A stretch of DNA of 64,000 nt from Panopea generosa (Eukaryota; Mollusca; Bivalvia; Adapedonta; Hiatellidae). This document shows positions 1-64,000 of the stretch, piece by piece. A program made the translations under genes and the position numbers. The notes beneath the pieces were generated by a model, which worked only from the letters and a program-made list of their open reading frames with translations, had not been told where the DNA came from and searched no databases. Location: positions 4,643,374 through 4,707,373 of the forward strand of contig CM055901.1 in NCBI GenBank assembly GCA_029582155.1, given 5' to 3'. Position 1 is the stretch's first letter; every line of letters starts with the position of its first letter.

Positions 1-318
1 GGTAGGTTGTCCACGTTTTTTTTAGACAAGGTACAGTGACACTCTGAGATTTATTGAAAAAAAGAAGTGCTCAAATGCTCATAAATACATGCATATGTTG
101 AAATTCTATTAAAGTCACTTTTTAACACCAGTGATGTCTTATTGCTTTATATGCTATGCCAAGTTCTGCTCTACTCATCTGCAGCAAGAAATCACAACTA
201 CTATGAACCATTTTGAAAATATTTCATAATCACAGTACAAAGGTCTTTTCTTAAGCGTAAGAATCTTGCTACCGTGGGGAAAAAAGGCGCGTAACTGTGT
301 AGTGAGACGTATAGCGGA
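1..318. repeat. Dispersed repeat, copy 1 (runs off left edge)
   Basis: This segment aligns by eye over nearly its whole length, in the same orientation, with 47627-47926. Shared stretches include ctcataaatacatgcatatg, attaaagtcactttttaaca and ccagtgatgtcttattg. Differences are substitutions and small indels. No coding potential or terminal inverted repeats are visible, so the class is unknown. It may extend left of the window. Confidence 0.75.
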
Positions 319-3300
319 GTAATTATCCAAGTTGCCCACGCATTCCGTGAACCAGCGCACACGTGTTTGCGGCGTTGGCTTTTATCGATGATATCCATGT
401 ATATATGTGTGCAAATTTAAGTCTCCTGTTTGTTACGGTAATCTCAGTACCTCCCCTCTAGCAAGTATTGGTAATATGACATTAATACCTTATCTTGTTG
501 TCACCTAACTCAGTCTTCGAAGTCCTGAATCAGGATAACACATTAACCAAGATATCTTGATGGTGTAGATGCCGCTTATGGTCCTTCTCCGAAAATTGTT
601 CCTTTTACAGCTGGGGCGTGGTATGACACCTATTTTTTATTCAAACAAGAGTACAAGACAGAGCACGCGTAGTCGAAATGGCATTGACTCATAGCTTTTA
701 GTATGTTGAGTAAGATCGCATTTTCGTTAGAGATTTTAATCTTAAGTTTGCCGTTTTGAGAATTGAAAAAAAAACACATTATATTAACAAAATAAACTTT
801 TATCCAAGATTGCAACCAAGTGTTTGACTGATGAAAATGGCTGCATAATATTGTAATAACATGTCCTATTTATTATATTTTCTCAAGAAACGAACTCTTG
901 CTGATCGACGAATGAACTCAAGTGGACTTGGGAACATCTTTTTGGTACAATATATCAATAAATGATCACTTTGTAAAGTCTTGCAAATATCTGAAACTAC
1001 ATTAACATCAATGATTGAGCAAACTGTGATTGAATTTATTTTTAAATATTTGATAAATTAATGTTTAAGATGGAACATATCCATAAAATTGTAACGCTAT
1101 CAATAAAGGACAATTCCTTGCTCTATCAATTGAAGATTCGAGGAACATATGCATTCAAAAGTAATATAGAAGTATATCTGTTTGGATGGGCGATATATGA
1201 CACCACATGTACTATATATAACCGTTATACATGTATGTAACATTTTATTGTGCCGGATATTACGTTCCATTCAATAAAATTCTGACAATTTTCAATTGTA
1301 ATCCATCGTTTAAGCCATAACCAGTATTTAATTGTATATCCCTTTACCATATCAGTCAGTCCCTAACCTAAACATGTATATATGAATGATCTTGAACCTC
1401 AGATCAATGCCGAGGACAACGCAGGACTCAAAAACATTGATGCACATTTACAGTCTAGCGCAGTTGTAGATCAAGGTAACTAATAACAAAGATAATTTTA
1501 TGGTATGAATGTTGCCTATATGCCTTTGCCAGAAAAGATGCTCTTTTCAGCTTGGTTCACATTTTCTGCTTATCAGACCAGGTTACCATCAAGGGTGGAA
1601 TGGACATTTTCTAATGGTAACGGAAATGATACACAAATGTATAAGAAAGCCTCTAACACACAGAACATGTGTAACTTAGATTTGTCATCGTTATGCTATG
1701 TTTACAAATAATTGTATCACTTTTATTTCAATTCTTTCTTATGCAGATGTGAAACTGACGCCAACACACATACACTTTCCCAGTCAACTCACACGACACG
1801 GTTTGTTTTCCATGACTCTGAATTTTCCACCAATCATGAAGGAATTTAAGTTAATATTTACTGCGATGCATTTTTATGTGAAATGCAGGAGACACAGCAT
1901 TGCTTGCAGACATGCAATCACAATTCGGCTTCACTGGTTGGAAAATAACACTAATATCTTTACATGCATATCTTAAACTAATGTGAAATTCACCTGGCGA
2001 TTCGTTATCATTTCAGTATATTTGTGTCATATGTAAATTATATTTACTGAATTCCTTCTTTATTTCCTTTGGTTGCTGGATGTCATCATTCAACCCTTAT
2101 CCTGATAAGTAAATTTGTTTATCAACGTGACCACCAATCGCATTTATAACTGTGACACTTTGTGTGTTCTGTGTATCCAAAGGAACATATCTTTATTATT
2201 TTTTATTTCATAAATCAGCATAGTATAGTATAAAATATTCATAATACAATATAACACACAGTTTATTTAGTTATAGCATTCATAGTTAATTCATCGGGCG
2301 CGTCTTTTTCTACTTCCCGTAGCATTATTTGAAAAGTTCGATCTCCTCCGTTAAACGTTAAGAGGTAATCGTCCGCTGACCGGGGAGCGTAGTCTTATCC
2401 CATCATACTATTTCATTAATTGTTCATACTATTGTTCTGGTATAAGTCTTTATTTATATGTTACATCGATACTGAAAGGACTATGTTTGCTATAAAATAA
2501 TGTTTATTTATGGGATGTGAAGCAGATGGAAAGACAAAGGTAAGTATGGCGTACAGAAGACTAACAACAAGAAGAAAACACACTAGTGCGTAAAGAAACT
2601 AAGGGGATAAAAGGTTGAAAAAGAAAACTATATAGCCGTCCTGAAAATTAGAAAATGACATTTTGATGGAGAAAAAAAACCCATTTATTGTTACTTTTAT
2701 CATTTATCTCTTGATTGCTATTTGTTTCTGTAAGTATTATCCAAGAAAGGCAATCATAAGTGTGGTATTTTGATGTTTATTAATAAAAATGAAGTATTAT
2801 TACCAGATAATGATGTAATTGACTGCTTTCGTCGAGTATATTTCACCGAAACTAATGGTCTCCAAACAGAAGTTTATGTTTATATTTGCATCTCTTCAAT
2901 ATGTTGTTAGAATTTCCCGGACGGTTTGCTCATTTATATCTATTCTCCAAACAATGTGGTTTATTGTTTCGATATTGATATTGCCAATATTGCAAAGTTT
3001 GACTTTATTAAATTATTTTGGTCCTTTGTTTTATGTATGTCATAGGATAAAATAAAAATAAACTTTTAAACCGTATCATCAATTGCGTTTATGTCATTTG
3101 AAGTAAACAATTCGTTAAGTCCGATATTATAGATTATTATATTATAAGTAAGTAGTTTTAAATCAGTGTAGTTTACTAAATTTACTAAAGTTACCTCCCA
3201 TTAACCAGCTCGAGCGTAACATAACTGCGCGACAACGAAGGTCTGGTACGGGTCTTTGTGCAGGCAAACAGTGGAACTCTTGGTCATGCCGCATGGGCTA

Positions 3301-3479
3301 TTGATGAAAACGTGGGACAATGAATGTATGATGTGCCATCACCTAAAGAGAGAACTCAATATTGTAAAGAAAAGGTTAACTATCACTGTAAATAAAACTG
3401 AGGCGAAAACTTCGAGTCACAAGTGGCGTTTCCGTTACATTTCACAGATCACCCATGAAACAAACGTAAAATTGTGAAA
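319..3479. other. Gene-poor AT-rich stretch
   Basis: I see no convincing exon, RNA gene or repeat array here. The short ORFs are low-complexity and lack splice-site or family support. Confidence 0.5.
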
Positions 3480-3908
3480 ATGAAGATCAGCATACACGTT
3501 TTCACGTTAATGAGTCTCGCAAATATAGTGCTTAATGATCGTCTGCACCACATGGCGGGAATCCATTTACTTAGCACTCCCGCTAAAGATGTATTCTCAA
3601 CATGCACGCATCTCTCTGGCAAAATATTTCCCGGCAAATCATGTGCCAACATCGCCAGCAGCAATGTGTATGAAAGTACTAATACGGACAAGTTTGTACT
3701 TTTATACACCATGATTGACGATCAGAGTGACCGATACACGGCCAACATCCAAGTTTACAACCTACAAGGAATAATAGGAAATGCGGTTGAATATAAAGTG
3801 ACCTCGAGTTACGGATAGGTTAAGCCATCAGGCAGAAGTGTTGGATATCTTGTAGCTAATTCCATCGATAAACCAGTTCAGATCGCTTCTTACTGTAACA
3901 AATGGTGA
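3480..3908 (+). pseudogene. Possible relic of a secreted protein gene, family not recognised
   Basis: An ORF from the ATG at 3480 reads 112 residues to a TAG at 3816. It begins with a hydrophobic, signal-peptide-like segment (MKISIHVFTLMSLANIVL). Directly after the TAG the same frame stays open to 3908 and still looks protein-like (PSGRSVGYLVANSIDKPVQ), which suggests one decayed exon with an in-frame stop. A stretch near residues 70-90 (TDKFVLLYTMIDDQSDRYTA) faintly recalls the start of secreted DNA/RNA non-specific endonucleases, but no catalytic motif is visible and I would not assign that family. It could also be a chance ORF. Confidence 0.3.
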
Positions 3909-4849
3909 CCATATCCTGGACAACAGAGAAGCGATTCCAACACTAGAAGTAACAAAGTGTCATTCTACCTTGTGAAAAAGAAGCTCAGATAATGATTCTG
4001 ATTTGACGATATGTAACCACTACTCATCAGGTCATAGATCAAATAACCAGTAACGGAAATACTCCATATACCCAGAAACTTCCACTTTGGTGGACACACA
4101 TCTTCGAAAGTTGTTTAAACAATTCTCATATCACAAAGCAGTTCAGTAAAACGAAGACCGCCATTCTTATGAATAGGCGTCGCTCCTTGTTTGAGCCTGG
4201 TACTAGTTAAATGAAATTGCTGGATTTGTCACCAGTAAAAAAGACAGAAGGTCTAGGAATGTTACTGCAATAACATGAATCATTTGGCCATGACATGCTC
4301 TTGTAGACAAACCGGGGCTGTCTATTGATGATGGATCATTTCTAATGAATATAGAAATTGACTTCAGTACAGAGAAGGCAACTTGATATGTCCTCTTCCT
4401 TTCCGTCATATCAGATCAAGACTTCACAATAACAAAACACAAGTGCTAAAAAGAGCAAGAACCCTTGATACAACTTAACGATTGGCCAAGCAAAGAGAAA
4501 ACACTTAAGAATTACTATTCTGAAAAAGCGTTTGACCTCGTTGAAAATCTATCTTGGAGATTCACCACTCTAAAAACATGATCTGGTCAAAGTGGTATTT
4601 GATTATACCTCAAAATATAAAAGAGTGTCTTTGAACGATGTTACGTTGTCAAGGCTGAACTGTATTTATAGTATCTTGGGTGTCTTATTTCGCTTCAGAC
4701 TATTTTTGGCATGACGATTACGATATCAAAACATTCCTGATTGAATACAGAATGCGCGTCCATGTAAATTCGAATACACAGCTCCACTTTCTATCGCCAC
4801 ATATGGAATAAGAAATGCTGCTTGTCCGTGTACTATCCGTCATAATATA

Positions 4850-5200
4850 ACGAAGTTTGCGCACCAGAACGATGGTTTGTTCTTCTGTCGCACTGTATAT
4901 AAATATGAAGACTTTACCAGAAGAACACAAAAAGTACTTAAATCCAAAGGCACAAAATCGCCTTAAACCAAGAAGATGCAAAGTTTGCCTTTCCTTCAGA
5001 GGACTTGGCTTGGGTAAAGCCATGCATTGGTGCACACATATTATCGACTAAAGTGGTTTGAGACCTTGAAACATTTCTGTACAATATTGCTTCGGACTTA
5101 CAACCTTACACCCGCCGTGGATTGCTGGAGAGTTTAACTTTCACTACCATTAAAGGGGACCACCACGTTTGGACGGTCAGTGGGATGGATGCTTGGAATG
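4850..5200 (+). pseudogene. Coding-like relic, unidentified
   Basis: Several frames hold protein-like pieces that do not connect. Examples are DAKFAFPSEDLAWVKPCIGA ending near 5050, and RRGLLESLTFTTIKGDHHVW near 5112-5171. They look like pieces of a decayed coding region, possibly continuous with the relic at 3.5-3.9 kb. No family was recognised with any confidence. Confidence 0.22.
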
Positions 5201-5257
5201 GGTGGGTCAAAATGATAAGGTTTTACTCAATGGTCGTGGTTCCTTCATGGCAGTAGA

Positions 5258-5463
5258 CCAGGCTCCTGTTTCACCAACATATACTTAAATACTTAAAAAC
5301 TTAAATATAAGAAAAGCAGCCATGTGATCATGATTTTAGACTGGTTCCAGTAAAACTGCATATTGTGTCATTGATATTGATTATATAATAGATAAATAAC
5401 CAGTCAAAACTTAGTTAAGTTTATAAGTATTTAAGTTAAATGTTGGTGAAACAGAAGCCTGGG
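5258..5463. mobile_element. MITE-like element with ~45-bp terminal inverted repeats, copy 1
   Basis: The left end (5258-5302, ccaggctcctgtttcaccaa...) and right end (5414-5463, ending gttggtgaaacagaagcctg) are near-perfect reverse complements over about 45 bp, including a TTAAG/CTTAA-rich inner part. The element is 206 bp, has no ORF and has an AT-rich core. A second copy lies at 46059-46253. About 25 bp of similar sequence (tggttccttc..gcagtagacc) flanks both sides at 5238-5262 and 5474-5499, which is longer than a normal target-site duplication. This is a non-autonomous DNA transposon by structure; the superfamily is not determined. Confidence 0.7.
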
Positions 5464-6640
5464 CTCGGGAAATTTGGTTCCTTCACCGCAGTAGACCAGG
5501 GCTCAGGAATGACACATATTGTGATTTAACAACTATCAGTTACAAAGTTTCGGCTATTTACAATTGGCATATACACGAGGATACTTTGGGAGTAAAACCA
5601 TATGAATAACAATAAACTCTCAAAGCCATTAAATACATGAAAACAATAATGATGAAATATTTCATTTTGAAAAAAAAAAACAGATTGAAATTTACGTTAA
5701 AACTTTGTGCAGAGCGATAACGCTTGAAATGTTTTACTCTTATAACATCAACATTTCAGTGTGAAAACAAGTTTTAAACAAACCAAAACGGCAACCTTTC
5801 TAGGAAATCTATATGATTAAAAGGAGCCTGATATAGAAGCAAAATGTCTGCGAAACTTATATTCACAAAAATGTTAAGAAATGTACATCGCCAAATTCCG
5901 TTATTAAGAAATAAACCAGTCTTAGCAGTCAAATAAGTAGTCATATCTGCCGTTGTGTTTACATCGACCTGTCATCGGTGCACATAGTGAATACTTCGTG
6001 ACATGATGTGCAACACATTAACATTAAACTAAATACGCAGACACCACTGTTTGCATGGATGTTTATCTTGTATATTATCTACAAAATTATCATTACACTC
6101 TTCACTTGCGACAAACTGTATTCGGCATATACACATATTAGTGACCTTCTTCTAAATATAAGATATCATGATATACTCTTGTACTACATGCGAATGACGT
6201 CAAACGACTGTATATGCAAATTATAAAAAAAAAAGTTAGTTTTAAAGCAGCATAATCAGAATTGGGAGAACTTGTTCATGAATGACAAGCATTTTCCCTT
6301 ATTCGCATGGCTTTAGATGCATACATACCGGCCGATACCTCTGAATGGGAATAAGTCGTGTTTTAAATCTATATTTACTAATCATTTGTTATATGCAAAA
6401 CAGCTATTTCGCTTACTGAAATTATCATAAAATTTCCGATCCAATCATATATACTCAGCCGATTCCGTAATCCTTTTGTATTAGAACGGTTGCTAGGTAT
6501 GTGCAAAGATATTTATGCAAATATGGACAAATATTTATTTACCATTTTGTTGGATCATATTTCTTTGGATATGAGAAGCCGTTTATGGAGCACAGTAAGA
6601 AAAATATAGTGTTGATAGGGAAATTAACAAAACAATTAAT
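5464..6640. other. No feature seen
   Basis: AT-rich sequence without a supported gene, RNA or array. It begins with the 3' flanking duplicate of the MITE. Confidence 0.45.
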
Positions 6641-6644
6641 TCTT

Positions 6645-6716
6645 GTCACGGGATTCGAACCCAGAACGCTCGAATCATAATACATATAAAATATAACTAC
6701 TGCGCTGTGTAGGAAT
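6645..6716 (-). repeat. tRNA-like SINE head
   Basis: The minus strand carries a perfect pol III B-box, GGTTCGAATCC, preceded by an A-box-like stretch about 45 nt upstream. The rest does not fold as a cloverleaf tRNA and no anticodon arm is convincing, so I call it a tRNA-derived SINE fragment rather than a tRNA gene. Confidence 0.5.
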
Positions 6717-7261
6717 ATAACAAATTCAGTCGTCTAAATCTAAGTTTAAACTTAACCGCATATCCGCGTTTAATCGATGATGCCCGGACATTTCAGATCG
6801 TTTACGGATATAACTGATCCTTAATATTAAAAGAATAACCGTTTTTTACTGAACTAAAAGAATGGGATTGTCTGGTTAATATGCCGCTTTGGTTTACATA
6901 TTAAAATATTCAGGTGGGTTTTATTGCTGTGAAAGAACATAAGAGAAAACAGTGTGTTTTGTGATTTGTAAGTAGAATATTAATAAGTAAGCTTTTTGGT
7001 TACGTTTATTGCGTATTTTGAATTTACATAACTATTTCAACAATGAAAGGGTACTCCCATTGTAAGTTATTAAACTGTGTTGTATGTAATTGCTCAAAGG
7101 TCATAAGCAACCAATTTTAATCATCATTTTAGCTTTAAAAAGCAATGTATACCATTAAAACATTGCCGATATATACTTTCAAGTATAAAACTACCCGTTT
7201 CGAACGCCTGAAAGGAAAAACTAGTACAGTGCTTTTTCAAAAGATTAATAGGACGATTTGG

Positions 7262-7312
7262 TTTTAATAGTCACACGCTTTGTCGACTGAGCTAACCGGG
7301 TCCGACAAAAAA
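7262..7312 (-). repeat. tRNA 5'-half-like fragment
   Basis: Minus-strand GGTTAGCTCAGTCGACAAAG resembles a tRNA D-arm with its A-box. No B-box follows at the right distance. Probably a SINE fragment. Confidence 0.35.
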
Positions 7313-7548
7313 ATTGACATGAGATAAATACAAATTCAATACGCTCATATAGATTCAGATCCCTGACTTTAGTTTACACATCTAGTGTTTAGCCACTCGA
7401 GTCATTCCAAAAGACCATGTTACCAATGGTAAATGTGCATACAAACATATTTTACAGTTATTGTTGTGATATCATATTGTCAGCTTTGACAATACAATTT
7501 ATTTTTTGCCAAGTACTATTCAAAACAAATGCGATCTCCGTTTTTAGC

Positions 7549-7691
7549 TAGCCGAGCCTGGTTAGATCAGTTGATAGCCTGTCTTATATCTCAGTCTCCG
7601 TGATGATTTTTTATATGACATTGCATCTAATTGTCAATCGTTTCTTACCGCCGATTAAAGTTGGACAGTAATTTACGGAGATGTGGACGTA
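7549..7691 (+). repeat. SINE family D, copy 1
   Basis: A tRNA-like head (cctggttagatcagttgata) is followed by a body with ctccgtgatgatt, ccgccgatt and cggagatgtgg. These also occur in the same order at 19448-19690 and, more diverged, at 20860-21140. Confidence 0.6.
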
Positions 7692-7946
7692 GGGGGTCAA
7701 ATGTAGTAATGTTTATTGAAAGGTGATCACAAAATTAACCACATATAAGTCTTCAGGTGAGCCAAAATAGCAACCAACATATACTACATATCTGTTTCTT
7801 TCACCTTATCCGTACACTTTTAATTCATCATTGCTATCCGTTGTTATTGTTATTGTTTTATCCATAATAGATCATTTGTTTACTGATAAATCTTCGATAG
7901 CTACCTTCAGTTTCAACTTCCTTTTCTGCAATGTATCATACAGCGA

Positions 7947-8037
<91 letters not shown>
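7947..8037. repeat. (TCTG)n microsatellite, about 22 copies
   Basis: Essentially uninterrupted tetranucleotide run, with one base change in the last unit. Likely length-polymorphic. Confidence 0.98.
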
Positions 8038-8189
8038 TTCTGTTTCGCGAGGATTATGTGCAAGCACAAAGTGGACAAAATTACGGACATTTGAATTACT
8101 GATTAAAGCAGAAGTTCAGCAAGACTTTTAACGTACCCTTGGTATGACTTTCCCTGTAAACTGGAGTGCGTTTGAAAAACCCATGACGA

Positions 8190-8266
8190 AACAACATCGG
8201 GAATCGATCCGGGGGACTTCTTGGTCTTGGAGCAAACATGCTGATCACTAAACCACAGTGCGTGAC
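8190..8266 (-). repeat. tRNA-like SINE head
   Basis: The minus strand has an A-box-like GTGGTTTAGTGATCAGCATG and a B-box-like GGATCGATTCC at tRNA spacing. The acceptor stem does not pair well. It resembles a decayed tRNA-derived SINE more than a working tRNA. Confidence 0.45.
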
Positions 8267-9220
8267 AGACTCTCAGTCATCACTTTTAATTGTCGCTGAT
8301 GCTTAAAAACTGCGAATTGAACTGCATCACCTTTTAATCTTCAATATAATGTGTCAAAGTAGAGTGAAAAAAGCGGGATCCCTCTCAAATGATCGTTTCT
8401 GAAGTGTTCAGCTCATTTGATTTATACTTCTCGCTACACATCATACTTTATTGCATCAATACCGCATCAACACACTTTCAAACGTTGCTGATCATATAAA
8501 GGAAACCGATACATTCCTACTCCAGTTCCATATCTTGAACAGCGGCACACCTATCCTTCTGTGTCTTATATCACCTGTCACAAAGCTTTACAAATGGAAC
8601 CACAGGAGTCTAAAGGGATAGTCGTAAAAAACTGGAGAAATTCTAGATGAAGTCCGGCTGAAGCATACATTGGCAACTGAATTTTTATATCATATGTAGA
8701 TTACGTGCATAACAAAAGATTTTGTAAAGGGTGGTTTTGTAATTTTTATCTATGCCCTCCTATTTTCTAGATCGTAATCCTTATTTTATCATTTATACCA
8801 AAACAACTGAATAATAACTTCGTGCTGTTAATAGTTCCATAGAATGGCTTTTTTATTGGGCCGATCAAAGTCCTCCGGAGTTAAATCTACCATGTTGTTA
8901 ACGTGTTTCTTATTTCACGACCTAACTCTCTACAAAATACCGTTTGATCCGAAACATTACTTCCTTGTATGGAGAAATAAATATTAATAAATAAATGTCA
9001 GAAATACTTATGTCCTTCTTCAATAGTTAACTTGTAAACTAATACATTTGAGAACCTGTGGCTTAACAAGATTCAAGCCCACACCGTTTAAAAACGTCGG
9101 TTTATCTATTTTACTTCAATTACCATGGATTGCCTACATTCTCTCATATACTTCTTATTGTAGTTTCTGTTGCTTAATATTCCAAATTGTTTTCAAATTC
9201 CCGGCCTTCCATTGCCGCAG
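8267..9220. other. No feature seen
   Basis: No supported gene or repeat array is visible up to the GMC pseudogene. Confidence 0.45.
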
Positions 9221-9634
9221 ATGTACCGGATTAACAGCTACGATTAAATTGTCGTTGGCGGTGGTTCCGCTGGGTCTGTGGTGGCACCAAGACTTTCAGA
9301 GGATCCAAACGTTTGCATTCTGTTACTTACTCGAAGCAGATGGGGATTATACAGAAAATGAAAAATATATCATTCCTATTGGATTTTTATTATATGCGAA
9401 AGACCCGTACCGATGAGGAATAATACACTATCCCGCAAACTCATGCCTTGTTAGGATATAAGGAGCACAGTTGTTTATGGCCACGTAAAAAAGTTCTTGG
9501 AGGTTCAGGTATATTGAATACATTGCAATATACACGTGGAAGCCGCCATGACTTCGATGAATTGGAAAAACTAGGATGCGATGGATGGGGATATAATGAC
9601 ATCCTGCCTTACTTTTAAAATCGCGATACTGCTT
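9221..9634 (+). pseudogene. GMC oxidoreductase pseudogene, N-terminal part
   Basis: From the ATG at 9221 the translation MYRINSYD-stop-IVVGGGSAGSVV matches the ADP-binding (GxGxxG) start of glucose-methanol-choline oxidoreductases, FAD enzymes that oxidise alcohols such as choline or glucose. After two frameshifts it continues through PRKKVLGGSGILNTLQYTRG, the family's GGSSxxNxxxYxRG signature, and GWGYNDILPYF. There are in-frame stops at 9245-9247, after RTDEE and after PYF. The reading is continuous without introns, so it is either a single decayed exon or a processed copy. It breaks off at 9634, where a 3-kb insertion begins, and resumes at 12670. The subfamily is uncertain (choline- or glucose-dehydrogenase-like). 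Confidence 0.88.
9619..9634. repeat. 16-bp target-site duplication, left copy
   Basis: The sequence aatcgcgatactgctt is repeated exactly at 12654-12669. The two copies bracket the LINE block and lie at the exact point where the GMC reading frame is split. Confidence 0.88.
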
Positions 9635-10003
9635 TATAAAGATGAACATGTCCAACGTTGGAATGGTGATGAAGCTCATGAGCAATACGTTGATGAAAAT
9701 AAGTATGTAATATTTTGGGATAAAAGTGAACATAGATACGTTTATGAAGCTGCTTACTTATATTGCTGGGTGAAGTATAACGTTGGGATGATGATGTTTC
9801 TTATCAGTATTATAATGAAGAGTATGAATTTAAGCGAAATGTTTTGATGATGTTTACCATTATTTTGTTGATGAAGCTGGGTGTGTTTAATTATACAGTA
9901 CTAACGTTGCTTATAAGTATTGTAATGATGAAGTCTTTGTGCATAATGTAGGGATACTGCTTTTGATTAGTATGTTAAATCAGTTACTCATACAATACAT
10001 TCA

Positions 10004-10275
10004 GATGATAATGATACTATTGGTTATTATGTTGATGTAGGTGATTATGTATATCGGTGGAAGGAAGATATAAACTGTTGAGTACTATGTAAACTATAAT
10101 AAGTATGCGTATTGTTGGGATGATAATGATACTATTGGTTATTATGTTGATGTAGGAGATTATGTATATCGATCGAAGGAAGATATAAACTGTTGAGCAC
10201 TATGTTAACTACAATAATTATGCATATTGTTGGGATGATAATGATACTTCTTATAGTGATGATGGGAATCAAGAT
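10004..10275 (+). repeat. 115-bp tandem repeat in the LINE leader, about 2.3 copies
   Basis: gatgataatgatactattgg starts at 10004 and again at 10119, and a shortened form starts at 10234. The spacing is exactly 115 bp both times. Tandem monomers in the 5' leader are known from some LINEs, where they carry the promoter; here that role is inference. Confidence 0.85.
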
Positions 10276-10482
10276 TACAGTTGATTATCCTTCATTCAAG
10301 TTACATAATTAGTTATTTCTCACTCGTGATCAGTAATTATGAGTTAATATAAAATATTTATTGCCTCTTTTTTTACCAAAACATGCTTTTAAAGCGCTTT
10401 TTATTTTTTTCTTAAATACACTTCGATTAGGACGTTCTGGACTACCGCGAGAGAGATGGGGGGAACAGATGGAGCAATATAA

Positions 10483-10965
10483 ATGTCATGCAATTTTGTG
10501 CTTGAAAATCGCATTTGTGTTGGTGTCGGATTTGTTTTTAATTTATCTTTCAATAATTTCATGACCAGTTTGAAGACGTACTCTGACGCCAACACTCTGT
10601 CGATCTGCATTAAATATAAGTTTGCAGCGTTGTTGCAACTATTAATGTTAATGTCACTGTACCAATGTCCATTGTGTCTTTTATCGTTGCTCATTAATAT
10701 ACACTGGAATTCACAATGTCATCCTGCGATTGTACACCCATACAGACACTTAATCAAAGGTAAAACATACACAGAAAATATAGACTTGACTAAATGCATT
10801 GCAACTATGATATTTGCGATCACTTTCCTAACTTGGCTATCGGTCATATTGTTGTTATCAGGAGATGTACACCCAAACCCAGGCCCCATTGAACTACTTA
10901 CATCTGATAAAGCTCTGTCAGTAGTACTCAATCCACCTCACCTCATTGTAATTTCGAAGCTCTAG
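10483..10965 (+). pseudogene. LINE ORF segment with 2A-like motif
   Basis: An open stretch of about 160 codons contains two or three hydrophobic segments and then LLLSGDVHPNPGP (around 10849-10887). This resembles the 2A ribosome-skipping consensus (DxExNPGP) with H in place of E. Such 2A-like sequences are known near the start of APE-type non-LTR retrotransposon ORFs. The frame ends at 10965 and the endonuclease continues in another frame from about 10972, a single shift. No cap-binding start site can be chosen with confidence. Confidence 0.7.
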
Positions 10966-10971
10966 ATTTTT

Positions 10972-11524
10972 CGAATAATTTGTCGTTAGTACACTACAAC
11001 GTTCAGAGTATAAAGCACAAATTGGATATCATCTACTCCGAATTATATGGTTTTGATATACTTACTTTTACTGAAACATGGCTCGATGATTCTGTTTCAA
11101 CTGATGATATGATGCTTCCTTCTTTTAACAAACCAGAAAGAAAAGATCGCATTGGAAACAACCACGGAGGGGTCATGTTATTCATTAAAGACACAATACA
11201 CTACAAACGTAGACACGATCTTGAAATCAACCCACTTGAATGTATATGGGTCGATATATTACTCAATAACAAACGTTTACTATTAGGATTATTCTACAGA
11301 CCTCCTAGCTCTAGCTCTGTTTACACCAATATAATAGAAGATTCTATTAACCTTGCAGTCGATACTGGTATTAAGGATATTATAATCACTGGTGACTTAA
11401 ACTATAATATGCTAAGTAATACTTCATCTACAAAAATTATGAAAAACACGAGTAAGAAAAAATTCAACACGAAGCAGCAAGCATTGCAACTGGAACAACA
11501 AAACTTGTATCAATTAATAACTTA
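10972..11524 (+). pseudogene. LINE APE-type endonuclease domain
   Basis: The translation has the expected order of endonuclease motifs. These are HYNVQSIKHKLD (N-terminal Asn motif), FTETWLDD (catalytic Glu), HGGVMLFIKDTIHY, LLLGLFYRPP, and IIITGDLNYNML (the GDFN motif, here GDLN). Together they nick target DNA in family members. The frame stays open to NLYQLIT and stops at 11523, where the internal deletion begins. Confidence 0.9.
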
Positions 11525-12176
11525 AACACAGAAGTTGGGTGGGAAAGTCTAGAAACTCGAAGGACGAAACACAAATTAATTATTTTTTTATAAAATGGTA
11601 GACCATATGACTCCTCCCTACTTATCTACACTAGTACCATCCCAAATAGGTGAAAATTCCCCGTATAATCTCAGAAATAGTTATGACCTACAAATTCAAA
11701 GTTCGAGAACAGCGCTCTACTATAATTCTTTCATGCCATCTGTTGTCCGTGATTGGAACAATCTACCTATTGAAACAAGACAAGCCGTTTCTATCAATGC
11801 CTTTAAGCACCAGCTAAATAAAGATCTTACCAAAACATCAAAACACTTTTACACAGGCACAAGAAAATGTCAGGTCTTGCATACTCGTCTTCGTACAAAT
11901 TGTAGCACGCTGAAACAACACTTATTCCAAAAAAATATTGAAAATTCTCCACTATGTACATGTGGAGCAATTGAAAGTACAAATCATTACCTCCTCGTCT
12001 GTCCTATTTATCATGTCGAACGCGCTACACTTCTTGCATCAATCTCTCATATATGCACTGTTACCCTCAACACACTTATCTTTGGAGAACCTCATCTCCC
12101 CCACAATACAAACGTCGAAATTTTTAAAGCTGTCCACAAATATATACTCTCGAGTAAGCGTTTTAATAACGAAAAC
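11525..12176 (+). pseudogene. LINE ORF2 C-terminal part with CCHC-like motif
   Basis: It begins in sequence reading EVGWESLETRRTKHKLIIF, then after a frame change runs from MVDHMTPPYLSTLVP through YNLRNSYDLQIQSSRTALYY and WNNLPIETRQAVSINAFKHQ. This is the conserved tail after the reverse transcriptase in CR1/L2-type elements. It ends with CTCGAIESTNHYLLVCPIY, a C-x-C-H-C zinc-binding motif typical of the C-terminus. The junction to the endonuclease lies at about 11515-11530, so the whole reverse transcriptase is absent. Confidence 0.88.
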
Positions 12177-12221
12177 TAAAAACTTATCTAACAACGCTGT
12201 AAAGCTGAAGACTTGTAAATA

Positions 12222-12295
12222 ACAATAATCATAATAATAATAATAACAATAATAATTATAATAATAATTATTATAATTATAATAATAATAATTTA
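12222..12295. repeat. (AAT/ATT)n microsatellite in LINE 3' region
   Basis: Imperfect AT-rich trinucleotide run just after the LINE stop codon. Confidence 0.9.
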
Positions 12296-12653
12296 TATGT
12301 TGCTGTCTGTTTCCCTTGGCTCGCTCGCTTTAGTCCTGAACTCGTCCACCTTTTTTTCTGTTTATTTGGTTTATTTAATTCTAATTTATATGATTAATTT
12401 ATAAAATTTTGTTTTCTTTCAAAACTTAACAAGACATACAACTATCGATGTAAAAATCATATATCTTTTATAGAACTCTATTTTGTTAATATATCAAAAC
12501 TAATCTAATGAATCTTCGCCACCTTACACAAATGTTTGTATAAGTTACTGAGGAGAGAAACTATATAAGAAATATTTTCTTTCGTTTTAATCCTTTTACT
12601 AAATATGTTGTGGAATATGCTGTACATAATTTATGAATAAATATGTTTAAACC

Positions 12654-12669
12654 AATCGCGATACTGCTT
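12654..12669. repeat. 16-bp target-site duplication, right copy
   Basis: Exact second copy of 9619-9634; GMC coding sequence resumes directly after it. Confidence 0.88.
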
Positions 12670-12790
12670 GATACCTGAGTGTAAGCACGTGCGGTTTACA
12701 CAAACAGCTGACCTGTATATCAAACCTGGAAAAGAAAATGGGTATAATGTAGTGGATTACAGCGATGAAAACGAATTTTCACAAAGGTAG
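12670..12790 (+). pseudogene. GMC oxidoreductase pseudogene, continuation after the LINE
   Basis: From 12671 the frame reads IPECKHVRFTQTADLYIKPG, then KENGYNVVDYSDENEFSQR and a stop at 12788. GMC enzymes have a comparable segment (xFxxAGxExGYxxxDxNxxxQxGF) soon after the GWGYxDxLPYFxKSE motif at which the first part breaks off. The two parts are collinear once the LINE block and one copy of the duplication are set aside. I see no convincing continuation after the stop, so the C-terminal catalytic half is not present here. Confidence 0.72.
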
Positions 12791-14360
12791 TGACACGTCT
12801 ACTATGCCAATTGTAATATAATACAAATGCACCAACAATAATAAATTCAGAGAAAATAGCCGATATGACACTCAACACCAGTAAAGCTATTGGAAGCTTG
12901 AGTACTCAAACACAGTTTTGAATGTTTATTTGTTGAGATGATAATGAAAGTTTCTTTGTAAATTCCGATATGTTGACATAACTATATAAGTACCTTTGAT
13001 ATACGAATAACATAACAGGTACTCGTGGAAATGTCAAAATCGAGTTTCACTCTATGTTCACGATTTAATTCTTTATAGATATGAACGTATAAATCTATGG
13101 CATATGATAAATGTTAAATATTTCTGTATGATACTTTATATCTAATACTTTTAATAAACGAGTGACGTCGAGTAAGGTTTGAAAGTATTAGTACAAATTT
13201 TCATCAAATGATATTTTTTTCTAATTTTGTTTTACATGCCATAACATAAACAACTGACATAACGCAATAACAACTATTGCTCCGCCCACTCGCCGCGTGG
13301 CAATATTTGTTTGTCGAATGAAAATTGAGGTGTAGCAGCAATAACGATCGCTGATTGGAGTATTGTCTTTCTTTATTGACAGCCCACGTCAGGTCAATTT
13401 GCAATGCTTAGCAATTACTCATTAATATATTAGCTTGATTGAAAAATATATGGTATTATATATTTCATATATATGATGTAATATCTATGCATGTTATTAA
13501 ATAAAAATAAAACATAAAAAAATATTTTTTACATTATCTATAAAATCCACTTATAACACTTTTAAAACTCAAGTATTGTATCAAATCAAGAAATTTATGA
13601 TAAACCAAGACAAAACTTTCATACCTTGTTTTTTAATTTATTCCAACAATTCCGTCACTTTAATACACAGTTTTAACAAATTAATTGCGGTCGGCATATA
13701 TGAACTGACCATATATCAAAAACTGTAAGGTGTATTGTTAAGTGTCCCCGATCCTCTTATAGTTATACGGAATGTGTAAATGAACTGCCAGTCGGTGTTC
13801 GAAATGTAAAATGGTGACATTAAGCTACATTGACTGACTATTGTTCTATCGTGTCATCACCATCGTGTCAGCGTGCTATCGTGGCATCGCATATGCTTGT
13901 TGACAAAGCGATTGCAAGATGGCCCTAACGGAACACCGTAGTAAACAGTGTCGATATTATGGTTGTGTTTCTGTGGTGTTGACAAACTATTTTTTACCGT
14001 TTCATTTGATATGGCTTTAAATACAAATTACCTTGGTATTATAATCTCTGTGTAGCGGTTGGCAAGGGCATTTAGACTGCATTCTGTTTTCAATTGATTA
14101 TGCCTTGTGGATTAAAATACAGAAACACCGTACAGATATAATAGTGCGCATGTCCAGTAACAAATCCAAAACCCAACTCGGATGCGGCTTAACTATTTGT
14201 GCTGCACAGCAGTTAGTTCCTCAACTAATGTTTTAATATTCTATGCATATATTCTTTATATAAATTGCTTATTTTTGTAATAAGCATACATAATAATTGC
14301 ATTAAAATCAAACTATTCGTTAGTAATGTGTGAGTTTACCGACAGACACTTAATTTTACC
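12791..14360. other. No gene seen
   Basis: AT-rich sequence with no supported exon, RNA or array. Confidence 0.45.
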
Positions 14361-14520
14361 GACCTGGTGGCCATTTAGTGAACATACGACCAGATGGCCA
14401 CGTAGTGGACATACGACCAGATGGTCATGTTGTGGACATACGGCCAGATGGCCACGTAGTGGACACATTAAACCAGATGGTCATGTTGTGGACATACGAC
14501 CAGATGGCTCGTAATGGGTC
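14361..14520. repeat. 27-bp tandem repeat, about 6 copies
   Basis: Core gaccagatgg with two alternating middles, ccacgtagtgg and tcatgttgtgg, each followed by acatac. The alternation suggests a 54-bp dimer as the amplified unit. The outer copies are more diverged. Confidence 0.9.
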
Positions 14521-14913
14521 ATGTCATATCAAACAGAAAACAGTGCATTTGAATAGACTTATAGTCATTTATAAAGTAATTTTACTAGTTTTACAATAAT
14601 GATATTTAAGCTGAATGTTTGTGTTTGTTTTTTATCTTTCAAAACACACATTTTACAAAATATGCAGGCTTGTTATTCTATACTTAAACTGCGCCAATAT
14701 GTTATACATAGCGAAGTTTGGTCATTTTCTATAACAAAACAAAAATATTTGGAAGTCTGGAGTCTAAGATGGCTCTGCCATAACATTCACCTTAAACACA
14801 TAACCAGATGTCACGAGCTACATTTTATTATTATCAATAACGTAAAACCCGTTTATAAAATGTTTTATCTAATCGTGTAACCATTTATTTATCGATTTTT
14901 GTTACAAATAAAA

Positions 14914-15245
14914 TCAATGCATTCCTTCGAAGTACTCTTCTTTTGCCTTCACACACAATTTCAGTATTATTGTTAAGTTATTGAAGTAATTTTGATAGTC
15001 AACAAAGGGTATACGTCTTAGATACTGGCATGCAGCAGATCCAAGTGCTTTCCGTGAAGCACAGCGCCTTCAAGTGAGTATCGTTTTCAGCCGAGGGAAT
15101 AGAAAATGGTCGCAGGGTGCCAAGTCTGGAAATAGCGTGGATGCTCCAACACTAGCACCTTTTCCCTGTTCAAATAATCCAATATGAGCCTTATGTGAGG
15201 ATGCGTTATCATGAATGAGCGAGAAGTACTTAATGTCGTGTTTAG
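14914..15245 (-). pseudogene. Mariner-type transposase, C-terminal relic
   Basis: The minus strand reads YFSLIHDNASSHKAHIGLFE, then FPDLAPCDHFLFPRLKTIL. These are the HDNA and SPDLAPCDxxLFP motifs that hold the second and third catalytic aspartates of mariner (DDE/D) transposases. After one in-frame TGA (in LT-stop-RRC) the frame continues through RRIPFVDYQNYF and ends KEEYFEGMH at 14914, the usual C-terminus. The N-terminal half is missing, and at its break the sequence passes directly into the 66-bp array. An inactive DNA transposon copy. Confidence 0.88.
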
Positions 15246-15810
15246 ATCGAACCATTACCTTCTGCTTGGAGACGCCAACACTGTACTGGGTGTTGTTTTG
15301 AAGAAACTATCGGATCGAACCAACATCTTCAACTGGGAGTCGCCAACATTGTATTGGGTGTTGTTTTTGATTTTAAGAAGATATCGGATCGAACCAACAC
15401 ATTCTGCTTTGAGACGCCAACACTTCTGGGAATCGGATCGAACCAACAGCTTCTACTTGCAGACGCCAACACTTTACTGGGTGTTGTTTTAGAGAAGCTA
15501 TCGGATCGAACCAACAGCTTCTGCATGGACGCCAACGCTGTACTGGATGTTTTTTTTTAGAAGCTATCGGGTCGAACCGACAGCTTCTGCTTGGAGACGC
15601 CTACACTGTACTTGGTGTTGTTTTGGAGAAGCTATCGGATCGAACCAACATCTGCTATGAGACGCCAATACTGTATTGGGTGTTATTTTTTATAAGCTAT
15701 AGGATCGAACCAACACCTTCTGTTGGGAAAAGCCAACACTGTTCTGGGTGTTGTTTTTAAGAAACTTTCGGATCGAACCATCATCTTCTGCTGGGAGACG
15801 CCAACATTTT
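15243..15810. repeat. ~66-bp tandem repeat, about 9 copies
   Basis: Units share cggatcgaaccaacagcttc, tgcttggagacgcc and aacactgtactgggtgttg. Spacing varies from about 50 to 74 bp because of internal deletions. The first unit is fused to the truncated transposase at 15240-15245. Confidence 0.92.
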
Positions 15811-15813
15811 ATC

Positions 15814-15890
15814 CAGGTGGAGGAAGACATCAGAATTAATCTGAATGGAAAACTATCCTTCAGCAATAAACTGGCAAACTTCCTTTGTAG
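15814..15890 (-). repeat. SINE family C, 3' fragment
   Basis: Matches the tail (ggtggaggaagacatcagaa ... actggcaaact) found in the family C copies at 56455-56622 and 60851-60995. Confidence 0.6.
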
Positions 15891-15914
15891 TTATATGTAC
15901 TTCATAGTATCGGT

Positions 15915-16053
15915 AATGCAGCGATGGTTTGGAGATAAAGCAAATGCCTCGCATGCGGAAGGTCGTGGGTTGGACTTCCGACCAGGTCATACCAAAGATT
16001 TGGAAACTGGTACTTGAAGCTTCATTGTTTGGCGCTCGGCGGGTTCGACTCCA
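15915..16053 (+). repeat. SINE family A, copy 1 (5' part)
   Basis: A tRNA-like head with cctcgcatgcggaaggtcgt and a B-box region ggtcgtgggttggacttcc is followed by ggtcataccaaagatttgg. The same order occurs at 46582 onward. The copy is truncated after about 140 bp. Confidence 0.72.
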
Positions 16054-16224
16054 TCAGTTTTTTTTTATTATTATCTTTACATGATATATAAATATTTTTT
16101 TCAAAATCTTTGATTGGCTAAAAATATACTGAACGGAACAGCTAATCCGCCACATGACAGTTTATGCACCTGGCATTTGCTCAAAAAAGTAATTTCGTAA
16201 AATTTGGACTTGAATAAAAAAAGA

Positions 16225-16616
16225 ACATTTACGTCTCACGTCACTATTACATTTCCCATAGGGTTCCATTGTAACATTTACGTCTCACGCCACTATTACA
16301 TTTCCCATAGAGCTCCATTGTAACATTTACGTCTCACGCCACTATTACATTTCCAATAGGGCTCCATTGTAACATTTACGTCTCACGCCACTTTTACATT
16401 TCCCATAGGGTTCCATTGTAACATTTACGTCTCACGCCACTTTTACATTTCCCATAGGGCTCCATTGTAACATTTACGTCTCACGCCACTTTTACATTTC
16501 CCATAGGGCTCCATTGTAACATTTACGTCTCACGCCACTATTACATTTCCCATAGGGCTCCATTGTAACATTTACGTCTCACGCCACTTTTGCATTTTCC
16601 ATAGGGCTCAATTGTA
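16225..16616. repeat. 49-bp tandem repeat, 8 copies
   Basis: Unit starts at 16225, 16274, 16323, 16372, 16421, 16470, 16519 and 16568. Each holds acatttacgtctcacgccac and catttcccatagggctcc. Few differences between copies suggest recent expansion. Confidence 0.97.
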
Positions 16617-17045
16617 ACATTCATGTCCAAAACACTGTGAAAAAACACAATCTGCAGCATGTGTCTAGGCTCAAATTCTTCACTGGTTCAAGATATGCAA
16701 TTATAAAGGGAAAAAAGCATATCTTTACCAGTTTTTTTTTAATTCAATGCTTCTGTGAGACCCACCAATTTCCAGAGTAATACTTTGTCAACTATTCGCC
16801 CATGATGCGGTTCGAACCAACAATTCTGAAATGACACAGAATTGTCCAGAAAGTTGGTATCAGCATCAAATTTTCAGAGGTGATTTATAAAATACTGACA
16901 ATTTAACACATTCTAGGAAAAACATAAATCACTGCAGTACAAAGCCCTGAAAAAAGAAAAAAATTTCTACCTACTTCATCTGTAGGTCCGGAGTACTCAA
17001 GGGAGATAAAAGTGGTGTTAAGTCCTGAATGCTATGTTAAACTAC

Positions 17046-18060
17046 ATAATTGTCTGTTATCAACTAAAAAAAATCGGATTTTCTAAAATATTATTCTCTT
17101 ATTCAAAGTATATCAAATTCATGGAAGTCTAAACTTAAGAATGAAAATATACCAAACAATAATACACAAAATAACTTAATGGAACAAATTGTAAATGCGA
17201 AAAGTTCAAATAAATATTTATATAATAAACAGTTAAAGTATATTGAAAGCGACCTAATTATTAAATCGCATATTAAATGGGAACAAGAAATAGCAAATCT
17301 AAATTGGAAAAGTATACATAATCTATCCTTTCAATGTTTAATAAATACAAAATTAAGAGCATTCCAATACAAATACATAATGAGAATCTTACCTAATAAT
17401 GAATTTCTGTACAAATGTAATATTTATAATACAAGTTTATGCGATTTTTTGCAATAGGCATGTCGAAACAAACAAACATTTATTTTGGGAGTGTCACATT
17501 TCGAGGGTTTTTTGGACAGAACTTGAAATGTATCTGAATGAAAAACTTATTGAAATAGATTTGGATTATTCAACGATTTCTCTTGGGAATCTTGACCAGA
17601 GCAGTTATTCAAGTTTATTAAACTGTATATTGGTTTATGAAAAATATTTTCTTTTCAAAAATAAGTATGAACAGACAATTCCAAAGTTCAACAATTTTAT
17701 AAAATACTTAAAATACCATGCAAATTTAGAAAAAATAATAGCGAGTAAAAAAGATAAAGTGACGCAACATGAAAATAGATGGAATAAACTCCAATTATTC
17801 TAAAAAAATCCCACAACTGAACTTAAATTCAAATTGACAGTGTAAAGCACCTTAATCTGTTTTCATGTCTGCAACTGTCTCTTCCTTCTTCTATCTACTT
17901 CTTTTTTCCCTTTTCCTTTCATTTCCCCGTCTCTTCTTAGTATAGCATTATTTCATAGAATACATTCATGTTAAACTGTATGTATTATATCAAATATATT
18001 TGTAAAATGTATGTATTATGAAATAATAAAAAAATTAAAAACAAAAATAATTGTCTGTTA
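17046..18060 (+). mobile_element. 5'-truncated LINE (L1/Tx1-like) with 14-bp target-site duplication
   Basis: The insertion 17060-18046 is flanked by exact copies of ataattgtctgtta at 17046-17059 and 18047-18060. It holds the last part of an ORF2-like frame, a pyrimidine-rich 3' segment, and an A-rich end just before the right duplication. A truncated 5' end and a duplication over 10 bp are hallmarks of target-primed reverse transcription. The intact duplication suggests a fairly young insertion. Confidence 0.88.
17068..17800 (+). pseudogene. LINE ORF2 C-terminal relic
   Basis: One frame reads from YYSLIQSISNSWKSKLK through IKWEQEIANLNWKSIHNLSF and FQYKYIMRILPNNEFLYKCN to a stop at about 17455. 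The second frame takes over with CNRHVETNKHLFWECHISRV, giving the CxxC-type knuckle followed by HLFWEC seen at the end of L1/Tx1 ORF2. The shift falls in a T-run (gcgattttttgc). No reverse-transcriptase core is present, so this is a tail fragment only. Confidence 0.85.
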
Positions 18061-19447
18061 ATGGCATATGCAAACTATAATAGCTCTACGCCATATTTTG
18101 ACGAAGATATTGGAAATACAAAAGTGGCTGGTTAGCTGTATCGTTCAGTATATAACAAAGGGCGCCAACACGACATATTTATAGCCAACAACGTAACAGA
18201 TCGACAAATATATGTGTTTGGCACCTCTTAAAGAGTTCGCATGTAAAAGGTGTTGTGTTATCGTCCCGTCAACACGACGTGATAGAAATCAGACACTATA
18301 ATATAACTCCGTATATTCATAACGATACTTTTATGTATTTGAACATACCAACATAATATATTGGAAAGAGATTTTCCAACTTGGCCTACGTACCAAGGCT
18401 GAAACAGATTTACATAAAAATTGCCTGTCTTCTGGGTCCAAATATGACCCCTTGGAGAAGACTTGTTTACTTACTTCCGGGCTGCTCCCCATCATCTGAG
18501 CTACAATTTGAGTGCGATATAATTATTATTTCAATTGTTTGGCATCTTAAATGTGTATGGGGAGTGTTTTTAAGTGGAGGGTGAATTATTATCCCTGTAA
18601 GACGTATTTGCTAGGCGCCGTTCACATGTGTGCCAAATGAAAATGTTTCTTTCGCACGGTTCCCTCACATTGTCAATGCTTAGTCATCAGGTCAGAATAT
18701 ATGCGTATTTTGCGAGACATGTGTCACGTATCGATGTTTTTGCGGCCTCTTCTATTAATTTTGACACTGCATTTATCTTATCTACGGAAGCACTGGGTGG
18801 ACATTATTTGTTACCAATGACAAGCGAGAGATTTTCAAAAATGTAAAAAAAACTTATTTTCATGTTTCCTTACTGCACAAAATTAATCATTAAGTCACAG
18901 ACTAGAAACTAGGTGTTTTTAAAAATCACTCGTTTGCGATTAGTTGAAAAAAAATCAAACAATAAGTCGGTCAAATATCTGGTTTTTGACCTTGTAACAG
19001 ACTAGATTATGAGTTCTCTCCGCTTCGCTTCGTTACCGCAAACTTAATTTTGGTAGAACAACAAGTAACAATATATAATCTGTCGTTAGAGTTTCATCAA
19101 CCTGTAATATGCAACCATCTGTTTTAAGCGGTTTTAATCAACGTGCTGCTATTACAAACACATGTTCATTTTCAACGCATTTCTATTTGATAAGCCTTGC
19201 GAGTCATATACTTTTCGATGAAATATTATTTTGACTAATTGTGGCACGCTTGTTTCGCCATGTACATTGTGGTATTTGACTGAGGCGCGTCCTTGTTTTA
19301 ACAAACTGAGGCAACCATTTGTATGTCTACCTATCAGAAATACTCTTTAGATATTCAAAAATGTTCAACCGCATCAAATTGCTTTGAAAACGCGACACAC
19401 TTGATATTTACATGCGTATCTTTAGATTTACACGCCGACTATCAATC
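18061..19447. other. No gene seen
   Basis: AT-rich sequence without a supported gene or array. Confidence 0.45.
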
Positions 19448-19690
19448 CACGGGAAACAGTCTCCGTGATGATTGATATACGACATTTGTCTCATTATCAT
19501 TCGTCTCTCACCGCTGATTCAAGTGGGTAAGTTATCAGTTACTTGCGGAGATGGGGTGTGCTCAAGTACTGGTTAACCTTTCAGGATCCCAGGATCCCAG
19601 GAAACAGCGGTTAGGTTAACTGATCGTCTGATAACCCTCGATGGCATAAAATGACGTTAAATATTCAATCAATTCAATCAATTATCTTTA
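19448..19690 (+). repeat. SINE family D, copy 2
   Basis: The body agrees with 7549-7691 and 20860-21140 (ctccgtgatgattgatatac, accgctgattcaagtggg, gcggagatgg, ctcgatggc). It ends in a short caattcaatcaat tail. Confidence 0.72.
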
Positions 19691-20715
19691 GATTATCGCC
19701 ATTACTATTTATTCGGAAGCATTTTGTACATTATGGGCGGACTTAATAACACATTAATATGATTGTAAAAATATTACATATTTGTAACTTATGAAATGAC
19801 AAAAAAACTATTTTTAAATTTGGTTAAAAAACATTTTATATTAACTAGTAATGCACTCCTTTCGACAGACCACGAAACGACATGTTATAACAAACAGAGA
19901 ACACATCCGAATGTATTAAGATATATCCCATGTATACCGCGATATACCTATTACCGCGAATGCCCGTATAATAACAATATCCTAGACAAATGGCAGACAT
20001 GCACAAAGCTCCAACTGCCGTTAGAATCAGCACCGGCAACTGATTATTACTTAGCACACTTAAGTAACTTTATTACTGTTTATTATTGATGCAGTTACTT
20101 ACATGGTTGATAAATGTTTAGACTCGCGGTTATAGGTATGACCAGTATAAATTTTCACGTCGACTATGAACGGAATTATCCGCCATAATTCAGATTGCTT
20201 GATTGTGTGTTTCAACTTGGTTAATACAAATTGCATTGATTTGAATGTCAATTTCTAACTTTCATGTCGTGTCATCATCTTAATTTCATGAAATAATGAA
20301 ACATTTTAGAGATAGTCATAATTTGAAACTTAGAGTTTGAAATAGTGTAATTAAGCAAGTTGAGTTATGGCTGATATGGTCCGTCATAGTCGACATATAA
20401 GAACTTATTAGTCGTTTTGGATGGTGAAAACAATGAAAGTAGAATATATACCGTGACAGTATTCAAATGCCAACAAACGTCGTATATGGACTTGGTAGAA
20501 AAATTGCATTTATCCAAATATGTGCTTCAGCCGTTATGATGTTTGCATAGTCACCCAATCACTGACATTTTACTGTTACATGACTGATAAAATGTTTAAG
20601 CTTTAAGCAAGAATTAAATCAGCATGGGGATGCCAGTACCCGTACAGCAATACTGCTGTACTGCTACAGAAGCACAGCAACATTGCAGTAGATCAGTGTT
20701 ATATCACTATAATCG

Positions 20716-20718
20716 TTG

Positions 20719-20750
<32 letters not shown>

Positions 20751-20752
20751 GG

Positions 20753-20801
<49 letters not shown>

Positions 20802-20816
20802 GGTGGTGGTGGTATT
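20716..20816. repeat. (GTT)n/(GGT)n compound microsatellite
   Basis: Alternating blocks GTT, GGT, GTT, GGT with about 100 bp of the + strand made only of G and T. Strong strand asymmetry. Confidence 0.97.
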
Positions 20817-20859
20817 GGTAGTGATGTTGGTGTTATTGTTGCTGCTGCTCATGATTATG

Positions 20860-21140
20860 ACCGGGATCGGTTATCTCGGTCGGTATGACAATCAATCCAG
20901 GGATGATGAGCTCGAATCTTCGCCCGGCAACAGTTTCAATGATGATTGATGTACGACTGATTCAGTTGGGAACGTTATCAGACGCTTGCTGACATGGGTA
21001 TGCTCGAGTACTGGTTAATATTCAAGGACCTCAGGGAAGAGGAATTAGTATACTGATCGCCGCATGTAAGCCCTCGATGGCGTTAACATGACGCTAACTA
21101 TTCAATAAATCAATAAATCAATCAGTAAATCAATCAATGA
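20860..21140 (+). repeat. SINE family D, copy 3 (diverged)
   Basis: Shares atgatgattgatgtacgac, gattcagttggga, tcgagtactggttaat and ccctcgatggcgt with the other copies in the same order, and ends in an aatcaataaatcaatc tail. Confidence 0.68.
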
Positions 21141-21217
21141 TTATGATTTCTACGTAAATATACTGTTGTATTGCTAACAGTACAGCCACTGACTATATTC
21201 AGAATGGGAAGTTACAG

Positions 21218-21437
21218 CAGTATATTATTATTATAATTGTGATAATTATATTAGCATTATTATTATCATTATTATTATTTTTATTATTATAATTATTATA
21301 ATTATTATTATTTTTTATTATTATTATTATTGTTATTAAATTTATTATTATTATTATTATTTTGATTATTATCGTTACTATTATTATTATTGTTATCATT
21401 ATTATTATTGTTATCATTTTCGTTGTTATTATTGTAT
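21218..21437. repeat. (ATT)n imperfect microsatellite
   Basis: About 220 bp of ATT-rich runs, located 220-440 bp upstream of the candidate secreted-precursor start codon. Confidence 0.93.
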
Positions 21438-21660
21438 TTTGGTAATGTTTTTAACATTTGTTTTGTAAGGACACGAACATTACCACTGAATAAGGTCGAT
21501 TTTTACAGAATTTGATAAGACGTCTATTTGTCTAAACAATTGCTCAATTGGATCACGAACAACCTATATTTTGATTACATGGTTACACCTGTTCGCCTAT
21601 CTTATCTTCAACTCTGTTTATTTTAGAATTAGAACAATTAACTTGTTCGATATTGAAACA

Positions 21661-21869
21661 ATGCAAAATCTTCTATCTTCACTTATTATAGCATCGGTAA
21701 TAGTATCGTCTGCTACTCCTGGACTCACTCTCCCTGTCAAAACAAGTCGGAAACGTTCAAACAACGATGGCTGTGGATACCCTAACTTTGCAGGGGAATT
21801 ACCCGACAAGGATATGCGGAACAGTATGTTGATGTTTGCTATTTCCAAAGGATGTCACTATCTAGCCGG
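21661..21869 (+). CDS. Candidate secreted cysteine-rich precursor, exon 1 (signal peptide)
   Basis: The ATG at 21661 has A at -3 (gaaacaATG). It starts a signal-peptide-like segment (MQNLLSSLIIASVIVSSA, residues 1-18), followed by a furin-type SRKR (29-32) and two cysteines (38, 65). The exon ends in GG at the donor gtaagt (21870), leaving phase 2. It joins in frame to the acceptor at 31359 to give A-G-F-I-K. The gene product is not recognised. By design it is a secreted protein cut after SRKR in the secretory pathway. A promoter is not identifiable; the ATT microsatellite lies just upstream. Confidence 0.62.
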
Positions 21870-22585
21870 GTAAGTCACGTGATATATTTGTGTATAAACT
21901 TCCTCGGTTCCAGTAGAGACTTCAGTGTCATATATCACACTTCCGGTTTTCTCCATCTCACACTTTCTTACGAGTTTTTGTTTAAAAGGAGTTTGTCTAA
22001 ACAGTGTCTTAAAAATATATGTTTGGTCTGCTGATTATAAGCATATTGTATAATTGAGTTAGAATAAGCGAAAAGTAATACAATGGCAGAATAATTACTA
22101 ATAATTGAATAGCCCGTGTGTTTCCGGCTAAAAATAGAATCACTGCCGATCTCTGCAGAGAGGTAGGAATCCACCGAATGGGTGTCATGTTCAATTTGTT
22201 ATTGTTTTTGTCATGATCACTATTGTGGTTAAATTATCAACCCCTGTGTGGTTCCAGGGCGTTTTCAGCCACTTTTAAATTAAACAAAAATCTGAAATAT
22301 GTTGATAAAATAAAGCACGACATGAACTTTTTATTTTACCATGCCAATTTTGTATAAATTGGTCATGTAATCGACAGTTTCCAATTTCGAAAATAAGTTT
22401 GAATTATCAACATTTTTTAAAGCTAAGAGTTTTATAGCATAGTCTACAGATAGAGGCTAGACCGAATATAATGATTGAATATATAATCGCTATGATGTTA
22501 GTGAATATGAATGTGAATCATTTGATGATTTACGATACAAAAAGATTAAAAGACGTAATCGTATCAGATCGAACATGTTAACATT

Positions 22586-23640
22586 TTGTGTACCCACTGT
22601 ATCAACAACTATACAAACACACCGATCCACTGTACAATAAACACCGGCTATACCAACCCTACAGTGCACTACAGAGTAGTACACCATTTACATCAACCAT
22701 ACCAACTCAACTATCCACTGTACCAACTGTACTCTTTACATCCACTATACCAACTCAACTATCCACTGTACCAACTGTACCCTTAACATCCATCATACCA
22801 ACTCAACTATCCACTGTACCAACTGTACCCTTAACTTCCATCATACCAACTCAACTATCCACTGTACCCTTTACATCCACTGTACCAACTCAACTATCCA
22901 CTGTACCAACTGTACCCTTTACATCCACCATACCAACTCAACTATCCACTGTACCAACTGTACTCTCTACATCCACTATACCAACTCAACTATCCACTGT
23001 ACCAACTGTACTCTCTACATCCACTATACCAACTCAGCTATCCACTGTACCAACTGTACTCTCTACATCCACTATACCAACCTCATTCACTACACACTTT
23101 ATCTTCTTCATCTATGAAACTAGTTCAACTATTCACTGTCCCCTAAACATCCATATATGCAACATCATTACCAAGTATTTGCATCCTCTATATCAACATC
23201 ACTACCAAATGTACCAATGGCATCCATCATACCATCTTGTCCGCTGACACCAACATCACTACCAATAGTCCGCTCTGTATTCTCTATATAAACATGATTA
23301 TCTAATGTACCCGCTACATCCATTATACCATTTCAACTACGCAATGTCCCCTTATACCAACATTCTTACCAATTTTCTCCTCTACATTCTCTATAATCAT
23401 GTATATCAACATCACTACCCTAAGTACTCACCTCATCACTCATACCACCTCAACTATTCAATGTCCCCTTGTAAAAACATCAATACAAATTGTCTCACCT
23501 GCATCCTCTATATCAACACCACTACCCAATGTATCCACTACATCCACCATACCATCTCAACCACTCACCATATCCTATACATTGTCTATAATCAACATCA
23601 CAACCGACTGTAGTCACTACACAAGAATACCATCATCACT
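22586..23640 (+). repeat. 48-bp tandem repeat (clean at 22640-23090, degenerate to 23640)
   Basis: The unit acatccactataccaactca followed by actatccactgtaccaactg and tactctct repeats about 9 to 10 times with few changes. After 23090 it breaks down into poorly aligned tatcaacatcactacc-type units. Because 48 is divisible by three, a T/S/P-rich frame stays open (STVPTVLSTSTIPTQL). I do not call it a protein because it lies in a predicted intron and has no start or splice support. Confidence 0.9.
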
Positions 23641-23924
23641 ACCCACCATCTTCTCTATAATCTTGTATTCTCCAATTCGAAAAGGTGAAATCTCACTCTC
23701 GTGCGTGGCGAGATCTGTGCGTGACTTGAGCTCAGGGGAATCGCGTCACACCATAACAAACCGCAGTGGTGATTCTGACAGTAGTTAAAGTTACATAAAA
23801 TAGCCATGAAAAGAACGAAAACAATACAAGATATGAAAGAAAATAAAAAAAAAAGTTTATCATGATAAAATAATTTTTTTATCGTTTTGTGCGTTTTGTG
23901 CGTATCTGTATACTTATTGTTATG

Positions 23925-26900
23925 CTGACTACTCTGCCGACTGTACCCTCAACACCCACCATGCCGACTACAGTACCCGCTATACCATATACACTCGTCG
24001 CGCTGACTACACTGCCAACTGTACCCTCAACACCCACCATGCCGACTACACCACCCGCTATACCATATACTCGCGTCGCGCTGACTACACTGCCGACTGT
24101 ACACTCAACACCCACCGTGCCAACTACACTACCCCCTATACAATGTACACTTGTCGTGCTGACTACATTGCCGACTGTACCCTCAACACCAACCATGCCG
24201 ACTACACTACCCGCTATACTACATACACTCGTCATGCTGACTACACTGCCGACTGTACCCTCAACACCAACCGTGCTGGCTATACTACCCGCTATACCAT
24301 ATACACTCGTCGTGCTGACTACATTGCCGACTGTACCCTCAACACCAACCATGCTGACTACACTACCCGCTATACTACATACACTCGTCATGCTGACTAC
24401 ACTGCCGACTGTACCCTCAACACTCACCGTGCCGACTACACTACCCGCTATACCATATACACTCGTCGTGCTGACTACACTGCTGACTGTACCCTCAACA
24501 CCCACCGTTCCAACTACAGTACCCCCTATACCATATACACTCGTCGTGCTGACTACTCTGCCGACTGTACCCTCAACACCCACCATGCCGACTACACTAC
24601 CCGCTGTACCATATATACTTGTCGTGCTGACTACACTGCCGACTGTACCCTCAACACCCACAGCGCCGACTACACTACCCGCTATACCATATACACTCGT
24701 CATGCTGACTACACTGCTGACTGTACCCTGAACACCCATCATGCCAACTACACTACCCCCTATACCATATACACTCGTCGTGCTGACTACTCTGCCGACT
24801 GTACCCTCAACACCCACCGTGCCGACTACTCTACCTGTTATACCATATACACTCGTCGTGCTGACTACACTGCCGACTGTACCCTCAACACCCACAGCGC
24901 CGACAACACTACCCTCTATACCATATACACTCGTCGTGCTGACTACTCTGCCGACTGTACCCTCAACACCCACCGTGCCGACTAATCTACCCGTCATACC
25001 ATATACACTCGTCATGCTGACTACACTGTCGACTGTACCCTCAACACCCACCATGCCGACTACACTACCCGCTATACCATATACACTCGATGTGCTGACT
25101 ACTCTGCCGACTGTACCCTCAACACCCACCGTGCCGACTACACTACCCGCTATACCATATACACTTGTCGTGCTGACTACACTGCCGACTGTACCCTCAA
25201 CACCCACCGTGTCGACTACAGTACCCCCTATACCATATACACTCGTTGTGCTGACTACACTGCCGACTGTACCCTCAACACCCACCATGCCGACTACACT
25301 ACCCGCTATACCATATACCCTCGTCATGCTACTACACTGCCGACTGTACCCTCAACGCCAACCGTGCCGACTACACTACCCGCTATACAATATACACTTG
25401 TCATGCTGACTACACTGCCGACTGTACCCTCAACACCCACCATGCCAACTACACTACCCCCTATACCATATACACTCGTCATGCTGACTACACTGCCGAC
25501 TGTACCCTCAACACCCACCATGCCGACTACACTACCCCCTATACAATATACACTCGTCGTGCTGACTACACTGCCGACTGTACCCTCAACACCAACCGTG
25601 CTGGCTATACTACCCGCTATACCATATACACTCCTCGTGCTGACTACACTGCCGACTGTACCCTCAACACCAACCGTGCTGGCTATACTACCCGCTATAC
25701 CATATACAATCCTCATGCTGACTACACTGCCGACTGTACCCTCAACACCCACCGTGCCGACTACAGTACCCCCTATACCATACAGACTCGTCATGATGAC
25801 TACACTGCCGACTGTACCCTCAACACCCACCGTGGCGACTACACTACCTGCTATATCATATACACTCGTCGTGCTGACTACATTGCCGACTGTACCCTCA
25901 ACACCCACCGTTCCAACTACAGTACCCCTTATACTACATACACTCGTCATGCTGACTACACTGCCGACTGTACCCTCAACACCCACCATGCCGACTACAC
26001 TACCCTCTATACCATATACACTCGTCGTGCTGACTACACTGCCGACTGTACCCTAAACACCTACCGTGCCAACTACACTATCCGCTATACAATATACACT
26101 CGTCATGCTGACTACACTGCCGACTGTACCCTCAACACCCACCGTGCCGACTACACTACCTGCTATATCATATACACTCGTCGTGCTGACTACATTGCCG
26201 ACTGTACCCTCAACACCCACCGTTCCAACTACAGTACCCCCTATACTACATACACTCGCCATGCTGACTACACTGCCGACTGTACCCTCAACACCCACCA
26301 TGCCGACTACACTACCCTCTATACCATATACACTTGTCGTGCTGACTACACTGCCGACTGTACCCTTAACACCCACCGTGCTAGCTACACTATCCCCTAT
26401 ACCATATACACTCGTCGTGCTGACTATAATGCCGACTGTACCCTCAACACCCACCGTGCCGACTACACTAACCGCTATACCATATACACTTGTCGTGCTG
26501 ACTACACTGCCGACTGTACCCTCAACACCCACCGTGTCGACTACAGTACCCCCTATACCATATACACTCGTTGTGCTGACTACACTGCCGACTGTACCCT
26601 CAACACCCACCATGCCGACTACACTACCCGCTATACCATATACCCTCGTCATGCTACTACACTGCCGACTGTACCCTCAACGCCAACCGTGCCGACTACA
26701 CTACCCGCTATACAATATACACTTGTCATGCTGACTACACTGCCGACTGTACCCTCAACACCCACCATGCCAACTACACTACCCCCTATACCATATACAC
26801 TCGTCATGCTGACTACACTGCCGACTGTACCCTCAACACCCACCATGCCGACTACACTACCCCCTATACAATATACACTCGTCGTGCTGACTACACTGCC

Positions 26901-29900
26901 GACTGTACCCTCAACACCAACCGTGCTGGCTATACTACCCGCTATACCATATACACTCCTCGTGCTGACTACACTGCCGACTGTACCCTCAACACCAACC
27001 GTGCTGGCTATACTACCCGCTATACCATATACAATCCTCATGCTTACTACACTGCCGACTGTACCCTCAACACCCACTGTGCCGACTACAGTACCCCCTA
27101 TACCATACAGACTCGTCATGATGACTACACTGCCGACTGTACCCTCAACACCCACCGTGCCGACTACACTACCTGCTATATCATATACACTCGTCGTGCT
27201 GACTACATTGCCGACTGTACCCTCAACACCCACCGTTCCAACTACAGTACCCCTTATACTACATACACTCGTCATGCTGACTACACTGCCGACTGTACCC
27301 TCAACACCCACCATGCCGACTACACTACCCTCTATACCATATACACTCGTCGTGCTGACTACACTGCCGACTGTACCCTAAACACCCACCGTGCCAACTA
27401 CACTATCCGCTATACAATATACACTCGTCATGCTGACTACACTGCCGACTATACCCTCAACACCCACCATGCCGACTACACTACCCCCTATACCATATAC
27501 ACTATTCATGCTGACTACACTGCCGACTGTACCCTCAACACCCACCATGCCGACTACACTACCCGCTATACTTCATACACTGGTCGTGCTGACTACACTG
27601 CCGACTGTACCCTCAACACCCACCATGCCGACTACAGTACCCCATATACAATATACACTCGTCGTGCTGACTACACTGCCGACTGTACCCTCAACACCAA
27701 CCGTGCTGGCTATACTACCCGCTATACCATATACACTCCTCGTGCTGACTAAACTGCCGACTGTACCCTCAACACCAACCGTGCTGGCTATACTACCCGC
27801 TATACCATATACAATCCTCGTGTTGACTACACTGCCGACTGTACCCTCAACACCAACCGTGCTGGCTATACTACCCGCTATACCATATACACTCCTCGTG
27901 CTGACTACACTGCCGACTGTACCCTCAACACCAACCGTTCTGGCTATACTACCCGCTATACCATATACAATCCTCATGCTGACTACACTGCCGACTGTAC
28001 CCTCAACACCCACTGTGCCGACTACAGTACCCCCTATACCATACAGACTCGTCATGATGACTACACTGCCGACTGTACCCTCAACACCCACCGTGCCGAC
28101 TACACTACCTGCTATATCATATACACTCGTCGTGCTGACTACATTGCCGACTGTACCCTCAACACCCACCGTTCCAACTACAGTACCCCTTATACTACAT
28201 ACACTCGTCATGCTGACTACACTGCCGACTGTACCCTCAACACCCACCATGCCGACTACACTACCCTCTATACCATATACACTCGTCGTGCTGACTACAC
28301 TGCCGACTGTACCCTAAACACCCACCGTGCCAACTACACTATCCGCTATACAATATACACTCGTCATGCTGACTACACTGCCGACTGTACCCTCAACACC
28401 CACCATGCCGACTACACTACCCCCTATACCATATACACTATTCATGCTGACTACACTGCCGACTGTACCCTCAACACCCACCATGCCGACTACACTACCC
28501 GCTATACTTCATACACTGGTCGTGCTGACTACACTGCCGACTGTACCCTCAACACCCACCATGCCGACTACAGTACCCCCTATACAATATACACTCGTCG
28601 TGCTGACTACACTGCCGACTGTACCCTCAACACCAACCGTGCTGGCTATACTACCCGCTATACCATATACACTCCTCGTGCTGACTAAACTGCCGACTGT
28701 ACCCTCAACACCAACCGTGCTGGCTATACTACCCGCTATACCATATACAATCCTCGTGTTGACTACACTGCCGACTGCACCCTCAACACTCACCGTGCCG
28801 ACTACAGTACCGCCTATACCATATAGACTCGTCGTGCTGACTACACTGCCGACTGTACCCTCAACACCCACCGTGCCGACTACACTACCTGCTATATCAT
28901 ATACACTCGTCGTGCTGACTACATTGCCGACTGTACCCTCAACACCCACCGTTCCAACTACAGTACCCCCTATACTATATACACTCGCCATGCTGACTAC
29001 ACTGCCGACTGTACCCTCAACACCCACCATGCCGACTACACTACCCTCTATACCATATACACTTGTCGTGCTGACTACACTGCCGACTGTACCCTTAACA
29101 CCCACCGTGCTAGCTACACTATCCCCTATACCATATACACTCGTCGTGCTGACTATAATGCCGACTGTACCCTCAACACCCACCGTGCCGACTACACTAC
29201 CCGCTATACCATATACACTCGTCGTGCTGACTACACTGCCGACTGTACCCTCAACACCCACCATGCCGACTACAGTACCCCCTATACCATATACACTCGT
29301 CGTGCTGACTACTCTGCCGACTGTACCCTCAACACCCATCGTGCGACTACACTACCCGCTATACCATATACACTCGTCGTGCTGACTACATTGATGACTG
29401 TGCCCTCAACACCCACCATGCCGACTACACTACCCGCTGTACCATATACACGCATCGGGCTGACTACACTGCCGACTGTACCCTCAACACCCACCGTGCC
29501 GACTACACTACCCGCTGTACCATATACACTCGTCGTGCTGACTACACTGCCGACTGTACCCTCAACACCCACCGTGCCGACTACAGTACCCCCTATACCA
29601 TATACACTCTTCGTGCTGATTACACTGCTGACTGTACCCTCAACACCCACCGTGCCGACTACATTACCCCCTATACCATATACACTCGTCGTGCTGATTA
29701 CACTGCCGACTGTACCCTCAACACCCACCGTGCCGACTACACTACCCGCTATACCATATACACTCGTCATGCTGACTATATTGCCGACTGTACCCTCAAC
29801 ACCCACTGTGCCGACTACACTACCCGCTATACCATATACACTCGTCATGCTGACTATATTGCCGACTGTACCCTCAACACCCACCATGCCAACTACACTA

Positions 29901-31095
29901 CCCGCTATACTACATACACTCGTCATGCTACACTGCCAGCTGTACCATCAACACCCATCGTGCCGATTACTCCACCCTCTATTCCATATACACTTGTTGC
30001 GCTGACTACACTGCCGACTGTACCCTCAACACCCACCTTCTCGACTACACTTCCCGCTATACTATTTACACTTGTCGCGCTGACTACACTGCCGACTGTA
30101 CCCTCAACACCCACCGTGCTGGCTACACTACCAGCTATACTATTTACACTCGTGCTGACTACACTGCCGACTGTACCCTCAACTCCGGGCGGCACGGCTA
30201 CACGACTACTATACCCACTATACTATATACACTTGTCGCCCTGACTACACTGCCGACTGTACCCGCAACACCCATCGTGCCGACTACTCTACCCGCTATA
30301 CCATATACACTCGTCGTGCTGACTACACTGCCGACTGTACCCTCAACACCCACCGTGCCGACTACACTACCCGCTATGCCATATACACTTGTCGCGCTGA
30401 CTACACTGCCGACTGTACCCTCAACACCCACTCTGCGGACTACTCTACCCGCTTTACCATATACACTCGTCATGCTGACTACACTGCCGACTGTACCCTC
30501 AACACCCACCGTGCCGACTACACTACCCGCTATACCATATACACTCGTCGCGCTAACTACACTGCCAGCTGTTCCATTAACACCCACAGCGCCGACTACA
30601 CTACCCTCTATACCATATAGACTCGTCGTGTTGACTACACTGCCAGCTGTACCATTAACACCCACACTGCCGACTACTCTACCCGCTATACAATATACAT
30701 CGTCGTGCTGACTACACTGCCGACTGTACCCTCAACACCCACCGTGCCGACTACTGTACCCGCTATACCATATACACTCGTCGTGCTGTCTACACTGCCG
30801 ACTATACCCTCAACAGCCACCTTGCCGACTACACTATCCTCTATACCAAATACACACGTTGCGATGACTACACTGCTAGCTGGCTGTACCATTAACACCC
30901 ACAGTGCCGACTACACTACCCTCTATACCATATAGATTCGTCAATCTGACTACACTGCTGACTATCTTCAACACCCACCGTGCCGACTACACTACCCGCT
31001 ATACCATATACACTTGTCGCGGTAACTACACTGCTGGCTGTACCCTGATCACCGACCGTTCCGACTACACTACCGGCTATATCCTCTACATCCAA
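23925..31095 (+). repeat. 78-bp satellite-like array, about 92 copies, with higher-order repeats
   Basis: Unit: gccgactacactacccgcta, taccatatacactcgtcgtg, ctgactacactgccgactgt, accctcaacacccaccgt (78 bp). It is richer in G+C than its surroundings. Long-range duplications are visible. A rare unit with a 1-base deletion (catgctactacactgcc) recurs at 25321 and 26646, exactly 1325 bp apart (17 units minus one). A block starting at 27391 recurs at 28327, 936 bp or 12 units later. Edge copies are more diverged. Frames are open on both strands (for example PTTLPAIPYTLVVLTTLPTV in + and VGVEGTVGSVVSTTSVYGI in -), as expected from a unit lacking stops. Confidence 0.97.
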
Positions 31096-31359
31096 CGTTA
31101 CTACCATATTGATGAACTTTACCATTTCAGCTTTCCACTGTGCATATCCTCTTTAAGCACCATACCTCATACAAACTCAACTACGTGTACATATATTTTC
31201 TTTATTGAAATGGTTAAAGAACGTTACCTCTGAGAAACCAATATTTGTAGATATTTGAAATTTGTTTTGATTCTTCTTCACATTTTAAAACAATTAGATA
31301 CTGAAAACTGATTGCAATATGTTTTATCTTAACAGATACCTTTTACTTTGCTGTTGTAG

Positions 31360-31947
31360 GTTCATAAAGACCGAATTCACAAATGATTATAATGATCACC
31401 CAGATCATCATTACTTTGACAAACATAGCGTGAGATCTTGCGATTGGCAAGCCATGGTAAAGGACATTTGCAATAAGTACAGCGTGCCTGACATAGGCTG
31501 TGAGCACCTCATCAGCTGTAGTGTGCAAACGAGTATGTTTGCACTGGGCGTTCCGCTATCTTCGCTTGACAATTGCCAAGACACTCAAACACCAGAACAA
31601 TCAACCGACTTTGGCTTGACACACGGCCTAGGGAAACGTCATAATTCTCGTCTGGCACCAAATATCGCTCTCCAAAACATAGATTCAGAGACATTGGCTA
31701 AGTCAAAGAGCCTTCGTAACATCCATGTTGGCCGTTCAGTCAACATATCTGTACATGGCAATGGGCATTCACATGGTTGTCATACTGGCTGGCAGTCACT
31801 TAGTGCCGATGACCAACCTGACCTCCAGGCACCTAGTTCAGACCATGGTCCTGAAGCGCCTTCGTCACAAAACAACCAAAGGACGAACGAGCCATCAGTA
31901 TCATTCGATGACCCACACCTATCACATTGGTGCCGAAAGTTCAGTCG
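31360..31947 (+). CDS. Candidate secreted cysteine-rich precursor, exon 2
   Basis: It starts after the acceptor ttgctgttgtag and joins exon 1 in frame. It encodes residues 70-265 plus two bases of 266. Cysteines are at 97, 107, 117, 123, 142, 210 and 261, making nine with exon 1. A Gly-Lys-Arg at 161-163 (FGLTHGLGKR) is a classical prohormone cleavage and C-terminal amidation signal. The part before it is cysteine-rich and the part after is hydrophilic, with HGNGHSHGCHTGW and a P/S/Q-rich stretch. The exon ends at the donor gtatgt (31948), phase 2. I do not recognise the family. A peptide-hormone-like or cytokine-like precursor is inference from signal peptide, basic sites and cysteines. Composition differs clearly from the low-complexity arrays around it. 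Confidence 0.62.
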
Positions 31948-32564
31948 GTATGTATATCAATTATTCGTATATATTTATACATCACCATCATTGTGTGATG
32001 TAGTCTTTTTGTTCATTGTATATTGTTCATTAACACCTAAAATAGATAATACAAATTTCTATTGTGTTTGATGTTTCTATATCTACGTTTATTATTTTAC
32101 ATTCTTGTTGTAAAGTTGTACGATATTTATATACATGTAGTTTTTTTCATGTTTTTAATTCTTAGTTTTATAATAACACTGAAAATCGAACAGTATAAAT
32201 ATCAAATTTAACAACAAACTAGTACATGTAAAATTTAACAACGCAAATCTTAGTTTGAACAATAGAGTTATACACTTTTGCAATGTTTGGCCTGCTGTAT
32301 TCTAGTGTTAGTTTTCTTATATTGAAAGCGTAACACACATATTCTCCAATTTTTCAAATAATTTTCTTACTCTTTATCATATTTTATTCTGAAATATTTT
32401 TGACTGTTCCAAAATAAGCTATTTAAGTAGGTACTCTAACGCTATGTCTTTGGTAAAATAGTAAAAAAACCCAGATTCAATGACATTTATGGAATACAAT
32501 TTGCATCACATATTTTCTCTACATTATTAGCTCTTCTAAATTCAATTTCTAAGTAACAACATAA

Positions 32565-34235
32565 CAAAACGCCACACATCAATATGATATCCATGTTTTT
32601 GCTGTTTAAGCCTCACATATCAGTACATCAACCACGTCTTTGGCCATAACATAACGTCACACATCCATATGATAATCATGGTTTTCGCTGTAAAAGCCTC
32701 ACAAATATGTGCATAAACCACGCCTTTAGCTAACACAACGTGTTACACCATATGTAGTCCCAATCTGATCACCTCGGCATTTATGCTACGCAATAGACTG
32801 TATGTAATCCATTTTTTCACTATAAAAGCCACACGAATCAATCAGTATATAAACCTCGTCTTTTGCCATAACAACGTCACACATCAATTTGTAATCCACG
32901 TTTTTCACTATAAAAGCCTCATAAAGCAATATATAATCCTCGTCTTTGGTCATAACAATGTCACACATCCATATGTAATCCATGTTGTTCACTAAAAAGC
33001 TTCAGAAAGCAGTATATAAACCTCGTCTTTTGCCATAACAACGCCACACACCATTATGTAATCCATGTTTTTCACTATTAAAGCCTCAACAAGCAATATA
33101 TAAACCTCGTCTTTTGCCATAACAATGTCACACATCCATATGTGATCCAGGTTTTTCACTATAAGAGCCTCACAAAGCAATATATATACCTCCTCTTTTA
33201 TCATAACAATGTCACTTATCTATATGAAATCCAAGTTTTTCACTATAAAAGCCTCACAAAGCAGTATATAAACATCGTCTTTGGCCATAACATCGTCACA
33301 CATCAATATGTAATCCATGTTTTTAACTATAAAAGCCTCACAAAGCAGTATATAAACCTCGTCTTTGGCCATAACATCGTCACACATCCATATGAAATCC
33401 ATGTTTTTAACTATAAAAGCCTCCCAAAGCAGTATATAAACCTCGTCTATGGCCATAACAACGCAAACATCCATATGTTATCCATGTTTTTCACTATAAA
33501 AGCCTCGCAAAGCAGTATATAAACCTCGTATTTGGCCATAACAATGTCACATATCCATATGAAATCCATGTTTTTCACTATAAAAGCTTCACAAAGCAGT
33601 ATACAAACCTCGTCTTTTGCCATTACAATGTCACACATCCATATTTAACCAATGTTTTTCACTATAAAAGCCTCACAAAGTATTATAAAATCCTCGTCTT
33701 TGGCCATTACAATGTCAAACATCATTATGTAATCTAGGTTTTTCACTTTAAAAGCCTCACAAAGCAGTATATAAACCTCGTCTTTGGCCATTACAATGTC
33801 ACACAACAATATGTAATCAATGTTTTTCACTATAAAATCCTCCCTCATAGAGCAATAAATAAACCTCGTCTTTGGCCATAACAATGTCACACATCAATAT
33901 TTAATCTATGTTTTTCACTATAAAAGCCTCACAAGCAGTATATAAACCTCGTCTTTTGCCATTACAATGTCACACATCAATATTTTATCCATGTTTTTCA
34001 CTATAAAAGAATCACAAAGCAGTATATAAACTTCATATTTGGCTTTAACAATGTCACACAACCATATGTAATCCATGTTTTTCACTATCAAAGCCTCACA
34101 AAGCAGTATATAAACCTCATCTTTGGCTTTAACAATGTCACACAACCATATGTAAGTCATGTTTATACTATTAAATGCTCAAAACACAGTGTATAAACTT
34201 CGTCTATTGCCGTAGCAACGTGCAACGTCAATATC
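32565..34235. repeat. 84-bp tandem repeat, about 20 copies
   Basis: Unit: cactataaaagcctcacaaa, gcagtatataaacctcgtct, ttggccataacaatgtcaca, catccatatgtaatccatgt, tttt. Both ends are diverged. Each unit contains two TATA-box-like strings (TATAAAAG and TATATAAAC). The minus strand has open frames (AFIVKNMDYIWMCDIVMAKD) because 84 is divisible by three. Confidence 0.96.
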
Positions 34236-34734
34236 AAACATTAATATACCTTTTATAGCATGTGATCGTGATTGACCTATGACTCTTTGTATCAGATAAA
34301 TAGTAATATAATCCAAACCATCCGCCACTACATAACCACGTATAGGTAGAAGTTATATAGATCATCCATTAAATTCCGGAATATCATTTAGTGCTCACGT
34401 TGCATTTTCATTTCTTTCGCGTTTTCTGTATATTTCAGAAATATAAAAAGAAAATACCACTTTAGCGAGTATGCATTCGTTCGGAGATCAGCTTACTGGA
34501 TATTTGACGTATACAGCGCGGCTAAAAGATTTCACCTCCCAAAATCTTACGCCCATGGTCTTGTGGGTTGTGGTATGAACTATGCACTTTCTGCAATGAA
34601 TGCATCCAGAATGCAAACACATTATTATAAATTGACGTGGCAATAAAGATAAAGGATTTGCATTAAGCATGTAATTTTTTTGTCTAAATGTACATGTAAA
34701 CATATATAAATTGAATTTGCAAAAGATGAATCTA
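34236..34734. other. Spacer between arrays, no feature
   Basis: Unique AT-rich sequence between the 84-bp and 54-bp arrays; nothing supported. Confidence 0.4.
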
Positions 34735-37015
34735 TACTTACGATAAAGTATGTAAACCACGTATTGACAATACATAAACTATTACCTATCTTCTCCTACA
34801 GTTTTGTGGTAAACCATGCATGGAAAATGTATGTCTCTGGTTATATATTAAGGATTTAGTAAATCATGTATTGAAAATATATTAACTTTTATATATACTT
34901 ACGATTTAGTAGATACAGTATACATGTATATTGAAATTGAAAAGACTGTTATCAATATGGACAATTTAGTAGGCGAACCATGTCTTGATAATCAATGGAC
35001 TGTTATCTGTACTAACGATTGTGTTGGTAAACCATGTCTTGATAATCCATGGACTGTTATCTGTACTAAAGATTGTATTGGTAAACCATGTCTTGATAAT
35101 CCATGTACTGTTATCTGTACTAACGATTGTGTTGGTAAACCATGTCTTGATAATCCATGGACTGTTATCTGTACTAACGATTGTGTTGGTAAACCATGTC
35201 TTGATAATCCATGGACTGTTATCTGTACTAAAGATTGTATTGGTAAACCATGTCTTGATACTTCATGGACTGTTATCTGTACTGACGGTTGTGTTGGTAA
35301 ACCATGTCTTGATAATCCATTGACAGTTATCTACACTTACGATTGTGTTGGTAAACCATGTCTTGCTAATCCAAGATCTGTTATATGTACTTACGACTGT
35401 GTTGGTAAACCAATGTCTTGATAATTCAAGGAATGCTATCTGTACTGACGGCTGTGTTGGTAAACCATGTCTTGATAATCTATATACTGTTATGTGCACT
35501 TACGATTTTGTTAGTAAACCATGTCTTGATAACCCAAGATCTGTTATATGTACTTACGACGGTGTTGGTAAACCAATGTCTTGATAATTCAAGGAATGTT
35601 ATCTGTACTGACGGTTGTGTTGGTAAACCATGTCTTGATAATCCATTGACAGTTATCTACACTTACGATTTTGTTGGTAAACCATGTCTTGATATTCCAA
35701 GATCTGTTATATGTACTTACGACTGTGTTGGTAAACCAATGTCTTGATAATTCAAGGAATGTTATCTGTACTGACGGTTGTGTTGGTAAACCATGTCTTG
35801 ATAATCCATATACTGTTATCTGCACTTACGATTTTGTTGGTAAACCATGTCTTGATATTTCATGGACAGTTATCTGTACCTAATTGTGTTTGTAAACCAT
35901 GTCCTGATAATCCAAGGACTGTTATCTGTACTTACGATTGTGTTGGTAAACCATGTCTTGATATTCCAAGGACTGTTATCTGTAATTACGATTGTGTTGG
36001 TAAAACATGTTTTGATATTCCATGGACTGTGTTCTGTACTAACGATTGTGTTGGTAAACCATGTCTTGATATTCCATAGACTGTTATCTGTACTTACGAT
36101 TGTGTTGGTAAAACATGTTTTGATATTCCATGGACTGTGTTCTGTACTAACGATTGTGTTGGTAAACGATGACTTGATATTTCATCGACTGTTATCTGTA
36201 CTTACAATTGTGCTGGTAAACCATGTCTTGATATTCCAAGGACTGTTATCTGCACTTAAGACTTTGTTGATAAACCATGTCTTGATAATCCATGGATAGT
36301 TATCTGAACTTACGATTGTGTCGGTAAACCATGTCTTGTTATTCCAAGGAGTGTTATCTGTACTGTTGATTAACTTGATAAACCATGTCTTGATATTCCA
36401 TGGACTGTTATCTGTATTTACGATTGTGTTGGTAAACCATGTCTTGATATTACAAGGACAGTTATCTGTACTTACAATTATTTTGGTAAACTATGTTTTG
36501 ATAACCAATGGACTGTTATCTGTACTTAAGATTGTGTTTATAACCATGTCTTGATATTCCATTGACTGTTATCTGTAAGTATGGTTGTGTTGGTAAACCA
36601 TGTCTTGATAATCAATAGACGTTATTTGTACTTACGATTGTGTTGGTAAACCATGTCTTGATATTCCATAGTCTGTTAACTATACTTACAATTGTGTTGG
36701 TAAACCATATCTTGATATTCCATGGACTGTTATCTGTTATTACGATTGTGTTGGTAAACCATGTCTTGATATTCAATGAACTGTTATCTGAACTTATGAC
36801 TGAGTTTGTTAACCATGTGTTGATATTCCACGGACAGTTATCTGTACTTACAATTGTGTTGGTAAAACATGTCTTGATATTCCATGGACAGTTATCTGTA
36901 CTAACGATTGTGTCGGCAAACCATGTCTTGATATTCCATGGACAGTTATCTGTACTTACGATTGTGTTGGTGCACGATGTCTTGATATTCCATGGACTGT
37001 TTATCTATTCTGAGT
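34735..37015 (+). repeat. 54-bp tandem repeat, about 42 copies
   Basis: Unit: gattgtgttggtaaaccatg, tcttgataatccatggactg, ttatctgtacttac. The left edge (34735-34970) is strongly diverged and the middle is clean. A frame rich in Cys (CVGKPCLDNPWTVICTND) is open for 165 codons and then breaks by indels. On the minus strand each full unit carries the donor-like string cGTAAGTac. Confidence 0.96.
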
Positions 37016-37310
37016 TCAAGAAGTTTTGGACTCTTTTTGAAAAGACAATTTTCGAAAACAGCAGATGAAAGCGAAAAGCATGTATGCTTTGAGTAACATT
37101 TATTTCATCGAATTCCATAAAACACATCGAGATTTACGACATAGCAAATGCGTGTAAACACATAAACCGTCACACACTCATCGATCAAAAGTACAGATTT
37201 TGTCAGTATCGGGTATGACCCCCGTTGGCGGATATACAGCTTACGCATCATGATCTTATTATCATATCACTGTTATTAAATCCCTTTGTTGTACGAGTTC
37301 CATACAGCAG

Positions 37311-37341
37311 GACAACGCAGTGCTCAACGCTGGACGTATAA
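37311..37341 (+). CDS. Possible terminal coding exon of the secreted precursor
   Basis: After the acceptor catacagcag at 37310, one base completes the split Arg codon. The frame then reads TTQCSTLDV and stops at 37339-37341. This would add a tenth cysteine (270), giving an even number, and a total of 275 residues. An alternative longer frame here (61 codons from 37311 in phase 0) does not match the phase-2 donor at 31948. Without transcript data this exon is only a suggestion; another, unseen exon could follow exon 2 instead. Confidence 0.3.
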
Positions 37342-37721
37342 CACAGACAATTGCCAGCCATGCCACCGTTAGAGGATTCGACGTCTACCAGTTAAATCCA
37401 GTTTATAGCACAACTGGAAGCTGCACTTCTCCAAAGATGGAATCTCATACTACAAAGGGATATAAAGACAGTGATAAGATACATGCGATCACGGTGATTT
37501 AGCTGTATAGCCGCCAACGAGCATACTGTTGCTAACAGACTACGACAGACAGCATACCATCACATAACATCGTCTGGACTCTGGTCAGTATAGTTAAAAA
37601 GGGATGTAGTCTTCATTTCCTTTTTTGTAAACTGGGTTTAACACCCTTTTCAATCCAATACAAATTATAAAAAGCAACAGTTTTACTTGCGGAGGGACTC
37701 AATTCACAATTAATCGGAATC
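37342..37721. other. Possible 3'UTR or intergenic
   Basis: Follows the suggested terminal exon. No clear polyadenylation signal close by; nothing else recognised. Confidence 0.25.
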
Positions 37722-38868
37722 CCCACCATTCTTCCACATGTAGCTTGGTGAAATTAAGACCCATTCTTCCACATGTAACTTGGTGAGATTAAGACCCATT
37801 CTTCCACATGTAACTTGATGAGATAAAGACCTTTTCTTCCACATGTAACTTGGTGAGATTAAGAACCATTCTTCCACATGTAGCTTGGTGAGATTAAGAC
37901 TCATTCTTCCACATGTAACTTGATGAGATAAATACCTTTTCTTCCACATGTAACTTGGTGAGATTAAGACCCATTCTTCCACATGTAACTTGGGTAAGAT
38001 TAAGACCCATTGTGCCACATATGTCTTGGTGAGATTAAGACCCATCTTTCACATGTGACTTGGTGAGATAAAGACCCATTCTGCCACATGAAACTTGGTG
38101 AGACCAAGACCCATTCTGCCCTTGTAACTTGGTGAGATTAAGACCCATTCTGCCACATGTAACTTGGTGAGATATGTGACTTGGTGAAATAAAGACCCAT
38201 TCTTCCACATGTAACTTGGTGAGAAAAATACCCATTCTGCCACATGTAACTTGGTGAGATTTAGACCCATTCTTCCACATGTTACTTGGTGAGATTAAGA
38301 CCCATTCTTCCACATGTAACTTGGTGAGACTAAGACCCATTCTTCCACATGTAACTTGGTGAGATTAAGACCCATTCTTCCACATGTAACTTGGTGAGAT
38401 TAAGACCCATTCTGCCACATGTAACTTGGTGAGATTTAGACCCATTCTTCCACATGTTACTTGGTGAGATTGAGACCCATCTTCCACATGTAACTTGGTG
38501 AGATAAAGACCCATTCTTCCACATGTAATTTGGTGATATTAAGACCCATTCTTTCACATGTAACTTAGTGAGATTAAGACCCATTCTGCTTCATGTAACT
38601 TGGTGAGATTAAGACCAATTCTTCCACATGTAACTTGGTGAAATTAAGACCCTTTCTTCAACATGTAACTTGATGAGATAAAGACCCATTCTGCCACATG
38701 TAACTTGGTGAGATTAAGACCCATTCTTCCACACGTAACTTGTTGAGATTAAGACCCATTTTCCACATGTAACTTGGTGATATTAAGACCAATTCTTTCA
38801 CATGTGACTTGGTGAGATTAAGACCCATTATTCCATATGCAACTTGGTAAGATAAAGACAAAAACAGA
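37722..38868. repeat. 35-bp tandem repeat, about 33 copies
   Basis: Unit: cttccacatgtaacttggtg, agattaagacccatt. Copies differ by small changes (ctgcc for cttcc, ataaag for attaag) and a few 1-2 bp indels. Confidence 0.96.
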
Positions 38869-40498
38869 GTTTCTAGCATTCTGAATTAATTTATTTCTAT
38901 AAATTAAACAAAGTAATTATTGCAAAGAGCAAAATTACCACAACCATCAGCCAGATAAATAAAATATTTTCTTTACTTTTAAATCCAAAAGCTAACACAA
39001 CATAAATATTTGAGTAAAAAGTAGTGAACTATTTTGGGAATGATTTTAAATTATAAACCACTTTTGATCACAAGTAATTAACAGTAATTAACAGTAACTA
39101 GAGCACTACAGCAAGCAAACACTTATACTGATAATAATGTTATGCCATTTAAATAAAGTAATATAATAATAAAAAATTTGGGCAAAAAATTTTCAGGCAT
39201 TCAACAAAAATTAATATGGTATAACAAGTTGTGAAAAACTTTTTTCTCATCATTGTAGGAGCCAAGATGTTGCACTCCAGAAAAAAAACAGCGGTTATAT
39301 TTCCACCATTTTGAACATGACAAGGCTGCTAGAATGAATATTACAATTTGAAGGGATTTTACCCCTTGCATGTGTTAGTTTACACTGAATGAAAGGAAAA
39401 AACAGAAATGTTACATTGAATCTAAATAACTTTATTAACAAATCTACCAAGTCCATCCTTATAAAAGTGTCTGTTTGCTGTGCACAGAACCAGTATTGTT
39501 CATGCCAGTTGGTAGGTAGAAATCATTTTTTGCCAAATTTTTAATTTGCAGTCATTTTAAACAAAAATAAATAGAAATCATGAAAAACAAATCAACAGTT
39601 TGGAAGTCAATATAAAAGTTTGGGTTGCTGCAATTTTAAGCAAATAGGTTGGAGCACTGCAATCATTTTTTTTAAGGATGGCCTTATCTACAAATGGATT
39701 AATTTAAATTTTACTAAATAATGAATATGGGTACAATAATTACTTTTGGAACCAAACCAACATTTCTAAAATCTATTCATCTATCTATATTGTAATCTGA
39801 CAGGTAAATTGAATACTGAATATATAAATATAAGATAACAGGGCTATGGTTAATAGTTTTTGAGTATAAAGTCGTCAAAAAGAAATTCCAATGGAAGTAA
39901 AATGTTCGGACACAAGTGTACACCATTCTTGTGTATTTACCTATCACAGCAGATATACTTAACGTTGAAATTTCAAATGACCTCAATAATGATGGAGATG
40001 AAGATGATATAAAACAAGATCACAGTTTATGACAGTCTTTTTCTGAACATGAATGGATATATCACAGTCAAATCGATGGGAATAATTTAATAATACATCA
40101 AAACTGGATAAAATAAATAAACAATGACTTTGGTTACACAATACAATATCAATATCACAGTTGTCCTTCCATAAATTGTTCATTTTACCAACATGGTAAA
40201 AAAATTGTCCATAACATGATATTTTTTCAACATAAAAAAATACCTGTTCATGCATACACAAGTACTTGAAAAATTTCCAATTTCTCGACGCACGTTTCTA
40301 ACCATCAAAACCACAACAGAAAATTCTATTTGTCAATATTTCACCAAAATACCTCAAGAATGTATAATTCTTTTCTAACTAAATGGTGCCTATATTTTGC
40401 AAACATCTGATTGAAATTCATAGTGGCTATATTTTGTTGTCTTCTGAAAATGTTGGAAAAAAACAGATATTATATTGTTAAACGAATTATGTATGTAA
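38869..40498. other. No gene seen
   Basis: AT-rich sequence; fragments near 39520-39560 resemble other dispersed sequence in the window (ttttttgccaaattttt), without a definable element. Confidence 0.4.
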
Positions 40499-40690
40499 GC
40501 GTGGCGGTAGTGTAATAGATAGAGCCTTGACGACACATGTCAGAGGTTGCAGGTTTGATCCCCAGCTCAACCAGAAACCTCTCTCTTAAAATACAACACT
40601 CAGTACTGGTTCTACCAAGGAAGCGGACTCACGATCAGTTCATAATTTTACAAACTTGGAGCTTTCTTCAAAATCAAGCTGAAATAAGTT
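40499..40690 (+). repeat. SINE family B, copy 1
   Basis: A tRNA-like head (gtggcggtagtgtaatagat, B-box region ggttgcaggtttgatcccc) is followed by acactcagtactggttctac, an aagc-rich segment and the end caagctgaaataagtta. Two more copies lie on the minus strand at 44150-44556 and 55150-55320. Confidence 0.8.
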
Positions 40691-41059
40691 AGTATAAACT
40701 AGCATAAGCATTAAACATTACAATTTTAATAGTGTGAATGAAGATTAACTCCATTTTCACCCCATTAAGGGTTGCAAATAGCTGACAGTTCAGAAAGTTA
40801 AATTTACTTATTTTACATAGATTTTGAAACAAGTTGGTACAATTTATGCAAAAGATGCTGATGTTGTTATTAAAATAAAATCAGAAACAAGCATATAATG
40901 AATAATTATGGTCTAGGGCATGAACATGGTCTCGGCAATGTATCAAACCCATAGCCTACATCCTGGTTGTAATAGTGTATAATTAAAACATGTGTTTGAA
41001 TCCATTTATAAGTGTCTGATAAACCCTTGTCCTTCAGCAAGTAACACACATCAATGCGA

Positions 41060-41800
41060 TGCAAGTATTTAGAGCCGAGATACAAGTATCCAGTGCTATG
41101 GTACAAGTATCCAGTGCAAGTATTCAGTGCTATGGTACAAGTATCCAGTGCTGAGATGCAAGTATCCAGTGCTATGGTACAAGTATCCAGTGCTGAGATG
41201 CAAGTATTCAGTGCTGAGATGCAAGTATCCAGTGCTGAGCTACAAGCATCCAGTGCTATCGTACAAGCATCCAGTGCTGAGATGCAAGTATTCAGTACTG
41301 AGATGCAAGTATCCAGTGCTATGGTACAAGTATCCAGTGCTGAGATGCAAGTATTCAGTACTGAGATGCAAGTACCCAGTGCCGAGATGCAAGTTTCCAG
41401 TGCAGAGATGCAAGTATCCAGTACTGAGATGCAAGTATCCAGTGCTTATGGTACAAGTATCCAGTGCTGAGATGCAAGTATCCAGTGCTATGGTACAAGT
41501 ATCCAGTGCTGAGATGCAAGTATTCAGTACTGAGATGCAAGTACCCAGTGTCGAGATGCAAGTTTCCAGTGCAGAGATGCAATTATCCAGTGCTGAGATG
41601 CAAGTATCCAGTTCTATGGTACAAGTATCCAGTGCTGAGATGCAAGTATTCAGTGCTATGGTACAAGTATCCAGTGCTGAGCTACAAGCATCCAGTGCTA
41701 TCATACCCAGTGTTGAGATGCAAGTATCCAGTGCAGAGATGCAATTATCTATTGTTGAGATGAAAGTTATCAGTACTGAGATGCAGGTATTCAGAGACAA
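41060..41800. repeat. 21-bp tandem repeat, about 35 copies
   Basis: Two interleaved unit types, caagtatccagtgctgagat+g and caagtatccagtgctatggt+a, with a rarer gctacaagcatccagtgcta. The mix of types is patterned, so blocks of several units were probably copied together. Frames stay open on both strands. Confidence 0.96.
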
Positions 41801-41829
41801 TCAACACATTCACTCACAACTACCTCCAT

Positions 41830-42700
41830 GACAAAATAATAACTCAAGGCTTATTATAATGACAGACATTCATTATTAAGGTCATTATAATCACTTAGCA
41901 ATGGGTTTTTATAATGGGCTATCAATATAAAATTTGATACAACACAATGGTAGTGACGATGATATATTATAAGTATCGTGGCACATGAATATCTAATACA
42001 CGTCAGAATGAAGGACGGATTTAACATACATGTATAAAAAACAACAATTTAAGAATACAACATACATGTATAAATAAAACAACAAAGTAAATTGATATTT
42101 ATGTTCTATATTATAACACTGTTCATAAATAACTGTTGTCATCAGAAATAGAATATAACTGTGATGAATTTTATCAGGTCAACAATATCAGTATGGCCTT
42201 AGGCTAAAATATTAAATTAAACAGGGGCATTCATAAAGTTTATAACTTCCAAAACTTATAACATTTTGCAAACTATAATTATGATTTGGCACAAGAAACT
42301 CTCATTGTAAGATACAAAGTGCTACCTATTCAAAAAAGTTGTGGAGCATTTAATAATTTGTTATGTTCTTGCAACAAGCAAAATGCAACACTGTAGGTCA
42401 TTTGCAGGTATCTTGTTTATTGAACTTTTTGGCACAAAAATAAGAAACAATATTTTTTTAATCAATATCTGAAACTATAATAAAAATGTACTAACTGCTA
42501 ATATGTTATACAGAACTTCTGCCTTTAAAGTTTGCTGCTCCGTTCTGCAACTAATTAATTTTTTGTTTGTATGGGGTTTATCGCTTTATTTAATAGTAGT
42601 TAAGTCAAATAATGGTGGTCAGTGCTTTTTATTTTCTTTTCTTGGACTCCCCAGGTGGTAAATCAGTACAAGACAAACAAAACCTCTGCAAATCACTGAC
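41830..42700. other. No gene seen
   Basis: AT-rich sequence, nothing supported. Confidence 0.4.
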
Positions 42701-42782
42701 TACTTCCCCACATATTCAGAGATAGGATACATGATCATAGAACAAAGTTCACGATCAATCGTCACAGAGACTGTGAACAGTC

Positions 42783-42850
42783 TTGGATTCAAACTCACAA
42801 CCCCTAAATTGATAGTCAGACATGTAACCAATAGAACTAGCCAATCCCTG
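42783..42850 (-). repeat. tRNA-like SINE head
   Basis: Minus strand: TTGGCTAGTTCTATTGGTTA (A-box-like) and GTGAGTTTGAATCC (B-box) at tRNA spacing. The stems are poor; not a tRNA gene. Confidence 0.45.
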
Positions 42851-43120
42851 CATCTGTGATTACAATTTGGCTGCTTCAGTTCAATATGCACTTTACCACA
42901 ATAACCAGAACAAATAAATAATACCAGAATTACATTCACTGCTCATGATATACATTAACAAGTCTACATTTACATAACGGGTCTACATTTATATAATTGT
43001 GTGTTTAATAATCTTATAAAAATATAATAAACGTTGATCTAAATAATGGAATGGCAAGTCTATAGTTAGTACAGAATGTGTGAGGCGATTCATATTTATT
43101 TGTTGATTTATGTTTACACT

Positions 43121-43142
43121 ATATATATATATATATATATAT
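43121..43142. repeat. (TA)n microsatellite, about 11 copies
   Basis: Uninterrupted dinucleotide run. Confidence 0.95.
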
Positions 43143-43411
43143 GTCACAATTTTTGTCACAATTTTTGTGATCAAAATATGAGTAGATGTAAAATGAATGG
43201 ATCTTATAAAAAAAGATATCATCTGATACCCTTTGTAGAAGAGAACGTTTTACGGAAAGATTAAGTACGAAATTGCATCATCGGATATGACGTTTTTTTA
43301 TATCTTTGAAACATTTTACGTAAATAATGTGATCAGTATATAAAAAATATTAAACCAGATTAATTTCAAAGTTTGTGTAACATCTCCCTTTAAAGAATTG
43401 TATTGAGATTT

Positions 43412-43985
43412 ATTTCCACCCTGTAATACCGGTATATCATCTTCTGCACCCTCATATCACACCACTTTCGTTCCACCCTGTAATACTGGTATTTCATCTT
43501 CTGCACTCTCATATCACACTACTTTTGTTCCACCCTGTAAAACTGGTATATCATCTTCTGCACCCTCATATCACACTACTTTTGTTCCACCCTGTAATAC
43601 TGGTATATCATCTTCTGCACCCTCATATCACACTACTTTTGTTCCACCCTGTAATACCAGTATATCATCTTCTACACCCTCATATCACACTACTTTTGTT
43701 CCACCCTGTTATACCAGTATACCATCTTCTACACCCTCATATCACACTACTTTTGTTCCACCCTGTTATACCAGTATACCATCTTCTACACCCTCATATC
43801 ACACTACTTTTGTTCCACCCTGTAATACCAGTATATCATCTTCTACACCCTCATATCACACTACTTTTGTTCCACCCTGTTATACCAGTATATCATCTTC
43901 TACACCCTCATATCACACTACTTTTGTTCCACCCTGTTATACCAGTATACCATCTTCTACACCCTAATATGATACTACTTTTGTA
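43412..43985. repeat. 57-bp tandem repeat, 10 copies
   Basis: Units start every 57 bp from 43415 (ccaccctgtaataccagtat, atcatcttctacaccctcat, atcacactacttttgtt). Copies are highly similar, suggesting recent expansion. The + frame is open across it (PVIPVYHLLHPHITLLLFH) with no gene context. Confidence 0.97.
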
Positions 43986-44149
43986 TTTTAGAAGAATCTA
44001 ATATAAAAATATATACAACAATAAATACACAACTTGGCAACATTCACTCAGAGGCAAAAATACAACAGGCCACTTTAGAGAAATGGTTGGCTTAATACAA
44101 ATTTGTTTTATATCGGAAACTTATGTGAGATTAACATAAATGAATTTTA

Positions 44150-44556
44150 GCTTGATTGCAAAGAAAGCCACGATCTTTATATATACGAATTGCTCTCCAG
44201 TCTGTTTTCTGGGTATAACCAGTACCGAGTGTGGGTATAACCAGTACCGAGTGTGGGTATTACCAGTACCGAGTGTTGGTATAACCAGTACTGAGTGTGG
44301 GTATAACCAGTACTGAGTGTTGGTATAACCAGTACTTAGTGTCGGTATAACCAGTAATGAGTGTTGGTATAACCAGTATCTATTGTGGGTATAACCAATA
44401 CTGAGTGTGGGTATAACCAGTACTGAGTATAGGTATACCAGTACCGAGTGTGGGATTAACCAGTACTGAGTGCCGTTGTTTTTGGAGGCATCAGGTCAAG
44501 CTTGGATCCTGTGATCTCTGACATTTACAACTAATACTCTATCCACGGCACCATCC
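44150..44556 (-). repeat. SINE family B, copy 2, with internal minisatellite
   Basis: The outer parts match the SINE. It begins tagcttgattgcaaag and ends at actctatccacggcacc, the reverse of the tRNA-like head. Where other copies have a single aaccagtactgagtgt, this copy carries 12 tandem copies (44211-44472). Confidence 0.75.
44211..44472. repeat. 22-bp tandem repeat, 12 copies, inside a SINE
   Basis: Unit gggtataaccagtactgagt+gt. Nearly all copies are exactly 22 bp; one is 21. The single-copy source is visible in the SINE at 55205-55230 (gggtagaaccagtactgagt) and, reversed, at 40598-40622. Confidence 0.96.
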
Positions 44557-45481
44557 TTAATTTAGGACAGAAACAGCGTATGTATCTATAATGTAAACAG
44601 AATGAATTACGACATATGTGGATTTTGTTTCTAGTAAAAATTAAATTTCAACATACTCAAGGTACCATAATTAGTTTGTGACAGTTTCAACATTTATAAA
44701 ATCAATACTGCTTAATGCACAATGTAATTGCAAACCTTAAAATCTACAAGTAGCACAACGTAACTTATCTATATCAGTTATTCAATACTTTGGTAACAAA
44801 CATCAAAAGTTTAACCAAAAAGGAGCACAACTTCTGTAAAATTTGTCAAACTTCGACAAATATCAAACTGTATTTTATAACAACACAGATACATGCCAAA
44901 TATTAAATAAATAAATAGACTATTTCATAAGTTTTTCATCAAAACCCAATTTGATGGATGGACAAACAGATGGATGCACAAACAGATTGATGCACAGATG
45001 GACAGGGGCTACACTTAATGGCGGGGCATAATAAATAAAAAAAAAAGACATGTGTAACCCACCTGCCTATTTTGTCAGGGAAAAGTAAATATATGCCATG
45101 CATGTGTGATCAGAATGATTTATTTTTCAAACAAGCAACTAAACTTTAACAATATATTCCAGACACAGATCTTTTGGTTATTTATCCTAAAAACAACAGA
45201 TTCGTATCAAAGTAGATGAATAGTTATTTATTTATATTTATCTCTGATATTACTTTTACATGCAAAAATAAATAAAGCTTTAAATTAGATAACAATACCA
45301 AACAGGTTATGTTTGCTACTAAATTATAGTATATTCAATTATTTACCATTTCTGCACTTCAATCTAAAAATATGACTTACGCATGGCAGACTGATGAATT
45401 GAAAAGAAAGTTCTAGCCAGAATTGACAGAATTATTATACCAATATTGAATATGCCTATTAAATGTTCAAATCCCATATGT

Positions 45482-46007
45482 TTATTCATCTTTGTCTTTG
45501 TTCACCCTGTATGTTTCACTTCCTTCTCTTTCTAACTGGCCAGGATCTTTTTCCTCATTTGGTTTAGCTTCTGTTTTATCCTCCTTTGGTGTCTCTGGGT
45601 CACCTACTGAAGGTTTTGCCTCATCTTGAGCTGGACTTTGAGATTTTTGTTCACTTTTAGGTAATGGAGATGTTTTGTCTTCTCCTGTTGTTTCTTCAGT
45701 TTCAGCAGGTTTGTCAACATTTTCATTGTTTCCATTTGCCTCAGTGTCATTATCATCTTTAATAGCTTCAGTATCATTATGAGTTCTATCATCATCATTT
45801 GTCCGAGCTGTATTCATATTACCCAGCACTTGAGAAGCACCCTGATCTCCACTGTCTTCAGTATTCTCACCATATCTTTGTTCAGCTTCAGCATCATCTC
45901 CTTCAGTTTTCATTACAGGTTGTATAAATGGTTCAGAATCTTTAGCCACAAAATCTAGCATAAGTAATCTCTCAGTTAGTCCATCTTCTTTGTCATCATG
46001 TAACCAT
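45482..46007 (-). CDS. LOXHD1: LOXHD1-like terminal exon with acidic tail
   Basis: Acceptor ttctgctacag; stop TAA at 45484-45482; 526 nt. It begins WLHDDKEDGLTERLLMLDFV, closing the last PLAT domain. It continues with about 150 residues very rich in E, D, K, N, T and P (for example EANGNNENVDKPAETEETTG), likely disordered. The tail runs without interruption to the stop. The length and make-up of the tail are the most unusual part of the product. Confidence 0.9.
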
Positions 46008-49000
46008 CTGTAGCAGAATATACTTCGTTATTTTATTTGTATGAGGCAAACATAAAGACCAAGCTTCTGTCTCAACAACATATTTAAGTATATACTTTAA
46101 TACTGAAAAACATAAACCTTAGAAAAGTATCCAGGTGATCATGAACTTAGACTGGCTCCAGTAAAATTGTATTTGATTTCACTGGTATTGATTAAATAAT
46201 ATTTAAGTGACCAATCAGAACTTACTTAAGTATATAAGAAAACAGGAACCTGGACAAATCCTTTTATTAAATGTGTGCATATGTCAATATTCTTTAAGGA
46301 CATTGTCACTGAAACTTGACTATAAACTTGGAGATGTGGAATCCATTCATCAAACTTTTCAACCTGCTTGGACACAAAATCTTAAATTTTTAAAAACTAG
46401 TAAACACAACATTCTAAGTATGCCATTTGATTTTCAAACGTTTTTCTATTAAATAATTTAATGCTTTATTTGGTCAACTTTTATAATACATTTAACATCC
46501 TATATTTGGTAAACTTTTATTATAAACTTTACATGTTTTATTTGGTCAAAATTTATTACAAACTTTACATGTTATATTTAGATCGCAGCGTGGTCTAGTG
46601 TCCACCTTGCATGTGGAAGGTTGTGGATTTGATACCCTACTGGGTCATACCAAAGACTTTAAAAATGGTGTTAGAAGCTTCCTCGCTTGACACTCAGCAT
46701 TTAGAGGTGAGTTCTAGGTCTGGTCAGCCCGTTGTCAGTATAATGTGACTGGTTGGGGTATCATACCATGTGTCTGCGGCATGATACTCCAGTGTGACAG
46801 CGCTCAGAATACTGTCTCAAGTAGACACCATTGGATATGACTGAAAAATTGTTGAAATCGATGCTAAACACCATACTACAACATGCTATATTTGGTGTCT
46901 AGATGCTTACATATCATTAGCACCAAATCTGTTACAAATCAACCCCTGTGTGGTTTCAGGGAGCCATATGAGTGATGGCAAGAATAGGACCACTGTGGCT
47001 CATGCATGTCATAATAAGCAACAATTTGAGTAATACCATAGAATTTGCTGAAACTCTGCAGTTCTGCAGGTATCAAGGTTCTAGGTTCATTCTGCATATT
47101 CATTTGTTGATGTATTTTTGTTTAGATCTGTATGTTAATTTGTTTTTTTTGTACATGTAGAGTGAACCTGGAATCTTCCTTCCTGTTGGTGTCGAATAAC
47201 CTATAATGTGTTGATAATGTGTTGGTATGCCGTAAAACCCTATTCATACATTCATTCTGTATATGAGCCTATCATGCATCACAGTCAAAATTACTAAATC
47301 AACACAATACTTGACTTGAATTAGAACTGATTTATCCAGATATGCATGAGATATATACCTACATATTTTTTATATTTAATTAACATTGCTTATAAAACAA
47401 ACTGTATAGCACAAATATGAATGGTGTCGATAATGTGGTCTTGGGATGCGAGTAAACTAGAGAGCCCTGGTAAAACACACAGATCTGACATGTTCCTGTT
47501 CACAGTTGAATTTTGTTCTTTGTTCTATATAAAATAAGGTCAAGGATTTCCACGGTAAAAAAATTAACATAGAATTTTTTTGTTTCATAGTAGGAATGCT
47601 TCCCCACATAAAACTGCACAATAACTGGTAGGTTGATCAGTTTGGGTTTTCTTTTAAAGAGGGTGCAGTGACACCCTAAGATTTTTTTAAAAAAATAAGT
47701 CCTCAAATGCTCATAAATACATGCATATGTAAAAATACTATTAAAGTCACTTTTTTAACACCAGTGATGTCTTATTGCAGTATATGCTTTTCCAGCTTTT
47801 GCTCTACTCATCTGCAGTAAGAAATTTAAAAGTATTTCAAAACCAAATTACATAGAACGTTTTTTCAAGCATAAGAATCATGTAACCATAGGAAAAAGGG
47901 GCATAACTGTGTAGCGCGATGTATAAGTTTTATTGTACATGAGAGACAACAACTTACTGGTCACATGTGAAGACATATTTATCTTCAGCCTCGTAAGATT
48001 CCTTGACAGTAACAGTTTTAAGGAACCAGCCTGACCCTGGTCCTTTACCCGTGTGACCTATCTGTACTTGCATCAAACGACCCATGTCCACAGCTTGCAC
48101 AACAAATGTATCCTTCTGAAAAACAAGTATCAATTTTCTTTCATTTCCGCACATTTTAGTAAAACTATTTACACAATCTGAGTGAAATAAGAAGACACTA
48201 TAAAAGATAAATACCTGTATTAATCAGACCATTCCCTCAACAAGACACCCAAGAGGGCCTGAAGTGCTCTACTGGAATCAAAATGCTAGAAGTATTTTCT
48301 TGGGGTAAGATCCCCCCGAAATATTGTGGTTATGTAACTATAGTGCAAGTTTGGTTAAGGTTCCTTGAAAAAAGGTACATTTCAGCTTGCTTTAAAGTTC
48401 TTAACTGTTTAATTGCTGTAGCCCAGTTGACGAAAATTCATCTAGGATTAAAGTACAAATTCAGACAATGAAGAAAATCAGCATATCTTATAAATAAAAT
48501 ATTGAAATAAAACAGCAGCTAGAGACTACCATACACACCTGCCCCGACTCAAACTTGTCATTTGTTCCTTCCATGTTATGTACAAGATACCGTTTCCCAG
48601 AATCCCCTAGAGTTCCAATAAGGTTGATGTATACAGTGGCATCTGTACCAGAACCAAACCCGTCTCCTGTCAAAGTCTGTACCACATAATTTCTCACTGG
48701 AATATAAACCAAACTTCCATGTCACTTTACACTGATCCATCTTGGGGTGAGGGCAAATACCATAAAAGTGTTAAAATATATGCAAAGCAGTAGGTCAAAG
48801 GCCTGGGTTTGAGATGCCCCAATATCTGCCCTGTAAAATGTATTTCTTTTAAATACTTATTTTTTAGCAAAGCTTGGAGTGTTTGTTTTAAATATACTTT
48901 ATTCTTTAAAAAAATATCTTTTTAAATCTTTTTTAATTTTATGTTTTTCTATTGATAGAAAGACTCGAAAGACATTAAAATTAAAGAAAATGTTCATTTT

Positions 49001-52000
49001 CCTCCATTTTTTAGCATTGAAAAATAGTTTTTGATTATGAAGGCATTCTTGCCACACAAAGATATTTACTCTGATATACCAAACTACTTAAATACACATA
49101 CATGTATACATGATATTTAACTCGCATAATTAAAACAATGTCTTTACTAATAAATGTTTATATACACATAGCTGTAAGTGTAATTATAACATTATTAATT
49201 TATTATTATTATTATTATTATTATAGAATGATACACATTCAAGCAGATGACATAATATGCATACATATGTGTACATACACATAGCTGTAAGTGTAATTAT
49301 ATTATAATAATATATTGATAAGACATTCAAGCAGATTCCATATGCATACACATATGTATATACACATAGCTGTAAGTGAAATTATATTATAATAATATAT
49401 TGATAAGACATTCAAGCAGATTCCATATGCATACACATATGTATATACACATAGCTGTAAGTAAAATTATATTATAATAACATATTGATAGACATTCAAG
49501 CAGATTCCATATGCATACACATATGTATATACACATAGCTGTAAGTGAAATTATATTATAATAATATATTGATAAGACATTCAAGCAGATTCCATATGCA
49601 TACACATATGTATATACACATAGCTGTAGGTATCAATACATATTCAAACAGATGACATATGCATACACATATGTATATATAAATAGCTGTAGGTATTAAT
49701 GCATATTCAAGCAGATGACATATGCATACACATGTGTATATACACATAGCTGTAAGTGATTATATTAAAATAATATATTGATAGACATTCAAGCAGATTC
49801 CATATGCATACACATATGTATATACACATAGCTGTAGGTATCAATACATATTCAAACAGATGACATATGCATACACATATGTATAGACAAATAGCTGTAG
49901 GTATTAATGCATATTCAAGCAGATGACATATGCATACACATGTGTATATACACATAGCTGTAGGTATTAATACATATTCAAGCAATTGACAAATGCATAC
50001 ACATGTTTATATTACACATAGCTGTAGTTATCAATACATATTCAAGCAGATGACATATGCATACACATGTGTATATACACATAACTGTAGGTATCAATAC
50101 ATTATCAGGCAGATGACATATGCATACACATGTGTATAAACACATAACTGTAGGTATTAATACATATTCAAGCAGATGACATATGCATACACATGTGTAT
50201 ATACACATAGCAGTAGGTATAAATACATATTCAAGCAGATGACATATGCATACACATGTGTATAAACACATAACTGTAGGTATTAATACATATTCAAGCA
50301 GATGACATATGCATACACATGTGTATATACACATAACTGTAGGTATTAATATATATTCAAGCAGATGACATTTGCATACACATGTGTATAAACACATAAC
50401 TGTAGGTATTAATACATATTAAAGCAGATGACATATGTATACACATGTGTATATACACATAACTGTAGGTATTAATACATATTCAAGCAGATGACATATG
50501 CATACAAATGTATATAAACACATAACTGTAGGTATTAATACATATTCAAGCAGATGACATATGTATACACATGTGTATATACACATAACTGTAGTTATCA
50601 ATACATATTCAAGCAGATGACATATGCATACACATGTGTATAAACACATAACTGTAGGTATTAATACATATTCAAGCAGATGACTTATGCATACACATGT
50701 GTATATACACATAGCAGTAGATATAAATACATATTCAAGCAGATGACATATGCATACACATGTGTATTTACCATAGCTGTAGGTATCAATACATATTCAA
50801 GCAGATGACATATGCATACACATGTGTATATACACATAGCAGTAGGTATAAATACATATTGAAGCAGATGACATATGCATACACATGTGTAATAACCATA
50901 GCTGTAGCTATCAATACATATTCAAGCAGATGACATATCAACAAACATGTGTATATACAAATAACTGTAGGTATTAATACATATTCAAGCAGATGACATA
51001 TGCATACACATGTGTATATACACATAATTGTAGGTATCAATACATATTCAAGCAGATGACATATGCATACACATGTGTAATAACCATAGCTGTAGCTATC
51101 AATACATATTCAAGCAGATGACATATCAACAAACATGTGTATATACAAATAACTGTAGGTATTAATACATATTAAAGCAGATGACATATGCATACACATG
51201 TGTATATACACATAATTGTAGGTATCAATACATATTCAAGCAGATGACATATGCATACACATGTGTATAAACACATAACTGTAGGTATTAATACATATTA
51301 AAGCAGATGACATATGCATACACATGTGTATATACACATAACTGTAGGTATCAATATATATGTATATGCATATGTCATCTGCTTGAATATGTATTGATAC
51401 CTACAGTTATGTGTATATACATATGTATATGCATATGTCATCTGCTTGAATATGTATTGATACCTACAGTTATGTGTATATACATATGTATATGCATATG
51501 TCATCTGCTTGAATATGTATTGATACCTACAGTAATGTGTATATACATATGTATATGCATATGTCATCTGCTTGAATATGTATTGATACCTACAGTTATG
51601 TGTATATACATATGTATATGCATATGTCATCTACTAGAATATGTATTGATACCTACAGTTATGTGTATATACATATGTATATGCATATGTCATCTGCTTG
51701 AATATGTATTGATACCTACAGCAATTTGTATATACACATGTGTATGCATATGTCATCTGCTTGAATATGTATTGATACCTACAGTTATGTGTATATACAT
51801 ATGTGTTTGCATATGTCATCTGCTTGAATATGTATTGATACCTACAGTTATGTGTATATACACATGTATATGCATATGTCATCTGCTTGAATATGTATTG
51901 ATACCTACAGTTATGTGTATATACACATGTGTATGCATATGTTATCTGCTTTAATATGTTTTGATACATACAGCTATGTGTATATAGATATGTGTATGCA

Positions 52001-55000
52001 TATGTCATCTGTTGAATATGTATTGATACCTACAGTTATATGTATATACACATGTGTATGCATATGTTATCTGCTTTTATATGTATTGATACCTACAGCT
52101 ATGTGTATATAGATATGTGTATGCATATGTCATCTGCTGGAATATGTATTTATACCTACAGTTATGTGTATATACACATGTGTATGCATATGTCATCTGC
52201 TTGAATATGTATTGATACCTACAGTTATGTGTATATACACATGTGTATGCATATGTTATCTGCTTTAATATGTATTGATACCTACAGCTATGTGTATATA
52301 GATATGTGTATGCATATGTCATCTGCTTGAATATGTATTCATACCTACAGTTATGTGTATATACACATGTGTATGCATATGTCATCTGCTTGAATATGTA
52401 TTGATACCTACAATTATGTGTATGCATATGTCATCTGCTTGAATATGTATTGATACCTACAGTTATGTGTATATACACATGTGTATGCATATGTCATCTG
52501 CTTTAATATGTATTAATACCTACAGTTATGTGTTTATACACATGTGTATGCATATGTCATCTGCTTGAATATGTATTAATACCTACAGTTATTTTTATAT
52601 ACACATGTCTGTTGATATGTCATCTGCTTGAATATGTATTGATAGCTACAGCTATGGTTATTACACATGTGTATGCATATGTCATCTGCTTCAATATGTA
52701 TTTATACCTACTGCTATGTGTATATACACATGTGTATGCATATGTCATCTGCTTGAATATGTATTGATACCTACAGCTATGGTAAATACACATGTGTATG
52801 CATATGTCATCTGCTTGAATATGTATTTATATCTACTGCTATGTGTATATACACATGTGTATGCATAAGTCATCTGCTTGAATATGTATTAATACCTACA
52901 GTTATGTGTTTATACATGTGTATGCATATGTCATCTGCTTGAATATGTATTGATAACTACAGTTATGTGTATATACACATGTGTATGCATATGTCATCTG
53001 CTTGAATATGTATTAATACCTACAGTTATGTGTTTATATACATTTGTATGCATATGTCATCTGCTTGAATATGTATTAATACCTACAGTTATGTGTATAT
53101 ACACATGTGTATACATATGTCATCTGCTTTAATATGTATTAATACCTACAAGCAGATGACATATGCATACACATGTGTATATACACATAACTGTAGGTAT
53201 TAATACATATTCAAGCAGACTACACATGTGTATATATACACATTGCTGTTGGCAAAATTAAATACACATATTGATAAATATTCAAGAAGACTATATACAC
53301 AGACACATGTGTAAATACAAATAGCAGTACCAGTAGGTGCAATTATATACATGTATTGATTAATATTCAAGCAGACTTGATTTGCATACACATACACATA
53401 CACACAGAGCTGTAGGTATAATTATGTATTAATACAAAATAAAGCAGACTACCAGCATATATGTATACACAAGTGATATTTAGTCTTTTGTTATAGCTAT
53501 AAAATATTTTCATACGACAACCAATGCCTCATTGTTTACATTGAATTTTGTGCACCAATGTATGGCTTACATAATATAAAATATATGCTTGGCTTAAAAC
53601 CAGTAAATGGTTCTCTGGCTTACATCTAGAGATAATGGCCTTGGCATCTGAGGAGCTAAAACTTTCTCTGGCAGAGGAAGACTTTTTTATATTTATAAAT
53701 TGATATTGGCTTCCTAGTCAAAAGTCCTATCAGTTCTTAAACATCAGAGAAGTCTTAGATTTATATCCAAGAAATGACACAAATATGATAACTACACATA
53801 TGTCAACTGTACAAAGATGCCACCATTCTTTGGTTGGAAGCATGACTCACTGCCCAGTTCTGAAGTTTGGTTGATAAAGAGTCTACCAAAAAAATCATTT
53901 TAATTTCAAGTATGGAACGAAAGTTTGTGAGCAGTAACAATTTTTCAATTTTAAGTATTAATGATCGTTTCCCAATGGAAATGAAAAGCAACCTAATAAT
54001 TCTATAAATTATAAAGAGTCACCTATAATATTCATTTTCAATACTTGTATACTATTTTGAACATGAATCTATTTATAGTAACAGACACCTTGGCATTGAC
54101 CAAGTGACTTGAAAAGCAATCCTAAGCTATATTTCATAATAAGGATTTTATCTACAAATTATTTATCAAGAACAAAAAAGTAAATGAGATATTATATTTT
54201 TAGTTAAAGCAACCTTGACCTTAACCTAAATAATCAAAAAGTTCCAAGCTTTCATTTATTTCAAAGATTCTATCCACAGAGAATTCATCTATATATATTA
54301 TTGGGAACACAATATATTAACATAGAAATCATTTCTGGACATACGGAAAAATAAGGGTAACACTATATGACCACCTTCTCCTTTGAATGTTGATATGATG
54401 GCCAACCATGTTGACACCACATCCAACATGGGGATTTACTAGTACAGATTTTGAGTTCCTTCATGTTCTAACTTCTAGCATTTAGTAATAAGTGATAACT
54501 ATATCGTTGAAACAAGCATAATGCAGAACATGTGGGTAACTACTGACCAGGGCTTCTAATATCAGTCCAGGATTTTTATTGCCGTAAGAATCGAATTAGT
54601 GAATTCATGTTATATAATGGTCAGTAGTACTGACCATTATATAACCTGTATTCACTTATTGCCAAAAACTCATTTGGAGCAGCTGTAAATTGTAGTTTGG
54701 GTTGAGTTTTTATAGGGAAATCAGTAATTTTGTAAATATCATAATAAATGTTAATTATAAACTCTTTCCAATCACATGGTCTAATAAGGAATTATATAAC
54801 ACGGTTCTGGTGTTATTTTCATAATCCTTGCATAATAGGTTTTGTAAAATAATTTTATCTTCTTGATTTTGTCAATATACAATAATTATATTTATTCACC
54901 AATCAGGGCAAAGCTATGAAGATGATGAAATGCTAAAACAAACTGAATACAAAAAAACACACTTATTTTACACTATGTTTAGAAACTTTCTATCAATATA

Positions 55001-58000
55001 AACAGTGCCTGTAAACAAGGAATTTAATTCAGTTATCAAAACTACAAACTAGTGTCCGTCAATGATCGACAATCAGGGTCATGAGTGTGCAAATTATGAA
55101 TTTCACATTCAGCGTGCATTCTGCAGTTTTATTGTGAATGTTGACTTATTTACTTTAGCTTGATTGCAATGTAAGCTTATATTAACCGCCTTCAAGTCAG
55201 CTTCCTGGGTAGAACCAGTACTGAGTGTTCTTTAAAGAGAGCCATCGGGTTGAGTGGAGGATCAAACCGCAACCTCTGGCATGAGTGGCCAACACTCTAT
55301 CCACTACACTACCACCCCGCATGTTGACTGAATTACATAATTTTCAATGTAATTGTATATTCATACACAGTAGTTTACGCATTGATATAACATTGAACAT
55401 TTAAAATTAAAAGTATAATTCAACAAATAGAAGTATATTTCTGTGATAAATAACTTTGTGTTGTCTAACTATTTCAATACCTTGCTGCATCGAGAGTCCT
55501 GCATGATATTTGATTTAAGATTTCTCAAACTCACATGAAACGGAAGTTAATGATTTTGACCTAACCTTAAATTATAACAGCTGTCTCCATAAACATAATG
55601 ATTCTGACCTATCCTTATATCATACCAACTGTCCCTATAAACTTTTGTTGTAATTTATAATAAATTCAAATACAAGACGTGTTCAAACATACCACACAGG
55701 AATTTGTGGACAGTTTGATACCATTGGTTGGTAGTACCCACATCAACTCCACACATTTTGTTACGTATATCTTACACCATCAAGTTATTTATTATAGTTA
55801 CCTGTAGTTTCTGAAATATTGTATCGAGAATGGTATCAGCATGAAAATTATGGTTCAAATTTTAGAATTAGCAAATACAGTAAAACCTGTGTAAGTGGTC
55901 ACCTCTATTAAGCAGCCACATGTCTTAAGCAGCCATGTTTCATATTTTCCATGTCTATGCTTTCAGAGTAAATAAACCTGTATTATGCAACAACCTGCCT
56001 TAAAAGGCCATCTTTGCTCTTTCCCTTGACTGGCTGCTTAAGACAGGTTTGGCTGTATACTGTAAAATCCTTAATAAAGACCCAATCCTTCGACCCAAGC
56101 TGAATTTTTTTTTAATTATTATTACTAAGGTAGTTTCAACTTGTATCTGTTGTTTGTATTTAGGTCCGTTAAAGGAGGTTTATCAGGGGAAAATGCTATA
56201 ACTGTTTAAAAAAAAAAATTATTTCTAAAATGGATAAAAGCATCTCATAATCATTAACAAATAAAATCTGGTATGTCAAATCCATAAAAAATATTTAAAT
56301 TGGAGTGGTAAACTTGAAATGAAATCCCCATTCTAAAAATAGACAGCACTTACATACTGGTTGACAACCTTTACATTGTCATTCAAACACATCTAAGATG
56401 AATGGGTTTAACACATTTTCAACACATTTCAGGCATATATGGCATTTACAGTTTTGTTGGTGGAGGAAGAACTCAGAATGAATCTGAGTAGAACCACCAT
56501 CCTTCTGCAAGTAACTGGCAAACTTTCTCAAATAAAGTTTTTGGAGTGAGTGGGAATCAAACCTACAACCTAAGCAGTGAGAGGTCAGTGATCTTGAGAT
56601 GGCGCTTAGACCGGTCAGCCATGGAGAAGATGAAACAATTTTTACGTGTAAACCCGTATAACAGATCAAAATGAAATCGTTGACTCATTTAATGTCTCAC
56701 AAAATATGATGCAATTTTAAGCAGGAAATCTATTTTAATCTAACCTAGGCACGCAGTCTAGGAAATCTCTTTTCAATATATTATTTTTGCATGTTTAAAC
56801 AGATATCATTTTGGCAATATGGGGGCATGTTTAAACAGATATCATTTTTGCAATACCGGGGCATGTTTAAATAGATATCATTTTGGCAATACTGGGGCAT
56901 GTTTAAATAGATATAATTTTGGCAATATGGGGGCATGTTTAAATAGATATCATTTGGCAATAGGGGGGCATGTTTAAATAGATATCATTTGGCAATAGGG
57001 GGGCATGTTTAAATAGATATCATTTGGCAATAGGGGGGCATGTTTAAATAGATATCATTTGGCAATAGGGGGGCATGTTTAAATATATATCATTTTGGCA
57101 ATACTGGGGCATGTTTAAATAGATATCATTTTGGCAATATGGGGGCATGTTTAAACAGATATCATTTTGGCAATACCGGGGCATGTTTAAACAGATATCA
57201 TTTTGGCAATAGGGGGGCATGTTTAAATAGATATCATTTTGGCAATACAGGGTCAGTGAATATATATAGGCATGATATATTGGAAAAGATGTTTTTAGCA
57301 AATTTTAAAAATTTGAAAATTCTGATATAATTTCTTTTGGGGTCCTCTGTGGCCAAGTGGTCCGATACATCTTAACATCATTTACCTCTCATCGCTAAAT
57401 CGTAGGTTTGAGTCCACATGGCCCATATACTAATTATTATACGTAACTTAATACTGCACCATATCCATGTATTGGTTTATTGCGAAAAGATAAGTGGGAT
57501 TTAATGCTATTTTCAACATTTTACAGGTTAAAAATTATATTATAAATCAAGTTTTATTGATGGTGGAAGGGAAGACATTCATGATTAATATGGGTAGTAC
57601 CACGGTCCTTCACAAGTCACTGTCAAACTTTCTCACATGAAGTTTTTAGACAGAACAGAATGTGCACACAAACTATTATGTACAGCAAAGGGTGACAACT
57701 CTTAGCAAAAGGGTGTGTGTGTGGGGGTAACAGTGTATCAGGAATCAATATTTGTATTTGGTTAATTAGTTTAAATGTTTATAAAAATGTTTTATCGCCA
57801 TATCCTATATATAAATCAAGTTAACATAAAGCACATTTTCATATATACCTGGCCAGTCATGTCCCTTTGTAGGTGCCTCGACAGCGATGTCAAAACCCTT
57901 TGTCTCCAGTGTGAGCCATTTGTTGATGGGAAATTCTATCTCTGTCTTATCCACCATGTTCAACATCACAACCTGATATAATATATATGGCATCATCATC

Positions 58001-61000
58001 GCAACACAGTTCAAACTGATTTCTGTCATATATAATTTTGCACAATAAGGAATTAAACCGATTAAACAAATATCTCTTATTATTATCATTCAATCAGTAC
58101 CAAATATATTATCTAGTCTCTCACCTTTTCTACCTGCCATGGCCTACCCGAGTTGTCGTGCTCCAACCGTATTTTGCGTAACTGACCCAGAATCTCGGGA
58201 TCCAAGAACACCTGATATAAAAAGCATAACAAGAGTAGTGAGTACATCTGACATAACAAAAGAAGTGTGTACATCTGACATAACAAGAGTAGTGAGAATA
58301 TCTGACATAACAAAAGTAGTGAGTACATCTGACATAACAAGAGCAGTGAGTACATCTGACATAACAAGAGTAGTGAGTACATCTGACATAAAAAGAGCAG
58401 TGAGTACATCTGACATAAAAAGAGCAGTGAGTACATCTGACATAACAAGAGTAGTGAGTACATCTGACATAACAAGAGTAGTGAGTACATCTGACATAAC
58501 AAGAGTAGTGAGTACATCTGACATAAAAAGAGCAGTCAGTACATCTGACATAAAAAGAGCAGTGAGTACATCTGACATAACAAGAGTAGTGAGTACATCT
58601 GACATAAAAAGAGCAGTGAGTACATCTGACATCACAAGAGCAGTGAGTACATCTGACATAACAAGAGTAGTGAGTACATCTGACATAACAAGAGTAGTAA
58701 GTACAACTGACATAACAAGAGTAGTGAGTACATCTGACATAACAAGAGTAGTGAGTACATCTGACATAACAAGAGTAGTGAGTACATCTGACATAAAAAG
58801 AGTAGTGAATACATCTGACATAACAAGAGAAGTGAGTACATCTGACATAACAAGAGTAGTGGGTACATTTGACATAAAAAGAACAGTGAGTACATCTGAC
58901 ATAACAAGAGTAGTGAGTAAATCTGACATAACAAGAGTAGTGAGTACATCTGACATAACAAGAGTAGTGAGTACATCTGACATAAAAAGGGTAGTGAGTA
59001 CATCTGACATAACAAGAGTAGTGAGTACATCTGACATGACAGAGTAGTGAGTACATCTGACATAACAAGAGGAGTGAGTACATTTGACATAAAAAGAGAA
59101 GTGAGTACATCTGACATAACAAGAGTAGTGAGTACATCTGACATAAAAAAAACAGTGAGTACATCTGACATAAAAAAGAGCAGTGAGTACATCTGACATA
59201 ACCAGAGAAGTGAGTACATCTGACATAAAAAGAGCAGTGAGTACATCTGACATAACAAAAGCAGTGAGTACATTTGACATAACAAGAGCAGTGAGTACAT
59301 CTGACATAACAAGAGTAGTGAGTACATCTGACATAACAAGAGTAGTAAGTACAACTGACATAACAAGAGTAGTGAGTACATCTGGCATAACAAGAGTAGT
59401 AAGTACATCTGACATAACAAGAGTAGTGAGTACATCTGACATAACAAGAGTAGTGAGTACATCTGACATAACAAGAGTAGTGAGTACATCTGACATAACA
59501 ATAACAATGAGTACATCTGACATAACAGGGACAATGAAAACATCTGACATAACAATAACAATGGGTACATCTGACATAACAAAAACAATGAGTACATCTG
59601 ACATAACAAAAACAATGAGTACATCTGACATAGCAAGAACAATGAGTACATCTGACATAACAGGATCAATCAGTACATTTGACATAACAAGAAAATTAGT
59701 ACATCTGACATAACAGGAACAATCAGTACATCTGACATAGCAAGAATAATGCCTACATCTGACATAACATTAACAATGAGTACATCTGACATAACAATAA
59801 CAATCAGTACATCTGACATTACAATAACAATCAGTACATCTGACATAACAGGATCAATGAGTACATCTGATATAACAGGATCAATGAGTACATCTGACAT
59901 AACAGGATCAATGAGTACCTCTGACATAACAATAACAATGAGTACATCTGACATTACAATAACAATGAGTACATCTGACATAACAATTACAATCAGTACA
60001 CCTGACATAACAGGATCAATGAGTACATCTGATATAACAGGATCAATGAGTACATCTGACATAACAATAACAATGGTTACATCTGACATAACAATAACAA
60101 TGGGTACATCTGACATAACAATAACAATGAGTACATCTAACATAACAAGAACAATGAGTACATCTGATATAACAAGAACAATGAGTACATCTGACATAAC
60201 AATAACAATGAGTACATCTGATATAACAAGAACAATGAGTACATCTGACAACGATAATGACACCAGGGTCATGGCATTAGCTCTATGAGCTAATTAAAAG
60301 AAATTATTGGAAAAACAAATCTATAAAGTTGAACTTCTTACCTACTTTGTGAGAGACATGATATGGATGGATGTATACCAGTCTGTGTATCACATGCCAG
60401 ATGCCATCAGACCAGTGGCCGTTGACAAACTGAACATACCACAATATAATTAAAAATCACATTTACCCCCTTGAAGAATATACAATATCTATGTCTGTAG
60501 TTTACTGTGACAAAGCCAAATATGTTGCAATTGTTACAGCCCTTGTATTTAATACCATCTACATATTTACCAAAAACAGAGGAAATTGATTTAATAATTA
60601 TAAGTCAAGCAGCTTACATCAAATTCATCAGTTTTGCCAGAGTAGAAGTAGCCAATATCTGTCTGCCCAAGTGGGAGAGGTCCGGTATTGTCTGCATCTC
60701 CATACACCGTCAAGGTCACATTAGAATCTGTTCCACTATCTGCTTCAGAACTAGTCGTAACAAAAACTTTCCAGTCTCCATCTGAAATGTTATACAGTAC
60801 TTGATATTAAGCTAGTAAATGGGGTTAAACATTATATTGAATACAGTTTAATTGGTGAAGACCTCAGAATGAATATGTGTAGAACCACCATCCCTACACA
60901 AGTAACTGGCAAACTTTCATACATGCATTTTTTTGTACAGAGCTAAGCTCAAACCTATGACCTCAGTAGAGTAACATTGAGCCCTAGCCACAGAGATCTC

Positions 61001-61952
61001 TGATATAAGAGGCAGTATATCGGGAAATAACAAATGTCTAAAAGTCTAACAGCACTGCACAATCATTAATAAATAAAACGAGAATGTTTTGGTATTTAAA
61101 CCTTTGCTATGTTACGAGCAATCTTAACTCTTCCTGCACTGTTTTCAAATCCTTCTGTGATTGATGCGGGAAAATGTGTATCTATGGAGCAAAGGGTTAA
61201 AATCCACCGAAACATGACAAAAAAAGATATCCCTATTCTAAAGCAGTTTGTCATTCAGATACTTTCTAAGATGAAACGAAGCCTGCAATATGTAATTAGT
61301 GTGACAGGTCAGCTTGAAATCAAAATGAAATCACTCGTTCAAAACGCCACAAAAAATGTTGCAGTTTCTAAATGAGAAATCTGTTTTCCCTTTGCACAAT
61401 ATATTATTATTTAGACATGTTTAAAAGATATCCTTATGAAAACACAGGATTGGTGAGCAAAATCATACAGGCATTACACAATGTATGTTGGAGAAAAAAT
61501 TATTTTTTGCCAATTTTCAAATTTTGAAAAATTAGCAAATGTTTGATTTTAATTTTCAGCAGAATTTTTTATTTGTAATTAAAAACAAGATATCGGTTGC
61601 CATTTTGCCATAAATATAATATAATATGCTACTTTGACTGGATATAGGAATTCACACCTTTATATTGGTTATCATCTTCCACAGTTTGTTCATCATCTTG
61701 TACTACTTGCTGAGGAGCTGGTGTTACTTCTATTACATCTGTCAATGGCAGAGTTATCTCTACATCCGAGTCACCTTTGCCCTCATCCAGCCACTTGCCA
61801 CATTCAAACAGATACTGGCTAGTGGCATCTTCAGTTACCTTGACGATGACCTTATCCAGTAGCCAGCCTGACCCTGCACCTGACCCGTCATGGCTGACCT
61901 TGACTTGTGTAAGTTTTCCAAGATCTACTGCTGGAATCTCAAACACATCCTT
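45482..61952 (-). CDS. LOXHD1: LOXHD1-like gene, 3' part (seven exons, 503 residues in window)
   Basis: Seven minus-strand exons join with matching phases into one open frame of 1512 nt including the stop: 61658-61952, 60618-60781, 58125-58211, 57849-57972, 48539-48696, 47958-48115 and 45482-46007. The product holds the second half of one PLAT domain (residues 1-55), a linker, two complete PLAT domains (about 99-223 and 224-345) and an acidic, lysine/glutamate-rich tail (346-503). PLAT repeats with GxGSGWFLxxVxV and a WL motif before each domain end are the hallmark of LOXHD1, a stereocilia protein in vertebrates whose PLAT beta-sandwiches are thought to bind lipid or protein at the membrane. 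The second domain has GRPWQ in place of GSGWF. The 5' part lies beyond the window or in unseen exons. Another multi-PLAT protein is the main alternative. Confidence 0.88.
46059..46253. mobile_element. MITE-like element, copy 2
   Basis: Aligns with 5258-5463: inner tgatcatgaacttagactgg and ctccagtaaaatt match, and the ends (ccaagcttctgtctcaacaa and ataagaaaacaggaacctgg) remain inverted repeats, though more diverged. It lies in the last LOXHD1-like intron. Confidence 0.68.
46582..47240 (+). repeat. SINE family A, copy 2 (long copy)
   Basis: A tRNA-like head (gcagcgtggtctagtgtcca, B-box region ggttgtggatttgatacc) is followed by ggtcataccaaagacttt and a body with tagaggtgagttctaggtct. A second module ends in gccgtaaaaccctattcata plus an attcattc tail. 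Only the first 140 bp are shared with copy 1. The stretch from about 46900 may be a separate repeat. Confidence 0.65.
47627..47926. repeat. Dispersed repeat, copy 2
   Basis: Same orientation and order as 1-318; see that entry. It lies in the intron between the last two LOXHD1-like exons. Confidence 0.75.
47958..48115 (-). CDS. LOXHD1: LOXHD1-like exon 6 of window (last PLAT, second half)
   Basis: Acceptor tttttcag, donor CCA|gtaagt; 158 nt, phase 0 in, 2 out. It encodes KDTFVVQAVDMGRLMQVQIG, GKGPGSGWFLKTVTVKE and KYVFTCDQ, a textbook PLAT second half. The dispersed repeat copy 2 (47627-47926) lies about 30 bp downstream. Confidence 0.94.
48539..48696 (-). CDS. LOXHD1: LOXHD1-like exon 5 of window (last PLAT, first half)
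   Basis: Acceptor tatattccag, donor GCAG|gtgtgt; 158 nt, phase 1 in, 0 out. It encodes RNYVVQTLTGDGFGSGTDAT, VYINLIGTLGDSGKRYLV and NDKFESGQ, the clearest PLAT start in the window. Confidence 0.93.
49120..51352 (-). repeat. 63-bp tandem array, left part
   Basis: Unit: acatattcaagcagatgaca, tatgcatacacatgtgtata, tacacataactgtaggtatt, aat. The left edge (49230-49800) has longer, about 85-bp units with an added aaattatattataataata, likely the older form. A three-unit block with the rare string taataaccatagctgtagc is tandemly duplicated at 50883 and 51071. It lies in a large LOXHD1-like intron. Confidence 0.97.
51360..53148 (+). repeat. 63-bp tandem array, inverted part
   Basis: The same unit in reverse complement. 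The outer half (about 52200-53148) mirrors the left part at about 50403-51352 variant by variant. For example, the rare aacaaacatgtgtatat unit at 50939 appears as its reverse at about 52588. The inner half (51360-52200) is built of other variants (acatatgtatatgcatatgt). Confidence 0.95.
53149..53450 (-). repeat. 63-bp array, return to original orientation and degenerate right edge
   Basis: At 53149 the orientation switches back (agcagatgacatatgcatac). After one good unit the copies are strongly diverged and longer up to about 53450. Confidence 0.9.
53451..55149 (-). other. LOXHD1-like intron, no further gene; hairpin at 54609
   Basis: AT-rich intron sequence. The only clear structure is the inverted repeat listed separately. 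Confidence 0.45.
54609..54645. repeat. Perfect 18-bp inverted repeat with 1-nt spacer
   Basis: gttatataatggtcagta and tactgaccattatataac are exact reverse complements around one G. Weaker pairing continues outward (aattagtgaattcat against gtattcacttatt), so it may be the core of a small foldback element. Confidence 0.93.
55150..55320 (-). repeat. SINE family B, copy 3
   Basis: Reverse strand: gcggggtggtagtgtagtgg (A-box), gaggttgcggtttgatcc (B-box), acactcagtactggttctac, ending caatcaagctaaagtaaa. The best-preserved copy. Confidence 0.82.
55321..56339. other. LOXHD1-like intron, no feature seen
   Basis: AT-rich sequence; nothing supported. Confidence 0.4.
56455..56622 (-). repeat. SINE family C, copy 1
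   Basis: Reverse strand: tggctgaccggtctaagcgc (A-box), ggttgtaggtttgattccc (B-box), then aaagtttgccagttacttgc and attcattctgagttcttcct. A tRNA-Leu/Ser-like head is possible. Confidence 0.75.
56789..57260. repeat. 36-bp tandem repeat, about 13 copies
   Basis: Unit gcatgtttaaatagatatca, ttttggcaatactggg, with shorter 34-bp copies in the middle. The last unit runs into the repeat's unique right side (ggtcagtgaatatatatagg). Confidence 0.96.
57341..57420 (+). repeat. tRNA-like SINE head
   Basis: gtggccaagtggtccgatac (A-box) and cgtaggtttgagtccacatg (B-box) at tRNA spacing, with a ggtcctctgtggcc start. It resembles a tRNA-Leu/Ser derivative. Stem pairing is incomplete and the downstream sequence is SINE-like. 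Confidence 0.5.
57560..57656 (-). repeat. SINE family C, 3' fragment
   Basis: Shares gtggaagggaagacattcat, agtaccacggtccttcacaa and actttctcacatgaagtttt with the other family C copies. Confidence 0.6.
57849..57972 (-). CDS. LOXHD1: LOXHD1-like exon 4 of window
   Basis: Acceptor atatatcag, donor CCAG|gtatat; 124 nt, phase 0 in and 1 out. It encodes VVMLNMVDKTEIEFPINKWL and KGFDIAVEAPTKGHDWP, the end of the second PLAT domain with its conserved WL. Confidence 0.9.
58125..58211 (-). CDS. LOXHD1: LOXHD1-like exon 3 of window
   Basis: 87 nt, exactly 29 codons, phase 0 on both sides: VFLDPEILGQLRKIRLEHDN ... WQVEK. Acceptor tttttatatcag, donor AAAG|gtgaga. The 27-bp array starts only about 20 nt upstream of the acceptor. 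In most PLAT repeats the equivalent segment reads GxGSGWFLD; here it is SGRPWQVEK. Confidence 0.9.
58216..60255. repeat. 27-bp tandem repeat, about 75 copies, abutting a 3' splice site
   Basis: Unit agtacatctgacataacaag, agtagtg. Two blocks are seen: 58216-59490 mostly with agagtagtg or agagcagtg, and 59490-60255 mostly with ataacaatg or ggatcaatg. On the minus strand (LOXHD1 sense) each unit reads ctcttgttatgtcag|atg, a pyrimidine-containing tract followed by CAG. Units of 27 bp keep several frames open, for example VMSDVLTTL for more than 500 codons. Confidence 0.97.
60342..60429 (-). other. Exon-like segment with good splice sites that breaks the LOXHD1 frame
   Basis: Flanked by acceptor tatgttcag and donor GTAG|gtaaga and open in one frame (FVNGHWSDGIWHVIHRLVYI). 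At 88 nt it would shift the flanking phase-0 exons and bring a stop within exon 58125-58211. It is either a false exon or an occasionally included exon leading to decay of the message. Confidence 0.35.
60618..60781 (-). CDS. LOXHD1: LOXHD1-like exon 2 of window (PLAT start)
   Basis: Acceptor acatttcag, donor GAT|gtaagc; 164 nt ending on a codon boundary. It encodes GDWKVFVTTSSEADSGTDSN, LTVYGDADNTG and GYFYSGKTDEFD, the first strands of a PLAT domain including the SGTDSNVTL motif. Confidence 0.9.
60830..61540. repeat. Composite dispersed repeat, copy 2 (unexpanded)
   Basis: Collinear with 56340-57310 but with only one catgtttaaaagatatcctt (61417-61436). Confidence 0.58.
60851..60995 (-). repeat. 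SINE family C, copy 2
   Basis: Matches 56455-56622 in the same orientation (gaagacctcagaatgaatat, agaaccaccatccctacaca, agtaactggcaaacttt) up to the diverged tRNA-like head. Confidence 0.7.
61658..61952 (-). CDS. LOXHD1: LOXHD1-like exon 1 of window (PLAT half and linker)
   Basis: Acceptor gtttttag before AAGGATGTG; donor AAAG|gtgtga; 295 nt, phase 0 in and 1 out. It encodes VFEIPAVDLGKLTQVKVSHD, GSGAGSGWLLDKVIVKV and CGKWLDEGKGDSDVEITLPL, the second half of a PLAT domain. A PQQVVQDDEQTVEDD acidic linker follows. Confidence 0.9.
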
Positions 61953-64000
61953 CTAAAAACAAAAGGAAACAAAGTGATAATCAAAAGGTAGAAAATGAGA
62001 AGCTCTACCGATCCTTACAATAGCAGTTGAATTTAGTCCATAGTCAATCATTGGTTTTTCAAAAATCAACTGATGATTAATAATTAGCTGTGTTTTTCAC
62101 CCTACCTCAGAAAACAGAAAGCTGAGCCATTTCCATAATTTTTTCTATTTAAAGTTCCATAAGTGTATATTTTACTGTTGTAACTGTTTGATTTTCCACT
62201 ATATTTGTATTTTCATCTTAAAATGTTCATTGTACTTTTTATTCTTATGTCCATAAATAAAATAAATTAAATACAAATACATACAAGTTATTGCCAGTAA
62301 TATCTTACATATGATAATAAAGTGATTATGGGAAGTCAAGAGTAATCATAAATCATTTAATCATAAAAGCATTACAAAAAAATTGACATGATTTTGCTGA
62401 AAATAAAATAAGACGAAAATACATGTATATTTTATTTTGTGGGTTGAAAATGGCCAAAGAATCAGCTTTTTAAAATTAATGATGTCCCAAAAAGAAATGT
62501 TTACATTTCTAAAAGGCCTTTTTATTCTGAAACTTGGATTCAGTCCTAGCCTCTTAGTAATGCCACATATTATTCTGATATGTTTTGTTTTGCACAATTA
62601 TAACCCCTTTAAGGTATTGGATCTGTAATGCTCTTGGTAGAAAACTGACTAACACCGTGATCAATCGTGAATTTCCGCAGCGAATTTCCGCCAGCCGGAA
62701 AACCATTCGTGGTGGCTAAATTTAGTAAAATTATCACATGACAAGGTGTTTTCTCGCGTGCAGTGACGTCACATTGAATTTTCCATCATGACAAAAGAAG
62801 CTAAATCAAATTTTGATTGGAGAGGTTGTTGTTCAAAATAAAAAGAAAACAGATCAGAAAAACGACTATGATATCAATGTTGATCACATCTATCATGTGG
62901 GTCAAAACTGCGCAACAACATGGAATGTCACATTTGTTTTCGTCATTTTGATATTGATCGAAACAAAACATAATGTTATTGTACACCTCAAAATTTCTTA
63001 CTTTACATATATCTAAACTAATTGTCACTCTACTATAAAACAGACTTGTTGGTAAAGAGGGTAGTGCGTTGGATTATCAGATTAGAGGTCATGGGTTTGA
63101 TTCCGGCTTCCACTCTTTTTTTCATAGTTTTTTTTATTTACAGAGATGATTCCCTCAGCACATTCAACTGTAAAAGACACTTGCGTGTCACAAACACAAA
63201 CAATTTTGTTAGACAGCAATTCCAAAACCTGACCCCCTGGACCCTCCAAATAAATGTTATTGCTGTAGCTACCAGTTCTATTTTTTTATATCATTTGCCA
63301 AGTCAAAACAATAAATACAAAATTATTACTAAAGACAAAGTTTATATGAAATGTTTCTATTAGCAACTATCTACACCTAACATTTAAAGTTTGGAAAAGA
63401 AAGTATCCAGTGTTTGGTGAAATGTAGGTTCCTAATTATTGGTTGTAAATTTTTATAAAATATTTCACCCTTTGGCAAAGGTTAATTATGCAAAAGTTTG
63501 TTTTATTGCATTTATTATTTTTAACAATGAACTATAGTTTGATATACAATGTAAGAAGGGTTTTGTGATAGCGGTGGGGCTTGAATAATAAATAATTATT
63601 TAAAAAAAAAAAAAAAACACCTTATTTTTGGGTGGGTGGGTTAATATTTTAAATTTATTAAACATTCAAGTCAAGATATATGGAATAAACACATAGTTTC
63701 TTATGTGTCATTACATCAACAATATTGTTTTAATAAAAACAATTGCCTAAATATAATATTTAACAAGTGCACATTATCTGTTTGCTTTTAGTAAATGTGG
63801 AAAATACACTACGTCGCCAAATTTGCTGCCTTTTATTTTGATACTTATCTTATTAAATACCATATTAAGAGAAAACTAGATGGTAAAAGTTGTGTATCTT
63901 TATGTATTTTTCACTTCTAACAATGTGGAAAATATTGGCAAACAACATTAGTGGTTAATTATAACAGTAATGATGCTAGAACATCTTAAAATTTTGAAGT
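61953..64000. other. Upstream LOXHD1-like intron or flank, no exon recognised
   Basis: No further PLAT-encoding exon is visible up to the window end. A CpG-richer patch at 62640-62775 contains the CRE-like palindrome TGACGTCA (62764-62771); its meaning is unknown. Confidence 0.4.
63042..63108 (+). repeat. tRNA-like SINE head
   Basis: ttggtaaagagggtagtgcg and a B-box-like catgggtttgattccggc, followed by a T-rich stretch. Acceptor-stem pairing is poor. Confidence 0.5.

Follow-up and report, generated by a model that had tools for sequence, protein, structure and literature searches.

A minisatellite of 27-bp units in 75.1 copies (58225..60250, minus strand; TRF, 90% matches; sense unit ATGTACTCACTACTCTTGTTATGTCAG) lies against the acceptor of exon 58125-58211 in a LOXHD1-like gene of Panopea generosa, and its units score as credible acceptors themselves. 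The existence of this 75-copy array beside the acceptor had been claimed in a sequence-only reading of the same DNA and is borne out. We hold with good confidence that it belongs with the border minisatellites known from amphioxus as 'mirages', that it expanded from the junction that it adjoins, and that its units are mostly silent decoys.

The window analysed is a stretch of 64,000 nucleotides (C8:4643374-4707373) from a genome assembly of 1.47 Gb in 39 contigs, and its minus strand holds part of a PLAT-repeat gene for which LOXHD1-like is a label taken from the large number of PLAT domains. Iterated profile searches for PLAT across the window plus 140 kb of flanking DNA gave 38 half-domain matches (20 + 18), and 37 of these received exon models with splice sites, a first-half exon near 139386 being omitted as its acceptor was unclear. 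Six more exons were chosen among 18 candidates by a PLAT W-L or W-I start together with PLAT-like residues where these would be expected, to give 43. Around the array, exons 60618..60781 (164 nt, 3' end ...GATGAATTTGAT|gtaagc), 58125..58211 (87 nt, starting GTGTTCT and followed by the donor GTGAGA) and 57849..57972, all on the minus strand and the first also identified by Pfam PLAT, together make one PLAT domain (Pfam PF01477, E 1.9e-15) that resembles 5-lipoxygenase and polycystin-1. Within this joined domain the junction of the array-bearing intron, whose 5' splice site GTAAGC is at 60612..60617 (minus strand), is in phase 0, and so the phase previously read for the end of the upstream exon holds in the exon models and in the domain. 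Inspection of the sequence puts an intron at the equivalent place in nine PLAT repeats of the gene; both borders were modelled in eight of them, with intron lengths from 413 to 2406 nt, and the array-bearing intron is the longest.

A wrap-around alignment of the array has 76 rows, of which two are partial units at its ends. In this one assembly, 41 distinct sequences are found among the 72 units that are free of gaps. The units carry a branch-point-like CTCAC/T (57 places), a pyrimidine tract and CAG. Position 27 is occupied in 75 units, of which 71 end in AG, and the following unit starts with A in 72 cases, with T in two and with G in one, which makes CAG|ATG the rule. The earlier claim that every unit is acceptor-like is too strong, since the exact string CTCTTGTTATGTCAGATG occurs only 23 times in the array (TCAG occurs 71 times) among the many variants. 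Two blocks are evident: a 5' block of 27 gap-free units (59490..60250, minus strand), more varied, of the CATTGTTCTTG type and 92% identical to the consensus ATGTACTCATTGTTCTTGTTATGTCAG, which contains all four ATATCAG units; and a 3' block of 45 next to the exon (58225..59489, minus strand), more uniform at 95%, of the CACTACTCTTG type, where the twelve units that have T at position 18 are all located. The AG within the units does not stand out in column entropies as a target of selection.

Open frames run through the array for 541 codons on the minus strand (58144-59769) and 332 codons on the plus strand (58049-59047), a trap for gene finders. A coding array was considered and set aside, as the long frames come from a stop-poor 27-bp unit and no coding evidence accompanies them. 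A dispersed repeat or transposon as the source of the unit was likewise rejected: elsewhere in the genome the best identity is 72%, and the three distant regions matched are all other arrays. Within the limits of this search, which skips very common words and so returns counts that are lower bounds, the unit appears to be private to the array locus.

The true acceptor of exon 58125-58211 reads ...TACTCACTACTCTTGTTATGctttttatatcag|GTGTTCTTG, as the sequence-only reading gave it, and the array as delimited by TRF ends 13 nt before the exon. Those 13 nt, CTTTTTATATCAG, are themselves unit-like: 12 of the 13 agree with a common variant of positions 15-27 in the unit, the highest count among the 43 modelled acceptors. 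They close a terminal 36-nt element (58212..58247, minus strand) made up of 23 nt of unit followed by CTTTTTATATCAG, which may represent one unit whose pyrimidine tract was lengthened by an internal duplication of 9 nt. When a junction 20-mer (13 intron and 7 exon bases) is compared to the array, that of 58211 has a top match of 17/20 and reaches at least 15/20 at 66 places, whereas none of the remaining 42 modelled acceptors reaches 15/20 there. Judged on these matches, common descent of the array with the 58211 junction in particular is supported, and so is the proposal that the array grew out of the intron-exon border, although which of the two gave rise to the other, border or array, is something that we infer. 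The first seven exon bases, GTGTTCT, equal the unit head ATGTACT at five of seven positions, a level reached by one of the 43 exons and by 2.2% of 6298 AG sites, and are no more than suggestive of an exon share in the unit. Within the array, the ATATCAG variant of the true acceptor is confined to four units, all in the 5' block, as would be expected if the edges of the array had escaped homogenisation.

Acceptor strength was scored with a matrix built from the 37 acceptors of the gene, each left out in turn, which is small and not equal to a trained splice predictor. On this scale the real acceptors average 7.3 bits and the 73 decoy AGs in the array 7.9 bits, while 4143 intronic AGs outside arrays average -1.2 bits and only 1.7% of them attain the decoy mean. 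The true site at 58211 scores 12.9 bits (rank 2 of 37), against about 7.7 bits for the nearest units. With a matrix from 43 sites it scores 13.4 bits (rank 3 of 43); 66 of the 73 decoys then reach the median acceptor of the gene and three equal or exceed the true site, for which reason silence of the units is not obvious from the scores. That the units might score far below the real site, a test put forward in the sequence-only reading, proves half true: they are on average 5 bits under the neighbouring true site but level with the median acceptor. The array units are therefore credible acceptors, and the true site is an unusually strong one.

The likely course of events is that a short piece taken from the intron's 3' end, and perhaps also the opening bases of the exon, was duplicated in tandem, and that ordinary minisatellite turnover (slippage, unequal exchange, conversion) would then have carried it to about 75 copies. 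Most units amount to a complete minimal 3' splice site, in which the A of the branch-point-like CTCAC/T precedes the CAG end by 18 nt. The spliceosome would most likely still take the last site, 58211, because it has the longer pyrimidine tract, is among the strongest acceptors of the gene by score and adjoins an exon with its own donor, and the upstream units would be mostly silent decoys.

The array is one of six in the LOXHD1-like gene that touch splice junctions, three at acceptors and three at donors. In extended window numbering its siblings are acceptor arrays at 124187 (unit 43 bp) and 128070 (unit 38 bp), and donor arrays at 151167 (unit 22 bp), 154272 (unit 61 bp) and 110836 (spacing about 102 bp, with some 31 exon bases per unit); exon bases are present inside the units at 110836, 128070 and 151167. 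With robust arrays defined as TRF arrays of at least three copies and at least 100 bp, and with several distance cut-offs tried, four of 21 robust arrays lie at most 15 nt from a junction of the 37 exons against 0.30 expected at random (p 0.001), and four of 45 when all arrays are taken (0.71 expected, p 0.005). For 43 exons the figures are five of 22 against 0.54 (p about 0.0007) and, for all arrays, a weaker five of 46 against 1.07 (p 0.006). The 37-exon test is the cleaner one since the exon at 128070 was sought only after its array drew attention, and the array at 110836 is not counted at 15 nt because it overlaps its own exon by 32 nt. Free of TRF, a copy of the junction 30-mer (at least 22/30) is found in the adjacent 3 kb at seven of 86 junctions, against one of 86 in a control of 20 distant segments per junction; six of the seven are the six border arrays and the seventh (116935) has a single copy. 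Two siblings fare poorly in the 20-mer junction test: 154272 comes second of 43, and 124187, at 14/20, shares its score with two others.

A rule that the authentic site outscores its decoys does not generalise across the six border arrays. When every AG or GT in an array is counted, decoys at or above the real site number 3/73 (58211), 11/29 (124187), 4/7 (128070), 17/84 (151167), 6/222 (154272) and 0/85 (110836). At the last of these (about 5661-6835 of locus L015, that is 110835-109661 extended) all ten recognised decoys read GTTAG, as against GTAAG at the true donor, and judging from these motifs the decoys of this donor array appear uniformly weakened. In the array at 151167 (L019, about 6776-7173, that is 151173-150776 extended) at least the first 14 units of 22 bp approximate CAG|GTAGGT and end in TTNCAG, and so a unit could act as both donor and acceptor, which makes the array a candidate for a nest of very short introns or for recursive splicing.

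Tandem arrays are dense in this region, with 71 clusters of period at least 7 in 204 kb, and of 60 array consensus units eight (the 58225 array included) score at least 7.7 bits as acceptors on the sense strand and two on the other. Acceptor-like sense units also occur in arrays at 43414-43984 and 140774-141452 (extended), at 10.3 and 12.6 bits, with no modelled exon adjoining. Other arrays are large: one of 78 bp in 92 copies (7 kb) at 23923-31081 in the window; one of 171 bp in 113 copies (19 kb) from 6.4 to 25.8 kb below the window start; and, at 49208-53150, a 63-bp array whose second half has the opposite orientation and is about 89-90% identical across 1.7 kb, making it a large inverted tandem array.

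This density, and the eight consensus units that pass as acceptors, are what would let an intronic minisatellite with a pyrimidine-rich CAG unit adjoin an acceptor by chance, yet the similarity is specific to the 58211 junction in the 20-mer test, arrays exceed their random expectation at junctions, and sibling arrays hold exon bases in their units, so that such a coincidence is already disfavoured and seems to us very improbable. A more serious contender, if still an unlikely one, is that the near units are used at a measurable low rate, with PLAT domains gaining 12 + 9n mostly hydrophobic residues, while use of the farther units would lead to premature stops and decay and the array would be a mild cost that depends on its length. 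The acceptor scores of the units, equal to those of ordinary acceptors, the many branch-point-like motifs and the eleven decoys that are open and in frame all speak for such noise, and so does the report, in the accessible part of PMC10809524, that many unannotated intronic sites in human can be used. Against it stand the gap between the true site and the nearest units, and the published mirages, which the available sections of PMC3087553 and PMC3902484 report without aberrant mRNA.

The same eleven decoys underlie an idea of the sequence-only reading, that the array generates isoforms of variable length, with selection preserving the in-frame decoys and copy number tuning the protein. The arithmetic behind it is correct: the CAG of the nearest unit is 36 nt from the exon, 27 is a multiple of three, and what had been estimated as about eleven in-frame nearest decoys are exactly eleven, giving open exon extensions from 36 to 306 nt upstream (58212..58517, minus strand) before a TGA in the twelfth unit (58536..58538, minus strand) closes the frame for decoys farther upstream. 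The idea itself finds no support, and was rejected, as 62 of the 73 decoys are out of frame or stopped and the unit lengths of four of the five sibling arrays (43, 38, 22 and 61 bp; the fifth has the spacing of about 102 bp) are not divisible by three. Use of the nearest decoy would add MYSLLLLCFLYQ to the protein at a point where the alignment with the 5-lipoxygenase PLAT domain is free of gaps, and such in-frame insertions would probably harm the fold. We give this reading hardly any credence, and the expansion of a junction into mostly silent decoys is retained as the account of the array.

Border arrays are seen also at genes that code for myosin heads. Among the best 30 of 81 matches in the genome, four loci carry one: donor arrays at L035 (unit 41 bp, about 31 exon bases) and L053, and acceptor arrays at L040 (unit 44 bp) and L052 (unit 60 bp), with exon bases inside the units at all four. 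An adjacent copy of the junction 30-mer (at least 22/30) occurs at five of 55 callable junctions (of 60), as compared to none of 1495 control comparisons (three at 21/30 or above); four of the five are the border arrays, and the fifth (L030) has a single copy. At three dynein loci no border array was found, a number too few to count as a third gene family. A fragment of dynein heavy chain (about 220-313 of the DHC_N2 profile, mostly with an in-frame stop) is present on many contigs with near-equal scores, as if it had turned into a dispersed repeat. The LOXHD1-like and myosin results suggest, from small samples, that junctions in two unrelated gene families often carry border arrays. A wider proposition, which we advance tentatively and would rate somewhat short of even, is that minisatellite birth is drawn to borders, that a splice site has been multiplied in tandem at around 1 in 14 junctions (a figure resting on 6/86 LOXHD1 junctions and 4/55 myosin junctions, with dynein at 0 in three loci), and that decoy arrays may be present in thousands of genes. 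If so, the spliceosome must in such genes choose the copy touching the exon from among decoys, and decoy arrays would be standing raw material for intron gain and for change in exon length.

The amphioxus genome, at about 0.5 Gb, is smaller than the 1.47 Gb found here. Its mirage minisatellites are described in Adh3, the globins BflGb6/9, TnC and PGBD5 (PMC3087553, PMC3902484, in the accessible text of each). As far as these texts go, Adh3 data and globin RT-PCR suggested splicing without interference, with many globin mirage units retaining AG/GT signals as possible cryptic sites (PMC3087553), and the Adh and TnC mirages are said not to yield aberrant mRNAs (PMC3902484). On the same partial descriptions, mirages and the 58225 array with its siblings share tandem repeats at an intron-exon border whose units hold a splice signal, an occurrence at both 5' and 3' borders, and unit lengths within 10 to about 160 bp. 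They differ in that the 58225 array has about 75 copies against 2 to 7 in amphioxus (Adh3 not included), and in that most of its units hold a branch-point-to-AG module. Repeats with splice sites are also indicated by the title of a 1995 report on a minisatellite of human 6-16 (IFI6) that holds several splice donor sites, which places these sites in a transcript, whereas the 58225 array has putative acceptors. Arrays of dual-specific AG|GT sites in UBC and other repeat genes (PMC10809524, available part) resemble the sibling array at 151167, with CAG|GTAGGT in most units, more than the 58225 array, which has CAG|ATG in place of AG|GT and is intronic and not coding. Minisatellites at exon-intron boundaries are known too among the internal tandem repeats of human duplicated genes, which the accessible part of PMC2812944 ties to novel introns and alternative transcripts; the 58225 array shows no such change. 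What places the 58225 array with the mirages is that it abuts its border, being unlike the unit at only one of the last 13 bases before the exon, and that its units are copies of that border's splice signal. A literature search, whose scope excluded most subscription papers and both founding papers, found no report of mirages outside amphioxus. We regard the array as a border-derived acceptor minisatellite, probably silent, which adds a long new example to the mirages.

How the spliceosome chooses among near-identical 3' splice sites is usually studied by artificial duplications. Here some 75 copies in a row, with sibling donor and acceptor arrays in one gene, offer a natural test of cut-site choice. 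If border arrays are common across the genome, as two gene families suggest, they would make it possible to test directly whether introns are gained by tandem duplication and why minisatellites begin at exon edges, and would serve as a warning that gene predictors may misplace exon ends in such genomes.
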